From NCBI RefSeq assembly GCF_003925875.1, contig NZ_AP019309.1, positions 2,666,001-2,730,000 on the forward strand: a stretch of DNA of 64,000 nt. Reading direction: 5' to 3'. The notes under the pieces are model-generated. The model was not told the DNA's origin. It worked only from the letters and a program-made list of their open reading frames with translations, and did not search any database. Of this stretch, positions 1-64,000 are shown piece by piece. The DNA is from Intestinibaculum porci. Its GTDB lineage: Bacteria > Bacillota_I > Bacilli_A > Erysipelotrichales > Coprobacillaceae. The first letter of the stretch is position 1. Each line of letters starts with the position of its first letter. The position numbers and the translations under genes are program-made.

Positions 1-2
1 TC

Positions 3-548
3 CAGAAACTGCAGGAGCACTTATCGCTTTGCTTAGATTACTTTGAAAGTGCCCCCTGGACCACCGTCTTCGTCGATGGCAATCATGAATGTTTTCCAAG
101 ACTCTACAGTTTCCCTCAGAAAACCTGGATGGGCGGTCAGGTTCATGAAGTGAGAAACCATGTGTACCATCTGATGCGCGGAGAGCTTTACAACATTCAA
201 GGCACCACCGTTTTCACTATGGGCGGTGCTCAGTCAACGGATCGCGCTCACCGCGTCGAAGGTTATACCTGGTGGAAAGAAGAAATGCCTAGCGACGAAG
301 AATATGCCCATGCGCGAAAAACACTTGAGCAGCTCTCAAGTGTTGATCTGATTATTACACATTGTGCACCAACGCATTTAGAAAAACGTTATTTCCACCG
401 TGCACCAAATAAGCTGACTGATTTCTTAGAAGAAATCTCCCAGCAAATCACATTCAAGCATTGGTATTTTGGTCATTATCATGAAACCAAAGATTTTGAT
501 GATCACTATACCTGTCTCTATAAAGAAGTCAGAATGTTTAAGTCATAG
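3..548 (+). CDS. Metallophosphoesterase, 5' end outside window
   Basis: The reading frame is already open at base 3 and runs to the stop at 546-548, so the gene starts upstream of the window. The metal-binding motif GNHE is encoded around bases 87-98, upstream of the first ATG at 129; later motifs are ITHCAPTH and the final GHYH. This order (GNHE, then xHxxP, then GHxH) is that of calcineurin-like metallophosphoesterases, which hydrolyse phosphomonoesters or phosphodiesters at a two-metal centre. The substrate cannot be told from the fragment. The 3' end overlaps the convergent yolD-like gene by about 31 bases. The family call is firm; the specific function is unknown. Confidence 0.85.
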   Translation, partial: QKLQEHLSLCLDYFESAPWTTVFVDGNHECFPRLYSFPQKTWMGGQVHEVRNHVYHLMRGELYNIQGTTVFTMGGAQSTDRAHRVEGYTWWKEEMPSDEEYAHARKTLEQLSSVDLIITHCAPTHLEKRYFHRAPNKLTDFLEEISQQITFKHWYFGHYHETKDFDDHYTCLYKEVRMFKS

Positions 549-904
549 AGATCCGCAAAACGGATCTCTTTTTGATTGATCACAAGCAGTTGTCCATACG
601 TATCAATTTTCGTTACTTTTCCCTGCTTTTTTACATAATGTCCGTGATTATAGGTTTCCGGCTGAAAATATGTAATGCGAATAGGCATGCCCTTTTCGAG
701 CTGTGTGAGCTGATCATTAAGATAAGATTGCCTTTCTTCACTTAATTCAATCCGCTCAGTTAACACATCCTCCCTGGCTGCCGTCGCTTCCTCATACCCT
801 TTTAAGGCCGCAAAAGGCATAAAGATCTTCGCCCGTTCACTGCGCGTCATCCGTTTTCTAATTGGTGAAGGACGATGTTCATGAATAATATCTTCATAAC
901 TCAT
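518..904 (-). CDS. YolD-like protein
   Basis: A 128-residue protein with an N-terminal RxxMTRxERAKIFMPFAAL segment and a C-terminal beta-rich part with IRITYF and a GKVTKID segment, the pattern of the YolD-like family. In Firmicutes such proteins are usually encoded directly downstream of a UvrX-type Y-family polymerase, and that is the case here: its ATG overlaps the end of the polymerase gene (bases 901-904), implying translational coupling. The exact role is not settled for the family; association with SOS mutagenesis is the usual inference. It runs convergently into the metallophosphoesterase gene. Confidence 0.8.
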   Translation of the reverse strand: MSYEDIIHEHRPSPIRKRMTRSERAKIFMPFAALKGYEEATAAREDVLTERIELSEERQSYLNDQLTQLEKGMPIRITYFQPETYNHGHYVKKQGKVTKIDTYGQLLVINQKEIRFADLYDLNILTSL

Positions 905-2274
905 GCTTTATGACCTCCAATTTGATCATTACGTTCTAAAGTTGTTGCTTCTTCCTGTAAGTCACTAGCTTTGACAACCGCATTTTTACCATACTTCTCT
1001 TTAATTGAGATTAAGACATTTTCTAATGTATGATCCTCTTCCTCTTTTTTCACATCACTAAACATATCTAACTGTTCATAAGAATATTTCTTATCCTTCA
1101 CATGCTCTAAAGACATATTCACTTTACGAATCGTATAACGATGATTGGTAATGCGTTCATATAAGGACATCCCGCCTTCAATAATCTTCTTACGACTATC
1201 CGTAAACGTCTCAAAGGGATAAGTGCCATGGGCTGACTTAGGGACAACGCGACCATAAAAATCCGTTTTCTTCTCGCCATCAAAATCATCCCGATCGACA
1301 TTTTCCCGATCATAAGCGACAGTTAAAACAATCGCATCACAGACCAGTTTCTTTTTCACTAAGTCCATAACTAAGTCTTCCAGCATTTCCTTGATAATCG
1401 TTTTCCCTTTTGGATAGCTATATGGTTCATGAAGCACTTGTCCAATACCAATCGAATGACGATCCGGTTCATAGTTTTTAATATCTTTCATCAGACATGT
1501 CTCAAGGCCCCAGGCATGATCGATCAGAATCTCCGCATCTTTCCCAAATAACTTATAAAGCAGCTGCTGATTATGTAATGAGGTGCGCGCAATATCTCCC
1601 ATCGTATACATGTCATACTTTTCTAATCTTTTCGCAGTTCCTTTACCAACGCGCCAAAAAGATGTTAACGGTCGATGATCCCATAATAATCGCTTATAGC
1701 TTTCCTCATCCAATGAAGCAATACGCACGCCATAAGCATCCGCCTTAGCATGTTTGGCTACAATATCCATAGCAACCTTAGCCAGATACATATTTGTACC
1801 AATCCCGGCCGTAGCCGTGATCCCCGTTGTTGTATAAACATCCTGAATCATCTTTTGCGCTAAAGCATGAGCTGACATATGATACATTTTTAAATAACTC
1901 GTAGCATCAATAAAGACCTCATCAATGGAATAAACATGAATATCTTCCTTAGCAATGTATTTCAGATAAATCCCATAAATCTGACTAGAGATCTCAATAT
2001 ACTTACGCATCTGCGGCGGAGCAATAACCAAATCAATAAATATCCCTTCTCTGGCAAGATGACGCAATTTCTGTTTGACCTCAAAAAGTCTTGGTCGGCC
2101 AGGTACGCCATAAGCCTTTAAAGCGGGTGACACCGCTAAACAGATTGTTTTATCCGTGCGTGATTCATCCGCTACAACCAAATAAGCCTGCATCGGATCC
2201 AAATCCCTTTGCATACACTCAACCGATGCATAAAAACTCTTTAAATCAATACAAATATATGATCGCTGATCCAT
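901..2274 (-). CDS. uvrX: Y-family DNA polymerase (UvrX/DinB type)
   Basis: Translesion polymerase of about 457 residues. The catalytic palm is visible: CIDLKSFYASVE near the N terminus and YSIDEVFIDAT near residue 115, supplying the acidic metal ligands. Helix-hairpin-helix and little-finger parts follow. I start at ATG 2274, because GAAGGGGG lies 6 bases upstream; a longer in-frame ORF to 2313 adds 13 residues without a better ribosome site. The family copies past damaged bases and is usually LexA-controlled. The first ~155 codons and the whole upstream region are duplicated on the far side of the insertion sequence, so this intact copy keeps its own promoter. Confidence 0.9.
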   Translation of the reverse strand: MDQRSYICIDLKSFYASVECMQRDLDPMQAYLVVADESRTDKTICLAVSPALKAYGVPGRPRLFEVKQKLRHLAREGIFIDLVIAPPQMRKYIEISSQIYGIYLKYIAKEDIHVYSIDEVFIDATSYLKMYHMSAHALAQKMIQDVYTTTGITATAGIGTNMYLAKVAMDIVAKHAKADAYGVRIASLDEESYKRLLWDHRPLTSFWRVGKGTAKRLEKYDMYTMGDIARTSLHNQQLLYKLFGKDAEILIDHAWGLETCLMKDIKNYEPDRHSIGIGQVLHEPYSYPKGKTIIKEMLEDLVMDLVKKKLVCDAIVLTVAYDRENVDRDDFDGEKKTDFYGRVVPKSAHGTYPFETFTDSRKKIIEGGMSLYERITNHRYTIRKVNMSLEHVKDKKYSYEQLDMFSDVKKEEEDHTLENVLISIKEKYGKNAVVKASDLQEEATTLERNDQIGGHKA

Positions 2275-2318
2275 AACAGGCCCCCTTCTCTTATTAAGTC
2301 TATTATAAATCAAGACGC

Positions 2319-2359
2319 AAAAAAAGGATAGTCAGTTAACGTATCGGGGTTGACTATCC
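2319..2359 (-). terminator. Intrinsic terminator/attenuator in the uvrX leader
   Basis: A perfect 9-bp stem (GGATAGTCA at 2326-2334 against TGACTATCC at 2351-2359) is followed, on the minus strand, by seven T residues (2319-2325). It lies between the TTGATA/TATAAT promoter and the uvrX start, so it could attenuate the polymerase transcript. It is copied at 5042-5082. Confidence 0.6.
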
Positions 2360-2387
2360 GTTGAAGACAGTATTTATTATATACGCT

Positions 2388-2472
2388 ATTATCACATTTA
2401 TCAATGTATAATTATGAAATATTATCAAAAAATGAAAATTTATTTTTCACATATTATCACATAATTATCACA
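2388..2472 (-). promoter_or_regulatory. Three TGTGATAAT direct repeats upstream of uvrX
   Basis: The minus-strand 9-mer TGTGATAAT occurs at 2388-2396, 2453-2461 and 2464-2472. Two copies are 11 bp apart (one helical turn) and the third lies in the spacer of the uvrX promoter, as expected for regulator sites. The region is very AT-rich, so chance is not excluded. Confidence 0.35.
2399..2404 (-). promoter_or_regulatory. Polymerase promoter, -35 box
   Basis: On the minus strand TTGATA (2399-2404) is followed, after exactly 17 bases, by TATAAT (2376-2381). This is a near-consensus housekeeping promoter for uvrX. It lies inside the duplicated block, so a second copy sits 2,723 bases further right. 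Confidence 0.65.
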
Positions 2473-2528
2473 CATTTCACACAATGAATAATCATATGAT
2501 CCCATATTTTACAGTTAATAAGCTAATA

Positions 2529-2572
2529 AAGGCAAAATGTATTGATGTATTCAACATATTTTGCCTTCCTTT
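2529..2572 (-). terminator. Transposase terminator
   Basis: An inverted repeat of AGGCAAAATGT with ACATATTTTGCCT follows the transposase stop and is flanked by T- and A-rich runs, so it could stop transcription from either side. Confidence 0.5.
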
Positions 2573-2575
2573 TAT

Positions 2576-4396
2576 TTAAATCAGTTTCGTACTTTTTTTA
2601 GAATTAACGACTCTTTGAAATTTTTTTAAATATTTTTGAGTAATTATTTTTCGTGAGGGCTGAAAGCCAAAAACTTCAGCCAGGTCATCCACAATTTCTG
2701 TCCTTTTAAAGGACGGAATATAGTTTGTTCCATTTATATAGGTTAGGTTAAGATCACGGAGTGTATCAAATAATTCTGCACATGTATATTTCTCATTCAT
2801 ATACTTTTTCTCAAGCAGGCGATAAACCAGCAGGGCAATAAAGCATATTAGGAGATGACCGTTGATTGAATGTTCTTTTGTGACATACATAGGTCTTGTT
2901 TTTAGTTCGCTTTTCATTATTTCAAAGTTTTCTTCAATCTCCCAGCGCTGCTTGTTTGCGCTAATAATCAATGAAAGATCATCGTCTTCAAGATCAGTGG
3001 TAACGGCATAGAAGCCATCATACTTTTCTTCCTCAGCGATTTTTTCCTCATCAATCATATAAACCGTTTCATTAGCCACCTCGCCATTCTTGGTGACTGA
3101 TGCTTTAGAAATATAGTAGCGGGGATCTCGCTGGTTTGTTTTTGTGAGCTTTCCTGGGTTATTAAGGAGCTTTCTGGCTCTTTCCAGTTTCTTTTCTCTG
3201 ATGTGTTTCTGATAGCTGGCAAATTTTCTTGAATAAGTAACTATGTAGTTTTCTTCAAGGGTGTACTTGCCGCCCGATGACTCGGATTTCTTAGTTCTTT
3301 TTTCCCATCGGTTCTTGTAGAAAACAAGATCCTTTATTTTTCTTTTTACACCCTCAATTTCAATGGTTTCCTTATCAGCCAGGTCATTAAGATTAAAAGT
3401 TCCGGCATACCCCTCAAGCTTCCATCCTTCTGGAGATATTGCCCATTCCTTCATGACTTTTGACATTTTCTTGATTGGCTGGGTGACAATATAGGCACCG
3501 TTTTTCTTCATGTCATTATATACCTTGTTTTCCCAGCCGTTGAGACCTGCATCAGCACAGACAACAAACTTTGAAACTGCAAAGTCCCTTTCAACAATAG
3601 CCTCTAACTCTCTCATGGATTTTTGCTCATTCATATTGCCCTGAAAGACATAATCAGCTAAAGGGAGACCATCAGCATCCATAAACAGACCATACTGAAC
3701 AATAGGATTAGGTCTGTTTTCCTTGCTTTTTCCGTATTTTCTGTAGTCATCCTCTTCTTCAATCTCAAAATAGAAATTTGTGCAGTCATAGTAGAGAACC
3801 GCTGTGTTCTTCTTGAAAAGCTGTGAACTGTTTTTGTAAAGCATTTTTTCAATGAAGTATCTTTGCTCAGAGAGAACCTTGAGGGAACGGTAAACATCCG
3901 CCAGTTCATAATCAGACAAATCAAAAAACTTACTGCATGACTTATACGTAGACAGCTTTGATGAGGGATAAATAACCCTGGCAGAAACAAGATCATTAAT
4001 AATGCTCGCTAAATTATACTGAAACTTGTACTGGTCTGATATCTCATTGCAGATATCCTTAATGCCCAAAGAACACAGTATGTTTCTGATGTACATATAG
4101 CCGATATTAAAGAGATTTTCCTTGTCTTTTTCTATTAGGTCATCCTGACTAAGAATCAGCTTAACATCTGCCTTGTCCTCACTGTCTTTTTGTCTGAGTT
4201 CATCAAGATAAAGCTTAAGCTGCTTCATGACCTCATCACGGGAATCGGTATGATACTTGTCCATGAGAGTCCTGATATTGCCCAGTTTTTCAACAACGAA
4301 GGTTGATTTTTTTCTAGTGTTAGGATCATAGAAGTCGTCGATAATATAGAATGATTCAGAGTTTTTAGATTTGGTTGATTTTAAACGTTTAGCCAT
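2576..4396 (-). CDS. IS1634-type DDE transposase
   Basis: A 606-residue transposase of the IS4/IS1634 group. Acidic catalytic motifs are VLYYDCTNFYFE (first Asp), VVCADAGLNG (second Asp), and IEENFEIMKSEL (Glu with the following Lys/Arg spacing of the Y-R-E-K signature). I start at ATG 4396 because GGGAGGG stands 8 bases upstream; an in-frame extension to 4429 lacks support. The frame is unbroken and all motifs are present, so it is probably active. A decayed relative lies at 56485-59456; its MAKRLK start and its C terminus align with this protein. Confidence 0.9.
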   Translation of the reverse strand: MAKRLKSTKSKNSESFYIIDDFYDPNTRKKSTFVVEKLGNIRTLMDKYHTDSRDEVMKQLKLYLDELRQKDSEDKADVKLILSQDDLIEKDKENLFNIGYMYIRNILCSLGIKDICNEISDQYKFQYNLASIINDLVSARVIYPSSKLSTYKSCSKFFDLSDYELADVYRSLKVLSEQRYFIEKMLYKNSSQLFKKNTAVLYYDCTNFYFEIEEEDDYRKYGKSKENRPNPIVQYGLFMDADGLPLADYVFQGNMNEQKSMRELEAIVERDFAVSKFVVCADAGLNGWENKVYNDMKKNGAYIVTQPIKKMSKVMKEWAISPEGWKLEGYAGTFNLNDLADKETIEIEGVKRKIKDLVFYKNRWEKRTKKSESSGGKYTLEENYIVTYSRKFASYQKHIREKKLERARKLLNNPGKLTKTNQRDPRYYISKASVTKNGEVANETVYMIDEEKIAEEEKYDGFYAVTTDLEDDDLSLIISANKQRWEIEENFEIMKSELKTRPMYVTKEHSINGHLLICFIALLVYRLLEKKYMNEKYTCAELFDTLRDLNLTYINGTNYIPSFKRTEIVDDLAEVFGFQPSRKIITQKYLKKFQRVVNSKKSTKLI

Positions 4397-4511
4397 ATGG
4401 AAGCCCTCCCATATCATTATAACATACATTACGGAATATTACGAGTCTAAAATTAACAAAAGTTGACAAAAAAAGCTTTTTTCAAGCGCATAATTTGAGA
4501 TATTAGGTTGT

Positions 4512-4997
4512 CTAACTGTAAAATCCCCGGGCCGTAGCCGTGATCCCCGTTGTTGTATAAACATCCTGAATCATCTTTTGCGCTAAAGCATGAGCTGACA
4601 TATGATACATTTTTAAATAACTCGTAGCATCAATAAAGACCTCATCAATGGAATAAACATGAATATCTTCCTTAGCAATGTATTTCAGATAAATCCCATA
4701 AATCTGACTAGAGATCTCAATATACTTACGCATCTGCGGCGGAGCAATAACCAAATCAATAAATATCCCTTCTCTGGCAAGATGACGCAATTTCTGTTTG
4801 ACCTCAAAAAGTCTTGGTCGGCCAGGTACGCCATAAGCCTTTAAAGCGGGTGACACCGCTAAACAGATTGTTTTATCCGTGCGTGATTCATCCGCTACAA
4901 CCAAATAAGCCTGCATCGGATCCAAATCCCTTTGCATACACTCAACCGATGCATAAAAACTCTTTAAATCAATACAAATATATGATCGCTGATCCAT
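4512..4997 (-). pseudogene. Truncated duplicate of uvrX
   Basis: This is the 5' part of the Y-family polymerase gene, identical to the intact copy from its start to the IS junction at 4530, then a few IS-derived codons and a stop at 4512. It keeps the same promoter, leader terminator and ribosome site, so it may still be expressed as a ~161-residue fragment with both palm motifs (DLKSFYASVE and SIDE) but no thumb or little finger. It was created by the target duplication and not by independent decay. Confidence 0.85.
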
Positions 4998-5223
4998 AAC
5001 AGGCCCCCTTCTCTTATTAAGTCTATTATAAATCAAGACGCAAAAAAAGGATAGTCAGTTAACGTATCGGGGTTGACTATCCGTTGAAGACAGTATTTAT
5101 TATATACGCTATTATCACATTTATCAATGTATAATTATGAAATATTATCAAAAAATGAAAATTTATTTTTCACATATTATCACATAATTATCACACATTT
5201 CACACAATGAATAATCATATGAT
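4530..5223. repeat. Right copy of 694-bp direct repeat flanking the IS
   Basis: Second copy of 1807-2500. To its right the sequence continues into the accessory region, presumably the original upstream flank of uvrX. To its left it joins the IS end in the middle of the uvrX reading frame. Confidence 0.9.
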
Positions 5224-5228
5224 ATACC

Positions 5229-5248
5229 TGTAATCAAATTTGATTACA
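5229..5248. promoter_or_regulatory. Perfect 20-bp palindrome
   Basis: TGTAATCAAATTTGATTACA is its own reverse complement over all 20 bases. It starts six bases outside the right end of the target duplication. It looks like an operator for a dimeric repressor; no dedicated regulator gene is adjacent. Confidence 0.45.
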
Positions 5249-5390
5249 TCCCTTCATAAAAAATCAATCCCTAACGTAAGGAAGGCACCTGCCCACGGTG
5301 TCTTTCTTGCACTGAGAGCGTCCGTAATTTCATTGAATTTATGGGCGCTTTTAGTTTATCCTCATTTGATAATTTTTAATATATAAAGAA

Positions 5391-5534
5391 CTATGTAAAA
5401 TTTTGTTCATTTTTCTGGTTCTTTGCTTCAGAGATACGAAACCCTGCATAAAAACATAAATCGCATGCCAATGCAAAATCACCACCACCACATCTATCCT
5501 GCAGATACAGCTTTTTGTATTCTTCGATCGTCAT
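5391..5534 (-). CDS. Hypothetical 47-residue protein
   Basis: Short ORF beginning MTIEEYKKLYLQ and containing CDLCFYAGFRISEAKN. An AGGAAG lies 13 bases upstream of the ATG, which is far for a ribosome site. It belongs to a cluster of small minus-strand ORFs and overlaps 5494-5610 in another frame, so the pair may be one gene broken by a frameshift. No family recognised. Confidence 0.3.
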   Translation of the reverse strand: MTIEEYKKLYLQDRCGGGDFALACDLCFYAGFRISEAKNQKNEQNFT

Positions 5535-5610
5535 CGTATGTATTTTGCTTCCTTGTTATTTTGCGATTGACTTGTAATCCATAACGCCGGCACATCTCGG
5601 CCAAACTCAT
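5494..5610 (-). CDS. Hypothetical 38-residue ORF
   Basis: Short ORF beginning MSLAEMCRRYGLQVNRK, whose first part resembles a helix-turn-helix start. It overlaps the next small ORF in a different frame. It may be a remnant; support is only composition and position. Confidence 0.2.
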   Translation of the reverse strand: MSLAEMCRRYGLQVNRKITRKQNTYDDDRRIQKAVSAG

Positions 5611-5640
5611 TGGTTTTGCGGATTTCTGCCTTTCAAAGAA

Positions 5641-5692
5641 TTAAAGGTTATCACGATTTGCGGTTTCTAACTGCATGAGTGATAACCTTTAT
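5641..5692. terminator. Bidirectional terminator-like inverted repeat
   Basis: AAAGGTTATCAC and GTGATAACCTTT form a 12-bp perfect stem around a loop of about 25 bases, with T-rich sequence following. It sits at the end of the small minus-strand gene cluster (5771-6683). Confidence 0.5.
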
Positions 5693-5770
5693 TTTATGCT
5701 TTTATGATCGCTTTAAAATCATTTACATACTTTGATCATTCGCACCTAGTCATCTTCCCTCCCTCTATTC

Positions 5771-6088
5771 TTATGCTTCTTTTTCCCGCCTATTATACAG
5801 TCCCATTTCTTCCATTTCTTTTTCAATCTCATCGATCCAGTCATTTGCCATTGCCCCTTCAATTTGATCAATATCACGACCACTTATTGCACTTTTATAG
5901 CCCAAATCAAAAGCTTCCATCAGAAGCTGAAAAGGTTCATATTTTTTCCAGTAATAGCGCTGTCCCTCTACACCAATACCAGGATACAGCTTTCTTGGAT
6001 CCATCACCTCATTCTGCATTCTTTTAACCAGCTTGCCTAATGGCTCATCTCCCATTTCTTCAATTTCTTTTCTTTCGTCTTCTCTCAT
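5771..6088 (-). CDS. Hypothetical acidic 105-residue protein
   Basis: Real-looking small gene: AAGGAG lies 9 bases before the ATG at 6088. The protein is highly charged (MREDERKEIEEMGDEPLG at the start, IEKEMEEMGLYNRREKEA at the end) and has no membrane segment or known motif. The stop codon of the upstream frameshifted gene (6101-6103) touches its ribosome site, so the two were probably co-translated. The neighbourhood of very small genes resembles a phage or plasmid remnant. Function unknown. Confidence 0.55.
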   Translation of the reverse strand: MREDERKEIEEMGDEPLGKLVKRMQNEVMDPRKLYPGIGVEGQRYYWKKYEPFQLLMEAFDLGYKSAISGRDIDQIEGAMANDWIDEIEKEMEEMGLYNRREKEA

Positions 6089-6100
6089 AGCGTTAGCTCC

Positions 6101-6341
6101 TTACCATAGACTTGGATCATACAAATGTCTCCTAGCTTCCATTTCAGCACCTGTGAAAAGCTCATAATGTAATTTCGCTTTGTGATATCGCTTTGTGATA
6201 TCGCTGCAGTCTGTTGACACGCTCTTCTGCCTGACGGATCGCATCTTCCTCGTCTATTGCATGCATTGGATGCGGCACACATCTTTTTTTACCTTCCCCA
6301 ATCCATATAACAGCCAGCCAATTATATTTTTCTATACTCAT
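6101..6341 (-). pseudogene. Small gene frameshifted by a 13-bp tandem duplication
   Basis: Starts at ATG 6341 with AAGGAAG upstream (MSIEKYNWLAVIWIGEGKK). The 13-mer GCGATATCACAAA is present twice in tandem near the 3' end (about 6175-6200). With two copies translation ends at 6162 after 59 residues. Removing one copy restores a frame ending in EMEARRHLYDPSLW at the TAA of 6101-6103, exactly at the ribosome site of the next gene. The ancestral product was therefore probably 75 residues. No family recognised. The 59-residue product may still be made. Confidence 0.65.
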
Positions 6342-6438
6342 TTTTTTCTTCCTTTCTTCATGTCATATTTTCTTTTAGTAACTGATCATTCATCCACTTT
6401 CTCTGATCATTTTTACGCCTCCCTCAAATACTGATTAC

Positions 6439-6478
6439 ATTATAACAAAGTCGCATTAACCGCCCCGCTGTGCATACG
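6439..6478 (-). promoter_or_regulatory. CGTATGCA promoter-like motif, copy A
   Basis: Minus strand: CGTATGCA (6471-6478), 26 bases, TATAAT (6439-6444). It precedes the frameshifted small gene by about 100 bases. No TTGACA-like -35 box stands at the usual distance. Confidence 0.5.
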
Positions 6479-6518
6479 CGTTATCGGTAAGATGATTGAG
6501 AACAAATTTTGAAGCCTT

Positions 6519-6683
6519 TCAATACGCACAGGATCCAGAATGACTAGAAATTCCATTTCTGCTTGCGTGAGCTTTTCTAACATATCCACCAATAGCCTCC
6601 GTATTGTAATAGATAGATGAGGCAAACGCTTTATTTTGTTTTTTTCTGATCAGGATAAGATAATGATGACTTACTTCTTCCAT
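6519..6683 (-). CDS. Hypothetical 54-residue protein
   Basis: Starts at ATG 6683 with a good AAGGAG site; the string AAGGAGCTAAC is shared with the leader of the 5771-6088 gene. The protein begins MEEVSHHYLILIRKKQNK. Its last third reads less like protein than the overlapping frame (EKLTQAEMEFLVILDPV), so a frameshift may have replaced the original C terminus. One CGTATGCA/-10 motif pair lies just upstream. Confidence 0.4.
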   Translation of the reverse strand: MEEVSHHYLILIRKKQNKAFASSIYYNTEAIGGYVRKAHASRNGISSHSGSCAY

Positions 6684-6706
6684 TTTTGTTAGCTCCTTTC
6701 CTCATG

Positions 6707-6746
6707 ATCTTAACATAAACGCCTTCACCCACTTTTTGTGCATACG
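6707..6746 (-). promoter_or_regulatory. CGTATGCA promoter-like motif, copy B
   Basis: Minus strand: CGTATGCA (6739-6746), 26 bases, TAAGAT (6707-6712). It stands directly upstream of the 54-residue ORF. Confidence 0.45.
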
Positions 6747-6815
6747 AATTCCTAATGAATGCACCAACAGGTTAAAGTCTAACTAAAAATATCTACGACA
6801 GGATCCTAGTCTTCT

Positions 6816-6855
6816 ATTATAACACATTCGTCATACCGCCTTTTTCATGCATACG
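6816..6855 (-). promoter_or_regulatory. CGTATGCA promoter-like motif, copy C
   Basis: Minus strand: CGTATGCA (6848-6855), 26 bases, TATAAT (6816-6821). It lies about 100 bases upstream of copy B. Confidence 0.5.
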
Positions 6856-7424
6856 AACACCTTAGTTAAATACGGCTATACCTCATTTCATACTTGGCTA
6901 TGTCCCTGCATAAAAAATGGATCCCCATCCTAAGTGAAAATCCATCATCTTATCGTGCGTCTAAGTTCCTGACCACTTTAGCATCCTGCACGCTCGCTAG
7001 AATCCGCTCAATTAATCAGTTTGATTTTATCTTTTCATTCTTTCACATATTAAGTATCTGTTCATTTTTCCAGCAAATAATGCGGCTGCCTATCACCATA
7101 ATATCGTCTTCCTTCCATAGCATAAATAAGATAGAAGTGATAAATGGAGGAGAAAACCACTTCTGCCTATAATATATCATTTCTTGGATTTGTATTTTCT
7201 ATGCACACGGATAGACTTATTTCCATAAAAGAGAGATTCAGGTCAAAAGGAAATAGTCTTTTTATACCTTACGTCATCTTTAGGTGCAACCAAAAAGAGT
7301 AGTCACCTTAAGATGAATAAACACACTGCAGCCTGTCTCTACTTTAGGCGAAGCATCAATCTGACATTATATCCCATTTTTTAAGGGAAATAAGACTAAT
7401 CCCCCCAATAGTCCTTTAAGAAAA
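6856..7424. other. Non-coding stretch
   Basis: Apart from degenerate motif copy E, I see no gene with a plausible ribosome site. The short ORFs on both strands have no such site. The stretch is AT-rich and may be degraded accessory DNA. Confidence 0.5.
7171..7209 (-). promoter_or_regulatory. CGTATGCA promoter-like motif, degenerate copy E
   Basis: Minus strand: CGTGTGCA (7202-7209, one mismatch), 25 bases, TATATT (7171-7176). No clear gene follows. Confidence 0.3.
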
Positions 7425-7468
7425 AATAAAAAATTCCGTAGTAAGTTAGTACAAGCATACGGAATTTA
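7425..7468 (-). terminator. Terminator after signal peptidase gene
   Basis: AATTCCGTA (7432-7440) pairs with TACGGAATT (7458-7466); on the minus strand a T-rich run follows. It lies just after the lepB-like stop at 7479. Confidence 0.7.
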
Positions 7469-7478
7469 AAAGATCTCT

Positions 7479-8000
7479 TTATAAATGGTTCGTGATCCGC
7501 TTAAACGGATAAACACGAAGATGGGCATGACATTTCATAGCATCAACAGAAACATATTTGTGTTTCCAAAAACGTGAATCAAAAGAATTATTACGATTAT
7601 CCCCCATCATAAAATAATGCCCCTCAGGCACATGATAGACACCATCACCACTACTATTCATAGTCCCCTTCACAAAATCAGATCGTAATTTCTTCCCATC
7701 AGCATACACCCTTCCATCTTTTACAACGATGGTTTCTCCAGGTAACCCCATCACTCTTTTAATGTATAACTGACTAGGATGATCCGGCATCTCAAAAGCC
7801 ATGAGATCATAGCGTTTAATATTCTCTCGATCAAAGCGTGTACCAATTAGAATATCCCCTGCCTTAAGCGTGTTTTCCATTGAGACACTAGGCACCAGAC
7901 AAATCATGAATATCAGTTTAAATGTAATCATTATAGCAATATAAAAAGCAATAAAACAGCAAACGAATCTCTTAAAGAATGACTTCATTTCTAAACGCAT
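7479..8000 (-). CDS. lepB: Type I signal peptidase
   Basis: A 173-residue membrane protease that removes signal peptides from exported proteins. One N-terminal membrane segment (about residues 10-35) is followed by the nucleophile motif VPSVSMENTL (Ser around 40), the lysine motif YIKRVMGLPGE, and GDNRNNSFDSRFW, the three signatures of the family. Length is normal for Gram-positive S26A enzymes. The ATG at 8000 has AAAGGGGAT upstream. A CGTATGCA motif with TATGAT precedes it. The adjacent divergent gene encodes a secreted protein, a plausible client. Confidence 0.92.
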   Translation of the reverse strand: MRLEMKSFFKRFVCCFIAFYIAIMITFKLIFMICLVPSVSMENTLKAGDILIGTRFDRENIKRYDLMAFEMPDHPSQLYIKRVMGLPGETIVVKDGRVYADGKKLRSDFVKGTMNSSGDGVYHVPEGHYFMMGDNRNNSFDSRFWKHKYVSVDAMKCHAHLRVYPFKRITNHL

Positions 8001-8030
8001 AAGACATATCCCCTTTCAATTTCTATGATT

Positions 8031-8069
8031 ATCATATCACATTCAAGAAGCCGCTTTTTTATGCATACG
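8031..8069 (-). promoter_or_regulatory. CGTATGCA promoter-like motif, copy D (lepB)
   Basis: Minus strand: CGTATGCA (8062-8069), 25 bases, TATGAT (8031-8036), about 30 bases upstream of the lepB start. This is the only copy in front of a clearly identified gene. Confidence 0.5.
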
Positions 8070-8177
8070 CATAGTCAAAAGAGATGAGTGGCATTTTCAT
8101 TCTGGTGAACTCCCCACACGTTTTCTTCATTTCTCCTTTGCGTTATAATAAGCTTAAGGAAAGTGAGGGATTTAAGT

Positions 8178-9482
8178 ATGAAGAACAAAACAAAAGAAAT
8201 ACACAATAGCATCATGAATATTGGTGCAGCCATGCTGGCTTTAGCAGTGGCAGCAGGTGCAAGCACCCCTGCCATCACAAGCTTCACGCAGGCCCAGCCC
8301 GTAACAAAAACAAAGAAAAAGGCAAAGGCAAAAACGACTGTGCTTAAGGCTGTCACCTTAACAAAAGGAAAAAGCAGAACGGTAAGCGTGAAAACAAAAA
8401 GCAAGGTCAAATGGACATCATCGAATGCGAAAGTAGCCTCAGTGAAAAGCATAAGCAAAAGCAAAGTGAAAGTCACTGCAAAAAAGGAAGGAAGCACAAA
8501 GGTAAGCGGAAAGGCTGGAAGTGCAAAGTGGAGCTTTAGTGTAAAGGTGAAAAAGGCAAATCCAAAACCAACTGGAACGAGTACAAAGGAAAAGACGAAT
8601 AAGACAAATACATCGAAAAAGAAGACAAATGCCTCACAGAAAAAAGTAAATGTAAGAATTAGCGGGATTGAAAATAACGAAACTATTGAATTCGATGAGC
8701 CGGGGGAAGCAAATGCATATGTAGGCATTACCGTTTACACAGACACACCAAACAGCATCAAATTTTCTTCATCAGATACATCTATAATTAAAACTGATGT
8801 AAATTATTATAAAGGTGACCCAGGCTTTAGCCCAGCATATGCAAGCTGCGACCTTAAACCTCAGAAAACAGGAAAAGTAACTATTACCATTTCATATCCT
8901 GGCGGCTCAAAATCATATACAGTAAACGTTAGCGGCTCAAAACCATACTGTGCGGTTGAAGGCTTTTTAAATAAAATAAATGCTTCTAACCTCGACGATG
9001 CTCATAAAGCATTTGTAACTGATAAATGGCTCGAAAAACGTATATCTTATGGAAAAGCAGATACTTCAGACTATAATGGTACATCACCTGATTATCTTAT
9101 TAGTACATTAATAAAAGGAAAAGGCGTTTGTTATGATTACGCAAAAACCTACGAATGGATGCTGGGCTTTGAAAATATTAAATCAAGATACATTAGCACT
9201 GGTGACATTGGAAATCACGGCTGGAATCAAATATGCGTCAGCGGTAAGTGGTACAATGTGGATGTTTCTAATAATGATGAAGAGCCTTTCAATCCAGAAG
9301 GTGCTGAATGCTTTATGAAATCTGATAATTGCTCTAATGACTTCTTCAGTGATAGAAGACACGCAGTCAAATACCGCAGCGGGGATGGCGAATACCCTGT
9401 AACTGCTACAGCTACTGATTATGATAATTTCGACTGGTCATCATTTGCCCAGAGCGAACAGTTCAAATCACTTATTTCTTAG
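8178..9482 (+). CDS. Secreted Ig-like/transglutaminase-like protein
   Basis: A 434-residue exported protein. Order: signal peptide (Lys-rich start, then AAMLALAVAAGAS); a Lys/Ser-rich Ig-like repeat (WTSSNAKVASVKS is the BIG2 signature); a Lys/Thr/Asn-rich linker; a second Ig-like domain; and a C-terminal transglutaminase-like domain with GKGVCYDYA (Cys), GNHGWNQI (His) and WYNVDVS (Asp), the expected catalytic triad. I start at ATG 8178, 7 bases after GAGGGA; an upstream GTG at 8163 is less likely. The 5' half is rich in AAA/AAG and AGC codons unlike the flanks, which may reflect composition bias or transfer. The role is probably cell-wall or peptide processing; the substrate is unknown. Confidence 0.8.
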   Translation: MKNKTKEIHNSIMNIGAAMLALAVAAGASTPAITSFTQAQPVTKTKKKAKAKTTVLKAVTLTKGKSRTVSVKTKSKVKWTSSNAKVASVKSISKSKVKVTAKKEGSTKVSGKAGSAKWSFSVKVKKANPKPTGTSTKEKTNKTNTSKKKTNASQKKVNVRISGIENNETIEFDEPGEANAYVGITVYTDTPNSIKFSSSDTSIIKTDVNYYKGDPGFSPAYASCDLKPQKTGKVTITISYPGGSKSYTVNVSGSKPYCAVEGFLNKINASNLDDAHKAFVTDKWLEKRISYGKADTSDYNGTSPDYLISTLIKGKGVCYDYAKTYEWMLGFENIKSRYISTGDIGNHGWNQICVSGKWYNVDVSNNDEEPFNPEGAECFMKSDNCSNDFFSDRRHAVKYRSGDGEYPVTATATDYDNFDWSSFAQSEQFKSLIS

Positions 9483-9490
9483 CTTATGAT

Positions 9491-9522
9491 TAAGCTCAGT
9501 CTCAAAAGAGGCTGAGTTTTTT
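9491..9522 (+). terminator. Terminator of secreted protein gene
   Basis: CTCAGTCTC and GAGGCTGAG form a stem with an AAAA loop, followed by eight T residues. Confidence 0.85.
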
Positions 9523-9579
9523 TTGTGAAAACTAAAAGGCTGACTCATGCCGAGCCAGTCCTTTTAATTAGTTCCGTTT

Positions 9580-9852
9580 TCACTTTTTAAACACATAAGC
9601 TGCCGCACATGCCGCCGCTACCGCTGCTGCAGCCACATAGTACATTACTGTACCGGATCCGCAGGTTGTAAGCATTGGAACATAGATATTTTCGTTTCTT
9701 ATCTCAAATATTCTGCTTTCCACAGCATTCATTTCAAACGGCGCTGCTTGTTGCCATATGAACCGGCTGATCGGTCGCAATGGCTGTTTTTCCGTTGGAC
9801 TTTTTGGCATTCTTTTTTTATTTGTATTTGAGACTGTATATTTCTTGCACAT
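9580..9852 (-). pseudogene. Remnant of a surface protein with anchor-like tail
   Basis: The last 30 codons encode TCGSG, a hydrophobic Ala-rich segment (YYVAAAAVAAACAAAYVF) and a KK end, the architecture of a C-terminal wall-sorting or membrane-anchor tail, although a clean LPXTG is absent. Upstream the protein-like signal jumps between frames and no ribosome site precedes the ATG, so I read it as the frameshifted end of a former surface protein. The neighbouring gene also encodes a secreted protein. Confidence 0.35.
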
Positions 9853-10109
9853 ATGATTCTTTGCTTATATGCTTATTTAATAAACGTTGTTACTTAGTAA
9901 CTTTGCTATCACCGCATCTACGCAGAGTGAAGAAAATAATAGTTACATCTCTTTTTTCTATGTGAGTTTGAACATTAGAACCAGTACTCCTTATTCCATC
10001 TGCTATGCTTCAATTTATTCAATTATGATCGCTGAAAAATAAAAAAGAAGCTTAGATAAGACATTGCTTCTACAAACACATTATAATAATATTTTTGTAC
10101 CTTCGATAT
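9853..10109. other. Non-coding stretch
   Basis: AT-rich sequence with no ORF that has a ribosome site and no clear repeat or terminator. Confidence 0.5.
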
Positions 10110-10298
10110 ATGAAGTCGGTTACGGAGGAATCTGACATTGAAGCATCAAAGGAAGCGTTTGAATTTCTGGCGATGACTTAACAGATTCAGGAGGAAAAAG
10201 GCGATGAAGTATCTCGTTATGCTTTATCTCGTTCTTATCGCAACAGCCGTGCTGTTCTACTGCATCCGCTAGGGTTCAGTAAAGTGCTAGATGCGTAA
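10110..10298 (+). pseudogene. Small ORF with internal stop
   Basis: A frame starting MKSVTEESDIEASKEAFEF stops at 10179-10181 (TAA) after 23 residues, and the same frame continues with protein-like sequence (IQEEKGDEVSRYALSRSY) to a second stop at 10296-10298. It may be one small gene broken by a nonsense change. No family recognised. It overlaps the micro-ORF at 10204 in another frame, and only one of the two readings is likely to matter. Confidence 0.25.
10204..10272 (+). CDS. Possible 22-residue membrane micropeptide
   Basis: AGGAGG stands 9 bases before ATG 10204, the strongest ribosome site nearby. The product (MKYLVMLYLVLIATAVLFYC plus IR) is a single hydrophobic helix. A strong terminator follows at 10351-10386. 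Size and layout recall type I toxin peptides or small membrane subunits, but no antisense RNA could be identified. Overlap with another protein-like frame lowers confidence. Confidence 0.35.
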   Translation: MKYLVMLYLVLIATAVLFYCIR

Positions 10299-10350
10299 CT
10301 TCTGCATCTAATTTAACACGTCGTCAGATTTCAAAGTAACGCTAATTGAA

Positions 10351-10386
10351 AAGGAGAGGTGACCAGACCTCCCCTTTTCTTTTTAA
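10351..10386 (+). terminator. Strong intrinsic terminator
   Basis: AAAAGGAGAGGT pairs with ACCTCCCCTTTT (one mismatch) around a 6-base loop, followed by a T-rich tail. It ends whatever transcript covers 10110-10298. Confidence 0.8.
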
Positions 10387-10591
10387 CACATCGCCAATTT
10401 TCTAACTGCATGCATATTTTATATCATCTTCTCCATTTTTGTCAAGTTTGGCAACGATTCAGACATGTATGACAACTTCTATTATGCAGAGAAAATATCC
10501 GTAAATGCTATAAAATGATTTTTCTAAAAGAGACGATTCCTTTTTTCATTTCTATTGATTTTAGGTACAATGAAAGAGAGGAAGTGATCCT

Positions 10592-11482
10592 ATGTCATTC
10601 ACATTAACCGAGACCGGTTTAGAACTTTATAATCAGTTAAAAGCATTAAGAGCTGATATTGCAAAAGAAGAAGTTATTCCAGTATATTATGTTTTTTCTA
10701 ATACTGCTTTAATGGATATGGTGGTCAAACAGCCGATTGATGAAGCGACCTTTCTCACTTGTGAGAAAGTTGGGCAAAAAGGTTATGATCGTTATGGAGA
10801 ACGCTTTATTTACTTAATCAGACAGTTTACTTTAACGCATAAAGGCCCTTACTATAAAGGAACACCTGATTATAGTAAAAGCTATCATTCCTTCTTAACC
10901 GAAGAAGGAAGAAGACTGTTAGAACAGTTAAAGATTTCTCGCTTATCGATTGCGGCAGTGCATGACGTTGAACCAACAATTATGGTCAATGACCAGACCT
11001 TAATTAGTTTTGTCGTCTTACTGCCCTATAGCCGAGAAGAGATGGTACGTATCTACGGGGTCACTAAAGATTATCGTGATCTTTATATGGATACCTTTAT
11101 TAAAATCATTTATAACTTTACCCATGGCTTTAAAAAACGTCTCTACCATTTAGATATGCCAAGGCCACGCTTTACCTTAACCAAAGAAGAAGCCAGTCAT
11201 TTCCGTTATCAGGAGAAAATGACAGCCACTAATATCGCCAAGGAATTAAATCGTATTGCCAGCAGTGAAATCACCTGCTCCGCAACGGATATTACCAAAC
11301 TGGTTAAGAAATATGATTATTATAAAAATGGCTTCGATAACACTGTTATTATCAGTGATGTGGGAAAAGCTTTTGGCTTACTGAAAGAAAGTCGCCTCAC
11401 CAAAAATAATGAACATTATGAAATGGTCCTCTATTCTAAGGAGGCACAAAATAAAATCGTACAGTGGTTTATTGACCAATAA
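10592..11482 (+). CDS. Stand-alone tandem HRDC-domain protein
   Basis: A 296-residue cytosolic protein. Residues ~8-80 (LYNQLKALRADIAKEEVIPV, then VFSNTALMDMV and GYDRYGERFIYLI) match the HRDC fold found at the C terminus of RecQ helicases and RNase D. A second, more divergent copy lies at ~105-185 (LLEQLKISRLSIAAVHDVEP). The C-terminal ~90 residues look like a winged-helix or similar small domain. No helicase or nuclease motif is present, so it may be a nucleic-acid-binding or regulatory protein. AGGAAG precedes the ATG. It is followed 31 bases later by another uncharacterised gene, probably in one transcript. Confidence 0.65.
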   Translation: MSFTLTETGLELYNQLKALRADIAKEEVIPVYYVFSNTALMDMVVKQPIDEATFLTCEKVGQKGYDRYGERFIYLIRQFTLTHKGPYYKGTPDYSKSYHSFLTEEGRRLLEQLKISRLSIAAVHDVEPTIMVNDQTLISFVVLLPYSREEMVRIYGVTKDYRDLYMDTFIKIIYNFTHGFKKRLYHLDMPRPRFTLTKEEASHFRYQEKMTATNIAKELNRIASSEITCSATDITKLVKKYDYYKNGFDNTVIISDVGKAFGLLKESRLTKNNEHYEMVLYSKEAQNKIVQWFIDQ

Positions 11483-11513
11483 TGTGCTATGATAACTCTT
11501 CGGAGGGTTGAAG

Positions 11514-12164
11514 ATGTATAAATTCAAAAAGTGGACAATTGATCTGAAACATAAAGTGCCAGTGATCACAGGCTATGTCTATGATCATCCGCAATTTAAA
11601 CCTGGCTATCATATCGTAACCAGCCGGGTGATGAATGGTATGGTGGTCAAAGAAGGCATCGTCTTAGAAACCTATTCAGGTTCTCAGTATCTTTGCGATT
11701 TCACCCAGCATAGTGGTAAATCAGATGATATCAATTATCTCATTGATGTCTTTGGCATAGATCAGGTTTCTTATATCAAGAAATTTATCAATAAAGCTTC
11801 CAAGAAATCCTTTGAAGCCCAGAAAGACTTTACCATCTCGATTGTACCGGAAGATGAATGTGTCATCATCAACTTAAATGATACCGACTATTATTTTGAA
11901 TCCGTACTCTATCATGACCATGATAATGAGTTTTTCACCAAACATCATTACTTGCATCTCGGGCTCTATAAAGATTCCGTTCTCATTGGTTATCCGGAAA
12001 TCGATGATTTCCGATATTATGCCGGTGATCATTTAGTCAACTTCTATAAATTCAGCCGTAAGTTTGGACCCGTTTATGTCTATAACTTTGGTGATGCCCC
12101 CATCCATGTCAAATCCCCTAACGGTGAATACATCGTTCATCCCGGGGTCTTAGAACACATCTAG
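11514..12164 (+). CDS. Hypothetical 216-residue protein
   Basis: I start at ATG 11514, 6 bases after GGAGGG; a TTG at 11508 overlaps that site. The protein is rich in Tyr, His and Asp and appears beta-rich (YHIVTSRVMNG, FGPVYVYNFGDAPIHVKS). There is no signal peptide, membrane segment or motif I recognise. It lies directly downstream of the tandem-HRDC gene and before a shared terminator, so the two are probably co-expressed. Confidence 0.6.
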   Translation: MYKFKKWTIDLKHKVPVITGYVYDHPQFKPGYHIVTSRVMNGMVVKEGIVLETYSGSQYLCDFTQHSGKSDDINYLIDVFGIDQVSYIKKFINKASKKSFEAQKDFTISIVPEDECVIINLNDTDYYFESVLYHDHDNEFFTKHHYLHLGLYKDSVLIGYPEIDDFRYYAGDHLVNFYKFSRKFGPVYVYNFGDAPIHVKSPNGEYIVHPGVLEHI

Positions 12165-12192
12165 CTCAGGAGTTGTCCTGAGCTATTTTTTA
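12163..12192 (+). terminator. Terminator after the HRDC pair
   Basis: AGCTCAGGA, GTTG loop, TCCTGAGCT, then six T residues. The stem begins at the stop codon and its tail reaches the convergent pfkA end. Confidence 0.9.
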
Positions 12193-13149
12193 TACTAAAT
12201 CGTTAAATAAATCATACAGTTCTTCATCATCACGCGTCGTATCCGCTAACGCTTCATCAATATCTCTCACGACAATCCGATCCTGAATCAAACAAATACA
12301 CTTGGCACCTTCACCGCGCATCAGCACTTCCACCGCTTCTTTTCCCATCTTTGATCCAAGCATACGATCTTCTGGCGTTGGAGAACCGCCACGCTGGATA
12401 TGCCCTAAAGAAATCGCTCGACCAGAGAAATTCGTTTCCTCTGATACTTTCTTCGCTAACGCCTGAATATCAATCATATTCTCTGCCGTGATAATCAAAG
12501 CATGACGTTTATTACGGAAATGATCGTGAATCGCTAGCTGTGCCATGACACGTTCTTCACTATAGCCAATTTCTTGATTGATCAGTACTTCAGCCCCGCA
12601 GGTAATCGCACTCCATAACGCGAGCTGGCCACAGTGATGTCCCATCACTTCCACAATAAAACAGCGATGATGGGAATAAGATGTATCACGTAACTTATTG
12701 ACCGCTTCACAAATCGTATTTAAAGCCGTCGAAAAGCCAATCGTTCGCTGCGTGCCATTAATATCATTATCAATTGTCCCAGGAATACCAACTGTTTTAA
12801 TGCCTTTACGATTTAAGGCCTGGGCTCCGCGATAACTGCCGTCCCCGCCAATTACGATTAATCCTTCAATCCCCCAGCGTTTGAGCTGATTGACCGCTAA
12901 ATCCTGCATCACGTCCTGCTCAAACTCTGGCAGACGAGAAGAGCCTAATACCGTGCCCCCACGTGTTAAAATTTCTGAAGCATCACGATAATCCAAAGGA
13001 TGAATATCCCCATCAACAAGTCCTTTATAACCATCATAAATGCCATAAATTTCCATATCATTTTTTAATGCGGTACGAATGGCAGCGCGAATCGCCGCAT
13101 TCATTCCCGGCGCATCCCCGCCGGATGTCAAAATACCTATTCTTCGCAT
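12190..13149 (-). CDS. pfkA: ATP-dependent 6-phosphofructokinase
   Basis: A 319-residue glycolytic enzyme that phosphorylates fructose 6-phosphate. Visible motifs: ILTSGGDAPGMNAAIR, RGGTVLGSSR, VIGGDGSYRGAQ, and PGTIDNDI. Gly after GGD and Gly in PGTIDND mark an ATP enzyme and not a pyrophosphate enzyme. MGHHCGQLAL and HIQRGGSPTPEDR complete the family pattern. AGGAGG precedes the ATG. The Crp-type regulator gene ends 9 bases upstream on the same strand, suggesting that glycolytic flux and this regulator are co-expressed. The pyruvate kinase often found next to pfkA is absent. Confidence 0.95.
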   Translation of the reverse strand: MRRIGILTSGGDAPGMNAAIRAAIRTALKNDMEIYGIYDGYKGLVDGDIHPLDYRDASEILTRGGTVLGSSRLPEFEQDVMQDLAVNQLKRWGIEGLIVIGGDGSYRGAQALNRKGIKTVGIPGTIDNDINGTQRTIGFSTALNTICEAVNKLRDTSYSHHRCFIVEVMGHHCGQLALWSAITCGAEVLINQEIGYSEERVMAQLAIHDHFRNKRHALIITAENMIDIQALAKKVSEETNFSGRAISLGHIQRGGSPTPEDRMLGSKMGKEAVEVLMRGEGAKCICLIQDRIVVRDIDEALADTTRDDEELYDLFNDLV

Positions 13150-13158
13150 AAGAACCTC

Positions 13159-13773
13159 CTATAAAAGAGCTTTTAGCCCTTGTTTATTCCTTATTTGTAT
13201 AGACCCATAAGATGTCTGGATCAAACCCTGCTGTTTGAGTTTTGTGATCACCCTGCTCACCGTTACCCGATTGAGCGCTAAACATTCACTCATTTCCTGC
13301 TGAGTAAAAGGCAAAGTGCCATCCTCTTCACTAGATGTTAAAATAAAATCTGCAACTTTCTGCGTAGCATCATAATGAATCAGTCTTTTTAACACATGCG
13401 TCATCCGCTGATTAGACTCCGTTAAGTGCTGAAACATAAGAACCATCAGTTCTTCATGCTCATGTAAGACTCCTACTAAGCGTCTTGTATCAACAACTAC
13501 TAATCTCGTTTCCACAACTGCTTCGATCGTCACACTGCGCAGACTATGTTCGCAAAAAGAGGCATCACCGAAAATTCGTCCTGCCTTTAAAATTTCTAAA
13601 GTCGTTTCTTTCCCATCTTTGGAATTCATAAAAACACGAACCCGGCCCTCCTCAATCAGATACGTATAACGTGCTTCATCTTCTTCCATAAAGATCGCTT
13701 CATGCGGTGCATAATGACGCACAATCCCCTGACTTTCAAACAGCAAGTAATATTTTTGATCGATAATAACCAT
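13159..13773 (-). CDS. Crp/Fnr-family transcription regulator
   Basis: A 204-residue protein: N-terminal cyclic-nucleotide-type beta barrel (residues ~15-115, with YLIEEGRVRVFM and GRIFGDASFCE), dimerisation helix, and C-terminal winged helix (FTQQEMSECLALNRVTVSRV is the recognition region). No Cys cluster for an iron-sulfur centre is visible, so it is not a classic Fnr; the ligand is unknown. GAGG precedes the ATG. A perfect inverted repeat of Crp/Fnr geometry (13784-13803) lies just upstream of its start, between it and yitT, so autoregulation and control of both genes is likely. Confidence 0.88.
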   Translation of the reverse strand: MVIIDQKYYLLFESQGIVRHYAPHEAIFMEEDEARYTYLIEEGRVRVFMNSKDGKETTLEILKAGRIFGDASFCEHSLRSVTIEAVVETRLVVVDTRRLVGVLHEHEELMVLMFQHLTESNQRMTHVLKRLIHYDATQKVADFILTSSEEDGTLPFTQQEMSECLALNRVTVSRVITKLKQQGLIQTSYGSIQIRNKQGLKALL

Positions 13774-13783
13774 TTTTAACCTC

Positions 13784-13803
13784 TTTGTAGTTTAGACTAC
13801 AAA
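13784..13803. promoter_or_regulatory. Crp/Fnr-type operator
   Basis: TTTGTAGT, TTAG, ACTACAAA: a perfect 8-bp inverted repeat with a 4-base centre, typical of Crp/Fnr dimers. On the minus strand a TATAAT (13807-13812) precedes it, so bound protein would cover the start of the regulator transcript; the yitT gene starts on the other side. Confidence 0.7.
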
Positions 13804-13847
13804 CTCATTATATCACAATGCTTATACTTATAAGCGAGGTGATTCAC

Positions 13848-14687
13848 ATGAAAAAGAAAATATTAGAACTGATGGAAATTCTGCTGGGCAATATCCTTGT
13901 AGCGGCCGCCTTTGGCTTAATTATTTTACCGCTTCATTTTGTGGCTGGCGGGGTAACTGGTTTAGCCGTGACCCTGCATACATTTCTTCCTTTACCTTTG
14001 TCAGTGATTATTTATATGCTCAACGGTTTACTTTTTCTTCTCGGCTTCCTTTTTGTCGGGAAAGATTTCATTATGAAAACCCTGTTATCATCGCTACTCT
14101 TCCCATTTTTTCTCGAACTGCTAAGTAAGATTACTATCTTAGCCCCACTTAAAAGTGATCCCCTTTTAGCATCGATCATCGCTGCCCTATCTTTAGGCTT
14201 AGGCGGCGGGCTTATTTTACGCGGTAACGGGTCTTCCGGTGGCTTTGATATTTTAGGGGTTATTGCCCATAAATATTTCCACGTTCCCGTTTCCCTGATC
14301 ATGTATTTATGTGATACTTTTGTGGTCATCACACAGATGCATGATGTCATGACCACAATCTATGGGATCGTCATTATTTTGTGTACCAACCTGCTTATTA
14401 ACCGAGTCCTTTCTTATGGGACTTCTCAGTCTTCCCTCATTATTATTTCTCCCCATTACGAAGAGATTCGTCAGGAATTACTGCATCATCAGGATATCGG
14501 CATGACTTTCTTAAAAGCCGAAACAGGTTATCTTGAAAAAGATACTAAAGTCATTATGGCGATTACCCCTTATCAAAAAATTAATAGTATTAAACAGGCG
14601 ATTCAAGCCATTGATCCGACCGCCTTTGTGATCATCGAAGATGTTCGCTCGGTCTTAGGCAAAGGCTATACCATCGCAAAAAGATGA
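13848..14687 (+). CDS. YitT family membrane protein
   Basis: A 279-residue protein with five or six membrane segments (residues ~10-170, e.g. NILVAAAFGLIILPLHFVAG) and a C-terminal soluble domain of the DUF2179 type (SQSSLIIISPHYEEIRQELL onward). The glycine-rich GGLILRGNGSSGGFDILGV motif is typical. The family's function is not firmly known. I start at ATG 13848 because GAGGTG is 6 bases upstream; the longer frame from 13818 is less likely. It is divergent from the Crp-type gene, with an operator between them. Confidence 0.85.
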   Translation: MKKKILELMEILLGNILVAAAFGLIILPLHFVAGGVTGLAVTLHTFLPLPLSVIIYMLNGLLFLLGFLFVGKDFIMKTLLSSLLFPFFLELLSKITILAPLKSDPLLASIIAALSLGLGGGLILRGNGSSGGFDILGVIAHKYFHVPVSLIMYLCDTFVVITQMHDVMTTIYGIVIILCTNLLINRVLSYGTSQSSLIIISPHYEEIRQELLHHQDIGMTFLKAETGYLEKDTKVIMAITPYQKINSIKQAIQAIDPTAFVIIEDVRSVLGKGYTIAKR

Positions 14688-14710
14688 GGACTGCCAAGCA
14701 GTCCTCTTAA
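14686..14710. terminator. Bidirectional terminator
   Basis: GAGGACTGC, CAA, GCAGTCCTC forms a 9-bp stem between the convergent yitT and Sel1-repeat genes. The T runs are short. Confidence 0.55.
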
Positions 14711-15090
14711 GCGTGGTAGCCAAGTTTCTTGGCTTCTTCATAATATTTTTGCGCTTCCTTTTCATCCTTATAAATACCATAGCCATATTCTAAATAGTAC
14801 CCCATTTTATAAGTTGCCTTAGGATGATGCGCCTTCGCCGCAATCATATAGAAATGACGAGATTTATTATAATCCTGACGGACAATCAAGCCGCGTTCAT
14901 AATAATCACCTAAAATATAAGCACATTCGCCATCACCAAGCTCTGCCCCTTGCGTGTAAAGTTCAATGGCTTTCCCTTTACTTTTCTTAACACCATCGCC
15001 ATTAAAATAAGCCTGCGCTAAGGTTTTGATCGCTTCAAGATCATTTTCTTTTGTTTTCATCTCTAATGCTTTAACTTCTTTTTTATTCAT
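14707..15090 (-). CDS. Sel1-repeat (TPR-like) protein
   Basis: A 127-residue cytosolic protein made of three Sel1-type repeats: AQAYFNGDGVKKSKGKAIEL, LGDYYERGLIVRQDYNKSRH and MGYYLEYGYGIYKDEKEAQK. Such repeats mediate protein-protein contacts; no partner is evident. Its start overlaps the 3' end of the MFS gene by 8 bases, so the two are co-translated. Confidence 0.85.
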   Translation of the reverse strand: MNKKEVKALEMKTKENDLEAIKTLAQAYFNGDGVKKSKGKAIELYTQGAELGDGECAYILGDYYERGLIVRQDYNKSRHFYMIAAKAHHPKATYKMGYYLEYGYGIYKDEKEAQKYYEEAKKLGYHA

Positions 15091-16273
15091 AACTCATCCC
15101 TGCTTTCTTAGTTTTTTGAACGGTCATCAGGACAATGACCGTGCCGATAATAGAAGTGATCATGCCAATCATTAACGTTGAAGAAACGCCGATGCTGTCA
15201 ATTAAGAACCCGCCAACAAAAGAGGCAATAACGCCGCCAGCAGTCGCCGTGGAAGCCATTAAAGACTGTCCCAGCGTCGCATCCGCCCGATCAAATAAGA
15301 GATCCACATAGTAAACACCTGCGGGAATATAAATCGCATAAGCAAAAATCTGCAGGCACTGTGCTAAATAGATCACTGCCATATTAGGGGCTAAGAACGT
15401 TAAAATATGTTTTACTGTAAACATAACTGCGGAAAACTTTAGTAACCGACCAACTTCAATACGGTGTTTAATCTTTTCAAACACATTCATCGCAATCAGT
15501 TCCAAGATCGCCGCTAAGAACACTGCAATGCCCATATCTGAAGTATCCCCGCCAACATTTTTCACAATGTTAATGAAGAAATTATTGATAAAGGTATGAT
15601 CCGCTAAGACAAGCGTTAAGCCGATAATTAAACCGACAAAGATTTTATAACGCGCGGCAAAGCTTTTCATATCCATGGAAGGGTGTTCACTTTCCTCCCC
15701 TTTCATCGAAATCCCTTTGACTCTAAAAGAGGCAATCACTGGAATGAGGGCCGCGATAACGACAATCTCTAAGACTGGTAACAGTTTAGGCGAATAACTG
15801 CGTACTAAGAAGCCTAACGCCAAAGATGTTAAGGCGTAAGCCGCACTGCCGATGCCGCGTCCTAAGCCAAAACTGATATGAATGTCATGTTTTTCAAAGA
15901 CAAAAGCTAAAGAATTAATCAGCGGCAGCATCGCAAACAGCAAGCCTAACAAAATGACAAAGATCACCGCCACGATCGCCTTCATATTCGTGCATAACAT
16001 CATCACCGCTGCCAACACGCCGACACTGCCGGCAATCGCCATCAGGACGCGACTTAAAGAGAGATGCAGACGATCAATCGTGCGGGCAATGACTGGTGAA
16101 AAAAGCGTTGAAAAGACATTGCCTAAAGCGAGAATAACCCCGATAATGCTTGCGGATAAACCAATGGCCCCGAGATAAACGGCCGCATAGCCTAAAACGG
16201 TGCAAAAGACAACATAGAAGAGTCCCTGAATTTCACTATATTTTCGATTTAAAGATTTTGTGACAGGATCCAA
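15083..16273 (-). CDS. MFS transporter
   Basis: A 396-residue integral membrane protein with about 12 hydrophobic segments and a central cytosolic loop (KGISMKGEESEHPSMDMKSF). The motif between segments 2 and 3 (SPVIARTIDRLHLSLSR) is of major-facilitator type. The substrate cannot be deduced; the sequence resembles the drug/nucleoside-type permease branch. The downstream Sel1-repeat gene overlaps it. Confidence 0.8.
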   Translation of the reverse strand: MDPVTKSLNRKYSEIQGLFYVVFCTVLGYAAVYLGAIGLSASIIGVILALGNVFSTLFSPVIARTIDRLHLSLSRVLMAIAGSVGVLAAVMMLCTNMKAIVAVIFVILLGLLFAMLPLINSLAFVFEKHDIHISFGLGRGIGSAAYALTSLALGFLVRSYSPKLLPVLEIVVIAALIPVIASFRVKGISMKGEESEHPSMDMKSFAARYKIFVGLIIGLTLVLADHTFINNFFINIVKNVGGDTSDMGIAVFLAAILELIAMNVFEKIKHRIEVGRLLKFSAVMFTVKHILTFLAPNMAVIYLAQCLQIFAYAIYIPAGVYYVDLLFDRADATLGQSLMASTATAGGVIASFVGGFLIDSIGVSSTLMIGMITSIIGTVIVLMTVQKTKKAGMSYE

Positions 16274-16325
16274 AACAAATCACCTCACTTACTATTAGTA
16301 TAGCCTAAATGTAAACGAATTCATA

Positions 16326-16352
16326 TAAAAAAGATGGACTTTAATCCATCTC
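16326..16352 (-). terminator. ispG terminator
   Basis: On the minus strand AGATGGATTAAAGTCCATCT is followed by TTTTTT. The stem includes the ispG stop region. Confidence 0.8.
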
Positions 16353-17417
16353 ATTGACCATTTTGAGGACTTCCTGTTTGAGGACGTCTAACATATCTTC
16401 CTGTTTCACTTTACGAATAATTTCGCCGTGACGAATCAGCAAGCCTTCACCGACCCCGCCGGCAATAGCGATATCCGCATTACGTGCTTCCCCCGGACCG
16501 TTTACGGCACAGCCCATCACGGCTACCGTAATATCCGCATGAATGCCATTTAAGAATTTTTCCATTTCTTTCGCAATCGGAATCATATCATACTGGATAC
16601 GGCCGCAAGTGGGACAAGATACTAACGTTGGGATACCCTTCGTTAAGCCTAATTCCTTTAACAGAATCTTCGCCACGCGAATTTCTTCGACAGGATTATC
16701 ACTTAAAGACACACGAATGGTATTACCGATGCCTTCGTAAAGCAGCGTGCCGATGCCTAATGATGACTTGATCGTGCCGCCTAGGGCGGTGCCCGCTTCA
16801 GTCACCCCGACATGTAGTGGATAATCAAACGTCTGCGCTGCCAATTCATAAGCTTTGATCGTTAATAACGTATTGGATGATTTTAAAGAAATGACAATAT
16901 CATGGAAGTCTAAATCTTCTAAGATCTTGACATGTTTCATCGCCGATTCAACCATCGCTTCTGGGGTTGGCTTGCCATATTTCTGTAACAAGTCTTTTTC
17001 TAAGGAACCGCCATTGACGCCGATACGAATCGGAATATGTTTGGCCTTGCAGGCTTCCACCACCGCTCTGGTATGATCAATATTGCCAATGTTGCCAGGG
17101 TTAATACGGATCTTATCAATCCCGTTTTCAATACACTTTAAGGCTAAGCGATAATCAAAATGAATATCCGCAACAAGCGAAATATTGACTTGTTTTTTAA
17201 TATCCGCAATCGCCTCGGCATCACGCATATCAAAGATCGCTAAACGGACTAATTCACAGCCCGCGGCGGCTAATTCACGGATCTGCGCCACCGTCGCTTC
17301 GACATCACGGGTTTTGGTATTACACATCGACTGAATGACAACATGATCATTCCCGCCAATGGTGATCTTACCGACCTGCACAGCGCGGGTCTTCTCTCTT
17401 CTCACAAATTCTTTCAT
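16341..17417 (-). CDS. ispG: HMBPP synthase of the MEP pathway
   Basis: A ~358-residue iron-sulfur enzyme converting methylerythritol cyclodiphosphate to HMBPP in isoprenoid synthesis. Motifs: [13 protein letters not shown] at the start of the TIM barrel, [13 protein letters not shown], and the C-terminal cluster ligands in [11 protein letters not shown] and [13 protein letters not shown] favour ATG 17417 ([10 protein letters not shown]), which matches the family's usual start; a TTG at 17426 is also possible. The only Shine-Dalgarno sequence, AAGGAGG, lies inside the 3' arm of the upstream rpsT terminator, so initiation may depend on that hairpin. The next enzyme, ispH, is at 23759. Confidence 0.95.
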
Positions 17418-17424
17418 AAAATGC

Positions 17425-17459
17425 AAAAAACCTCCTTAGTCTATTTTACACTAAGGAGG
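17425..17459 (-). terminator. rpsT terminator containing the ispG ribosome site
   Basis: Minus strand: CCTCCTTAG (17451-17459), 11-base loop, CTAAGGAGG (17431-17439), then TTTTTT (17425-17430). The 3' arm provides the only good Shine-Dalgarno sequence for ispG. Confidence 0.8.
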
Positions 17460-17488
17460 CCCTGAGTCCAAAAGAAAACTCTTAGAAA

Positions 17489-17752
17489 TTATCCAAGAGC
17501 ATTGATTTTTTTCTGTAATCTTGATTTCTGTCTGCTAGCATAGTTTCTATGATGAATGCCTTTAGAAACAGATGAATCTAACTTACTAGCTGTTTCATTG
17601 AATAATTTCACAGCTTCTTCTTTGTTGCCAGCTTCAATAGCTTCTAATGTTTTTTTCATAGAAGTTTTTAATGAAGATTTGAAAGCAACATTGAATGCAT
17701 GTTTCTTATCAGCATTTTTATATCTTTTAATCTGCTGTTTCATGTTTGCCAT
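17489..17752 (-). CDS. rpsT: 30S ribosomal protein S20
   Basis: An 87-residue basic protein of the small ribosomal subunit. The start (MANMKQQIKRYKNADKKHAF), the central KTSMKKTLEAIEAGNKEEAV and the ending GIHHRNYASRQKSRLQKKIN are diagnostic. AAAGGTGAT precedes the ATG. It has its own terminator and reads toward ispG. Confidence 0.96.
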   Translation of the reverse strand: MANMKQQIKRYKNADKKHAFNVAFKSSLKTSMKKTLEAIEAGNKEEAVKLFNETASKLDSSVSKGIHHRNYASRQKSRLQKKINALG

Positions 17753-17848
17753 TATATATCACCTTTTCCTTTCATTGCCTTTGTATTCTATCAAATCTCA
17801 AAGAGTAATGCAATACTTTTTTTACACTGATTACATGGACTTTTTTCG

Positions 17849-18550
17849 TTAGCGGTTCGATAAGCCATAGGCATTCATCCCCGCACTTAACGCATAGAGT
17901 AAATAGGTCGAATGAATATAGGAATCAAAGGCAGCCGGCAATTCACAAAATAATGGCGCAAGCACCAAAAACAGAAAAGCCACGAGATATGCGCCCGCCG
18001 CTAGCGGATAGCGGCGATCGGGAAAGTGATTGACCATTAATATCGTTACTAAGCCGAAAAGAAAATAGAGACTGTAACGCAGGCTCGTGAGCAGTAAAGG
18101 CGGCAACTGGGCATAACGATCTAAAAAGTATAATCCCATAATACATAAAAAGGGCGCCACATAAGTAAGCGGTTGACTTTTTCTCCCAACCAGTAATAAT
18201 AACGAGGCATAAACTCCGCCCCAAACCAAATAAAAGATCGCATGGGCAAAAAAGTATGCCTGGAAATGATGAAAGGATGCAACTTTAGGAATGTACAAAC
18301 TGACAATACCAGCAATCGCTAAGGCTGTATAGACAAGCGCCATGACATGTTTGAAAAACGTATACCCCTTCATATTCAAGTCCCCCACATAAGCCATCAG
18401 AAAGCCTAAAAAAACGGCTGCTAAAGCACTCAATAAAACACGCATTTCCCCTAAAGGATTCGCGTTTGATAACGTTTTTAAATACTCCATTAATAGCGTT
18501 GATGGAATCGGCGCTATTAATGCAATAAGAAATGCCTGATCTTTTCTCAC
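17849..18550 (-). CDS. Hypothetical multi-pass membrane protein
   Basis: About 233 residues with seven or eight hydrophobic segments (FLIALIAPIPSTLLMEYL, VLLSALAAVFLGFLMAYVGD, and others) and very short loops. I chose GTG 18550 because AGGAGGGG lies 5 bases upstream; the upstream in-frame ATG at 18574 would contain that site. No family recognised. It is transcribed alone between rpsT and the divergent fmt. Confidence 0.6.
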   Translation of the reverse strand: MRKDQAFLIALIAPIPSTLLMEYLKTLSNANPLGEMRVLLSALAAVFLGFLMAYVGDLNMKGYTFFKHVMALVYTALAIAGIVSLYIPKVASFHHFQAYFFAHAIFYLVWGGVYASLLLLVGRKSQPLTYVAPFLCIMGLYFLDRYAQLPPLLLTSLRYSLYFLFGLVTILMVNHFPDRRYPLAAGAYLVAFLFLVLAPLFCELPAAFDSYIHSTYLLYALSAGMNAYGLSNR

Positions 18551-18660
18551 AAGATCCCCTCCTATGCTCGTCATTATACCATATATTTTTTCATTATTAT
18601 GCGTAAGTGCGCGAAGATCCCTATAAATATGTTATAATTTGAAGTATGGAGGTTTTAAAC

Positions 18661-19611
18661 ATGTCAGAAAAAATTGTCTTTATGGGTACCGCTTCTTTTT
18701 CTAAAAAAGTGTTACAAATGCTCATCGATGAGCATTATGATGTGGTCGGCGTCGTGACCCAGCCCGACCGTTATGTTGGACGTAAACACGTCTTACATAT
18801 GAGTGATGTCAAAGAGCTTGCGCTCGCACATAATATTCCCGTTGTTCAGCCGGAGCGCATCCGCAGTGATTATGCTGATGTTCTCGCCTTAGAGCCAGAT
18901 CTTATTATTACCGCCGCTTATGGGCAGATTGTCCCTAATGCGATCTTACAGGCGCCACGTTTAGGCTGCATCAATGTGCATGCCTCACTGCTTCCGCGTC
19001 ACCGCGGCGGAGCGCCGGTGCAGCGGGCAATTATTGAAGGTGATCACAAAACTGGTGTCACCATTATGTATATGGCCGAAAAGATGGATGCCGGCGATAT
19101 TATCTCTCAGGCAGCAACGCAGATCACTGATGAAGATACCTTAGGTTCTTTATATGATCGTTTAGCATACATGGGCGCGAAACTTTTAAAAGAAACTCTG
19201 CCATCGATTATGAATGGTACTAATACCCGTCTCCCACAAAATCCGGAACTGGTCACTTTCTCGCCAATTATTAAAAGAGAAGATGAACATTTAGACTGGA
19301 ATACATCCGTTCGTGATGTATTCAATAAAGTCCGTGGTCTTAATCCTGCCCCTGGCTGCTTCAGTGATTATGAAGGCACGAAAGTCAAAATCTGGGAAGG
19401 CCATATTCACAACTGTGAAAATGCCATGAGCCACCATGGCGATCAGCCTAACGGCACAATCGTTAAGATCTTTAAAGATGCTATCGGCGTCAAAGCGAAT
19501 GATGGGATTTATCTGATCACATCCCTGCAGGTCCCTGGCAAAAAGCGGATGGCGGTCAAAGATTATTTGAATGGTAAAAATATCTTTGAAGTGGGACATT
19601 GTTTTAAGTAG
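18661..19611 (+). CDS. fmt: Methionyl-tRNA formyltransferase
   Basis: A 316-residue enzyme that formylates initiator Met-tRNA. Motifs: IVFMGTASFSKKVLQML, the formyl-binding VHASLLPRHRGGAPVQRAI (Asn and His ligands nearby), and MDAGDI. The C-terminal OB-fold part ends in GKNIFEVGHCFK. ATG 18661 follows GGAGG by 8 bases; an ATG at 18646 overlaps that site. Its usual partner def is not adjacent; pdp follows 12 bases downstream. Confidence 0.95.
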   Translation: MSEKIVFMGTASFSKKVLQMLIDEHYDVVGVVTQPDRYVGRKHVLHMSDVKELALAHNIPVVQPERIRSDYADVLALEPDLIITAAYGQIVPNAILQAPRLGCINVHASLLPRHRGGAPVQRAIIEGDHKTGVTIMYMAEKMDAGDIISQAATQITDEDTLGSLYDRLAYMGAKLLKETLPSIMNGTNTRLPQNPELVTFSPIIKREDEHLDWNTSVRDVFNKVRGLNPAPGCFSDYEGTKVKIWEGHIHNCENAMSHHGDQPNGTIVKIFKDAIGVKANDGIYLITSLQVPGKKRMAVKDYLNGKNIFEVGHCFK

Positions 19612-19623
19612 AGGTTTTATGTT

Positions 19624-20925
19624 ATGAGAATGGTTGATTTAATTGAAAAGAAAAAATCAGGAAAAGAACTTACCAAAGAAGAAATCCATTATATTATTGA
19701 TGGCTATGTCAAAGAAGAGATTCCTGACTACCAGATGAGCGCTTTTATGATGGCGGTCTATTTTCAAGGTATGACAAGCTTAGAAACAGCGCATCTGACC
19801 TATGCCATGATGCAAAGCGGTGATGTCCTCGATTTATCAAAAATCAAAGGTATTAAAGTCGATAAGCATTCTACCGGCGGCGTCGGTGATAAAACATCCT
19901 TAGCAGTTGGACCGATTGTGGCAGCCTGTGGCGTGCCCGTTGCGAAAATGAGCGGCCGCGGCCTCGGGCATACCGGCGGAACACTCGATAAGTTAGAATC
20001 GATTCCAGGCTTCAAGGTAAATATTAGTGAAGAAGCCTTCATCGACCAGGTCAATGATATTAAGTTAGCGATTATCGGACAGACCCGCGCGCTCGATCCC
20101 GCTGATAAAAAAATGTATGCTTTACGTGATGTCACCGGAACTGTGAACTCTATTCCACTCATCGCTTCCAGCATCATGTCCAAAAAATTAGCGGCTGGCG
20201 CAGATGCCATCTTATTAGATGTCAAATATGGCGATGGGGCCTTCATGAAGACAACCGCCGATGCAAAAGTCTTAGCCGAGACAATGATTGCGATTGGGAA
20301 ACATTTAGGCAAAAATACCAAAGCGACGATTTCCAATATGAACCAGCCATTAGGCTATGCCATTGGCAATGCCTTAGAAGTCATCGAAGCGATCAATACC
20401 TTAAAAGGTCAAGGTCCTGAAGATTTTACGACATTATGTAAAGAAGAAGCAGAAACGATGTTACTGATGGCTAAGGCAGCCAGCAGCCGTGAAGAAGCGC
20501 GCGCTAAGGTTGAAGATGCCATCTCTTCCGGGCAGGCTTTAGCTGCTTTTAAAGCGATGGTAAAAGCCCAAGGCGGCGATGAAACGTACATCGATCATCC
20601 GGAAAAATTTCCAAAAGCCAACTATCAGATCGAGATCCCGGCGCGAGAAAGCGGCTATGTTGAAGATTTAGAAGCGTTACGCTTAGGTTTAGTTTCCATG
20701 AAACTTGGTGGCGGCCGTGCCCGCAAGGATGATGTCATTGATCATCAGGTCGGCTTAGTCCTACACAAAAAAATTGGTGATCACGTGGAAAAGAGCGAAT
20801 CACTGGCAACCGTGCACTGCAATGTGCCATTGAATGATGCTTTAAAAGAAGATATTTACAAAGCTTATCATATCACAAGTGAACCAGTCACTAAACCTCA
20901 GCTCATTGAAGGAACCTTAGAGTAA
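19624..20925 (+). CDS. pdp: Pyrimidine-nucleoside phosphorylase
   Basis: A 433-residue enzyme of nucleoside salvage that splits uridine/thymidine with phosphate. Diagnostic: [17 protein letters not shown] and [19 protein letters not shown], the phosphate and base site; the C-terminal [19 protein letters not shown] is typical. It follows fmt by 12 bases and ends at a strong terminator. The cytidine deaminase gene of the same salvage route is elsewhere in the window (37862). Confidence 0.94.
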
Positions 20926-20928
20926 TCA

Positions 20929-20957
20929 AAAAGATCGCTTAATTGCGATCTTTTTTT
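20929..20957 (+). terminator. fmt-pdp operon terminator
   Basis: AAGATCGC, TTAATT loop, GCGATCTT, then T residues. Confidence 0.9.
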
Positions 20958-20980
20958 AGGAATACCGACATGATGATTTA

Positions 20981-21109
20981 TTATGATTCATTTCTATGTT
21001 TGTTGGAATGGCGGAAATACGCTTCTCCGCAAATAAGTGCAATAATAGCGCAAAGTAAAAAGATATGCATAATTGACATAAACATAACCTGCCTTCTTGT
21101 CGTCGGCAT
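20981..21109 (-). CDS. Possible small single-pass membrane protein
   Basis: A 42-residue ORF; the core VMFMSIMHIFLLCAIIALIC is a clear hydrophobic helix followed by a charged tail (HSNKHRNES). The start is uncertain: an internal ATG has AAGAAGGCAGG upstream and would give about 34 residues. The 299-base gap between pdp and the HAD gene otherwise holds only terminator and promoter sequence. Confidence 0.3.
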   Translation of the reverse strand: MPTTRRQVMFMSIMHIFLLCAIIALICGEAYFRHSNKHRNES

Positions 21110-21224
21110 TCCCTCTACTTTCATCTTAGGAACTTCTTTTGATGATTGCAATATTTTTTACCATTTTTGAAAAAATTGTAGCCTTACAAACCACCTTTTT
21201 GTATGATTACTGCAGGAGGATATT

Positions 21225-22064
21225 ATGAAATACTTATTTTTTGATGTCGATGGGACATTACTTGGGAAATCACGTTTTATTACCGACAATACCATTAAGG
21301 CTTTACATAAAGTCAAAGATGCTGGCCATAAAGTATTTATCTGCACTGGCCGCGCTCCTACTTCAATTGTCGGCGGGAACTTAGAAAAAGTACCAGCAGA
21401 TGGCTTTATCGCCAGTGCTGGCGGCTTCGTGAATGTCGAAGGGGAATATATCTTTAAAAACTATATCGATCCAACAACTTTAATGGAAGTCATGACTCTA
21501 TTTACCAACCACAAAGTCTTATTTGCCTTAGAAACAGAAAAGGCTATTTATCAGACACCTGGCGTCAATGAATTCTTTGATATGAAACATCATCAGGAAT
21601 TTGGCGACAATGTCGAATTACAGCGTTTCTTTGAACTCAAACGCGTCAAAGAAAACCGTACGTCCATTTTAGAATTCGATCCCCAGACCATTGGTGTGAC
21701 GAAAGTCTCTTTTATCGCTCAGGATCGTTATCTCTTCTTAGATATCGTCAAATACTTAACAGATCATTTCAATGTGGTGACTTTCAACAGTGAAAATGAT
21801 GACTTCATCAATGGCGAAATCATTTTGAAGAACTGCACCAAAGCGGATGGTATTAAACGCGTCTTAAAAGCAGAAGGCGGATCTTTAGAGGATACGATCT
21901 CATTTGGCGATTCGATGAATGATTATCAGATGGTGGCCACGACCCATGAAGCGTATGTTTCACAAAAAGCACCAGAAAAATTAAAAGATATTGCGACCGG
22001 CACTTTTGAAGATCCTGATGCCGATGGCATCGCTCATTTATTAGACACATTACATCTTTACTAA
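21225..22064 (+). CDS. Cof-type HAD phosphatase
   Basis: A 279-residue HAD hydrolase of the Cof subfamily. The catalytic motif FFDVDGTLL is at the start, ICTGR carries motif II, and [11 protein letters not shown] is the metal-binding motif IV. Such enzymes dephosphorylate sugar phosphates or flavin phosphates; the substrate is not predictable. GGAGGATATT precedes the ATG. It stands alone, with a terminator at 22062-22087. Confidence 0.9.
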
Positions 22065-22087
22065 CGCAAGGCAGCTTGCGTTTTTTC
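22062..22087 (+). terminator. Terminator of HAD gene
   Basis: CGCAAGG, CAG, CTTGCG, then TTTTTT. Confidence 0.85.
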
Positions 22088-22213
22088 TATACTCTAAAAG
22101 TATCACTGCCACTCTCTTCACCTATGGTACTCATGAAAATTTTCATTTTTCCTGGCTTTCTATTTTCATGGTTTCCCCCTTGTAATATAATGGGCACGAA
22201 AGGAAGAGTGAAC

Positions 22214-23149
22214 ATGAAAAAATTTATTATCGATCCGATGGATCTGAGTGTTGATGAAATCAATGAGCTCGTTGATCTCGCTGATGACATCATTAAAGAC
22301 CGGTCCCGCTATCAGGATGTTTGCCGGCATAAGATCCTCGCTACTTTATTCTTTGAACCTAGCACCCGTACCCGTCTCTCTTTTGAGAGTGCGATGCTTT
22401 CTTTAGGAGGCAATGTCTTAGGCTTCCCAAGCGGCAATGTCTCTTCAGCGACTAAAGGAGAATCTGTCACCGATACGATTTGGACCGTTTCCTGCTTTAG
22501 TGATATCATCGCTATGCGTCATCCCAAAGAAGGCGCACCAAGAGTCGCTATTCGCCGTTCCAAAGTCCCTCTGATTAATGCCGGTGATGGCGGTCATAAC
22601 CATCCTACCCAGACCTTAACGGACCTATTAACGATTCATCGTGAGAAAGGACGTTTTGATCATTTAACCGTAGGTTTCTGCGGCGACTTAAAGTTTGGCC
22701 GCACGGTCCATTCTTTAGTCAAAGCGATGTCCCGCTATGAAGGCGTTCGCTTCGTCTTTATCTCGCCAGAGGAATTAATGCTGCCAGATTATTTGAAAGA
22801 AGACTTACTTGATCCTTTGGGTATTCCTTATAAGGAAGTACGCTCAATGGAAGAAGTCATGAGTGACTTAGATATTCTCTATATGACCCGTGTTCAGCAG
22901 GAACGTTTCTTCAATGAACAGGATTACTTACGTTTACGTGATACTTATATCTTAGATCTCAAAAAATTAGACAATGCGAAAAAAGATTTATGCATCATGC
23001 ATCCTTTACCACGTGTCAATGAAATTTCAACGGAAGTCGATGATGATCCAAGAGCCTGCTATTTCAAACAGGTCGAAAATGGCCGTTATATTCGAATGGC
23101 CCTTATCTTAAGTCTCTTAAATCTTGATCATGAGGTGGAACGTTTATGA
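22214..23149 (+). CDS. pyrB: Aspartate carbamoyltransferase catalytic chain
   Basis: A 311-residue enzyme for the first committed step of pyrimidine synthesis. Carbamoyl-phosphate site [16 protein letters not shown]; aspartate-side motifs [10 protein letters not shown] and [11 protein letters not shown] start at ATG 22214 ([12 protein letters not shown]) after AAGGAAGAG; the frame is open further upstream but has no ribosome site and exceeds the usual length. pyrI overlaps its end, so this is the regulated holoenzyme type. No other pyr genes are near, so pyrBI is a separate operon. Confidence 0.95.
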
Positions 23150-23571
23150 AAGTCGATAGTATAAAGAACGGTATTGTCCTTGATCATATTACCGCTGGTA
23201 AAGTCATGGAAGTCTACAATGCCTTAAACTTAGATAAACTGGATTGTACCATTGCCATTTTAAAAAATGTCCCAAGTCATAAAATGGGCCATAAAGATAT
23301 TTTAAAGATCGATAATGATTTTGATATTGATTTAGATGTCCTTGGCTATCTTGATCACAACATTACCATCTCCTATATTAAAGATGGCACAACTGTTGAG
23401 AAAAAACACTTAGCCCTGCCAGAGCGTATTAAAAACGTAGAACGCTGCAAAAACCCCCGCTGTATTACGACGGTGGAAAGAGGCATCGATCAGGAATTCT
23501 ATTTAGCGAATCGGGAAAAGAAGATTTACCGCTGTATCTATTGCGATTCGAAAGTAGAACACAACAAATAA
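23146..23571 (+). CDS. pyrI: Aspartate carbamoyltransferase regulatory chain
   Basis: A 141-residue subunit that binds nucleotide effectors and, through a zinc domain, the catalytic chain. The N-terminal half is the allosteric domain ([19 protein letters not shown]); the C-terminal half holds the four zinc cysteines in CKNPRC and CIYC. It overlaps pyrB by four bases. Confidence 0.95.
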
Positions 23572-23573
23572 AG

Positions 23574-23606
23574 ACTTATTCACCATGATGGTGAATAAAC
23601 CTTTTT
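23574..23606 (+). terminator. pyrBI terminator 1
   Basis: TTATTCACCA, TGA, TGGTGAATAA, then CCTTTTTT: a near-perfect 10-bp stem just after the pyrI stop. Confidence 0.85.
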
Positions 23607-23613
23607 TAGACAA

Positions 23614-23645
23614 GACTTATCCCCTGTTTTGGTGGATAAGTTTTT
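23614..23645 (+). terminator. pyrBI terminator 2
   Basis: ACTTATCC pairs with GGATAAGT around a ten-base loop, followed by a long T run; a back-up terminator to the first. Confidence 0.75.
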
Positions 23646-23654
23646 TTATTTTAC

Positions 23655-23728
23655 CTTTATCCCCCATCATGGTGACTTTCTCCCTCTTTCCAAGATGTTA
23701 TCCCCCATGATTGTGACTATCCCCTTAC
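23655..23728. repeat. Two TTATCCCCCAT...GTGAC direct repeats
   Basis: TTATCCCCCATCATGGTGAC and TTATCCCCCATGATTGTGAC stand about 40 bases apart between the pyrBI terminators and the ispH terminator. Their core resembles the arms of terminator 1 (CACCATGATGGTG). Confidence 0.6.
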
Positions 23729-23763
23729 AAATGAAAAAGATAGTCACCAGAAATGTGACTATC
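23726..23763 (-). terminator. ispH terminator
   Basis: Minus strand: AGATAGTCAC, loop, GTGACTATCT, then TTTTT. The stem overlaps the ispH stop. Confidence 0.8.
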
Positions 23764-24682
23764 TAAGAATCCGGCTGTAATCCACCGCTGGTTTTTCATA
23801 AGTTGTTTGATCAGCAGGATCAAACTGGGCAATAAAATCAATAATCTGATTCGTTAAACTCGTCGGTGTCGAAGCCCCAGAAGAAACGGCGACGTGATGT
23901 TTATCCATCAGCCAGGCAATATCTAGTTCTTCGATCGAACCAATCATCTTCACTTCTTTATGCGCCTGATCATGCGAGATGGACGCTAACTTCTTCGTAT
24001 TATTAGAATGCGGATCCCCAACAATAATGACCAGATCAATATCTTCATCCATCTTTGCGATCGCTTCCTGACGAATCTTCGTTGCCGTGCAGATTTCCTG
24101 TTCCACAGCTAAATGCGGCAGATGCGCTTTCGCATATTCCGTTAAATCATACACATCATAAAGAGACATCGTCGTCTGATTCGTTAACATATAATGTTTC
24201 TCTGGATCTAAGCCGTCAAAATCTTCCTTCTTTGCAATTAAGTGCATATGCTCAGGATCGATGAGCATCGCCCCTTCCGCTTCCGGATGATTCTTTTTCC
24301 CAATATAGAGAATCTCATATCCCTTCGCTAACTCTTCTTTAATCAGATCATGGGTTTTTATCACATCTAAACATGAGGCATCAATCACATCTAAGCCCTT
24401 TTCACGTGCTTTCTGACTGACCACATCACCCGCTCCATGCGCGGTAATAATGACAGTCCCATGATCGATCTCATCTAATAGCTCCAAACGGGTTTTATGG
24501 GCATCTTCAATCGTAATAGCGCCCATCTCCTTTAACGCATTGACAATATATTCATTATGGACAATCATCCCTAAAATATAAAGGGGCTGTTTGGTCACAT
24601 CCTGTGTTGCTTTTTTCGCAATATTAATCGCCCGCACAACACCTTTACAGTACCCGCGGGGCGTAATCCCGGTAACTTTCAT
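23759..24682 (-). CDS. ispH: HMBPP reductase of the MEP pathway
   Basis: A 307-residue iron-sulfur enzyme making IPP and DMAPP from HMBPP, the step after IspG. The three cluster cysteines are visible in RGYCKGVVRA, DASCLDV and EICTATKIRQ; the active-site histidines lie in VHNEYIV and AHGAG. I start at ATG 24682 (MKVTGITPRGYCKG) behind TTGAGG; a TTG four codons earlier overlaps that site. It is transcribed alone and ends in its own terminator. Confidence 0.95.
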   Translation of the reverse strand: MKVTGITPRGYCKGVVRAINIAKKATQDVTKQPLYILGMIVHNEYIVNALKEMGAITIEDAHKTRLELLDEIDHGTVIITAHGAGDVVSQKAREKGLDVIDASCLDVIKTHDLIKEELAKGYEILYIGKKNHPEAEGAMLIDPEHMHLIAKKEDFDGLDPEKHYMLTNQTTMSLYDVYDLTEYAKAHLPHLAVEQEICTATKIRQEAIAKMDEDIDLVIIVGDPHSNNTKKLASISHDQAHKEVKMIGSIEELDIAWLMDKHHVAVSSGASTPTSLTNQIIDFIAQFDPADQTTYEKPAVDYSRILR

Positions 24683-24781
24683 AATAAACCTCAACTTTCT
24701 CTTCCATTATAGCATATATTTTCCATTTTGCATTTCTGGTAATTTGTGATATAATGCCAAAGATTTAAGGAGGCGAAAAAC

Positions 24782-26161
24782 ATGGAAAACTTCAATCAAT
24801 TTTCATTTCGTAAAGATATTGTGCAGACATTAGAGCACATTCATTTTCATAAACCAACCCCAATTCAGGAAAAAGTGATTCCGCTTGTTTTACATCATCG
24901 TGATGTGGTCGGGATCTCCCAGACTGGAACGGGGAAAACTCATGCATTCTTACTGCCGATCATTCAGCGTATTGACGTGACAAAAGGAAAAGTCCAGGCG
25001 GTTGTTGCAGCGCCAACACGCGAATTAGCCCAGCAGATTTATGAGAATGCAAAAGCTTTTAAAAAGTATAATAGTGATTTACGCATTTCATTACTTATTG
25101 GCGGCAGTGATAAACAGAAAGCAATTAGTAAATTAAATAATCAGCCCCATTTAGTCATTGGGACACCAGGTCGTATCAAAGACTTATCAATCGATGAACA
25201 GGCGTTAAGAATTACCACCGCTGATATCTTCGTTATCGATGAAGCGGATATGACATTAGAATATGGTTACTTTGAAGACTTAGATACAGTCTTAGGCAAA
25301 ATGAAAGACGACTTAGAAATGCTGGTCTTCTCAGCTACCATTCCTGAAGCGATGAAACCATTCTTACGGAAATATATGAAAAACCCTGAAATGGTGACGA
25401 TTGATTCGCATTTGCCATCATCAGGTCATGTCAAACATTATTTAATCCCAACCAAGCATCGCGATCGCTATGAAGTCTTAAAAGACATCATGAACATGAT
25501 CGATCCTTATATTTGTATTATCTTCACCAATACCCGCGTCGAAGCCGCAAAGCTCGCTTCTAAATTGCGTGAAGATGGCTATAAAATTGGCGAAATTCAT
25601 GGGGACCTTGAGCCGCGTGAACGTAAACAGATGATGCGTCGTATTCATAATAATGAATACCAGTATATCGTAGCGACCGATATCGCTGCCCGCGGGATTG
25701 ATATCGATGGGGTTTCGCACGTCATTAACATGGAATTCCCAACCGAACGTGATTTCTATATTCATCGCTCAGGCCGCTGTGGCCGTGGAAAATACACGGG
25801 GGAATGTTTCTCCATGTATGATACTTCTAACCAGGTGATGGTTGAAGCGTTAGAAAAGAAACATATCCATTTTGAAATGAAGGCTATCAAAAACGGCAAA
25901 CTCATTGATGCCGGGGAACGTCAGAAACGTAAAAACCGTACCCATCAGCCAACTGAACTGGAAAAAGAAGTCCAGAAGATTGTCCGTAAACCAAAGAAAG
26001 TCAAACCAGGCTATAAAAAGAAACGTAAGAGAGAAATTGATCAGCTCTACCGTAAACAGAAACGCGCCATCATTCAGGCCGATATCAAACGTCAGCGTAA
26101 AGAACGTTATAAAAAAGCGCAGGCGGAAAAACGGATGGCAGAAGAGCGTGGTGATTACTAA
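24782..26161 (+). CDS. DEAD-box RNA helicase
   Basis: A 459-residue ATP-dependent RNA helicase of the CshB/RhlE type. Motifs in order: Q motif TPIQEKV, Walker [35 protein letters not shown], and [15 protein letters not shown]. The last ~90 residues are strongly basic ([13 protein letters not shown]), a probable RNA-binding tail. AAGGAGG precedes the ATG. The stop shares bases with the nfo start (TAATG), so the two are translationally coupled. Confidence 0.93.
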
Positions 26162-27048
26162 TGACGAAACTGCTCATTGGCTCCCATGTGGGCATGAAAG
26201 CAAAGAAATTTTTACTTGGCTCGGTTGAGGAAGCATTATCTTATGGGGCTACAACCTTCATGTTTTATACCGGGGCTCCGCAAAATACCCGCCGGAAAGA
26301 TATTTCTGAATTACGCGTAGAAGAAGCGCGTCAGTTAATGATTGATAATGGCATTGATATTGATCAGGTTGTCGTTCATGCCCCTTATATTATTAACTTA
26401 GCTAATACGGTTAAACCAGAAACCTTTGAATTAGCGGTTTCCTTTCTCAAAACAGAGATTGAACGCGTTCATGAAATTGGCGCCAAGCGGCTGGTATTAC
26501 ATCCTGGTTCGCATGTCAAAGCTGGAGAAGAAGCTGGTTTAGCATCCATCATTGAGGGACTCAATCAGGTCTTAACACCTGATCAGGATGTCATGATTGC
26601 CTTAGAATCAATGGCTGGTAAAGGCAGTGAATTAGGCACATCGATCGATCAGCTATCTTATCTCATTGATCATGTCACCTTATCTGATAAATTAGGCATT
26701 TGTTTGGATACCTGCCATCTTAATGATGCTGGTTATGATATCAATGACTTTGATGCTATTTTAGATGAAGTCGAAGAAAAGATTGGTTTAGATAAAGTGT
26801 TAGCCATTCATATCAATGATTCCAAAAATCCGCGTGGTGCGCATAAGGACCGCCATGAAAACATCGGTTTTGGCACCATTGGTTTTGAGGCTCTGAACAA
26901 AGTTGTGCATAACCCGCGTTTAGAAAATGTCCCGAAGATCTTAGAGACACCTTACATCAATGATCACGCCCCTTATAAGGATGAAATCATGATGTTTGAA
27001 ACCAATACTTTTAATCCTCATCTCAAAGAGGCATATGAGGCAAAATAA
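26161..27048 (+). CDS. nfo: Endonuclease IV (AP endonuclease)
   Basis: A 295-residue zinc enzyme that cuts at abasic sites in DNA. Family motifs: [53 protein letters not shown] and [20 protein letters not shown], which supply the three-metal site. The start codon overlaps the helicase stop. Confidence 0.95.
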
Positions 27049-27269
27049 TGGACCATCTTCGCAAGATGGTCTTTTTTCATAGAAGAAAGACGAAAAAGCT
27101 CTTCAACAAGAAATCTTTGACAGACTTCACAGCTTAAACTATCAATATTCCTTCTCATCACTAATAAGATTTTTAACGCAGTCACATCATCAGCTGGTAA
27201 ATCGAACATCTCTAAAATCTTTTCAAATTCATAAAGCGAAATGACATTTAAATAATTTTTGGATTGCAT
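27018..27269 (-). CDS. Hypothetical 83-residue protein
   Basis: A small soluble protein with an excellent AGGAGG 6 bases before the ATG (start [20 protein letters not shown]). Helical, with CEVCQRF near the centre; no family recognised. Its last codons overlap both the nfo terminator and the end of nfo on the other strand, which is unusual and may mean that the natural end was lost. A terminator at 27283-27313 separates it from the Nudix gene upstream. Confidence 0.5.
27049..27077 (+). terminator. Helicase-nfo operon terminator
   Basis: GACCATCTT, CGC, AAGATGGTC, then TTTTTT. The hairpin lies inside the coding sequence of the convergent gene 27018-27269. Confidence 0.88.
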
Positions 27270-27282
27270 AAGAGCCTCCTAG

Positions 27283-27313
27283 ATAAAAAAAGCCATCACT
27301 CAAAAAGTGATCG
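27283..27313 (-). terminator. Terminator of the Nudix operon
   Basis: Minus strand: AGCGATCACT, TTTTG, AGTGATGGCT, then TTTTTTT. It overlaps the last codons of the Nudix gene. Confidence 0.85.
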
Positions 27314-27938
27314 CTTTGATACTTTCAATAAAGGCATGAGTGATATCGGCGGTTAAGCCCCAAATCACCTCATCCTGAAATAAATACATATACACATCAC
27401 GGGTTTTCTCTAACCACTGATAATCCTTCCCGCCTGGTAAGCGTTCAATGGGAAAATGAGGATCAGGAATGGTTTGCTGGGTCAGTTTATATTGCTGGGG
27501 AATATTAGCACATAGCCAAGTGAGCGGGACTTTAAATAAGTGATCCACTTCATCTTGAGAATAACTGTAAGAACCTTTGATCTTCCCAATATAAGGCCAG
27601 ACGATCGCGCCATTGCCAAGTTCAAAACTATCCATGCCGCCAATCACTTCAATCGCTTCCGGCTTGATCAATAATTCTTCACAAGTTTCGCGAACAGCCG
27701 TTTCTTGACGGCTTTCATGCCCTTCCATCCGGCCGCCGGGAAAACAAACTTCCCCTGGCTGCGAAGATAACTGATAAGAGCGCACTTCATAAAGCAGAGA
27801 TAATGATCCGTCTTCCTCTATTAACGGCAATAAGACCGCTGACTCACGTTTGATCCGCCGGCCTTGGCGGCCTTTATAAACCTCCTCAATCGCCTGATTG
27901 AGGGTCATTCTGGGTGATGGTCCGACGGATTTCTTCAT
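27300..27938 (-). CDS. Nudix hydrolase, CoA pyrophosphatase type
   Basis: About 212 residues. The Nudix box is FPGGRMEGHESRQETAVR followed by ETCEELLI; the preceding QPGEVCFPGG is the pattern of the NUDT7/8-like branch that cleaves coenzyme A. I start at ATG 27938, which has GAAGGAAG upstream; it overlaps the preceding hydrolase gene by 53 bases. ATG 27908 is an alternative without a ribosome site. It is last in a minus-strand run with the alpha/beta hydrolase and a MutT-like gene. Confidence 0.82.
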   Translation of the reverse strand: MKKSVGPSPRMTLNQAIEEVYKGRQGRRIKRESAVLLPLIEEDGSLSLLYEVRSYQLSSQPGEVCFPGGRMEGHESRQETAVRETCEELLIKPEAIEVIGGMDSFELGNGAIVWPYIGKIKGSYSYSQDEVDHLFKVPLTWLCANIPQQYKLTQQTIPDPHFPIERLPGGKDYQWLEKTRDVYMYLFQDEVIWGLTADITHAFIESIKAITF

Positions 27939-28803
27939 AGTCTTCCTTCGCTTCCTTAAAAGTATTTCGGATACAGTAGTTATGCGGACATTCTTTGCGT
28001 AACACCGCATGGATGGGAATCAGATCCATTTTAAAAGTAGAAATAATACTTGGCGCTTTCGCGCTGTAAATATCACAGTCACCATAATAAAGCCAGGTTT
28101 CTGGGGTATTGGCTAAATCCATATGCCGGAAATGGGTAAAGTCATCACTGCCCTTTAAAACTTCATGACCATAGGTATAGCTCATTAATGGATCTTTGCG
28201 GGAAATCTTTTTCATTGTCTCCGCTTCTTTACCAACGGCATTGCCGACTGGTGAAATGAGGAAGAGATAACGTGGCGATGCTAACTTTTCATGACTGTTA
28301 TTAAATGGGAAGAAGTCTAAAAGGATCGTCGCCCCTAACGAATAGCCATAAAAGTCAATCGCCCCCGCCTCATAATATTTCAACATTTCCTTGTACACTT
28401 CATAAATGCAAGCCACCTGCCCGTTGATTGTTGAATCAAAGGTATGCGGATAAAGCGGCAGCCAGATATCACGATGGGTTTCATCACCAAGTTTCCAGGC
28501 CGCTTCTAATTCCTCTTTAGTGGGATAAAGCGGTAAAACATTGCCAGGGCAATACAAAATAGCTTTTTCAGCTGGCGTCTTCTGAACCATCCGAATAACC
28601 TGAAAAGTAATCATCTGATTATGAACGACTAAAGAGATCTCCACTTGTGAAAAGAGATGATCATAATTTTCCTTCGGCATCTCAAATGCATGTTTGGCAT
28701 TATAACGTTCCACTCTTGATGGTAATTCCTCAGGTTTGGTCGTCCACTTTTTAAAGCCTGAATGTTTTAAAACATTTTTATATAAATTTAATTGAATACT
28801 CAC
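27886..28803 (-). CDS. Alpha/beta hydrolase
   Basis: A 305-residue protein from GTG 28803 (GAAGGTG upstream). The nucleophile elbow is FYGYSLGAT; AILYCPGNVLPLYPT resembles an oxyanion region, and a late YGDCDIYSAKAPS may hold the acid. No signal peptide. The substrate is unknown. It lies between two Nudix genes and overlaps the downstream one. Confidence 0.7.
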   Translation of the reverse strand: MSIQLNLYKNVLKHSGFKKWTTKPEELPSRVERYNAKHAFEMPKENYDHLFSQVEISLVVHNQMITFQVIRMVQKTPAEKAILYCPGNVLPLYPTKEELEAAWKLGDETHRDIWLPLYPHTFDSTINGQVACIYEVYKEMLKYYEAGAIDFYGYSLGATILLDFFPFNNSHEKLASPRYLFLISPVGNAVGKEAETMKKISRKDPLMSYTYGHEVLKGSDDFTHFRHMDLANTPETWLYYGDCDIYSAKAPSIISTFKMDLIPIHAVLRKECPHNYCIRNTFKEAKEDYEEIRRTITQNDPQSGD

Positions 28804-28815
28804 AATGACACCTTC

Positions 28816-29274
28816 TTACATTTGCGTTTCCTCAAAAGAGAGGAGATGATCGTTTTGATAGGTCGCCTTAGCCTGATGCACCTTTTCATCTTTTAGCCAG
28901 GAAAGGAAGTAAGGATCCGCTTCCCACATTGGTAAATCAGACAGTTTCTCATCATCAATCCAATGCAGTTCTCCTTCATCACAAACATGCATTTCACCAC
29001 TAAAATCTTCACTTGTATAAACATACATTTTTTCTTCATAATGACGCGTTAAATCGATGAATAAAACCGTCCCGACAAAGCGGGCGCTATGCATAATATA
29101 ATGTGTCTCCTCATACGTTTCTCGCTTAGCGCCCTCATAAGGCGATTCTCCTGCTTCTAATTTACCACCAATGCCAATCCATTTTCCACTATTTAAATCA
29201 TCTTTCTTCTTATTGCGCAGCAGCATTAAGGTCTGATGAGGACGATGCAGATAAATAAGCGTTGTTTCTTTCAT
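28816..29274 (-). CDS. Nudix hydrolase, MutT/8-oxo-dGTPase type
   Basis: A 152-residue protein with Nudix box GIGGKLEAGESPYEGAKR followed by ETYEETHY. The sequence before it (WIGIGGK) and the fairly acidic C terminus resemble 8-oxo-dGTP diphosphatases that sanitise the nucleotide pool. It directly follows the nif3-like gene (one base between them). Confidence 0.85.
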   Translation of the reverse strand: MKETTLIYLHRPHQTLMLLRNKKKDDLNSGKWIGIGGKLEAGESPYEGAKRETYEETHYIMHSARFVGTVLFIDLTRHYEEKMYVYTSEDFSGEMHVCDEGELHWIDDEKLSDLPMWEADPYFLSWLKDEKVHQAKATYQNDHLLSFEETQM

Positions 29275-30012
29275 TTACAAGTACCGATAATAATCTGGCG
29301 AGCAGCTTTCGACGATCGTCAGATCTGTGCATTTTTCAAGTTCTGCTTTCAAATGAGAAACCATAATCACCTCGGCGTGATGGCCAATATCAACTAAGAC
29401 TTTGTTTTGAATCGTTGCTTCTTCCCCGGTATGGTATTTAAGATCACCAGTAATATACGCATCCACATCCGCTTCGTGAATAAAATCACTGCCGCTGCCG
29501 CCGCAGATCGCCACGCGAGAAATCATTGCTTTTTCTCCCGCTACGTGGACAACTGGTAAATGATAAACTGCTTTCACCCGGGCAATAAAGTCATCAAAAG
29601 TGAGCGGCGTTGTAAACGTTCCTTTTTTCGCAATGCCGGATTCTTCAAAATCAGTAATTTCCGTTAACCCTAAAGCCTCGCATAACCATGTATTCATGGA
29701 GACTTTATCTAATGGCGTATGCGAAGAATAAATGACTAAATCATTTTTGATCGCCAGCGCGATACATTTTCCCACATAACTATTAAGGTCTAAGGAAAGA
29801 TCTTTGAATAAAAAAGGATGATGGGTAATAAGCATATCACACTTTGCGGCGATCGCTTCCTCAATTGTCCGCTGATCGCAATCTAAAGCGATCATCACTT
29901 TGTGAATCTCCTTATAAGCATTTCCGCATTATAAGCCAGAATGATCCCAAGCCTCCTGCAGTGATAAGGGATATTTTTCTTCCATTAAAGTTATTAATTC
30001 TTTAGCCTGCAT
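29275..30012 (-). pseudogene. Nif3/DUF34 metal protein with early stop codon
   Basis: The natural start is ATG 30012 (MQAKELITLMEEKYPLSLQE), overlapping the end of trmK. Codon 28 is TAA (29929-29931), where the family normally has Gln in the WDNVGLQVG motif; the frame then continues unbroken for 217 codons with the metal ligands intact (THHPFLF; DIGHHAE). One base change (CAA to TAA) explains it. AAGGAG stands 9 bases before GTG 29898, so an N-terminally shortened protein of about 207 residues may still be made. Family members bind two metals; their function is debated. Confidence 0.8.
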
Positions 30013-30688
30013 GATCTAACACCTTCTCAATCATTTCTTTTTCTTTTAATACTTTCTCATATTTCTCATGTTGCGGATCAAGACTTTTTAAAATCCGTCT
30101 CTGCACTTCTAAAGCATGCATCCACTTTTCTTCAAAAAGCGGACCTTGTTTTTGTCTTAATACCGGGCCAAACATCAGATCTTCTTCGCTATAAGAAACA
30201 TCCTGCCCTTTTTTAGCGACGATGATCTCATAAATATGATGGCCATCTTTGACCATCGCTTCATCAATGATCGCTAACTGATGTTTTTCTAAACAGGCTC
30301 TTAATAAATCAATCGCTGTATTCGCCTGTAAGAAAAACAAATTATCATCCATCTTTTCAACGTGGGCTTCTAAGATTTGACTCATTAATAAACCGCCCAT
30401 GCCGCAGATCGCAATCATGTCAGTAGGCAGGGATGCAACTGGGTCTAAGCCATCTCCTAATAAGGGAATAACATGCCCAATTACCCCTTCATGCACAATC
30501 GTGGCCTGAGAACTTGCGAGCGGGCCTTCTGCCACGTCACAGGCATAGGCTTTTTCAATCACATGATTTTTGTATAGAAAACAAGGCAGATAAGCGTGAT
30601 CAGTGCCAATATCTGCCAATGTGTTTCCGGTTTTATACTGTGTAATCATCTCGCAAATCTTAAGCAGGCGCTTAGAATGGAGTTTCAT
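30002..30688 (-). CDS. trmK: tRNA (adenine-22-N1)-methyltransferase
   Basis: A 228-residue SAM-dependent enzyme methylating A22 of tRNA. The SAM motif ADIGTDHAYLPCFL and the AICGMGG motif are diagnostic, followed by a coiled-coil-like C-terminal helix. Its position directly behind rpoD and before nif3 is the standard Firmicute arrangement. Its start shares bases with the rpoD stop. Confidence 0.93.
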   Translation of the reverse strand: MKLHSKRLLKICEMITQYKTGNTLADIGTDHAYLPCFLYKNHVIEKAYACDVAEGPLASSQATIVHEGVIGHVIPLLGDGLDPVASLPTDMIAICGMGGLLMSQILEAHVEKMDDNLFFLQANTAIDLLRACLEKHQLAIIDEAMVKDGHHIYEIIVAKKGQDVSYSEEDLMFGPVLRQKQGPLFEEKWMHALEVQRRILKSLDPQHEKYEKVLKEKEMIEKVLDHAG

Positions 30689-31956
30689 TAACGGTCTAAG
30701 AAGTCTTTCAGACGTTTAGAACGTGAGGGATGTTTCAGCTTTCTTAAAGCTTTCGCTTCAATCTGTCTGATACGTTCTCTTGTGACGTTAAATTCCTTAC
30801 CCACTTCTTCGAGGGTACGCGTACGACCATCATCTAAGCCAAAACGTAAACGTAAGACTTTTTCTTCACGGTCCGTTAATTCTAATAAGACTTCATTTAA
30901 TTCATCTTTTAATAATTCATTAGATGCGTAATCATCTGGTGACATCGCCCCTTCATCTTCGATGAAATCACCTAAATGGGAATCATCTTCTTCCCCGATT
31001 GGTGTTTCTAATGAGACTGGTTCAAGAGAAATCTTCTGAATTTCTCTGACTTTTTCCGGAGTCATGCCATCCATCTTTTCGGCGATTTCTTCCGCCGTTG
31101 GTTCACGCCCTAATTCCTGAATCAGCTGACGCTGAATACGGGTTAATTTATTGATCGTTTCCACCATATGGACAGGGATACGGATCGTACGCGCCTGATC
31201 GGCAATCGCACGGGTGATCGCCTGACGAATCCACCAAGTGGCATAGGTTGAGAACTTAAAGCCTTTGGTATAATCGAATTTTTCCACGGCTTTGATCAGA
31301 CCCATATTCCCTTCCTGAATCAGGTCTAAGAATAACATACCACGACCAACATAACGTTTCGCAATCGAAACGACTAATCGTAAGTTGGCAGCGGCTAATT
31401 TCTTTTTTGCTTCTTCGCCTACCTGGCCGCCTTCAAGAATCTGTTTTGCTAATTCGATTTCCTGTTCATGCGTTAATAAGTCAACACGACCAATTTCTTT
31501 TAAGTACATTTTGACAGGGTCATTGATTTTAACGTTTGAACCAAGCTGATTGGCATCATCTTCTTTATCATCACCGGTCATCATCGAAATGGTATCACCC
31601 ATATCCAGATCCGTTGAGAAGTCTAAATCAGGCGTATCATCATCTTCGGCTCCTGTGCCGTCATCATCAAGACCTAAATCTAATTCTAAGCCTTCTAAAT
31701 CATCTAAGTCATCATCTGACCCTTTCATGATTTCATTGTCATCAATATCAATATCTAAATCTTCTTCAGATAATAAGTTGTTTTCTGAAATATAAGATAA
31801 AAGTTCTTCTGATGATTCATCATCCAGATCATATTTATCAAGGAAGGCATCTAAGTCATCCTGGGTTAACTGCCCGCCACGAATCTGGGCATTTTCTTTG
31901 ATCATGTATTTTAAATCATCAAATGTCATTGCTTTTGCTGGTTTCTTTTCGCTCAT
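30688..31956 (-). CDS. rpoD: Housekeeping sigma factor
   Basis: A 422-residue primary sigma factor. Region 1.1 is followed by an acidic stretch (residues ~60-125), then region 2 ([20 protein letters not shown] and [17 protein letters not shown]), region 3, and region 4 with the helix-turn-helix ([19 protein letters not shown]). It overlaps dnaG by four bases, as in the classic macromolecular-synthesis operon. Confidence 0.97.
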
Positions 31957-33740
31957 ACGTTCTCCTTTTGTAAATTAATAATTTCATCTACAATCTGCGC
32001 GCGGGCTTTCGGATCTAAGACATCCTTGAGCTGCTCTAAAAGCTGATTCTTCTTCAGCTTCATCGCGTTCTTTGAAATAATTGTTATATAGTCATTAATC
32101 GCTTTTTCATCACTCGGTAAGGGTAAATGAAGATCATCGACCTGGGAAAGGGTCTGCACTAACTGTGGGTGATCGGGTCCGATAATATCCATCAGCGTCG
32201 CCACATCAAGTTTGACATGATGGCGGTAGTAGTCTACGACATACGAAGCGATCACGCGATATTCTTCGTTATACATAAAGCCTAACTTCGCTTCATATAA
32301 ATCCGCTACCGCTTTTTCATTTAACATGTAATACAGTAAATTACGTTCCGCCAGTTCATATTTATTATGAACAATGTTAGCCACGTTCTGGAAACTGCGG
32401 GCAAACTGCGTATTCACCTGACGATTGAAATCAATCGTCGGTACTTCCCGCAAGGTTGCATCATTCACCGCTTCCTTCACGATATCTAGCGAGAAATCCG
32501 TCAGTTTAGAGAGTTTCTCGATATAGTGTTCCCGATCAATCCGATCGGTCAGTTTAGCGATCGCTTTAATGCCGGCATCAAGCAGGCTGCGGCGATCATC
32601 ATAGTTCCGTAAATCACGTTTTGAAGATTCATAGATTAACATGAAATCAATCAGCGACAAACGATCTTTGAGGACCGCATCTAAGGCATCCTGCCCTTCA
32701 CTGCTGTAAATCTCATCCGGGTCCCGGCCTTCCGGTAAAAGAATCAGTTTCACATCAAAGCCTTGTTCATCAAGAAAGGCGGCAGCTTTATAAGCAGCGG
32801 CCTGCCCTGGCGCATCGCCATCAAGACATAAGACGATATTCTTCGTTAATTTCTTTAACATCCGAATATGTCCCTGCGTTAACGCCGTTCCCATTAAGGC
32901 AATGCAGTTTTCATGATGGGCGCGGCTCATCGCGATGACATCCATGAAGCCTTCGTTAATATATACAAAGCCTTCTTTTTTCACAGCATCCTTGCAGCGA
33001 TGATAGTTATAGAGCACCTGTCCTTTAATGAAGATATCGGACTCTGGCGAGTTCATATACTTAGCGCCTTCCTGACCATTTTTATAAATACGTCCAGAAA
33101 AGCCTACAACACGGCCATATTCATCATGCAAAGCGAACATCACACGATCGTTAAAGCGATCGTAATGACGCTGTGATTCGATGACTAAGCCAGATTTCTC
33201 CATATCGATTTCCTGATATCCCATATGTTTAAACGCTTCATACAAAACATTTTTACTAGGGGCATAACCGACATCAAAACGTTTGATCAGTTCCTCATCA
33301 AAACCACGCTTAGCGAGATAATCACGCGCTAATGTTCCGGATTTGGTGTTGAGATAATAGCTGTAAATACGATTGGCTTCAGTATGCATATCATAATAAA
33401 CCTTATTTTCTTCCTTCACCGGCTGACTATAAGATTCTAAATGATAGGCTGATAAATCAACATGACCGATTTCGGCGACCATTTTGACGGCTTCAATCCA
33501 TTCAATGTGCAGGTAATTCTGTAAGAAGGTAAAGACATTCCCGCCATTATGACAGACGAAGCACATGTAAATCTGTTTCTCCTGAGAAATAGATAAAGAG
33601 GGATCACTGTCGTCATGAAATGGACAAAGCGCTTTGTAGCTGCGGCCATGTCGATGCAGAGAGAGATAACGGCCGATCACGTCGACGATATCGACGCTAT
33701 TGCGGATCTCATCAATCTTCTCCTGAGGTATTCTTGACAC
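31953..33740 (-). CDS. dnaG: DNA primase
   Basis: A 595-residue enzyme making RNA primers for replication. The N-terminal zinc finger is [14 protein letters not shown] with CFVCHNGG; the RNA-polymerase-type core contains [12 protein letters not shown] and the TOPRIM acidic [12 protein letters not shown]. The C-terminal part contacts DnaB helicase. It lies between glyS and rpoD. Confidence 0.97.
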
Positions 33741-33759
33741 ACATATCCCTCCTTAAAAA

Positions 33760-35133
33760 TTATAACTGAACTTTTTTCGCAATATAGTCTTTTAACTGAT
33801 CAATTGGTAAACGGATTTGTTCCATCGTATCACGATCACGAATTGTAACAGCATGATCTTCAGCTGTATCAAAGTCAATTGTGATACAAAGTGGTGTCCC
33901 AATCGCATCCTGTCTTCTGTAACGTTTACCGATCTTGCCTGAAACATCATATTCACAGTAGAAGTCTTTAGATAATTCAGCGTAAATCTTTTCGGCTTCT
34001 TCCGACTGTTTCTTCGTTAATGGTAAGATGGCTGCTTTAACTGGTGCTAAAGCAGGATGTAAATGCATAACGATACGCGTATCGTTATCTTCTAAGACTT
34101 CTTCATCATAGGCATCCGCGAAAACCGATAAGAATAAACGGTCCGCCCCAACCGATGGTTCAATAACATATGGGACATATTTTTCATGAGTCTGAGGATC
34201 TAAGTAAGATAAATCTTTCTTAGAATATTCGATATGTCTATTTAAATCGTAATCTGTACGATCGGCGATCCCCCATAATTCACCCCAGCCAAATGGATAT
34301 TTATATTCAATATCCGTCGTTGCTTTAGAGTAGAATGAAAGTTCTTTCTGATCATGATCACGGAAACGTAAGTTTTCTGGTTTAATGCCTAAGTCATTTA
34401 AGAACTTCATGCAATGACTGCGCCAGTAGTTAAACCATTCTAAATCAGTATCTGGTTTGGTGAAGAATTCTAATTCCATCTGTTCGAATTCACGGGTTCT
34501 GAAGATGAAGTTACCTGGGGTAATTTCATTACGGAATGATTTCCCAATCTGACCAATACCGAAAGGAATTTTCTTTCTGGTTGTACGCGCCACATTTTTA
34601 AAGTTGACGAAAATACCCTGAGCGGTTTCTGGACGTAAGTAAACAGTACTCTTATCATCCTTGACAACACCCATTGATGTTTCGAACATTAATTCAAACT
34701 TACGGATATCGGTAAAATCATGTCCGCCGCAGTTTGGACAAGCAATGTTATGTTCCTTGATAAACGCCATCATTTCTGCTGGGGTCCATCCATCGGGATG
34801 TAATTCAGGATCATAAGCCTCAATTAATTTATCCGCACGATGTCTGGTTTTGCAGACTTTACAGTCAATTAATGGATCGTTGAAGTTGCCAACGTGTCCT
34901 GATGCCTGCCATACCTTTGGATTCATAAAAATTGCCGAATCAATACCGACATTGTATGGAGATTCCTGAATGAATCTCTTCCACCATGCCTGCTTGATAT
35001 TATTTTTTAACTGAACACCTAGAGGTCCGTAGTCCCATGTATTTGCCAGTCCATCATAGATTTCTGAACCCTGATAGACAAAGCCCTGACCTTTAGCGTG
35101 TGCAATGAGTTTATCCATATCTGTATTAGCCAT
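33760..35133 (-). CDS. glyS: Glycyl-tRNA synthetase, single-chain type
   Basis: A 457-residue class II enzyme of the alpha2 (glyQS) kind. Class II motifs are visible: motif 2 [19 protein letters not shown] and motif 3 [11 protein letters not shown]; a zinc-binding CKVC and CPNC pair sits in the first third. C-terminal anticodon domain present. AGGAGG precedes the ATG. No T-box leader was found, only a short hairpin at 35167-35186. It is the first gene of the dnaG-rpoD run. Confidence 0.96.
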
Positions 35134-35166
35134 TTTATCCTCCTAAGACTTCATAAGATAATAAAT

Positions 35167-35186
35167 GACCTAGCAACTGCTAAGTC
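35167..35186 (-). other. Leader hairpin upstream of glyS
   Basis: GACCTAGCA, AC, TGCTAAGTC: a 9-bp stem with a 2-base loop, about 35 bases before the glyS start. It has no T run, so it may be a transcript-stability or regulatory hairpin. Confidence 0.4.
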
Positions 35187-35256
35187 ATCACATTCGATTA
35201 AATTCAAATCGCATAATACCCTTATAGTAGTGATTTGTCAACCAACGATAAGTGTA

Positions 35257-36177
35257 TTAGTAAAAACATCTTTCTTCGAGCCAATGATAAATATCATTGT
35301 AAACATCGATCTTATTTTCTTCCTTCATTAAGGCATGCCGACTCTTTTCATAGACCTTGATTGTCAAGTCTTTGATGCCTCGATTACGATAGTCTTCATA
35401 GATCTTTTGCGCATCCTTGCCAAAACGGGTGACAGGATCATCCTTCCCGCTTAAAAGATAGATCGAAAGATAATCTGGCGTCGCTTCAATTGTCGTCGGC
35501 AGATTCGCCATCTTATTGATATGCAAAACATCTAAAAAGCCTTTAGCTGTATAAGGGAAATTATTCATCGTATCTTTCTCATAAAGTTCAATTTCTTTCT
35601 GATTGCTCGTCAGATAGTCAAACTGATTCTTACCCACTTTTTTCGCAAAGCGGCGACGAATGATCTCCATTCGTTTTTCCGCCCGATATCGCGATCCCCT
35701 GACCATTTTTTCTAACTGAAAACGTAAAGTACCAGTATGGGAGAACGAGATATTATGAGCTGGCGACAAGAGAATCATCCCTTGGAAAAAATCACCAAAG
35801 CGCGTTGCATAAAGACGAATCAGCGAAGCGCCAAAGCCCATCCCAATATAAAAGTGCAGAGCTTCCGGATAACGCGGCATGATCACCTGCTGGAGATGAT
35901 GCATATCTTTCAGTAAGCCTTCCATCGCATCACCTTCGCCAAAATAGCCCTGTTCAAAATCAATCAGTGAACGGCCATGACCGGCAAAATCACTGACAAC
36001 CACAACATATCCTTTATTTTGCATCCATTTTGCAAAATGATCATAACGTTCTAAATCTTCCCCTAAATCGTGATGCACAAATAACACCGCTTTGATCCGC
36101 AGCACGATCTTTGGTTCATATATTCTAAAATGGACATGCGTATGTAAACTTGAAGTATACGTTTCTTCACTAATCAT
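35257..36177 (-). CDS. Alpha/beta hydrolase, lysophospholipase type
   Basis: A 306-residue protein from ATG 36177 (GGAGGG 8 bases upstream; the longer frame to 36249 lacks support). FVHHDLGEDLERYDHFAKWM and VVVSDFAGHGRS match the monoacylglycerol-lipase/YtpA pattern; the nucleophile is in YIGMGFGASLIR, where the elbow is GMGFG in place of GxSxG, so the expected serine appears to be replaced, and LSGKDDPVT carries the acid. The missing nucleophile serine is notable and may mean a non-catalytic protein. Confidence 0.7.
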   Translation of the reverse strand: MISEETYTSSLHTHVHFRIYEPKIVLRIKAVLFVHHDLGEDLERYDHFAKWMQNKGYVVVVSDFAGHGRSLIDFEQGYFGEGDAMEGLLKDMHHLQQVIMPRYPEALHFYIGMGFGASLIRLYATRFGDFFQGMILLSPAHNISFSHTGTLRFQLEKMVRGSRYRAEKRMEIIRRRFAKKVGKNQFDYLTSNQKEIELYEKDTMNNFPYTAKGFLDVLHINKMANLPTTIEATPDYLSIYLLSGKDDPVTRFGKDAQKIYEDYRNRGIKDLTIKVYEKSRHALMKEENKIDVYNDIYHWLEERCFY

Positions 36178-36233
36178 AAGCAAGCCCTCCTTCTTATATA
36201 GCTCCATTTTACAACAAGTTTCGCAAAAATAAA

Positions 36234-36268
36234 AACAAATTGTTTGCATTTAAACAATTTGTTTGAGG
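36234..36268 (-). terminator. recO terminator
   Basis: Minus strand: AAACAAATTGTTT, loop, AAACAATTTGTTT, then T-rich sequence. The recO stop lies within the 5' arm. Confidence 0.75.
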
Positions 36269-36990
36269 AAAGTTTTCGATTTCAGACGAATCCCGATGTA
36301 CTCTTCCACATAGTACTCAAAAATCGGCAACACCTGTTTGACTATATCATCCGCTAAAGTCAAACGCGACACCTGTTTCATCGTCGTTTTATATAAGTAG
36401 CGAATCGCTTTTAAGGCATCTAAGTCGTAATGGATGGGACCCGTATGATGTTTATGACAGACAAAGCCGCCATCATCTAACTGAAAATCAATCACTTTGG
36501 TGGAATCACAAAAGACGCAGTGATCCACCTGCAGTTTCACACCATTCGTTTTCATAATATGGGCATTAATGAGGGCATAGACGTAAAGATAGTTTGCGCC
36601 TTCATCTAAGGCTTCAAGCGTTTCTTTCAAAAAATCAAAGGTCGATTGCGATGGTTTGTTTTCCGGCAGGTAACGGTAATAGTATTCCATCAGATAATCC
36701 GCCACAATTTCACGATTCAGATCCTTACGAATATTGTTGTAATAAGAAAGATGTTGCCCGCGAATAAGCGTTGATAATCCTTTCCGCGGCGTGATCTCAA
36801 ATTCACTAAGGCTCATCGGCATGACAATCGCCGCATTTTTTGAGGTCATCTTCCGCGTACCTCGCGCCGTTAAAGTGATCTTGCCAAACGTTAATGAGTA
36901 GATCGTCACTAACTGCGCTGTTTCTTTATAGGGCATTGTCTTTAAGACAATGCCCTGCGTATTAGCTGTAGTCATCGCTGTTGTAGCCAA
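36250..36990 (-). CDS. recO: DNA repair protein RecO
   Basis: A 246-residue protein that loads RecA and anneals strands in gap repair. The N-terminal OB fold (TQGIVLKTMPYKETAQLVTI) is followed by a helical domain with a short zinc-type motif (CVFC and CHKH). It overlaps era by 29 bases, continuing the ybeY-cdd-era-recO run. Confidence 0.93.
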   Translation of the reverse strand: MATTAMTTANTQGIVLKTMPYKETAQLVTIYSLTFGKITLTARGTRKMTSKNAAIVMPMSLSEFEITPRKGLSTLIRGQHLSYYNNIRKDLNREIVADYLMEYYYRYLPENKPSQSTFDFLKETLEALDEGANYLYVYALINAHIMKTNGVKLQVDHCVFCDSTKVIDFQLDDGGFVCHKHHTGPIHYDLDALKAIRYLYKTTMKQVSRLTLADDIVKQVLPIFEYYVEEYIGIRLKSKTFLKQIV

Positions 36991-37858
36991 ATTCTTTCAG
37001 ATAGGTCTGCTTGTTGCGCCAATCCTTTTCGACTTTGACATATAATTCCAGATCCACATTTTTCCCGCTGAAGCGGCGCATATCGCGGCGCGCCTGCTGT
37101 TTGATTTTCTTGATCATCGCGCCCTGCTTGCCAATGAGGATCCCTTTCTGCGATTTCCGATTGACGACGATATCCGCCATAATATGGATATGATCATCAT
37201 CTTCCTCCCACTGCTGAATCACAATCGCCACATCATGAGGAATTTCATCATGGGTGAAATAGAGGATCTTTTCACGAATAAATTCCGAAAGAATGAACTG
37301 TTCAGGATGATCGGTAATCATCTCTTCTGGATAAATCTGATCTCCTTCGGGCAGATCGCTTTTTAACGTTGCCATCAGATCATCTAAGTTATCCCCATTG
37401 AGGGCACTGATCGGAATGATTTCCTTAAACGGATAAAGAGCGCTCCACTGCGTTAACTTAGCGAGCATTTCATCTTTCGTTAATAAGTCCGACTTATTCA
37501 GTAATAAGTAAACCGGACATTCTGCTTCGCTTTTGAGACGTTCAACGATAAAACGATCGCCTTTACCGATGCGTTCATCCGCCGCTTCCATTAATAAAAT
37601 AATATCCGTGCCGGCAATCGAGCCTAAAGCCGTCGCATTCATAAAGCTGCCTAAACCATCCTGGGGTTTATGGATCCCTGGTGTATCTAAGAAGATCATC
37701 TGCGCTTCTTCATCGGTATAAATTCCCTGAACCGTATTACGGGTGGTCTGGGCGGTTGGTGATGTGATCACCAGTTTGGTTTTTAAAATATGGTTGAGCA
37801 ATGTCGACTTGCCGACATTTGGCCGGCCGATAATGCTGATAAAACCTGATTTGTACAT
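36962..37858 (-). CDS. era: GTPase Era
   Basis: A 298-residue ribosome-assembly GTPase. Motifs: GRPNVGKSTLLN (G1), FLDTPGIHKP (G3), LLNKSDLL (G4), and a C-terminal KH domain (GILIGKQGAMIKKIKQQARR) that binds 16S rRNA. Confidence 0.97.
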   Translation of the reverse strand: MYKSGFISIIGRPNVGKSTLLNHILKTKLVITSPTAQTTRNTVQGIYTDEEAQMIFLDTPGIHKPQDGLGSFMNATALGSIAGTDIILLMEAADERIGKGDRFIVERLKSEAECPVYLLLNKSDLLTKDEMLAKLTQWSALYPFKEIIPISALNGDNLDDLMATLKSDLPEGDQIYPEEMITDHPEQFILSEFIREKILYFTHDEIPHDVAIVIQQWEEDDDHIHIMADIVVNRKSQKGILIGKQGAMIKKIKQQARRDMRRFSGKNVDLELYVKVEKDWRNKQTYLKEFGYNSDDYS

Positions 37859-37861
37859 AGT

Positions 37862-38260
37862 TTACATATCCTCACTTGTAAATGTGCGGGGCAAGAGTTC
37901 CTTGATATTCGTCACTTCGTAACGATCACGAGCCCCTAAAATAATTGGTGTTTCAGGATCTAATAATTCTCCTAAAACCTGGCGGCAGCTGCCGCATGGC
38001 GAAATTAATGTTGGGCCATCCCCCACAATCGCCAAAGCGACGATATCTTCTTTATGATAGCCGCGACAGTACGTCTGGAAAACGGCATTGCGCTCGGCGC
38101 ACATCGAAGAACCATAAGCCGCATTTTCAATATTGCAGCCATGGATGAAGGTGCCGTCTTTTAATTCGCAGCAGGCTCCCACTTTAAAATGGGAATAAGG
38201 GGTATAGGCATTCTTTTGCGCCTCGTACGCTTCATCCACTAAATACTGATAATCTTTCAT
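37862..38260 (-). CDS. cdd: Cytidine deaminase
   Basis: A 132-residue zinc enzyme turning cytidine into uridine. The zinc/catalytic motifs are CAERNAVF and PCGSCRQVLGEL; YSHFKVGACCELKDG is the substrate loop. It lies three bases upstream of era and shares a base with the ybeY stop. Confidence 0.96.
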   Translation of the reverse strand: MKDYQYLVDEAYEAQKNAYTPYSHFKVGACCELKDGTFIHGCNIENAAYGSSMCAERNAVFQTYCRGYHKEDIVALAIVGDGPTLISPCGSCRQVLGELLDPETPIILGARDRYEVTNIKELLPRTFTSEDM

Positions 38261-38724
38261 TACTTTTCACCTCTTGTAATCTGCAGTTTATCTAAGATCA
38301 CTTTCTGAAGACCGAACATTTCTTCTTCATCTTCTTTATTCATGTGATCATATCCTAACAAATGTAAAACGCCATGGGTGAATAAGAAACACATTTCCCG
38401 GCGCAGCGAATGTCCATATTCCTGAGCCTGCGCCTGGGCATGGTCAACGGAAATAAAGATATCGCCTAATTCCCGGGGCATGCCTTCAACATAATACTGT
38501 TCATTATCTTCTAAAGCAAAGCTGATGACATCCGTTGCCCGATCGATCTTTCGATAATCACGGTTGATCTGATGAATCTTTTCATCATCGACTAAAATGA
38601 CCGACATTTCCACATCATCATGGATGTTTAATGTCGCTAATGCTGTTTTTAAAATTGCCTGAAAATCTTCCTGATAATCATCAGGGAAAGATGTTTCATT
38701 GACATATGCTAAATCTATGGCCAT
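38260..38724 (-). CDS. ybeY: Endoribonuclease YbeY
   Basis: A 154-residue zinc ribonuclease for rRNA maturation. The metal motif HGVLHLLGYDH is complete. I start at ATG 38724 behind AGAGG; the extension to 38751 is not supported. phoH, which often precedes ybeY, is missing here, and an ABC exporter gene lies upstream instead. Confidence 0.95.
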   Translation of the reverse strand: MAIDLAYVNETSFPDDYQEDFQAILKTALATLNIHDDVEMSVILVDDEKIHQINRDYRKIDRATDVISFALEDNEQYYVEGMPRELGDIFISVDHAQAQAQEYGHSLRREMCFLFTHGVLHLLGYDHMNKEDEEEMFGLQKVILDKLQITRGEK

Positions 38725-38763
38725 ATATTTTACCTCTAAACTTTCACACAAATTATAGCATAA

Positions 38764-40764
38764 TCACGCGTCTTTTTGTACTAAGAGATCAAGGCTCTCA
38801 TAACCCGCTTTTAAAGCCTCGTGATGGGTGACAATGACAAAGATTTTCTCACTGTTCATAAGCACTTTTACAAGCATCTGCGCACGCTTGATCGCTAAAG
38901 CATCAAGCGTTTCATCAAGCAGGCAGATTTCCGCCTTAGAAAGGAGAGCGCGGGCAATGAGAATGAGCGCCGCCTGTCCTTTCGATAAAGGGGCCCCTGT
39001 TTCATCAATATGCAAATCAAAGGATTCTGTTAAGTCAAGGGCCTGCATTTCTTTTAAGACGCTGGCAATTTTGCTCATATCTTCGCATAAAAGATTTTCA
39101 AAGACGGTGCCGTTAAAAAGCTGACGATCCCCAATATAAAGGACATGTGACGCAATCGCCGCTGTCGAAAGATTTCTTAATTCCTGATCATTATACAAAA
39201 TCTGACCGCGATAGTAATGATCACTGCCCGCTAGTAAGCGTAAGAGCGTACTTTTGCCAGCGCCATTATCACCTGACAAAAAGCAGCTATGCGCAATGGT
39301 AAAATCTAAATGGGAAAGGACATCTTCATGATAGCCATAGCTGTAAGAAAGGTTATGCACGGTCAGCGAAGAAACCTTTTCTAAATGATCTGCTAAGGGA
39401 CTGATTGGTAAATGAAATTCTTTAAAATGTTCAAAAACCATCTTCTCTTCCCCATAGAAGACCATTAAACGCATGATGGTCATAGTTGGATCAAAGAGCT
39501 GAAAAGTAATCATGATCACCATAAAAACTTCCCCCATCTTTAACATTTGTAAATGATAGAAGAGTAAACCTAAGCCTAAAACAATGACATTTAAAAAGGC
39601 TTCAAAAAGCAGACACGTGCGCTGCAGCTTCCGTTTCTGATCCTCATAGGCTAACTGACTTTCCTGCGCCTTCGTAAAAGCTTCCTCGTAGCTTTGAAAG
39701 TAAGTCTCTCCAAATAGATAACGATTAAAGCGGCTGCGAATCATGCTGACCAGCTTTTCACTATGCATCGCGTCATCATGTTTCATCTGTTTATAAACAA
39801 GCACTAAGCTTTCACTCTGATAGCGCACAATCAAGCCCATAATGAGTAAACAGGCGATGACAATGCATGTGATCGGCAAAGAAATTAATGATAAGCCAAT
39901 GATGAAGATCGCTAAAGTAATAGAATCATGATCAATCACCTGAAAGTAATCCAGACTCAAATCACTTAAACTGTAAAAATCTAATAAGCTATTCACAATC
40001 TTCCCTTCGCCGCGGGCAAAGAAGGATTCATCATAATGCATCACCTGCTTTAATGAATCACAGACATAGTCCTGATCAAAAAGGCTATGCAGCTTACTGG
40101 CCTTCTTTTCTTTAAGCTGAGCTAAGAGCACTTTTAATAATGCCATCAGTCCATAAGCCCCCAAAATCAAGGCCACTAATAACATCGGACTATTGACGCG
40201 GACATGATCAATTAACAAAGCATAGAGCATCGCACTTAATAAACTCATCAATGACATCGCAAAACTGATCCGATTAAAAACGCGTAAATCATGACGATAA
40301 CGCTTATGCTGGGAAGAGAGAAAAGAATGTAATAAGCGGCTTTGATAATGATAATAGCGTCCTAAATGCGTCACGGTAATGAGATTTTCACTATAGAGCG
40401 CTGCTAACTTTGCCTTTGTAAAATGACGCAGTCCACAGCTCGGATCACCAATGAGATAATCATCATCCTTCATTTCATAAAGCACCACAAAATGTCCATA
40501 TCCATCTTTTTCCAGATGGAGGATACAAGGCATTTTAATCTTCCGAAAATCATCAAGCGGACAATGATACGCCTTCGCTTCAATCGCGTAGCCCGATAAT
40601 GCCTCGACAAGACCTTTCACACTTGTGCCCTGCGCATCAACGCGACACTTCTCTTTAATGATTGAAGCATCTTCATCAATACCATAATACTTCAAAATCA
40701 TCTTCACACAATAGACGCCGCAAGCTGTTTCGTCGTCCTGAATTTCTACTGGATAAGTAGCCAT
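38764..40764 (-). CDS. Peptidase-containing ABC exporter (PCAT)
   Basis: A 666-residue fusion of C39 peptidase, membrane domain and ATPase, the layout used to cleave double-glycine leaders and export the peptide (bacteriocins, pheromones). Peptidase: IQDDETACGVYCVKMILKYY (Cys), DGYGHFVVLYE (His), LIGDPSCG (Asp). About six membrane segments between residues 165 and 430. ATPase: Walker A GDNGAGKST, signature LSKGQ, Walker B EICLLDE, H-loop VTHH. I start at ATG 40764 behind GAGGTG. No precursor peptide or immunity gene is evident nearby, so the cargo is unknown. Confidence 0.88.
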   Translation of the reverse strand: MATYPVEIQDDETACGVYCVKMILKYYGIDEDASIIKEKCRVDAQGTSVKGLVEALSGYAIEAKAYHCPLDDFRKIKMPCILHLEKDGYGHFVVLYEMKDDDYLIGDPSCGLRHFTKAKLAALYSENLITVTHLGRYYHYQSRLLHSFLSSQHKRYRHDLRVFNRISFAMSLMSLLSAMLYALLIDHVRVNSPMLLVALILGAYGLMALLKVLLAQLKEKKASKLHSLFDQDYVCDSLKQVMHYDESFFARGEGKIVNSLLDFYSLSDLSLDYFQVIDHDSITLAIFIIGLSLISLPITCIVIACLLIMGLIVRYQSESLVLVYKQMKHDDAMHSEKLVSMIRSRFNRYLFGETYFQSYEEAFTKAQESQLAYEDQKRKLQRTCLLFEAFLNVIVLGLGLLFYHLQMLKMGEVFMVIMITFQLFDPTMTIMRLMVFYGEEKMVFEHFKEFHLPISPLADHLEKVSSLTVHNLSYSYGYHEDVLSHLDFTIAHSCFLSGDNGAGKSTLLRLLAGSDHYYRGQILYNDQELRNLSTAAIASHVLYIGDRQLFNGTVFENLLCEDMSKIASVLKEMQALDLTESFDLHIDETGAPLSKGQAALILIARALLSKAEICLLDETLDALAIKRAQMLVKVLMNSEKIFVIVTHHEALKAGYESLDLLVQKDA

Positions 40765-40838
40765 TTTTATCACCTCATTAGTTTAAACACTTCTACGAGG
40801 TCATTTCTCACAAAAAATCAGAACATTTTTTACTTTTC

Positions 40839-40982
40839 TTAGTCCTTTTTTACAGTCTCAGAGGCCTTTTTGGACAAATCTCTTAAAATGTCTAAAGATT
40901 TTAGACCCTCATCCCTTTTCATTGTCGAATAAAAGGCATCATTTATAGCCGTAGCCCCATGATTGATACCCTGGATCGCTTC
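40839..40982 (-). pseudogene. Possible small ORF remnant upstream of the exporter
   Basis: A frame encoding EAIQGINHGATAINDAFYST and ending DLSKKASETVKKD is open here, but has no good start after the upstream terminator; an internal ATG gives only 27 residues (MKRDEGLKSLDILRDLSKKA) without a ribosome site. It has no double-glycine leader. It may be a decayed small gene. Confidence 0.25.
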
Positions 40983-41003
40983 CTTTGCTTCATCGACTTC
41001 TAT

Positions 41004-41036
41004 ACAAAAAAGTCTTGCCCTAAAAGGACAAGACCT
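41004..41036 (-). terminator. dap operon terminator
   Basis: Minus strand: GTCTTGTCC, TTTTA, GGGCAAGAC, then TTTTTT, just after the aminotransferase stop. Confidence 0.88.
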
Positions 41037-41040
41037 CACA

Positions 41041-42222
41041 TTATTGCATCGATAAAACATCTCTAAAGACACGCATCGCTTCATCGACATTTTCTTTTGT
41101 CGTAATTAATGGTGGCAACATACGGACTACGTTTGTGCCCGCCGTAATAACGATGACGCCATGCGCAATCATTTCATTAACCACTGCTCCAGCAGGTTTA
41201 TTAAGGACTAAACCTTGCATGAAACCTAAACCACGATGCCCTTCTACGCAATCAAATTCATTCGTTAAAGCATCTAACTGCTTTTCTAAATAAGCGGATA
41301 CTTCTTTGACATTTTCTAAGATATGATCTTCTGCAATAATATCAAAGACCGTGCTGACCGCTGCACAGACAAATGGGTTCCCGCCATAAGTAGAGCCGTG
41401 ATCACCGGGCTCCATCGCTTGAGCGTATTTTTCATTAGCAACGAAAGCGCCGACAGGTACGCCGCTGCCTAAGCCTTTGGCTAAGCAGACGATATCTGGT
41501 TTGACATCATAATATTCATAAGTGAATAAATAGCCGGTACGTCCCATGCCGCACTGGACTTCATCCAGAATCAGGCATAAGTCATGTTCATCACATAAAA
41601 CTCTTAAGCCCTGTAAAAATTCTTTCGTACATGGATTGACGCCGCCTTCACCCTGAATCGGTTCAACGATAATAGCCGCCGTTTTATCCGTTAATAACGC
41701 TTTAACGGATGTTAAATCATTTAAGGTAGCATATTTGACATCATTCATTAATGGCCCAAAAGCTTCCTGATAATGAGCATTACCAGTTAACTTCACAGCT
41801 CCGGTCGTACGCCCATGGAAAGAAGAATGGAAAGAAATAATTTCACTATCTGCTTTGCCATGTTTCATAAAGTAAGCCTTACGCGCTAACTTTAAAGCCC
41901 CCTCAATGGCTTCCGCGCCAGAGTTCGCAAAGAACACCTGCGAAAGCTTAGTGGCTTCAACGACTTTCTTCGCCGCCTCAGTCGCGATTGGGGTATAGAA
42001 ATAGTTCGAGACATGCATCAGTTTATCAATTTGTGCATGTAATGCCTGAGTGTATTTAGGATAGCCATAGCCAAATGAGTTCACCCCAATCCCGCTATAG
42101 AAATCTAAATATCTCTTGCCATCGGTATCATAGAGTTCAACACCCTGACCATGATCTAAAACGATCTTTTGTCTGCCATAAGCATGCAGAAAATACTTTT
42201 CACCTTGTTCATAATAATTCAT
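41041..42222 (-). CDS. ArgD-like class III aminotransferase of the DAP operon
   Basis: About 393 residues. PLP-enzyme signatures: FANSGAEAIEGALKLARK, LILDEVQCGMGRTG and the lysine motif LAKGLGSGVPVGAF. By sequence it is of the acetylornithine aminotransferase type. Its place as last gene after dapF, dapH and dapL suggests that it serves as the N-acetyl-diaminopimelate aminotransferase of the acetylase route. No other arginine genes are nearby. I start at ATG 42222, which overlaps the end of dapL. Confidence 0.82.
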   Translation of the reverse strand: MNYYEQGEKYFLHAYGRQKIVLDHGQGVELYDTDGKRYLDFYSGIGVNSFGYGYPKYTQALHAQIDKLMHVSNYFYTPIATEAAKKVVEATKLSQVFFANSGAEAIEGALKLARKAYFMKHGKADSEIISFHSSFHGRTTGAVKLTGNAHYQEAFGPLMNDVKYATLNDLTSVKALLTDKTAAIIVEPIQGEGGVNPCTKEFLQGLRVLCDEHDLCLILDEVQCGMGRTGYLFTYEYYDVKPDIVCLAKGLGSGVPVGAFVANEKYAQAMEPGDHGSTYGGNPFVCAAVSTVFDIIAEDHILENVKEVSAYLEKQLDALTNEFDCVEGHRGLGFMQGLVLNKPAGAVVNEMIAHGVIVITAGTNVVRMLPPLITTKENVDEAMRVFRDVLSMQ

Positions 42223-43345
42223 CACACATAGCCCCCTTGAAATTTTCTGCAATTGACATATACATATCAACTGCTTTTAATAATACTTCTTCGTTGAAAT
42301 TAAACCGGTCTGTATGCAGACCGCTCTGGTACCGGGATGACCGGGTACCTACGAAGACAAAGAGACCAGGGATCGCTTTCTGGTAAAAAGCAAAGTCCTC
42401 TGCCAACATTAATGGTGTTGATAATTGTTCAATCGGATAACTGCTTTGCGCATGTTGAAACAGTTTTGCATTGTTTAAAACCGGCGGATACATGGGCGGA
42501 CAGCTCCAGTCAATAGTGCAGCCATACGCTTTTTCTGCGCCTTGATGCAGATCCTCAATATGTTTCATCAGCATTGCAAAGACTTCATCGCTGTAGGTTC
42601 TCACCGTGCCATGCATCTCAACTGTCGAAGCAACCGAGTTGCGAGCCTGACCACCATGAATTTCACCAATATTAATAATTGCTGGTTCAAATGGTGTTTT
42701 CATACGCGTTAAAATCTGCTGGTACTGATTAATTAATATACTAGCAATAGTAATGGCATCCACCCCTAAATGAGGTAAGCCGGCATGAGCATCCTGCCCA
42801 TGAATAGTGACATCAATCTCTCCGCATTCGGCCATTAATGGTCCCGCTTTACTTGCCACAACACCTTCATCTAAAGTCGGCATTAAATGAATGCCATAGA
42901 TCGCTTTCACGTTATAGCGATCAAGCAAGCCGCTTTCGACAATTAATTTGGCAGCCCCAGGCGCTTCTTCAGCGGGCTGGAAAAGAAGTAAGAGATTGAC
43001 ATCAAAGTGATGTTGCTCTTCACTGAGTCTTTTTGCAAAACCTAAAAGCGCACTCATATGCCCATCATGACCGCAGGCATGCATGACACCTTCATGTTTT
43101 GAGACAAAGTCACAGTCATTTTTTTCGGTAATGGGCAAAGCATCCATATCGGTGCGGAAAGCAATCGTATTGTCTTTCCCTTGATCAATATAAACGTAAA
43201 GCCCCGTTTCTAAAATATCCATCGGCGTATAGCCCATGGCTTCAAGTTGTTTTTTAAGATAAGCTTTGGTCTGGAATTCTTTTAAACCAAGCTCAGGGAT
43301 CTGATGGAGATCCCTGCGCCATTTTCTGACATCTTCAACGTTCAT
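42209..43345 (-). CDS. dapL: N-acetyldiaminopimelate deacetylase
   Basis: A 378-residue M20-family metallohydrolase. Metal motifs: FRTDMDALPI, MHACGHDGHMSALLG, FQPAEEAPGAA. Sequence alone also fits related amidohydrolases, but location directly behind dapH supports the deacetylase step of diaminopimelate synthesis. Its end overlaps the aminotransferase start. Confidence 0.88.
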   Translation of the reverse strand: MNVEDVRKWRRDLHQIPELGLKEFQTKAYLKKQLEAMGYTPMDILETGLYVYIDQGKDNTIAFRTDMDALPITEKNDCDFVSKHEGVMHACGHDGHMSALLGFAKRLSEEQHHFDVNLLLLFQPAEEAPGAAKLIVESGLLDRYNVKAIYGIHLMPTLDEGVVASKAGPLMAECGEIDVTIHGQDAHAGLPHLGVDAITIASILINQYQQILTRMKTPFEPAIINIGEIHGGQARNSVASTVEMHGTVRTYSDEVFAMLMKHIEDLHQGAEKAYGCTIDWSCPPMYPPVLNNAKLFQHAQSSYPIEQLSTPLMLAEDFAFYQKAIPGLFVFVGTRSSRYQSGLHTDRFNFNEEVLLKAVDMYMSIAENFKGAMCDELL

Positions 43346-43346
43346 T

Positions 43347-44045
43347 TTATAGTTTTCTTAAGTCATCCATTAACTGGGTTTTTTCTTTGGTCTGTTCGTC
43401 TTTCTGCTTAACGATATGAGCAGGGTTACCAACGACAACCGCGCCGGCTGGAACATCTTTTGTGACGATCGCCCCAGCGCCAACAACGGCACCTTCACCG
43501 ATATGAACACCTTCGATGACAACCGCATTTGCCCCAATTAAAACGTTATCTTCCAAAACAACTGGTTTCGCATTTGGTGGTTCAATGACCCCCGCTAAGA
43601 CTGCGCCAGCCCCAACGTGGCAGTGTTTACCAACCGTAGCACGACCGCCTAAAACAGCATTCATATCAATCATAGTACCTTCGCCAATGACTGCACCAAT
43701 ATTGATCACAGCGCCCATCATAATGACGACGTTATCTTCGATCGTGACTTTATCACGGATGAATGTGCCTGGTTCAATACGGGCATTGATGCGTCTTTCA
43801 TCTAACATTGGAATCGCACTGTTACGACGATCCTGTTCTAAATAAGAATCGGTAATGTTGGCTTCATTGTCTTTTAAATACGCTTCAACATCTTTCAATT
43901 CCCCAATTAAAATTCTTGAGGTTGGATCACCGAAACAATGGAATGCGTCAGTGTCTGGTAAGTCATGTCCTTTGACATAGACTTTTACGGGTGTTTTCTT
44001 TTCGCTCTCGGCAATGTAGCGAATAATTTCTTCTGCCTGATTCAT
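43347..44045 (-). CDS. dapH: Tetrahydrodipicolinate N-acetyltransferase
   Basis: A 232-residue left-handed beta-helix acyltransferase with many hexapeptide repeats ([20 protein letters not shown] onward) and the N-terminal domain typical of DapH. It acetylates tetrahydrodipicolinate, the entry to the acetylase route. It overlaps dapF by four bases. Confidence 0.94.
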
Positions 44046-44881
44046 CTGTAATCTTCCTCCTGTATATACCCTCTAAATGTGGTGCGGGCTGGTCCGGTCA
44101 TAAAAATATGACCATCACGATAAGCAATCTGTAAATGACCGCCTAATAATTCAACATCCGCCTCTGGACCACATAAGTGATTCAGATAGCTGGCATACAT
44201 GACCGCGCAGGCCCCCGTGCCGCAGGCATGGGTTTCTCCGCTGCCGCGTTCCCACACACGCATCTTCAGATGCTTTTCATCAATCACTTGCACAAATTCA
44301 GTATTTACGCTCTCTGGGAACATCGGATCCTTTTCAAAATGAGGTCCGATCTTTTCTAAATTGAAATCCAGATTATCACGGTAAATAACGAGATGAGGAT
44401 TGCCCATCGAAACAGCGGTTCCACGGTACTTGATCCCGTTGATGACAAGTTCGTCATCAATCATTTCTTCCTGATCATAGACGACTGGAATCTCTCGACA
44501 GGTCGTCACCGGTTTTCCCATGTCGACAGTGACGCTAGTGACTTCACCATTTTCGATCTTCAGTTCACATGTTTTAATGCCACTTAAAGTTTCGATTTGT
44601 AAAGTTGTTTTCTTGGTTAAGTGTTCATCATAGACAAACTTTGCAAAACAGCGGATACCATTACCGCACATCTTGCCTTCACTGCCGTCTAAATTGAACA
44701 TGCGCATTTTAAAATCTGCCACTTCACTCTCTAAAATCACAATTAAACCATCGGAACCAATGCCGAAATGGCGATCACTGATTTTGGAAATAAAAGTTGC
44801 ATCCATCGGCACGCGCTGATGAATTCCGTCCATGTAGACGTAATCATTGCCAATGCCTTCCATCTTGGTAAATTGCAGCAT
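44042..44881 (-). CDS. dapF: Diaminopimelate epimerase
   Basis: A 279-residue cofactor-free racemase producing meso-diaminopimelate. The two catalytic cysteines are in [12 protein letters not shown] and [13 protein letters not shown]. First gene of the dapF-dapH-dapL-aminotransferase operon; GGAGG lies upstream of the ATG. A promoter with TTGAAT, 17 bases, TATGAT precedes it. Confidence 0.95.
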
Positions 44882-44905
44882 TTCTCTTTTGCCACCTCCG
44901 TCCTC

Positions 44906-44935
44906 ATCATATCAAAGCTCACTTATCTATTCAAC
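44906..44935 (-). promoter_or_regulatory. dap operon promoter
   Basis: Minus strand TTGAAT, 17-base spacer, TATGAT, about 25 bases before dapF. No lysine riboswitch was recognised in the short leader. Confidence 0.55.
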
Positions 44936-45004
44936 TGACGTGAACGAGAAAAAGTTTATTATATATTATTCTTTTTTCGAAAAGCTGTAAACAAATTGAT
45001 TCAT

Positions 45005-45047
45005 TTTTCGTTAAAAAAAGAATACGACTCTTAAAGTTCGTATTCCT
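45005..45047 (-). terminator. Terminator of nitrilase-family gene
   Basis: Minus strand: GAATACGA, loop including the stop codon, TCGTATTC, then TTTTTTT. Confidence 0.8.
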
Positions 45048-45822
45048 GCGGTCTTCTTAATTTTAAAAATGGCACTTCTTTCTGACGTTTCGTCGCTTCC
45101 GACAAATCGAGTTCCACCGTTGCGAGAGCTTCCCGATCATCCGCTTTAATCATAATCCGGCCATTGGGATGCGCCACTAATGATTCGCCGGCAAAGATCA
45201 CATCTTCTTCGCGGCCAACACGATTGCACATGGCAATAAAGACACCGTTCTGATAAGCCTGGGTGCGAATTTCCGCTTCAAAGAGTGCCATCGGTTCCTC
45301 CTTCAAATTCGCGGTTGGAATAAGAATCAGCTGAGCCCCTCTTAAAGCGCAGCTGCGCACCGATTCGGGAAAATGACGGTCAAAACAGATGACAATGCCA
45401 ATTTTTCCAAAAGGTGTATCAAACACCTTAAAGCCATCAGGCGCTGGCGTATAATACTCTTTTTCATAAAAATGAGGAAAATCGGCAATATGTACCATAT
45501 GCGATTCCCCAACAATCTCGCCATTTGGATCAATCAGTAAGGACGTATCATAGTTATGGCCATCATGCATATAAAAATTGGGAGAAATATACATTTGATG
45601 TTCCTGGGCTTTCTCCTGCATTTTGCCAATAAAAGGATGCGTTCGATCCATCAGATAACGAGCTGCCTGACGATTGGGACGCAAAGGAAAAAAGGGTGAA
45701 AACTGAATTTCTGGAAAGAAAATCAGATCACTATCCTTTGCGAGGTTAATCATCCGCAGCGATTTATAAAAATTATCTTCAAGGCGATCTGTCATCGCCA
45801 TTTGCGCCATTGCTATTTTCAT
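45031..45822 (-). CDS. Carbon-nitrogen hydrolase (nitrilase family)
   Basis: About 263 residues. The catalytic Glu-Lys-Cys set is visible: LIFFPEIQFSPF, the lysine in TANLKEEP (or a nearby one), and IGIVICFDRHFPES with the nucleophile Cys. Such enzymes hydrolyse amides, e.g. N-carbamoylputrescine or omega-amides; the substrate is not predictable. I start at ATG 45822 behind AGGTG. A terminator hairpin overlaps its stop. Confidence 0.85.
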   Translation of the reverse strand: MKIAMAQMAMTDRLEDNFYKSLRMINLAKDSDLIFFPEIQFSPFFPLRPNRQAARYLMDRTHPFIGKMQEKAQEHQMYISPNFYMHDGHNYDTSLLIDPNGEIVGESHMVHIADFPHFYEKEYYTPAPDGFKVFDTPFGKIGIVICFDRHFPESVRSCALRGAQLILIPTANLKEEPMALFEAEIRTQAYQNGVFIAMCNRVGREEDVIFAGESLVAHPNGRIMIKADDREALATVELDLSEATKRQKEVPFLKLRRPQEYEL

Positions 45823-45917
45823 TTGTATCACCTAGCTCCATTCTATACCCACGACCCGTATTTTTCAAATTATTTGTATAGAAATAAAAAAGAAAATGCA
45901 TATGTATACACCTTTGT

Positions 45918-45932
45918 CACAAACTGTGACGC
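45918..45932. promoter_or_regulatory. Inverted repeat GTCACA-AAC-TGTGAC
   Basis: A perfect 6-bp inverted repeat with a 3-base centre in the gap upstream of the nitrilase-family gene. It has no T run, so it is more like an operator than a terminator. Confidence 0.35.
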
Positions 45933-45963
45933 CTATTCATAAGTAAGTTATAAATCTGACTAA

Positions 45964-45997
45964 AAAAATGAGAGAAAAGCATTCTTTTCTCTCATCA
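45964..45997 (-). terminator. ppk-PFK operon terminator
   Basis: Minus strand: ATGAGAGAAAAG, AATG, CTTTTCTCTCAT, then TTTTTT: a 12-bp perfect stem. Confidence 0.92.
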
Positions 45998-45999
45998 TG

Positions 46000-47079
46000 T
46001 TACCGATCGCCAAAGGATACACCCATCAGACGGGCATTCTTAACAGTCTTGCCTTCGGGATCGACATATTTGAGTTTACCAGCGGTATCCTGTAATGGAA
46101 TAGAGCCAACTTCGCCCTGCTTTAAGACAACTAACTGACCAAACGAACGGTTCATGATCAGACGTGCCCCTTCAATACCAAAGCGGGTAGAAATCATACG
46201 ATCATAGGCATCTGGTTCACCGCCACGCTGCGCATGACCAATGACTGAAGTACGAATTTCTGCCTCTGGCATAATCGCCTGAAGATCGCGCGCAATTTCT
46301 TCAACGACGCTATGGCCGCCGCGGGCTGCCACTTTGGCTTTGTACTTTTTCTTTGATAAGGTTGCATCTTCTTTCGAGATCGCCCCTTCAGCGGCCGCAA
46401 TAATGGTAAATTTCTTGCCTTTTTTATTACGTTCCTTAATCTTTTTCGCAATCACATTAATGTCATAAGGAATTTCTGGCAAAAGGATAATTTCACAGCC
46501 CGTTGCCAAACCAGCGGCTAAGGTAATATGACCAACTTTATGGCCCATGACTTCGACGACAAAGATCCGTGAATGCGACTGCGCCGTAGAATGGATATCA
46601 TCCAGATAACGCGTCGCCACATCAATGGCAGACTGGAAACCAAAGGTATAATCCGTACCATAGGTATCATTGTCAATAGTCTTTGGCAAGCCGATGACAT
46701 TTAAGCCCTGCTGCGCTAACAGATTGGCACTCTTTAAAGAGCCATTACCGCCCAGGACTGCTAAAGCATCCAGATTCAGTTTTGCATATGTTTTTTTCAT
46801 CGCTTTGACTTTATCAAAGCCATCTTCAATCACTTGCATTTTCTTAAACGGACAGCGTGATGATCCTAAGATCGTACCACCCTGGTTAATAATGCCAGAG
46901 AAATCTCTCGGACTCATCTTGATGTAGTCTTCATACATCAAGCCTTTATATCCATTTTTAAAGCCAATGATTTCCACATCCTTGACTTGGGCATAAAGGG
47001 TCTTCGCCAATCCGCGCATCGTCGCGTTGAGCGCTTGACAGTCGCCACCGCTTGTTAAAATGCCTACTCGTAAACTCAT
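46000..47079 (-). CDS. Phosphofructokinase-family protein (second paralogue)
   Basis: A 359-residue member of the PFK superfamily, separate from pfkA. RVGILTSGGDCQALNATMRG and NQGGTILGSSRCPFKK are typical. The nucleotide loop reads VLGGNGSLK (Asn for the usual Asp) with the ATP-type Gly after it, whereas PKTIDND has the Lys characteristic of pyrophosphate enzymes. The combination occurs in a distinct clade, so the phosphoryl donor (ATP or pyrophosphate) is open. It lies 34 bases behind ppk, probably in one operon. Confidence 0.85.
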   Translation of the reverse strand: MSLRVGILTSGGDCQALNATMRGLAKTLYAQVKDVEIIGFKNGYKGLMYEDYIKMSPRDFSGIINQGGTILGSSRCPFKKMQVIEDGFDKVKAMKKTYAKLNLDALAVLGGNGSLKSANLLAQQGLNVIGLPKTIDNDTYGTDYTFGFQSAIDVATRYLDDIHSTAQSHSRIFVVEVMGHKVGHITLAAGLATGCEIILLPEIPYDINVIAKKIKERNKKGKKFTIIAAAEGAISKEDATLSKKKYKAKVAARGGHSVVEEIARDLQAIMPEAEIRTSVIGHAQRGGEPDAYDRMISTRFGIEGARLIMNRSFGQLVVLKQGEVGSIPLQDTAGKLKYVDPEGKTVKNARLMGVSFGDR

Positions 47080-47113
47080 TGTTAACCCCCCTTAAATAAG
47101 TTTCAGTTTTCGA

Positions 47114-49138
47114 TTAGATCTTCTTTTTAAAGAAATGTTCCTGACAGTTCATTTCTGGATTCTTATTTTTAATACGTTTATATTTACCGTTACTTAATAA
47201 CTTACATGCTTTCACGTTATCGGCAAGCATACACTTGAACATATTTAAAATCGTCTGCTTGATCTTCGGATCATAAACCGGCGCTGCAATTTCCACGCGG
47301 CGCTCTAAGTTACGGGTCATCAGATCAGCAGAAGAAATATAGACTTTTGGATTCTGGGCGCCAAAGATATAAATACGCGAGTGCTCTAAGTAACGGCCGA
47401 CAATAGAGATAATATTAATATGATCGGTATAACCAGGCACTCCTGGTAAAATGCAGCAAATCCCGCGGACCACCATGTCAATCTTCACACCCGCCTGGGA
47501 AGCCTCGATCAGTTTGTCAATCATCGTTCGACTCGTGACAGAGTTGCACTTAAAGCCCACATATGCTTCTTTGCCTGCTTTCGCTAAGGCAATCTGTTCA
47601 TCAATTAATGCGCAGATTTTATTCATCATCGAATGTGGCGCCACCATTAATTCTTTTACATCGTGAATGGTCTGGCCCTGAGCCAAATGGTTAAAGACGT
47701 TATTGGCATCTTCGCCAATTTCCCGTTTGGCCGTAATCAGACATAAATCCGTATAGAACTGAGCCGTCTTTTCGTTGTAGTTGCCCGTTCCGATCTGGGT
47801 AATATATTTCACTTCTGATTTATCACGATAAGTAATCAGACATAATTTACTATGCACTTTATAGCCATCTAAGCCATAGATGACATGGGCTCCCGCCGCT
47901 TCTAAAGCTTTGGACTGATAAATGTTGTTTTCTTCATCAAAACGTGCTCTTAATTCTACTAAGACCGTCACTTCTTTACCATTTTCCACCGCTTTGATTA
48001 AGGCTTTGACAACTTTCGAATTCTTCGCCACACGATAAAGTGTCATCTTAATGCTGGCTACATTTGGATCACTGGCCGCTTCATCTAACATTCTTAAAAA
48101 TGGCGCCATCGATTCAAACGGATAAGCTAAGAAGATATCATGTTTGAGGACCTGTTTAATCATTGGTGTACGATTTTCCACTAATGGTGAGTTCTTAGGA
48201 ATATTAGGGACATAGAATAATTCAGGATGAGAGCCTTTTAAGAAATCACGCACTTCGCCAAAGAATGAGAATTCTAATGGCGACTTGCTTGGGAATAACT
48301 GTTTCATATCCAAATCTAAGAATTTAGCGAGCATCTCTAATTCTAACTCATCTAAGCCTTCGGTATATTCCAGTCTTAAAGGACGCAGTTTTCTTCTTTG
48401 TTTAATCAGAGATTCCATCATCGAACGATAATCATGATGATCTTCAATCTCTTCTTCATCAATATCGGCACTGCGGGTCACTCTGATGACACTGGCTTTG
48501 ATCACTTTCTGATGGGCAAAGATTTTCGGCAAGAAATGGAAAAGCACATCCTCTAAAAGAATGAAAGCCCCGCTTGGTAAATGAATCAGCCGACCATCTT
48601 CAGTATGAACAATCGAAATAATCCCTAATTTACGTTTCCCTTTCTTGCTTTCCAGCTGCGCAGCAATATACAGTTCACCGTTATTTAAGAATGGGAAAGG
48701 CTGTCTTTTAGAAATCACCTGTGGAGAAATAAGCGGCAGAATTTGCCGATCAAAATACATTGTTAAATATTTTTCATCTTCTTTACTTGTTAAATCAGCG
48801 TATTTCACAAGATGAAAACCATACTCATCTAGCTGTTCCATCGCTTTTTCATAAATGCGATCTTTCTTTTTATTAAGACTGCGAATCTTAGTAAAGCAAG
48901 CTTTTAACTGTTCTTCAGACGTCATATTCGTCTTGTTTTCCCGCGCTGCTGGATAAAACAGCATCGTATCATACAATGACCCAAGACGCACACGGAAGAA
49001 TTCATCCAGGTTCGTCTGGTAAATCGAAATAAAACTTAATCTTTCAGCGAGAGGCACCCCTGGGTCCTTCCCCTGTAATAACACACGATCATTAAATTTC
49101 AGCCAAGATAATTCTCGGTTATCTGTACATTCGTTCAT
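47114..49138 (-). CDS. ppk: Polyphosphate kinase
   Basis: A 674-residue enzyme that builds polyphosphate from ATP and can run in reverse. N-terminal helical domain (RELSWLKFNDRVLLQ), middle domain, and two phospholipase-D-like halves with the phosphohistidine motif VHSKLCLITYR and a second EHSRIYIFG. Start at ATG 49138 behind AAGGAGGGG. The next gene is a PFK-family protein, a possible metabolic link. Confidence 0.94.
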   Translation of the reverse strand: MNECTDNRELSWLKFNDRVLLQGKDPGVPLAERLSFISIYQTNLDEFFRVRLGSLYDTMLFYPAARENKTNMTSEEQLKACFTKIRSLNKKKDRIYEKAMEQLDEYGFHLVKYADLTSKEDEKYLTMYFDRQILPLISPQVISKRQPFPFLNNGELYIAAQLESKKGKRKLGIISIVHTEDGRLIHLPSGAFILLEDVLFHFLPKIFAHQKVIKASVIRVTRSADIDEEEIEDHHDYRSMMESLIKQRRKLRPLRLEYTEGLDELELEMLAKFLDLDMKQLFPSKSPLEFSFFGEVRDFLKGSHPELFYVPNIPKNSPLVENRTPMIKQVLKHDIFLAYPFESMAPFLRMLDEAASDPNVASIKMTLYRVAKNSKVVKALIKAVENGKEVTVLVELRARFDEENNIYQSKALEAAGAHVIYGLDGYKVHSKLCLITYRDKSEVKYITQIGTGNYNEKTAQFYTDLCLITAKREIGEDANNVFNHLAQGQTIHDVKELMVAPHSMMNKICALIDEQIALAKAGKEAYVGFKCNSVTSRTMIDKLIEASQAGVKIDMVVRGICCILPGVPGYTDHINIISIVGRYLEHSRIYIFGAQNPKVYISSADLMTRNLERRVEIAAPVYDPKIKQTILNMFKCMLADNVKACKLLSNGKYKRIKNKNPEMNCQEHFFKKKI

Positions 49139-49358
49139 ACAACCCCTCCTTGTGTACATGTCACACAATTGTAGACACGCTCATTGACTCAAGACAAGCC
49201 ACTTTTCACAATCTTAACATTTCCGTAATAAAGATATTACAAAACTATTTTTTAAACCTGTGAGAAAGCTTCTTAGATAAGGTATACCTTTATTATAATC
49301 TTCCTGTAACCGTTTTTAAAGTTTCCATGTTATTTCCTTCAAAAAAGGTGGTCACACG

Positions 49359-49387
49359 TTTACTTAACCGGTTACTTTTGTTATAAT
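49359..49387 (+). promoter_or_regulatory. lacI-type gene promoter with operator
   Basis: The palindrome TAACCGGTTA (49365-49374) lies between a TTTACT -35 box and a TATAAT -10 box. The same sequence occurs upstream of the ABC importer, so the regulator probably controls itself and the transport operon. Confidence 0.75.
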
Positions 49388-49419
49388 AAAAGGGAATTTC
49401 TAAATAATGGAGGGCTTTT

Positions 49420-50424
49420 ATGCAAAAAAAAATCACCTTTGATGATATCGCCAAATATACCCATTTCTCCAAAACAACCATATCCCGTTATTTTAATCAT
49501 CCGGAAACCTTAACCGAGAAGAATCGTGCGATCATCAAAGACGCTTTAGAAAAACTCAACTATCATGAAAACAAACTTGCCAAAGTCTTAGCTAATGGCA
49601 AAAGTGAATTCATTGGTATTATCGTCCCAAACCTCTCGATGCATTACTACGCCGAAATGTTAAGTCATATTTTAGCCACTTATCAGGAATTTGGTTATAA
49701 ATTTCTTGTCTTTGAAAGCAATGATGACCCCGTCATGGAACGCCAGTATATCAGTGAACTGATCGCCTATAATATTGAAGGCATGATCATCTTATCGCAC
49801 TGTTTAAGCAGTCAGGAACTTTCCCGCTTACCAATTCCGATCGTCACGATCGAACGTGAATCACAGTTTTTAAATGGCGTCACCACCGATAACTATCGCG
49901 GCGCCCTCATTGCAACATCCTACCTGCAGTCTTTAAACTGCGATATTCTCATTCATATCAATAGTGAATTAACTCCCGAAAACCCGGATTATGAACGTAC
50001 CCATGGCTTCTTGGATATCTGTGAGAAAGAGCATCTGCCTCACCAGCTGATCGCGCAATATTTAGGCGCTACCTGGGATGAAACCAATACTATTTATGAA
50101 GATCTCTTCCAGCAAATCGATACCAAATACCAAGGGCAAAAGAAAGGTATTTTTATTGCCAATGATACGCATGCCAATATCTTTTTAAATATCGTTTATC
50201 GACATTATCGGAATTTACCAGAAGATTATAATATCATCGGTTTTGATGATTCATCAATCTCACGGGAAGCGCTGATTCCCATTACAACCATTCATCAGAA
50301 TATTGATACCCTCTCTCATGCCGCCATGGAATTATTAGTCGATCAGATTCAAAACAAAAAAAGCAAGCAGCTGATTCACCGTCAGGTAGAACCATCACTC
50401 ATCATTCGTCACACGACCCATTAA
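49420..50424 (+). CDS. LacI-family repressor of the fructoside locus
   Basis: A 334-residue regulator. The N-terminal helix-turn-helix is ITFDDIAKYTHFSKTTISRY, with a hinge (NKLAKVLANGKS), followed by a periplasmic-binding-like sugar domain. GGAGGG precedes the ATG. It is read away from the convergent GH32 gene. Its own promoter and the importer promoter share GTAACCGGTTAC-type operators, so a sucrose-derived sugar is the likely inducer. Confidence 0.9.
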   Translation: MQKKITFDDIAKYTHFSKTTISRYFNHPETLTEKNRAIIKDALEKLNYHENKLAKVLANGKSEFIGIIVPNLSMHYYAEMLSHILATYQEFGYKFLVFESNDDPVMERQYISELIAYNIEGMIILSHCLSSQELSRLPIPIVTIERESQFLNGVTTDNYRGALIATSYLQSLNCDILIHINSELTPENPDYERTHGFLDICEKEHLPHQLIAQYLGATWDETNTIYEDLFQQIDTKYQGQKKGIFIANDTHANIFLNIVYRHYRNLPEDYNIIGFDDSSISREALIPITTIHQNIDTLSHAAMELLVDQIQNKKSKQLIHRQVEPSLIIRHTTH

Positions 50425-50448
50425 CCTCCGCCTGGAGGTTTTTTTCAT
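50425..50448 (+). terminator. Terminator of regulator gene
   Basis: AACCTCC, GCC, GGAGGTT-type stem followed by a T run. Confidence 0.75.
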
Positions 50449-50475
50449 AGAAATTATATTAAACTTAACATAATA

Positions 50476-50501
50476 GAAAAGAGGCGGATATTTTCCGTCT
50501 C
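50476..50501 (-). terminator. Terminator of the fructoside operon
   Basis: Minus strand: GAGACGG, AAAATAT, CCGCCTC, then TTTTC, directly after the GH32 stop. Confidence 0.65.
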
Positions 50502-51938
50502 CTACTTCACTAAATCATATTTTACAACCGAAAATTCTACCTGATCATATGAGGTAAAGCTGATATCTTCTGCATCTAAAGGCGTATAGAAAGTGGTTGA
50601 GAAGACCTGTTCCCCGCCATTAATAAAGATTTCTGCAGAATAACGATCCAAGATCACACGCATCGTCAATTCCGGATAAGGCACTTTTAAAGCTTTCCGA
50701 CGAATCGCCACAACATCACGAATCATGCCACAGTAGCTGCGATCGAGTTCAAACATGTTCTTATCTTTATGATAAGTGAAAGACACATGATGACTTTTAT
50801 CTTTCGCAAACTGGATGGTAAATTCATGATAATTTGAAGAATGAATGGTTACGGTCATATCTAAGCAGCGTCCTTTAACATAAGGCAGCTGCATCTCCCC
50901 TAAACATTGCTGGTGTGCATAGACCATCACATTTTGATGATACTGATTGATTTCTCGTACTGGTTTTTGAATCAGATGACCGTCTTTCATTGAAAGTTCA
51001 CGTGGTAAACTCATCATATTGGCCCATTTCTGATCTGCTGGTTTCATAAAGTTATCCCAAGACTGCATCCAGCCAATCATAATCCGGCGATGATCCGCTG
51101 TTTCTAAAGTCTGCGGGGCATAAAAATCAATACCATCATCGACTTCCCCAATGACTTCTTTAGTGAAAACACCTTTCTCTTCATCAAAACGGCCGCGCAT
51201 CCATAAAGCGTTATTACCATTATGGAATTCTTCGGTGGCGACCATATCCTGCGGCGATGTTAATAATACATACGTATCATCAAGCGGGAAAAAATCCGGG
51301 CACTCCCACATCACCCCAATTTCTCCTTTTTCATCGCAGGCCAGTACTGATTTATACTGCCAGTCACGTAAGTTTGTCGAAGTGAATAAGACGATTTGTC
51401 CATGATTATCGGCATTCTTATTCCCTGCCACTAAATAATAGGTACCGTCTTTTTCCCAAATCTTGGGATCACGGAAATGTTCTGTCGAAAAACCTTCAGG
51501 CAGCTGCTTTCCCAAAGCGACGGGATTTTCTGATAGTTTTTGATAATGGAGGCCATCCCCGATCGCGACGCACTGGTTCTGTTCTATTTCGCCATTGACT
51601 TTCCGTAAGCCGGTATAAACAAGTACGTGGCCTTCTGGTGTTTCCAGGCCGCTGCCGCTGAAACAGCCTTCTTCATCAAAAGGCTGATCAGGTGCTAAGG
51701 CAACGGGTAAATCTTCCCAAGTGATAAAATCCTTCGTCTTCGCATGGCCCCAGTGCATTGGTCCCCAGACATCTTTATAAGGATAATGCTGGTAAAATAA
51801 ATGGTATTCTCCCTGATAGAGGGAAAAGCCGTTGGGATCATTGATCCAGCCCGTCGGCGCAGTGACATGGAAGAGTGGTCGTGAATGATCTTCAGGCTGC
51901 TCTTTGATATATTGATTCGCTTTTTCTAATGTCTGCAT
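50502..51938 (-). CDS. GH32 beta-fructofuranosidase (sucrase)
   Basis: A 478-residue intracellular glycosidase. The three catalytic signatures are complete: WINDPNGFSLYQGEYHLFYQ (nucleophile Asp), EHFRDPKIW (transition-state Asp), and MWECPDFFPL (acid/base Glu). The C-terminal beta-sandwich is present. No signal peptide. As the uptake system is an ABC importer, the substrate is probably unphosphorylated sucrose or short fructo-oligosaccharides. Last gene of the operon. Confidence 0.93.
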   Translation of the reverse strand: MQTLEKANQYIKEQPEDHSRPLFHVTAPTGWINDPNGFSLYQGEYHLFYQHYPYKDVWGPMHWGHAKTKDFITWEDLPVALAPDQPFDEEGCFSGSGLETPEGHVLVYTGLRKVNGEIEQNQCVAIGDGLHYQKLSENPVALGKQLPEGFSTEHFRDPKIWEKDGTYYLVAGNKNADNHGQIVLFTSTNLRDWQYKSVLACDEKGEIGVMWECPDFFPLDDTYVLLTSPQDMVATEEFHNGNNALWMRGRFDEEKGVFTKEVIGEVDDGIDFYAPQTLETADHRRIMIGWMQSWDNFMKPADQKWANMMSLPRELSMKDGHLIQKPVREINQYHQNVMVYAHQQCLGEMQLPYVKGRCLDMTVTIHSSNYHEFTIQFAKDKSHHVSFTYHKDKNMFELDRSYCGMIRDVVAIRRKALKVPYPELTMRVILDRYSAEIFINGGEQVFSTTFYTPLDAEDISFTSYDQVEFSVVKYDLVK

Positions 51939-52038
51939 AACGTTTGTCCTTTCGCTTTTTAAGGGGCTCTCTGTCCCGATTACTTGTCACTTTATATCAA
52001 TAGGGATGATGTTTGATCATCCCCGCTTTTAAGAAGTC

Positions 52039-53133
52039 TTAAATTAATGTTTCTTCCGTTTCAGCATCAAAGAAATGGATATGCGCTGGTTCAAAGATGA
52101 ATGATAAATCATCACCGATATTCTTCACATCGTATTTAGAAACACGGGCTACAACATTCGCATTACCAAAAGTGAAATATAAGTTATTTTCATTACCCAT
52201 AATTTCTGTATCATTGATCGTCGCATGCATAATGCCATCTTTGAAGGTATCAAGATTTAAGTTATCCACTTTGATATCTTCTCCTCGGATTCCTAACGTA
52301 AGCTTGCGATTACGGGCCTGCAGCTTATTGGCGACAGTCTGTGTGATCTGCATTTTATGACCATCCGCAAAAGTCACTTCACGACCACTCACTGTGACAT
52401 CAAAGAAGTTCATCTGTGGTGAGCCGATAAAGCCTGCCACGAATTTATTCACAGGGTGATCATATAATTCCATTGGTTTGCCGATTTGCTGAACAACCCC
52501 ATCTTTCATAATGACAATACGATCCGCCATCGTCATCGCTTCAACCTGATCATGGGTGACATAAATGGTCGTAGCGCCAATCTGACGGTGCAGTTTAGAA
52601 ATGACCGTACGCATCGATACACGTAATTTGGCATCCAAGTTGGATAATGGTTCATCCATTAAGAATAACTTCTGATTTTTAACAATCGCACGACCTAAAG
52701 CAACACGCTGACGCTGCCCGCCAGATAAGTTTTTCGGTTTACGGTAACGATATTCTTCTAAGCCTAAGACATCAATCGCCCAGTCAACTTTCTTTTTGAT
52801 TTCATCCTTTGGTACTTTCATATTCTTTAAGCCGTAAGAGATGTTCTTTTCAACGGTCATATGAGGATATAAGGCATAGTTCTGGAACACCATCGAAATC
52901 CCACGATCACGAGGAGCAACTTCATTCATACGTTTGCCATCAATGATCAAATCCCCCGAAGAGATTTCTTCAAAGCCCGCAATCATACGTAAAGTGGTTG
53001 ATTTCCCACAGCCGGAAGGTCCGACGAAAGCGATGAATTCTTTTGGTTCAACTTCTAAGTTAAAGTTCGTAACTGCTTTCTTGTCTGCCCCTTTATACTG
53101 TTTGCAGACATTCTTTAATTCGATAAAACTCAT
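52039..53133 (-). CDS. ABC importer ATPase (MsmK/UgpC type)
   Basis: A 364-residue ATPase. Walker A GPSGCGKST, signature LSGGQRQRVALGRA, Walker B LFLMDEPLSNLDAKLR, H-loop VTHD, and a C-terminal OB-type regulatory domain. It powers the adjacent permeases. In this family one ATPase can serve several sugar importers. Confidence 0.93.
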   Translation of the reverse strand: MSFIELKNVCKQYKGADKKAVTNFNLEVEPKEFIAFVGPSGCGKSTTLRMIAGFEEISSGDLIIDGKRMNEVAPRDRGISMVFQNYALYPHMTVEKNISYGLKNMKVPKDEIKKKVDWAIDVLGLEEYRYRKPKNLSGGQRQRVALGRAIVKNQKLFLMDEPLSNLDAKLRVSMRTVISKLHRQIGATTIYVTHDQVEAMTMADRIVIMKDGVVQQIGKPMELYDHPVNKFVAGFIGSPQMNFFDVTVSGREVTFADGHKMQITQTVANKLQARNRKLTLGIRGEDIKVDNLNLDTFKDGIMHATINDTEIMGNENNLYFTFGNANVVARVSKYDVKNIGDDLSFIFEPAHIHFFDAETEETLI

Positions 53134-53138
53134 GTTGT

Positions 53139-53990
53139 TTAGCCCTCCTTACTGCCGGTCGATACGACCCCTTCAACAATTTGTTTTGAGAATAATGCGT
53201 AGATAATGATCACAGGAATTGTGACTAAAGTGATAACTGCTAATTTCATCCCCATCGTCGTATTATCATTTGAGGTAATGGCATTTAAACCAATCTGAAC
53301 AGTTAACAGTTTATTTGATGTAAAGACTAATGATGGCCAGAGATAATCATTCCATACTCCTAAGAAGGTCATAACCCCAACCGTTGCGACCGCTGATTTA
53401 CTCATTGGTAAAACCATCGTAAAGAAATATTTGATCGGACTGCAATGATCTAACTGCGCTGCTTCGTAAATATCATCAGGCAGCGAAATAAAGACCTGTC
53501 TGAATAAGAAGATATTAAATGGACTGACAATCCCCGGTAAGATTAAACCAAGAATCGTATTAAGTAAGCCTAATTTTGCAATAAAGAAGAAATGAATGGT
53601 AATGATGGATTCCATTGGCACAATCATTAAGAGCATAATCACCAATAACCAGCGATCGCGGAATGGGAAGTCGATCTTCGCTAACGCGTAGCCGGCTAAC
53701 CCATTGACGATAATCCCTAAGACCACCATGATAAAGGCATAGAGAACAGTGTTCACTAAATAGCGGAGGAAATCCGTATGGAACAAAATCTTTGTATAGT
53801 TGTTTAAAAAGCCCTTGGTAATCACTGGCGGCAGAAAGGCCGCAAAGCTATGCATATCATGGGCGATCGCTGCATCCCCTTTAAATGAGTTCACAATCAT
53901 CCACACTAAAGGGAATAAGAATAACAGCGAGGCCGCTAACATAATTACAACTAAGATCCAATTAAGCGTTCTTTGCTTTTTTGTCTGCAT
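53139..53990 (-). CDS. Sugar ABC permease, MalG type
   Basis: A 283-residue membrane protein with six segments; the coupling-helix motif EAAQLDHCSPIKYFFTMVLP fits the EAAxxDG pattern. Start at ATG 53990 behind AAAGGAGG; it overlaps the upstream permease gene by 29 bases. Confidence 0.9.
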   Translation of the reverse strand: MQTKKQRTLNWILVVIMLAASLLFLFPLVWMIVNSFKGDAAIAHDMHSFAAFLPPVITKGFLNNYTKILFHTDFLRYLVNTVLYAFIMVVLGIIVNGLAGYALAKIDFPFRDRWLLVIMLLMIVPMESIITIHFFFIAKLGLLNTILGLILPGIVSPFNIFLFRQVFISLPDDIYEAAQLDHCSPIKYFFTMVLPMSKSAVATVGVMTFLGVWNDYLWPSLVFTSNKLLTVQIGLNAITSNDNTTMGMKLAVITLVTIPVIIIYALFSKQIVEGVVSTGSKEG

Positions 53991-54867
53991 GAGTGTCGAC
54001 CTCCTTTTTATCTCTTGTGACAATCGTCTGAATAACGGTCAGAATCATAACGAAGATAGCGAAGATAATGGCCATGGTACTTGCTAAACCAAGTTCCCAG
54101 TTCACTGTCCCAGTTTCATAAATATCGTAAACCATCGTATACGTTGAATGTGAAGGTCCGCCACCGGTCATGATCATTGGCTGAACTAACATTCTGAAAG
54201 CACCAATAGTAATGGTAATGAAGACGAACACACATAATGGTTTAAGTTCAGGTAAAGTAATATCTTTAAATTTCTGCCATGCGCTGGCATGATCCATTTC
54301 CGCTGCTTCATAAAGCGCTGGGTTAATCCCCTGCAGACCGCCTAAGAAGATAATCATCTGCATGCCGACCCCCTGCCATGCACTCATGATGGCGATTGAA
54401 GGTAAAGCCTGTGAAGAACTGTTAATAAACGGCTGAGCAGAAATACCAAAGTTTCCTAAGATCGCATTGAGGATCCCTTCTGGTGAATAGATCTGAATCC
54501 ATAATGTCGAGACAACGGCTAATGACATAACCACTGGCAGGAAGAACGCCACTTTAAAGTAGCCTTTAAAGTGCGTTACTTTATTAATCAGCATCGCTAA
54601 GCCTAACGCACCTAAACCCTGCAGTGGTACGATGATGAGCACGAATTTCCAGGTATTAAAGAAAGCCATGCGGAAATCATCATCTTTGAAAATCTGGAAG
54701 TAGTTACTTAAACCGGTAAAATGCGTTAAGCTCGGGTTTAAGGCAAAGAAATCAGTAAAACTGAAGATTAAGGTAAGAATCATTGGAATAAACAGGAAGA
54801 CACTTAGCAGCACCAAAGCTGGACCAAAGAACGTCATTCCCATAATCGATTGTTTTTTTCTGTTCAT
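53962..54867 (-). CDS. Sugar ABC permease, MalF type
   Basis: A 301-residue membrane protein with six segments and the coupling motif YEAAEMDHASAWQKFKDITL. First permease of the importer; two bases separate its ATG from the stop of the binding protein gene. Confidence 0.9.
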   Translation of the reverse strand: MNRKKQSIMGMTFFGPALVLLSVFLFIPMILTLIFSFTDFFALNPSLTHFTGLSNYFQIFKDDDFRMAFFNTWKFVLIIVPLQGLGALGLAMLINKVTHFKGYFKVAFFLPVVMSLAVVSTLWIQIYSPEGILNAILGNFGISAQPFINSSSQALPSIAIMSAWQGVGMQMIIFLGGLQGINPALYEAAEMDHASAWQKFKDITLPELKPLCVFVFITITIGAFRMLVQPMIMTGGGPSHSTYTMVYDIYETGTVNWELGLASTMAIIFAIFVMILTVIQTIVTRDKKEVDTHADKKAKNA

Positions 54868-54868
54868 A

Positions 54869-56194
54869 TTACATCGTATAGCGCTTTAATTTGGCGTTGA
54901 TCCTTTCTACAGCTTTATCCTGCTGTGTTTTTGCGTCCATTCCACTTAACACACTATTTTCTAAGACTTGCTGGAAAGAGGTGCTGACCTGTGGATAGAC
55001 TGGTGTTTTAGGTCTTGGATGACCATATGTTTTTAACTGTGTATATAAGGCTTTGTATTCAGGATCTTTATCAAAATCATCAAACGCGGCATAAGCTTTG
55101 TAAGTTGATGGGAATGTTTTCGTTTCACTCCAGATCCGTTTTCCGCTATCGATTCCGCTCATATACTGCACCAGCTTCGTCGCTGCTTCTTTATGTTTAC
55201 ACTTTGAAGACATCGCAAAAGCCCAAGATCCCGTTGGCGTATATTTTTCACCTTTCCATGAGTCACCGACAATATAAGGAGCAACCCCAATATTGAGCTT
55301 CTTGAACTGTGTGCGCACGGTATTAACTTCCCAAGCCCCATCAAACTTAAAGGCCGCCCGACCTTCTTCAAATAAGTTTGCAACGGCTACTTTCGACATA
55401 TACTTGTGAGCAAGTAATGTTTTGAAATACTGAATCGTTTTTAAGTTCTGCTGTGAATTGAAATAGCCATCGGCTTTCAAACCATTCTTAGAAACCAGAT
55501 CACCGCCATTACTCCAGAAAAATGGCGCATAGTAATAAATGGTCGCTTCCCCAACTGGGAAGGTCATATCTAATGGATAACCTTTCACCTGATCGGTATA
55601 CTTCTTGACTTTCTGTAAGATTGTCAGGAATTCACTGAAGGTCCATGGATGATTCTGATCAGGCACTTTAATGCCCGCTTTCTTCAAAATATCCTTATTG
55701 TAGTAGAGTCCCACACTTGATTCCATAACCCCTAAAGCATATAACTTATTCTGATAAGTGCCCTGATCAAGAATTGAAGGTAAGTAAATTGACTTTTCCT
55801 TCTTCGTTAATGGCGCTAACGGCTGGATAATCTTGTTCGCCGCATAAGAAGCAACGTTTGGACCATCGACCGTTAACACATCAGGCAGCCCACCTGACAT
55901 AACGGAAGCGTTGATCTTATCACTATAACCGCCCCCACTATCATTTCTTGGAATAAATTCAATGTCCGCGAAATATTTGCCATTATACTTTTTATTAAAA
56001 GCATTGACAGATTCACGGTAAACATGACCTTCAGGCGTATCTTCAATACTATGTACCCAGATTGAAACATACTGTTCCCCTTGATCATAACCTTTGATAC
56101 TGCCAGGCGTTGGATCACTCTTTGTCCCACAGCCTGTTAATGTCAGTCCCATCGTACCTGCCAGGACAAATGACAACAGCTTCTTTTTCACCAT
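54869..56194 (-). CDS. Sugar ABC solute-binding lipoprotein
   Basis: A 441-residue extracellular binding protein. Signal peptide with lipobox LTLTGCG, then a family 1 sugar-binding fold (GQYVSIWVHS-like strand, KLYALGVMESSVGLYYNKDIL). Its position upstream of two permeases, an ATPase and a GH32 enzyme indicates capture of sucrose or fructo-oligosaccharides. GGAGGA precedes the ATG. Confidence 0.92.
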   Translation of the reverse strand: MVKKKLLSFVLAGTMGLTLTGCGTKSDPTPGSIKGYDQGEQYVSIWVHSIEDTPEGHVYRESVNAFNKKYNGKYFADIEFIPRNDSGGGYSDKINASVMSGGLPDVLTVDGPNVASYAANKIIQPLAPLTKKEKSIYLPSILDQGTYQNKLYALGVMESSVGLYYNKDILKKAGIKVPDQNHPWTFSEFLTILQKVKKYTDQVKGYPLDMTFPVGEATIYYYAPFFWSNGGDLVSKNGLKADGYFNSQQNLKTIQYFKTLLAHKYMSKVAVANLFEEGRAAFKFDGAWEVNTVRTQFKKLNIGVAPYIVGDSWKGEKYTPTGSWAFAMSSKCKHKEAATKLVQYMSGIDSGKRIWSETKTFPSTYKAYAAFDDFDKDPEYKALYTQLKTYGHPRPKTPVYPQVSTSFQQVLENSVLSGMDAKTQQDKAVERINAKLKRYTM

Positions 56195-56213
56195 GCTTTC
56201 CTCCTCCTTTAAA

Positions 56214-56359
56214 TAACCGGTTACTTTCTTTTCTAAAAAAATAAAATTTCCTTTCTCATCTTCGAGAAGTTCCCGGTTAAGTTACCGGTTACTTTTCTTG
56301 ACACACTCATCATATACTCTTTCGAAAACGCTGTCAATAACTTTTTAGTAACCGGTTAC
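56214..56359 (-). promoter_or_regulatory. Fructoside operon promoter, three operators, cre-like site
   Basis: On the minus strand TTGACA (56332-56337), 17 bases, TATGAT (56309-56314). Operators: GTAACCGGTTAC (56348-56359, upstream), TTACCGGTTA (56282-56291) and TAACCGGTTA (56214-56223), the last near the ribosome site. TGACAGCGTTTTCG, overlapping -35 and spacer, fits a CcpA cre site with one mismatch at its end. Confidence 0.78.
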
Positions 56360-56447
56360 TTTATTTTGTTTTACAACCCTTTAAAAATCCTTTTCCATAA
56401 AGCTTACATTTTACTTTCATTATCTTTATATTTTTTCTGCGGCATAA

Positions 56448-56478
56448 AAAAAGACAAAACATATCACATTTTGTCTTT
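56448..56478 (-). terminator. Terminator of decayed IS1634-like copy
   Basis: AAAGACAAAA pairs with TTTTGTCTTT around a short loop, in the position held by the terminator of the intact element. Confidence 0.6.
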
Positions 56479-56484
56479 CCTGTA

Positions 56485-56757
56485 TTATTCAAGTTTCAAG
56501 CCATTTTGGGCATTCACAACTCTCATTCCTCTTTTCAGATCATGCTGGAAAAGGATCTCCAAAGATGGCTGAAAGCCATATGCTTTCACCAAATCATCAG
56601 TTAATACGGTTCTCGTAAAAGCCGGAACATATGAAATACCACCCAGATAAACAATATTCAACGCCGCTAAGTGATCAATCACATCCTGATCGGTATACTT
56701 CCCTTTTAACACTTTCTTCATTAGCAGGTATTCTACCGGTTTCATAATCTTAGTCAA
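56485..56757 (-). pseudogene. C-terminal fragment of IS1634-type transposase
   Basis: The frame encodes GKYTDQDVIDHLAALNIVYL and VLTDDLVKAYGFQPS and ends NAQNGLKLE, aligning with the last ~85 residues of the intact transposase at 2576 (EVFGFQPSRK). It is cut off at the IS605 element boundary. The matching N-terminal part lies beyond that element at 58912-59456; the catalytic core is missing. Confidence 0.8.
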
Positions 56758-56960
56758 CTACCCGCAACTAAAGTCGCAGGCTTGCATGACGGTGCGGGGC
56801 GGTGTTCTCCGCCATGGCATCGGCATACAGCTTACCCAGATACAGCCAGGCTTACAGAGTTTCCGCAGAAACAGTGCAGAGGTCGGCCAGTTAGAGGGCG
56901 GTTCCCTAGCGAGTTGCCATGCTAGAGGGGATATTCATCCCATACTATATAGGATCAAAG
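56758..56960 (-). ncRNA. Probable omegaRNA of TnpB
   Basis: About 200 GC-rich, structure-rich bases lie between the tnpB stop and the element end, where TnpB guide RNAs are encoded. The terminal hairpin CCTGCGAC, TTTA, GTTGCGGG closes it; the guide would be the flanking bases below 56757. Inferred from position and composition. Confidence 0.55.
56761..56780. repeat. IS605 right-end hairpin
   Basis: CCCGCAAC, TAAA, GTCGCAGG: an 8-bp stem including G-U pairs in the single-strand form. Confidence 0.7.
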
Positions 56961-58223
56961 ACTCTCAAGAGCCTTCGCTAGAATGTTCTTTGCAGCATTG
57001 GTGTCACGTACATGATGTGCACCACATGCCGGGCAGTCCCACTCACGCACTGACAGCGGAAGCTTCTGATCTCCGGTCATGACATGACCGCATACGCTGC
57101 ACGTCTGCGTAGTGTACTGTGGTGCAACGAGTATGACGTCTCGTCCGTACATCTCGCCTTTCTGCTTGAGCATGGTCAGAAGTGTCCGCCATCCGGCGTC
57201 GCTTATGGCTGCTGCAAGGCAATGATTTTTTACCAGATTGCGTACCTTAAGATCTTCCGCGGCAACCAGATCGTGGCTTTTAATCAGCTGCTTTGATACG
57301 AAATTAAGGTAGTCGGCTCTCTGGCGGGCGGTTTTTCTGTGAAGATAGGCGACCTTCTGACGCATCTCCTGGTAGTTTCTGCTATTACGAAGCTCGCGCC
57401 CGTCCTTTTTTGCCTGATTGGCTCGCCGACTCATTTTCTTCTGCGCCTTGGCGAGCTTAGTCTGAATTTTCTTCCGGCATCGCGGATTCTCAAACGATCC
57501 GCCTTCCGAATCATTGACAAGATCAATAAGGTTGAGATCAATGCCAACCTGCGATCCGGTTTTCGGAAGCGATTCGACGAAGGGGTCATCTGATGCGATC
57601 TGCAGCGATACCCAGTACTCGCCGACGGCATCCCTTGAGACAGTTACCGTTCCGATGCGCGTTTGACCGCTGTGACTGAACAGCTTATCGATAATCTTAG
57701 GCGAGCCGCTGCACCGGATCCTTCCGATGATCGGAAGCTTAAGATGCTTTCTGTCAAGAAAACGGATGCTGCCGCCATTCAGACCTTCGTGACCACTCTG
57801 ATAGTGGTTTGAGGTCTGATAGGACTGCTCATACGATTTCTTGTGAAAGGTCGGAACGCCGGTATGACGCTCGCGCATGTTTTTCCATGCGGCCGTGTAG
57901 TTCTTTTTTGCCGTGGCGATCACCTGACCGTCAACTTCCGGCTCATTTAAGAACGGCAGCGTATTTCTGATATGTGCCATGTCAGAACCGCTTCCGTTCA
58001 GTTCACGGATCTTGAGCGTAACATCTTCAAGACGCTTTCTGTCGGCAGGCACAATATCAGCTGTTTTCTTAAGACGGTAAGTTTCCTTATCGACACCTAC
58101 AAGAAGATTGTAGACAGCACGCTGTGCACCATCATTGACAGCAATAATATGTTTCTGAGCATCTGATGGGTATATTTTAAGGACCACTCCATAATGATAA
58201 TTCATCTGGCTGCATTTTTTCAT
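56955..58223 (-). CDS. tnpB: TnpB RNA-guided nuclease
   Basis: A 422-residue TnpB (Cas12 ancestor family). RuvC acidic residues: GIDLNLIDLVND (Asp), LVAAEDLKVRNL (Glu), VRDTNAAKNIL (Asp); the zinc finger is CSVCGH with CPACGAHH. All catalytic positions are present, so it may be active. ATG 58223 has GGAGGAG 6 bases upstream. TnpB uses an omegaRNA made from its 3' end to cut the donor site and keep the element in the genome. Confidence 0.92.
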   Translation of the reverse strand: MKKCSQMNYHYGVVLKIYPSDAQKHIIAVNDGAQRAVYNLLVGVDKETYRLKKTADIVPADRKRLEDVTLKIRELNGSGSDMAHIRNTLPFLNEPEVDGQVIATAKKNYTAAWKNMRERHTGVPTFHKKSYEQSYQTSNHYQSGHEGLNGGSIRFLDRKHLKLPIIGRIRCSGSPKIIDKLFSHSGQTRIGTVTVSRDAVGEYWVSLQIASDDPFVESLPKTGSQVGIDLNLIDLVNDSEGGSFENPRCRKKIQTKLAKAQKKMSRRANQAKKDGRELRNSRNYQEMRQKVAYLHRKTARQRADYLNFVSKQLIKSHDLVAAEDLKVRNLVKNHCLAAAISDAGWRTLLTMLKQKGEMYGRDVILVAPQYTTQTCSVCGHVMTGDQKLPLSVREWDCPACGAHHVRDTNAAKNILAKALESL

Positions 58224-58318
58224 AACGGCTCCTCCTTCCTATAGCTTAATTATAACACATATGTATTTGATTATCCACTATAATAATGCTATTATATAAG
58301 AAGGAATGAGGTGTACAT

Positions 58319-58774
58319 ATGAAAAGACATATAGACAGGATAAAAGGTGCTGTATATGAGAGAGGTTATGTATATAACTTTCACTTTCATCTGATATGGG
58401 TCACCAAATACAGACGTCAGGTGTTTACTACGCCTGCCCTTGTGAATGAAATGAAAGATATTCTTCGCCATATTGCTGAAACATCAGATGTCAGGATTGA
58501 AGAGATGGAGGTCATGCCAGATCATGTCCACCTGCTTGTATCATTCAAGCCTAAATATGCGCCAACAAACATTGTCAAGAATCTCAAAGGAGCTAGTGGG
58601 AGACTGTTTTTCAGCAGGCATCCCGACATCAGAGATCAAAGTTTCTGGGGCGGGCATTTATGGTCTAACAGCTACTATATGAGCACTTTGGGAAATATGA
58701 GCCGTGATGTTGTAGAACTGTATATCCAAAACCAGTACTCGCCGAACAAAAAAGGCAATTCCTCCCCTGATTGA
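58319..58774 (+). CDS. tnpA: IS200-type TnpA transposase (Y1 HUH)
   Basis: A 151-residue single-strand transposase. HUH motif in PDHVHLLVSF, HLIWVTKYRRQVF near the start, and the catalytic Tyr in VVELYIQNQY. Slightly longer N terminus than usual. ATG 58319 follows AATGAGGTG. The stop lies in the left-end hairpin. The frame is intact. Confidence 0.92.
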   Translation: MKRHIDRIKGAVYERGYVYNFHFHLIWVTKYRRQVFTTPALVNEMKDILRHIAETSDVRIEEMEVMPDHVHLLVSFKPKYAPTNIVKNLKGASGRLFFSRHPDIRDQSFWGGHLWSNSYYMSTLGNMSRDVVELYIQNQYSPNKKGNSSPD

Positions 58775-58792
58775 AATCAGGGGATTCCTTGC
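58751..58792. repeat. IS605 left-end hairpin
   Basis: CCCCTGATT, GA, AATCAGGGG (58762-58781) is a perfect 9-bp stem; outer AGGCAA and TTGCCT pair as well. It overlaps the tnpA stop. Confidence 0.75.
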
Positions 58793-58795
58793 CTA

Positions 58796-59456
58796 ATTCT
58801 TCATTGAAGACATCAATCACCTTGTCAGCTTCTTGCACTGATAAAGCCCCTAGTATCCCCGTATGATCCTTTAACAAGTGCTCTGCGCAATAATCAGCAT
58901 CAATCATGACTTTACGCTGATTGCGATCTTTGCTTAAAAATCATCAAGTCCTTCTCTTGCGCTAATAAGCGCAGCGCCTTTTGTGCATCCTGAACCTTAT
59001 ACTGCGGCGCTTCGTAAAAGACCATTTCCTCTTTTAAGATCTGATGACAAAGCACATCAATTATGATATTTGTAATATCATAACGAATACGATGCTTCTT
59101 CGCCATCTCATCACCGATCTCTTTGAAACCTAGAAAACAGATAATATTTTTCATGTACAGATAACCAATATTAAAAAGGCGCGGTTCACAGGCAATCAAA
59201 TGATTCGGATGAAAGACGAGAGTCATCCCCGCCTTTGCTTGCTGGTCGGCCTCTCGCAAAGCCTCCACATATTCCTGTAAATGTTTTATGACTTCATCAT
59301 AAGAATCGTACTGATACTTTTCCCTTAAGCTTGCCAAGTTGCCAAGCTTTTCAACAACATACGTTGATTTCTTTTTAACTTGGGATCATAAAAATCATCA
59401 ATGATATAAAATGATGCAGAATTTTTAGATTTCGTTACTTTTAAACGTTTGGCCAT
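58796..59456 (-). pseudogene. N-terminal fragment of IS1634-type transposase
   Basis: From ATG 59456 it encodes MAKRLKVTKSKNSASFYIID, aligning with the start of the intact transposase, frameshifts near 59372, continues as VVEKLGNLASLREKYQYDSY to a stop at 58912, and then enters a different frame (DADYCAEHLLKDHTGILGAL) that I cannot align to the intact protein. The catalytic core is gone. It ends at the IS605 element. Confidence 0.75.
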
Positions 59457-59531
59457 AAGCGATCCTCCTATCCCCTATTATAAAGACAATAGCTAAATAT
59501 AGTGAGAGCGAAAACACCTACATACCAGACC

Positions 59532-59544
59532 TCCCAAAAATCTT
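59532..59544. repeat. 13-bp direct repeat, left flank of IS30-like element
   Basis: TCCCAAAAATCTT, identical to 62509-62521, sits immediately outside the left inverted repeat. It has the position of a target duplication. Confidence 0.7.
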
Positions 59545-59773
59545 GCTCAATTGAAAAAGTAAATTCCGCTTAAATTTAAATTCCGGTTTTGTGTAGTTTT
59601 GTCTTACAAATGCCTTTATTAAAGGAATTCGTTAGCGCTTATTAGAAATTCAGAGGTCAAAACATGTCTGATTTTACTAAATTGATTGCTAATAATGAAA
59701 AAAGATTGTAGCGAAAAATGTGGAACTTCGCACCTCACATTTCTGTGAAGGACTTATTTCCACATTTTTTTGA

Positions 59774-61165
59774 TTACTTTTTCTTTAAAACTGAAGGCTT
59801 TAACTCCACCTTGTCTTTATCGATTTGGCTATAGCCTTTGCACTTTAGAGCCTCATAGATCTCCGGCATCATGAAAGCCGTGTTTTCATAGAGACTTCTG
59901 CCGCCATAGAGCTTGCGGGAGTAGGAGTTGATATTATTAACGGCTCTGTTAAGGGCCTCCTGACTTACAAGCCCAAGCTTGCGGAGATTCTTTTTCTTAG
60001 GGCAGATATATCTTAAAACAAGATGCTCGTTCTCAAGTGATCCCTTCTGATTTGAATGCATCGCATCACAGTAGAAGATTCGGCATGTTCCTGACTCTCT
60101 GTCTTCGAATTCATCGGCCAGCGAGAATTCACTGCCTCTGTCAGTCAGGATAGACCCTATATTATTAATAAATACATCCGGGCCAAGCAGCTTTTCAATA
60201 TAGTCAAGGCCATTCACCATCTCCTCAGCTGTTTTTTCATCATGATAGACGGCAAGAAATACACCGCCTGGCATGATCTTAAAAGTCTGAATAAACGGGC
60301 CGTTAGAAACATCATTATAAACGGTATCCATAAGGATATAGCCGACAGGATGATCAATTGCCTGCTCGCTATCAGGCCGTTCTGCACCATCATAGAGCTT
60401 AACGCTATGATTGATGCTGTACTGTGCGGCCACAAGGGGGTTGTATTCAAGAAAGTCCTTGAATGTTCTTCCGGTTAAATAGCCGCTGTCCTTGCGCTTT
60501 CTGTACTGGTTAGCGCGTACCTTAGGCATCTTTCTTCTCTTTACCTGGTTTCTGAGCGCCAGGCTATTGATTCCAAACTGTTCAAATGCACCCTGCTCAA
60601 TATAGTTGTACAGGCACTTTTCGGAAATTTTGAGCTCAGGATGCTCGTTAAGAATTGCATACGGTGACTTGCCCTGTTCAAGCTCAGGCTTGATGATATC
60701 AGCCATCCACTGAGCCTCTGAATAGGTGAGGTTGAAGCCCATTCTCGAATCCCTAAGCATATATTCGTATGCTCTTTGGGCCACATCTGCTCTGTAGTAG
60801 TATTTTGAGAATCTGCAGCTGGGGGCTTTGGTGCAGCCGTTGCAGACGCCCGGTGATCTGTCCCTTTGATTGCATTTAAACAGGGTGTAGTCAGTGCATT
60901 CCATGAACACCTCATGGCTGGTTCTGCACTCCCGTCCTCTTGTGCACTTTTTGTAGTTGGCGCAGTCAAAGGGTGCCTTGCTTGGCGATCCTGAAGGAGT
61001 TCTGTGATTCCGAATTTCCTTAGCGACGGTAGTTGGATCTTTATGAATGGTCTTGGCAATTTGGGCCTTATTAAGGCCGCTCTTGAGACCTGCTTCAATC
61101 TTTTCTCGAAGCTCATAAGTTATGTGCTTCTGATATCCTATGGGCTTTTTAGCGGCTCTTTCCAT
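59774..61165 (-). CDS. IS30-family transposase
   Basis: About 463 residues. N-terminal helix-turn-helix of IS30 type (KIEAGLKSGLNKAQIAKTIH, TTVAKEIRNHR); a Cys-rich zinc-like region (CANYKKCTRGREC and CNGCTKAPSC); DDE core with LMDTVYND, SILTDRGSEFSL and SNQKGSLENEHL. The length is above the usual ~320-380, mostly from the Cys-rich insertion. I start at ATG 61165 behind AGGAAGG; it overlaps the small gene upstream by 17 bases. Confidence 0.88.
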   Translation of the reverse strand: MERAAKKPIGYQKHITYELREKIEAGLKSGLNKAQIAKTIHKDPTTVAKEIRNHRTPSGSPSKAPFDCANYKKCTRGRECRTSHEVFMECTDYTLFKCNQRDRSPGVCNGCTKAPSCRFSKYYYRADVAQRAYEYMLRDSRMGFNLTYSEAQWMADIIKPELEQGKSPYAILNEHPELKISEKCLYNYIEQGAFEQFGINSLALRNQVKRRKMPKVRANQYRKRKDSGYLTGRTFKDFLEYNPLVAAQYSINHSVKLYDGAERPDSEQAIDHPVGYILMDTVYNDVSNGPFIQTFKIMPGGVFLAVYHDEKTAEEMVNGLDYIEKLLGPDVFINNIGSILTDRGSEFSLADEFEDRESGTCRIFYCDAMHSNQKGSLENEHLVLRYICPKKKNLRKLGLVSQEALNRAVNNINSYSRKLYGGRSLYENTAFMMPEIYEALKCKGYSQIDKDKVELKPSVLKKK

Positions 61166-61358
61166 TCTTATCACCTTCCTGCATTACTGTTTGGTAGCAG
61201 TAATCAATTAATGTGTAGGGATAGAGTCTTCTCATTAATGCGTCCTCTTCGACTTCTGAAAGCTTTCTGCAACGTTTTTTGCCTTTCGAAGGGCGCATAG
61301 TCCCATTGATTTCTCGGCTATTGTTCTTAATAGCCGCCTTCTTTGTGATATTTGACAT
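61149..61358 (-). CDS. Small basic protein of the IS30-like element
   Basis: A 69-residue protein from ATG 61358 with AAGGAGGTG 9 bases upstream. Start MSNITKKAAIKNNSREINGT, then basic GKKRCRKLSEVEEDALMRRL, then a Tyr-rich end. Possibly nucleic-acid binding. It overlaps the transposase start, suggesting coupled translation. No family recognised. Confidence 0.6.
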   Translation of the reverse strand: MSNITKKAAIKNNSREINGTMRPSKGKKRCRKLSEVEEDALMRRLYPYTLIDYCYQTVMQEGDKNGKSR

Positions 61359-61386
61359 GTTTAATGCCACCTCCTTGATATTTTTC

Positions 61387-62322
61387 CTATTTTTTGGCGG
61401 TTTCCCGCTTCTTTACAAAGAAGTTTAACACCGTCAGGGCTGATTCACATTTTTCCCATGTTGGTAATGGGCAGGCAACATCATCGCGGAGGAAGCTGTT
61501 TTTTACGCAATCTTTGGTGAGACCTTTAGTAACGGTCATGAAACTGTTTTGATAGAAATCTTTGAAGTGATCAGCGATAAATGAGCATATAAGATTAGAA
61601 AGCAAATTATCACTCATTTTATTGATCTTAGGGGTTGCATAAAGATATTCCAGGAGTGCTCTAAGCCGACCATGAAAATCCTCAAGGCTGCTGTCGCCGT
61701 GAAAGATCTGATGCAGGTATAGAAGGATATCAAAAAGGTTTTCACGCATAAAAGGGATAATTCCCAGCGGAAACACGGCATGAGTTTTATGAAGGCTTTT
61801 GGAGTAGATGCGCTGAAGCTGAAATTCATAAGGAGTATCGTTAATGTTTACGATCTTCTTGTAATGCCCGAATTTTATCCAGTCATGTGCGTTCTCATCA
61901 GAAAAATCGGGTATTGTTCTCACAATATCCTCTGCAGAGAAGGTGTTCATGATATATGAATAGGTGGCGTTGATGAAAAGCATGATGTCATAAGCAAGTT
62001 CAGTTGATGAAAGGCAAGCTTCATAAAGCTTTTTAACCAGTCTGAAAAAGAATCTGTTATCAGAGCGCACTAAAAGGGCAACGGAAAAGTTATTGTTCCA
62101 TAAGTGGTTATTTGCGCAGTCAGGAAAGACGTGCTCAGGCTTCTGCTCTGCACTAGAAGAATTTCTAATGAGCTCTTTGAAGCATGAGGAAATCTTATCA
62201 TTGAAGGAAAAGGAACCATCACATAAATGCATATTTAAACTTTTATACTTGAAAACAGGCGGGATGTGTATTACTATCATATTGTCTTGTTGGACAGATG
62301 ATGAGAAGCTTTTCCAGGGCAT
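61387..62322 (-). CDS. Uncharacterised 311-residue protein of the IS30-like element
   Basis: Starts at ATG 62322 (MPWKSFSSSVQQDN). Soluble, helical in the second half; THAVFPLGIIPFMRENLFDI recalls a segment of IS-linked proteins of unknown function (DUF6431, from memory), which I cannot confirm. GGAGG lies about 25 bases upstream, but a three-codon ORF (ATGATGAGTTAATG, M-M-S then stop) ends on the start codon (TAATG), so coupled re-initiation is possible. It lies inside the inverted repeats, first of three co-directional genes. Confidence 0.6.
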   Translation of the reverse strand: MPWKSFSSSVQQDNMIVIHIPPVFKYKSLNMHLCDGSFSFNDKISSCFKELIRNSSSAEQKPEHVFPDCANNHLWNNNFSVALLVRSDNRFFFRLVKKLYEACLSSTELAYDIMLFINATYSYIMNTFSAEDIVRTIPDFSDENAHDWIKFGHYKKIVNINDTPYEFQLQRIYSKSLHKTHAVFPLGIIPFMRENLFDILLYLHQIFHGDSSLEDFHGRLRALLEYLYATPKINKMSDNLLSNLICSFIADHFKDFYQNSFMTVTKGLTKDCVKNSFLRDDVACPLPTWEKCESALTVLNFFVKKRETAKK

Positions 62323-62508
62323 TAACTCATCATCTTTTTTTGTCCTTACCTCCAAATCGAATTTAGTTTAACACTTTAATATCATGATAATTTTATCACA
62401 TTTTAAAATAACTGAATAACTAAATTCATAAAAAACATAAGGATTAATAAGTGAATGATAGAATTCACGTTAGAAATATCTAACTGGAATTTCGAAAATC
62501 AATTGACG

Positions 62509-62521
62509 TCCCAAAAATCTT
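62509..62521. repeat. 13-bp direct repeat, right flank of IS30-like element
   Basis: TCCCAAAAATCTT, immediately outside the right inverted repeat; 22 bases separate it from the -35 box of the tRNA-His promoter. Confidence 0.7.
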
Positions 62522-62543
62522 TTAAACTTTTTTCATTTTTCTC

Positions 62544-62572
62544 TTTACAAGTTTCGAAGAATCCTGTATACT
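62544..62572 (+). promoter_or_regulatory. tRNA-His promoter
   Basis: TTTACA (62544-62549), 17 bases, TATACT (62567-62572), 18 bases before the tRNA. The IS30-like insertion lies just upstream and left the promoter intact. Confidence 0.8.
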
Positions 62573-62590
62573 CAGTCTTGTCCCAAATAT

Positions 62591-62668
62591 GGCGGTTATG
62601 GTGAAGCGGTTAACACACCGGATTGTGGCTCCGGCATTTCGTCAGTTCGATCCTGACTAGCCGCCCCA
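62591..62668 (+). tRNA. tRNA-His (anticodon GTG)
   Basis: Full cloverleaf: anticodon arm CCGGA, TTGTGGC, TCCGG; T arm GTCAG, TTCGATC, CTGAC; acceptor GCGGTTA with TAGCCGC. The extra G at -1 (62591) pairs with C73 (62665), the identity mark of tRNA-His. CCA is encoded. Confidence 0.97.
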
Positions 62669-62680
62669 TTTAGAGGACTC

Positions 62681-62710
62681 AAGATCTCATGTATTTGAGA
62701 TCTTTTTTCT
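62681..62710 (+). terminator. tRNA-His terminator
   Basis: AAGATCTCA, TGTATT, TGAGATCTT, then a T run. Confidence 0.9.
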
Positions 62711-62757
62711 TTATCTTTTCTTTTCGTTCATATAAAAGTCATAAATCTTCTTTATAG

Positions 62758-62852
62758 TGTAATCATCGGAAGAGATTCCGATCATCATATTAATTTTCCC
62801 CAAGAAATGTGCCTTAAGGCACGAAGTGCGAATTCCCCTTCGCACTTTTTTA
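62758..62852 (+). ncRNA. Possible small RNA
   Basis: Between the tRNA terminator and the convergent lipoprotein gene stand three hairpins in a row: TCGGAAGAGATTCCGA (62766-62781), GTGCCTTAAGGCAC (62809-62822), and a terminator with stem AAGTGCGAA/TTCGCACTT plus T run (62824-62852). A TATAGT -10-like box precedes them, but no good -35 box. No ORF explains the terminator. Confidence 0.35.
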
Positions 62853-62865
62853 TTTACAGAAAAAT

Positions 62866-62893
62866 AAGGATGCCCATCTGCTGGCACCCTTTA
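62866..62893 (-). terminator. Terminator of lipoprotein gene
   Basis: Minus strand: GGGTGCC, AGCAGATG, GGCATCC, then TTATTTTT. Confidence 0.7.
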
Positions 62894-62896
62894 TCA

Positions 62897-63640
62897 TTAT
62901 GCTTCTTTTTCCTGATCCAATGTTTCAGATTCCTGCTCATTTGATGTTTCATCTTGAGACGCATCTTTCTTACGCAGCTTTACGCAAACAAAAATCAGCG
63001 CCGCTACCCCAATCACTCCACCGATGTAATAGAGATATGTATAATCGTGAGCTTTGCTGGTAATGGTAATTGTATTGATGCGTTTATTTTTCGGTTTCAT
63101 CATTTCTTTTAATAAATCAATCTTAACCGTTTTATCTTTGACACTGCCGACATTACTCGTGGCTTTTTGTGGCATCGTCACACTCATACTCACTTCCACA
63201 CCAGCCGCTTCTAACGACTGATAGGTATAGTTTTTATTCGATAAAGTTGATGTATCTAAACCGCTGCTCGTTAATGAATTGGTAATCTTATCAACCGGAA
63301 TAGTCACTTTTACGATCCCGTCTTTCACTATCCCTTTAATCATCGCACTGTTTGAAGCCTTGGATTCGACCCCAATATATTTGACGCCCTGATATGTTTT
63401 CTCCACTGCTGAGATCTTCGCATTCTTCGAAGACTTCGCCAAAGAGGTCTTAAAAGAACTGATCACCTGATCATTGGTCGACTTTAAATAGTTTTTAATA
63501 AAATCCTCGGAAAACATAATCTTAAGATCCGTCGTATTTTTCCCTTGAGAATCAACGTTCACTTGCATTTTATATTTCATACAGCCGCTTAAGGCTAAAC
63601 ATAATCCTAATGTCATCAGAATGTGTATAAACTTTTTCAT
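62897..63640 (-). CDS. Lipoprotein with C-terminal membrane anchor
   Basis: A 247-residue exported protein. Signal peptide with lipobox LALSGCMK; a Ser/Thr/Lys-rich extracellular domain (VNVDSQGKNTTDLKIMFSED); then one membrane segment (YIGGVIGVAALIFVCVKL) and an acidic tail (ESETLDQEKEA). I start at ATG 63640 behind GTGAGG; the longer frame to 63697 is not supported. A lipid-anchored N terminus plus C-terminal helix is seen in DUF3153-like proteins. Function unknown. Confidence 0.75.
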   Translation of the reverse strand: MKKFIHILMTLGLCLALSGCMKYKMQVNVDSQGKNTTDLKIMFSEDFIKNYLKSTNDQVISSFKTSLAKSSKNAKISAVEKTYQGVKYIGVESKASNSAMIKGIVKDGIVKVTIPVDKITNSLTSSGLDTSTLSNKNYTYQSLEAAGVEVSMSVTMPQKATSNVGSVKDKTVKIDLLKEMMKPKNKRINTITITSKAHDYTYLYYIGGVIGVAALIFVCVKLRKKDASQDETSNEQESETLDQEKEA

Positions 63641-63756
63641 AACTGCCTCACTTTCCCTACCATTATACCTATTATTTGTAAAAAGGAAACTATCCAAATT
63701 TTAGAAAATGTCTAATAGCCAGCTAAATAGGCTATAAAGAGACATTCCATTACCAC

Positions 63757-63779
63757 AAATATTGACATCATTTCAAAAA
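63757..63779 (+). promoter_or_regulatory. Promoter of peptide-binding protein gene
   Basis: TTGACA followed after about 16 bases by CATAAT, about 40 bases before the ATG. The box positions are read by eye. Confidence 0.5.
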
Positions 63780-63821
63780 AGCACATAATTAAATTATGGG
63801 TACAATAAAGGAGGACACACT

Positions 63822-64000
63822 ATGAAGAAGAGAAATCTTACTGCGATCATTCTCTCAACCGCAATGTTAGCGGGATGTGGCAGTTCCACATCGTCATCCG
63901 CTACGAAAACGTACCGTTTTGCGGCTGATCAGGATATCACCACCATGGACAGCGCCTTTGCGACTGATCCGACATCAATGAATGCCCTGCATGCCACGAA
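63822..64000 (+). CDS. oppA: Oligopeptide ABC solute-binding lipoprotein, 3' end outside window
   Basis: ATG 63822 follows AAGGAGG by 7 bases. The frame is open to the window end. Signal peptide with lipobox AMLAGCGSS, then TYRFAADQDITTMDSAFATD, the start typical of family 5 solute-binding proteins (OppA/DppA), which capture peptides or nickel. The gene name is a best guess from about 60 residues. Confidence 0.75.
   Translation, partial: MKKRNLTAIILSTAMLAGCGSSTSSSATKTYRFAADQDITTMDSAFATDPTSMNALHAT

Follow-up and report, generated by a model that had tools for sequence, protein, structure and literature searches.

The element and its copies

The window, a 64,000-nucleotide stretch of the Intestinibaculum porci genome (contig NZ_AP019309.1, positions 2,666,001 to 2,730,000), contains near its right edge a mobile element spanning 59545-62508, between two TCCCAAAAATCTT 13-mers, and filled by three closely packed minus-strand open reading frames. 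The features of the locus, including those of a predicted antisense RNA, are as follows.

59532..59544, left 13-bp target duplication TCCCAAAAATCTT (exact pair; other copies have different 13-mers)
59545..59569, plus strand, left terminal inverted repeat GCTCAATTGAAAAAGTAAATTCCGC (from copy boundaries in the same genome; similar inverted repeats in relatives)
59774..61165, minus strand, IS30-like DDE transposase with HTH_38, Cys-rich domain and DDE core (D...D...E); ATG at 61165, Shine-Dalgarno (SD) sequence AGGAAGG
61149..61358, minus strand, ORF2, small basic protein of 69 aa counted from its own ATG; end overlaps the transposase start; strong SD AAGGAGG
61387..62280, minus strand, ORF1, 297 aa, divergent DUF6431-like protein (profile comparison; dN/dS)
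62249..62254, plus strand, -35 TTGAAA of the predicted antisense promoter
62272..62277, plus strand, -10 TACTAT of the predicted antisense promoter, over ORF1 codons 2-3
62283..62296, plus strand, small second hairpin TGTC-ttgttg-GACA
62284..62343, plus strand, predicted antisense (countertranscript) RNA, ~60 nt, fold -18.4 kcal/mol; start placed from the -10
62296..62335, plus strand, 10-bp hairpin AGATGATGAG / CTCATCATCT, then T7 at 62335-62341; predicted antisense terminator, and leader hairpin on the mRNA strand
62349..62353, minus strand, GGAGG, the sole SD-like site upstream of ORF1, beyond the hairpins
62484..62508, minus strand, right terminal inverted repeat CGTCAATTGATTTTCGAAATTCCAG (from copy boundaries in the same genome)
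62509..62521, right 13-bp target duplication (exact pair)

The inverted ends read GCTCAATTGAAAAAGTAAATTCC on the left and, as reverse complement, CGTCAATTGATTTTCGAAATTCC on the right, as an earlier note on this DNA had given them, and the three overlapping or close-set genes that it described were likewise found, all on the minus strand. Its 13-bp flanking repeats are exact at 59532-59544 and 62509-62521, with no further occurrence of the 13-mer inside the window (0 expected in shuffles). A tRNA-His gene (anticodon GTG, 62592-62668) begins about 70 bp past the right duplication, which puts the element directly upstream of that gene. To the left of the element are IS1634-like transposase remnants (58912-59456) resembling an intact 617-aa gene of L054, and the adjoining region at 56955-58774 carries a TnpB-like (OrfB_IS605/Cas12f-like TNB) gene with a divergent IS200-like Y1 transposase.

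This 3.21-Mb genome carries, the window's included, six full-length transposase genes that are 99-100% identical, together with one that has a stop and a number of diverged relatives; identity between copies at the DNA level is also ~99-100%. Four copies, the window's included, are flanked by perfect 13-bp duplications, each of a different sequence (TCCCAAAAATCTT, GTTGAGAAAGATC, CGATAAGAACAAG and CTCCATGTTTTTT), so that the repeats recur with the ends as the earlier note had proposed to check. The copy at L018 has no target duplication, and those at L014 and L017 are truncated on the left side. At L019 the element lies inside a gene, and its excision together with one 13-mer leaves an uninterrupted reading frame in which the receiver and LytTR domains are both complete. 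Because the joined flanks restore this regulator gene, the 13-mers are target duplications, and the refutation test that the earlier note had set for them was passed. On the evidence of these copies and their junctions, the element is a real, recently active IS30-like transposon. Two details of the copies are worth recording: a second right end occurs 1.7 kb past the complete, duplication-less copy (L018, 5196-6933), possibly a recombinant or nested insertion, and at the left end the base that separates the duplication from CTCAATTGA varies among copies of this genome (G, G, C, C, G), perhaps as a trace of a circular intermediate.

A transposase lineage with 13-bp duplications

The transposase is 463-466 aa long and matches HTH_38 (PF13936) at 38.5 bits, against a cut-off of 27; the NCBIfam IS30 equivalog is matched at 72.2 bits, under its cut-off of 80 (relatives score 71). 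The D, D and E columns are conserved in the transposase alignment and the DDE residues are intact; a PDB sequence search with the transposase gave no match. Eight cysteines are invariant across 12/12 aligned relatives, and since the Cys-rich stretch is kept in all of these, it counts as a domain of the family and not, as had been supposed, as an insertion of the window copy alone. Relatives of the transposase were found in 68/196 genomes of the order; of those examined in other genomes, most are elements of ~1.7 kb with a single gene. Where an inverted-repeat pair could be recognised, the duplication is 13 bp in 16 of 20 relatives, from seven genomes; the scored length is 14-15 where terminal bases match by chance. 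In place of the 2-3 bp duplication expected of the IS30 family, the length is 13 bp in four copies of this genome and in these 16 relatives.

From these comparisons, the Cys-rich domain and 13-bp duplications are not special to the three-gene form but mark a whole lineage of IS30-like elements, most of which have one gene. The earlier note's suggestion of a distinct transposon lineage stands in this sense, while its tie between the long duplication and the accessory genes does not, given the same 13 bp in single-gene relatives. The fixed duplication apparently characterises this lineage, is unusual for the IS30 family, and would arise if the DDE transposase directs strand transfers ~13 bp apart. 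IS30 of E. coli shares HTH_38 and the IS30-type DDE core with the window transposase, but makes 2-bp duplications (PMC9333248) and, unlike the window element, lacks the Cys-rich domain and accessory genes. IS1630 of Mycoplasma fermentans is closer in that an IS30-type transposase is combined with long target duplications; these, however, are variable (16, 23, 25 and 26 bp; PMC3317919), whereas those of the window lineage are fixed at about 13.

ORF1, ORF2 and the DUF6431 family

The first protein had earlier been read as 311 residues long. The start codon of that reading is ACG in four other copies of the genome (L029, L031, L032, L038), and its position falls within the leader hairpin loop; because it is not conserved, the start of ORF1 is almost certainly the ATG at 62280, giving 297 aa. 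A Pfam search with ORF1 found no family, the cut-off of DUF6431 (PF20020) not being reached. When ORF1 and two homologues were compared as a profile with the DUF6431 alignment (hhalign), homology was evident over 88 columns (probability 97.8, E 8e-13), covering the HG-Y-R ... KTHA-P-PY core; the zinc-ribbon cysteine pairs of DUF6431 are absent from the ORF1 core. The earlier description of the accessory proteins as unrecognised accordingly no longer holds for ORF1, although the kinship is a divergent one. Compared with L020, dN/dS is 0.23 for ORF1 (a 57%-identical homologue), 0.26 for the transposase and a weaker 0.62 for ORF2, whose homologue there is diverged; judged by this ratio, ORF1 is under purifying selection. 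Structure prediction, proposed earlier as a check on both accessory proteins, was of limited help: the AlphaFold model of ORF1 is of low confidence, reaching medium confidence only in a core of about residues 90-240, and a PDB fold search with it returned nothing significant.

DUF6431 itself is similar to the zinc-ribbon region at the N-terminus of ISL3 transposases (probability 94, E 1e-7). This likeness suggests DNA binding, and because of it ORF1 is probably a DNA-binding accessory protein or regulator. DUF6431 proteins are common in these bacteria, occurring in 44/196 genomes of the order with up to 24 copies each, and among the loci that we read the gene usually lies immediately 5' of a transposase gene, either of the ISL3 type or of the IS481-like type accompanied by an AAA ATPase; some loci also have tyrosine recombinases. 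The window's IS30-like element is a third type of partner. In the literature we found no known role for DUF6431, only a mention in a gene table. An array at L179, L189 and L194 that unites DUF6431, an rve transposase and tyrosine recombinases is a different kind of composite element.

The leader and a predicted antisense RNA

A 17-base motif upstream of ORF1 recurs upstream of unrelated elements at 16 sites in the same genome (at most 1 mismatch), and the reversed motif, used as control, has no sites there. A reading of TGTCCAACAAGA as a conserved coding stretch was rejected, since the frame is interrupted by a stop at this place in a related element and 19/34 leaders have an in-frame stop within 66 nt upstream of the ATG. 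DUF6431 leaders generally contain a hairpin, 50-84 nt ahead of the ATG, whose sequence changes from leader to leader. A hairpin score of at least 9.4 was reached by 25/30 leaders against 2 of 347 chimeras (0.6%) built from halves of different leaders, and by 1/31 partner-transposase starts, 1/26 single-gene IS30-like starts and 7/53 starts of long ORFs in the window. All 30 leaders differ in the 5' arm with pairing retained, which argues for compensatory change. A MAFFT/RNAalifold alignment of the leaders yielded no structure, because stems of different sequence fall out of register.

On the opposite strand, 26/30 leaders have TTGnnn-17 bp-TAnnnT with the -10 over the start codon, an arrangement seen at 0/31 partner-transposase starts and 1/59 starts of long ORFs in the window; the -35/-10 spacing peaks at exactly 17. 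For both promoter and hairpin the scoring was devised after the leaders had been inspected, so that full independence of the counts cannot be claimed. ATGATA is strongly preferred at the start of the ORF (20/30 leaders), as follows from this overlap of the antisense -10 with the start codon. L213, a leader from the same class but another order that came to light later, agrees with the pattern on hand inspection, CCGACCAAAG loop included; the L212 leader, from a different genome, departs from it. Rfam ctRNA_pT181 (RF00242) matched the antisense strand of L026, L213 and L088, all three with the loop ACUUUGGUC, at 33-38 bits (best 37.8), under the gathering threshold of 56, with E values of 0.0006 and 0.001 in short searches. 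An antisense terminator had initially been set aside for the poor T-tracts of some leaders, and was reinstated on the Rfam match and the promoter result. With it, a conserved promoter and a terminator opposite the gene start, the pair by which membership of the antisense-RNA class was judged, are found among the DUF6431 leaders.

The window leader has the loop CUUUUCCAGGG and a modest -10 (TACTAT); it had no Rfam match, and a plain promoter scan of the leader region was not above chance. Its case therefore rests on the architecture that the predicted RNA has in common with other DUF6431 leaders. Together, the leaders strongly suggest an apparent antisense-RNA gene over the starts of nearly all DUF6431 genes, ORF1 included. 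Antisense control is known for insertion sequences such as IS10, IS30 and IS200 (PMC8450116), in IS30 for the transposase (Arini 1997, as cited in PMC8450116), and human gut RNA data are enriched for antisense transcripts of IS30-family transposases, without identifying the RNA predicted here (PMC4555090).

We hypothesize, with a probability of roughly 0.75, that this is an IS30-like transposon with 13-bp duplications that is controlled much as plasmid copy number is, by an antisense RNA over the DUF6431-like ORF1. The operon would run from the leader through ORF1 and the 69-aa ORF2 to the transposase. The RNA would start at a sigma-A-type promoter within the first codons of ORF1, stop at the leader hairpin, and pair with the mRNA leader including its only SD site, blocking translation of ORF1. 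ORF2 and the transposase each have their own SD site, but because both follow ORF1 closely they may be translationally coupled to it, so that shut-off of ORF1 would lower them also. As every copy would make the same RNA, repression would rise with copy number, on the pattern of the plasmids pT181 and pMV158 (PMC5703833). We infer transcription of the RNA, repression, the mode of translation and the coupling from this arrangement; translational control is preferred over transcriptional control since no hairpin followed by a T-run was seen in the sense leader.

Alternatively, the leader may act as no more than a split ribosome-binding site, in which folded hairpins bring SD and AUG together and no antisense RNA is made. 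In 23/30 leaders an SD-like match of at least 6 precedes the hairpin (16% in shuffles), while just 2/30 have one between hairpin and ATG, and T4 genes 25 and 38 are precedents, their spacing being reduced from 27 to 11 and from 22 to 5 nt (PMC3014915). We nonetheless consider this unlikely as the whole explanation, because it leaves unaccounted for the antisense promoter with its fixed 17-bp spacing and -10 over the ATG, as well as the pT181-like loop and the T-tail on the antisense strand, and the effective SD-AUG spacing after folding varies widely. A split site and antisense control may, however, occur in the same leader. The earlier note's idea that the accessory proteins direct target choice draws on the resemblance of DUF6431 to a DNA-binding N-terminal region, but relatives without accessory proteins make the same 13-bp duplications and the duplicated sites have no evident common motif except A+T richness, making it a distinctly weak candidate; of the two roles that the note offered, we found no evidence for target choice and favor regulation, because the apparent antisense-RNA gene overlaps the ORF1 start. 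That ORF1 and ORF2 are non-functional passengers of a plain IS30-type element would fit a transposase that stands alone in nearly all relatives and a three-gene set confined to one genome (none was found in public genomes searched with ORF1 alone and with the ORF1 profile), but is highly improbable given an ORF1 in frame at its low dN/dS, a related ORF1-small ORF-transposase order in L021, and the same ORF1 family and leader type before ISL3 and IS481-like transposases.

Antisense control by a countertranscript has its nearest parallels in plasmids. Like the pT181 countertranscript RNA, the predicted RNA is short and has a terminator hairpin over the leader; pT181, however, controls repC rather than transposon genes, its loop is not that of the window, and the T-run attenuator hairpin was not seen in the sense leader here. 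In pMV158, RNAII likewise has its promoter inside the 5' coding end of repB, opposite an atypical ribosome site (PMC5703833); repB is a plasmid replication gene under copy control, and the likeness is one of arrangement. T4 gene 25 shares a hairpin between SD and AUG (PMC3014915), but no antisense RNA is described for it, and the window leader has a longer insert with two hairpins. The apparent novelty is that, in several classes of transposase, a plasmid-like countertranscript gene is found joined with a gene for DUF6431. It is tempting to speculate, at slightly less than even odds, that a countertranscript RNA over a DUF6431 start is a transferable cassette, taken up by ISL3, IS481-like (with AAA) and IS30-like elements, that limits transposition in the manner of RNA/Cop plasmid control, with the loops setting 'incompatibility groups' within a genome. 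The arrangement in any case links DUF6431 proteins to transposons and a predicted antisense RNA, and gives a direct way to test how the copy number of transposons is restrained. Elsewhere (L014, 5770-7800, and L227), an IS66-like element is apparently inserted within a leader-bearing DUF6431 gene, with the leader at G000 2016305 and the DUF6431 match at 2018892.
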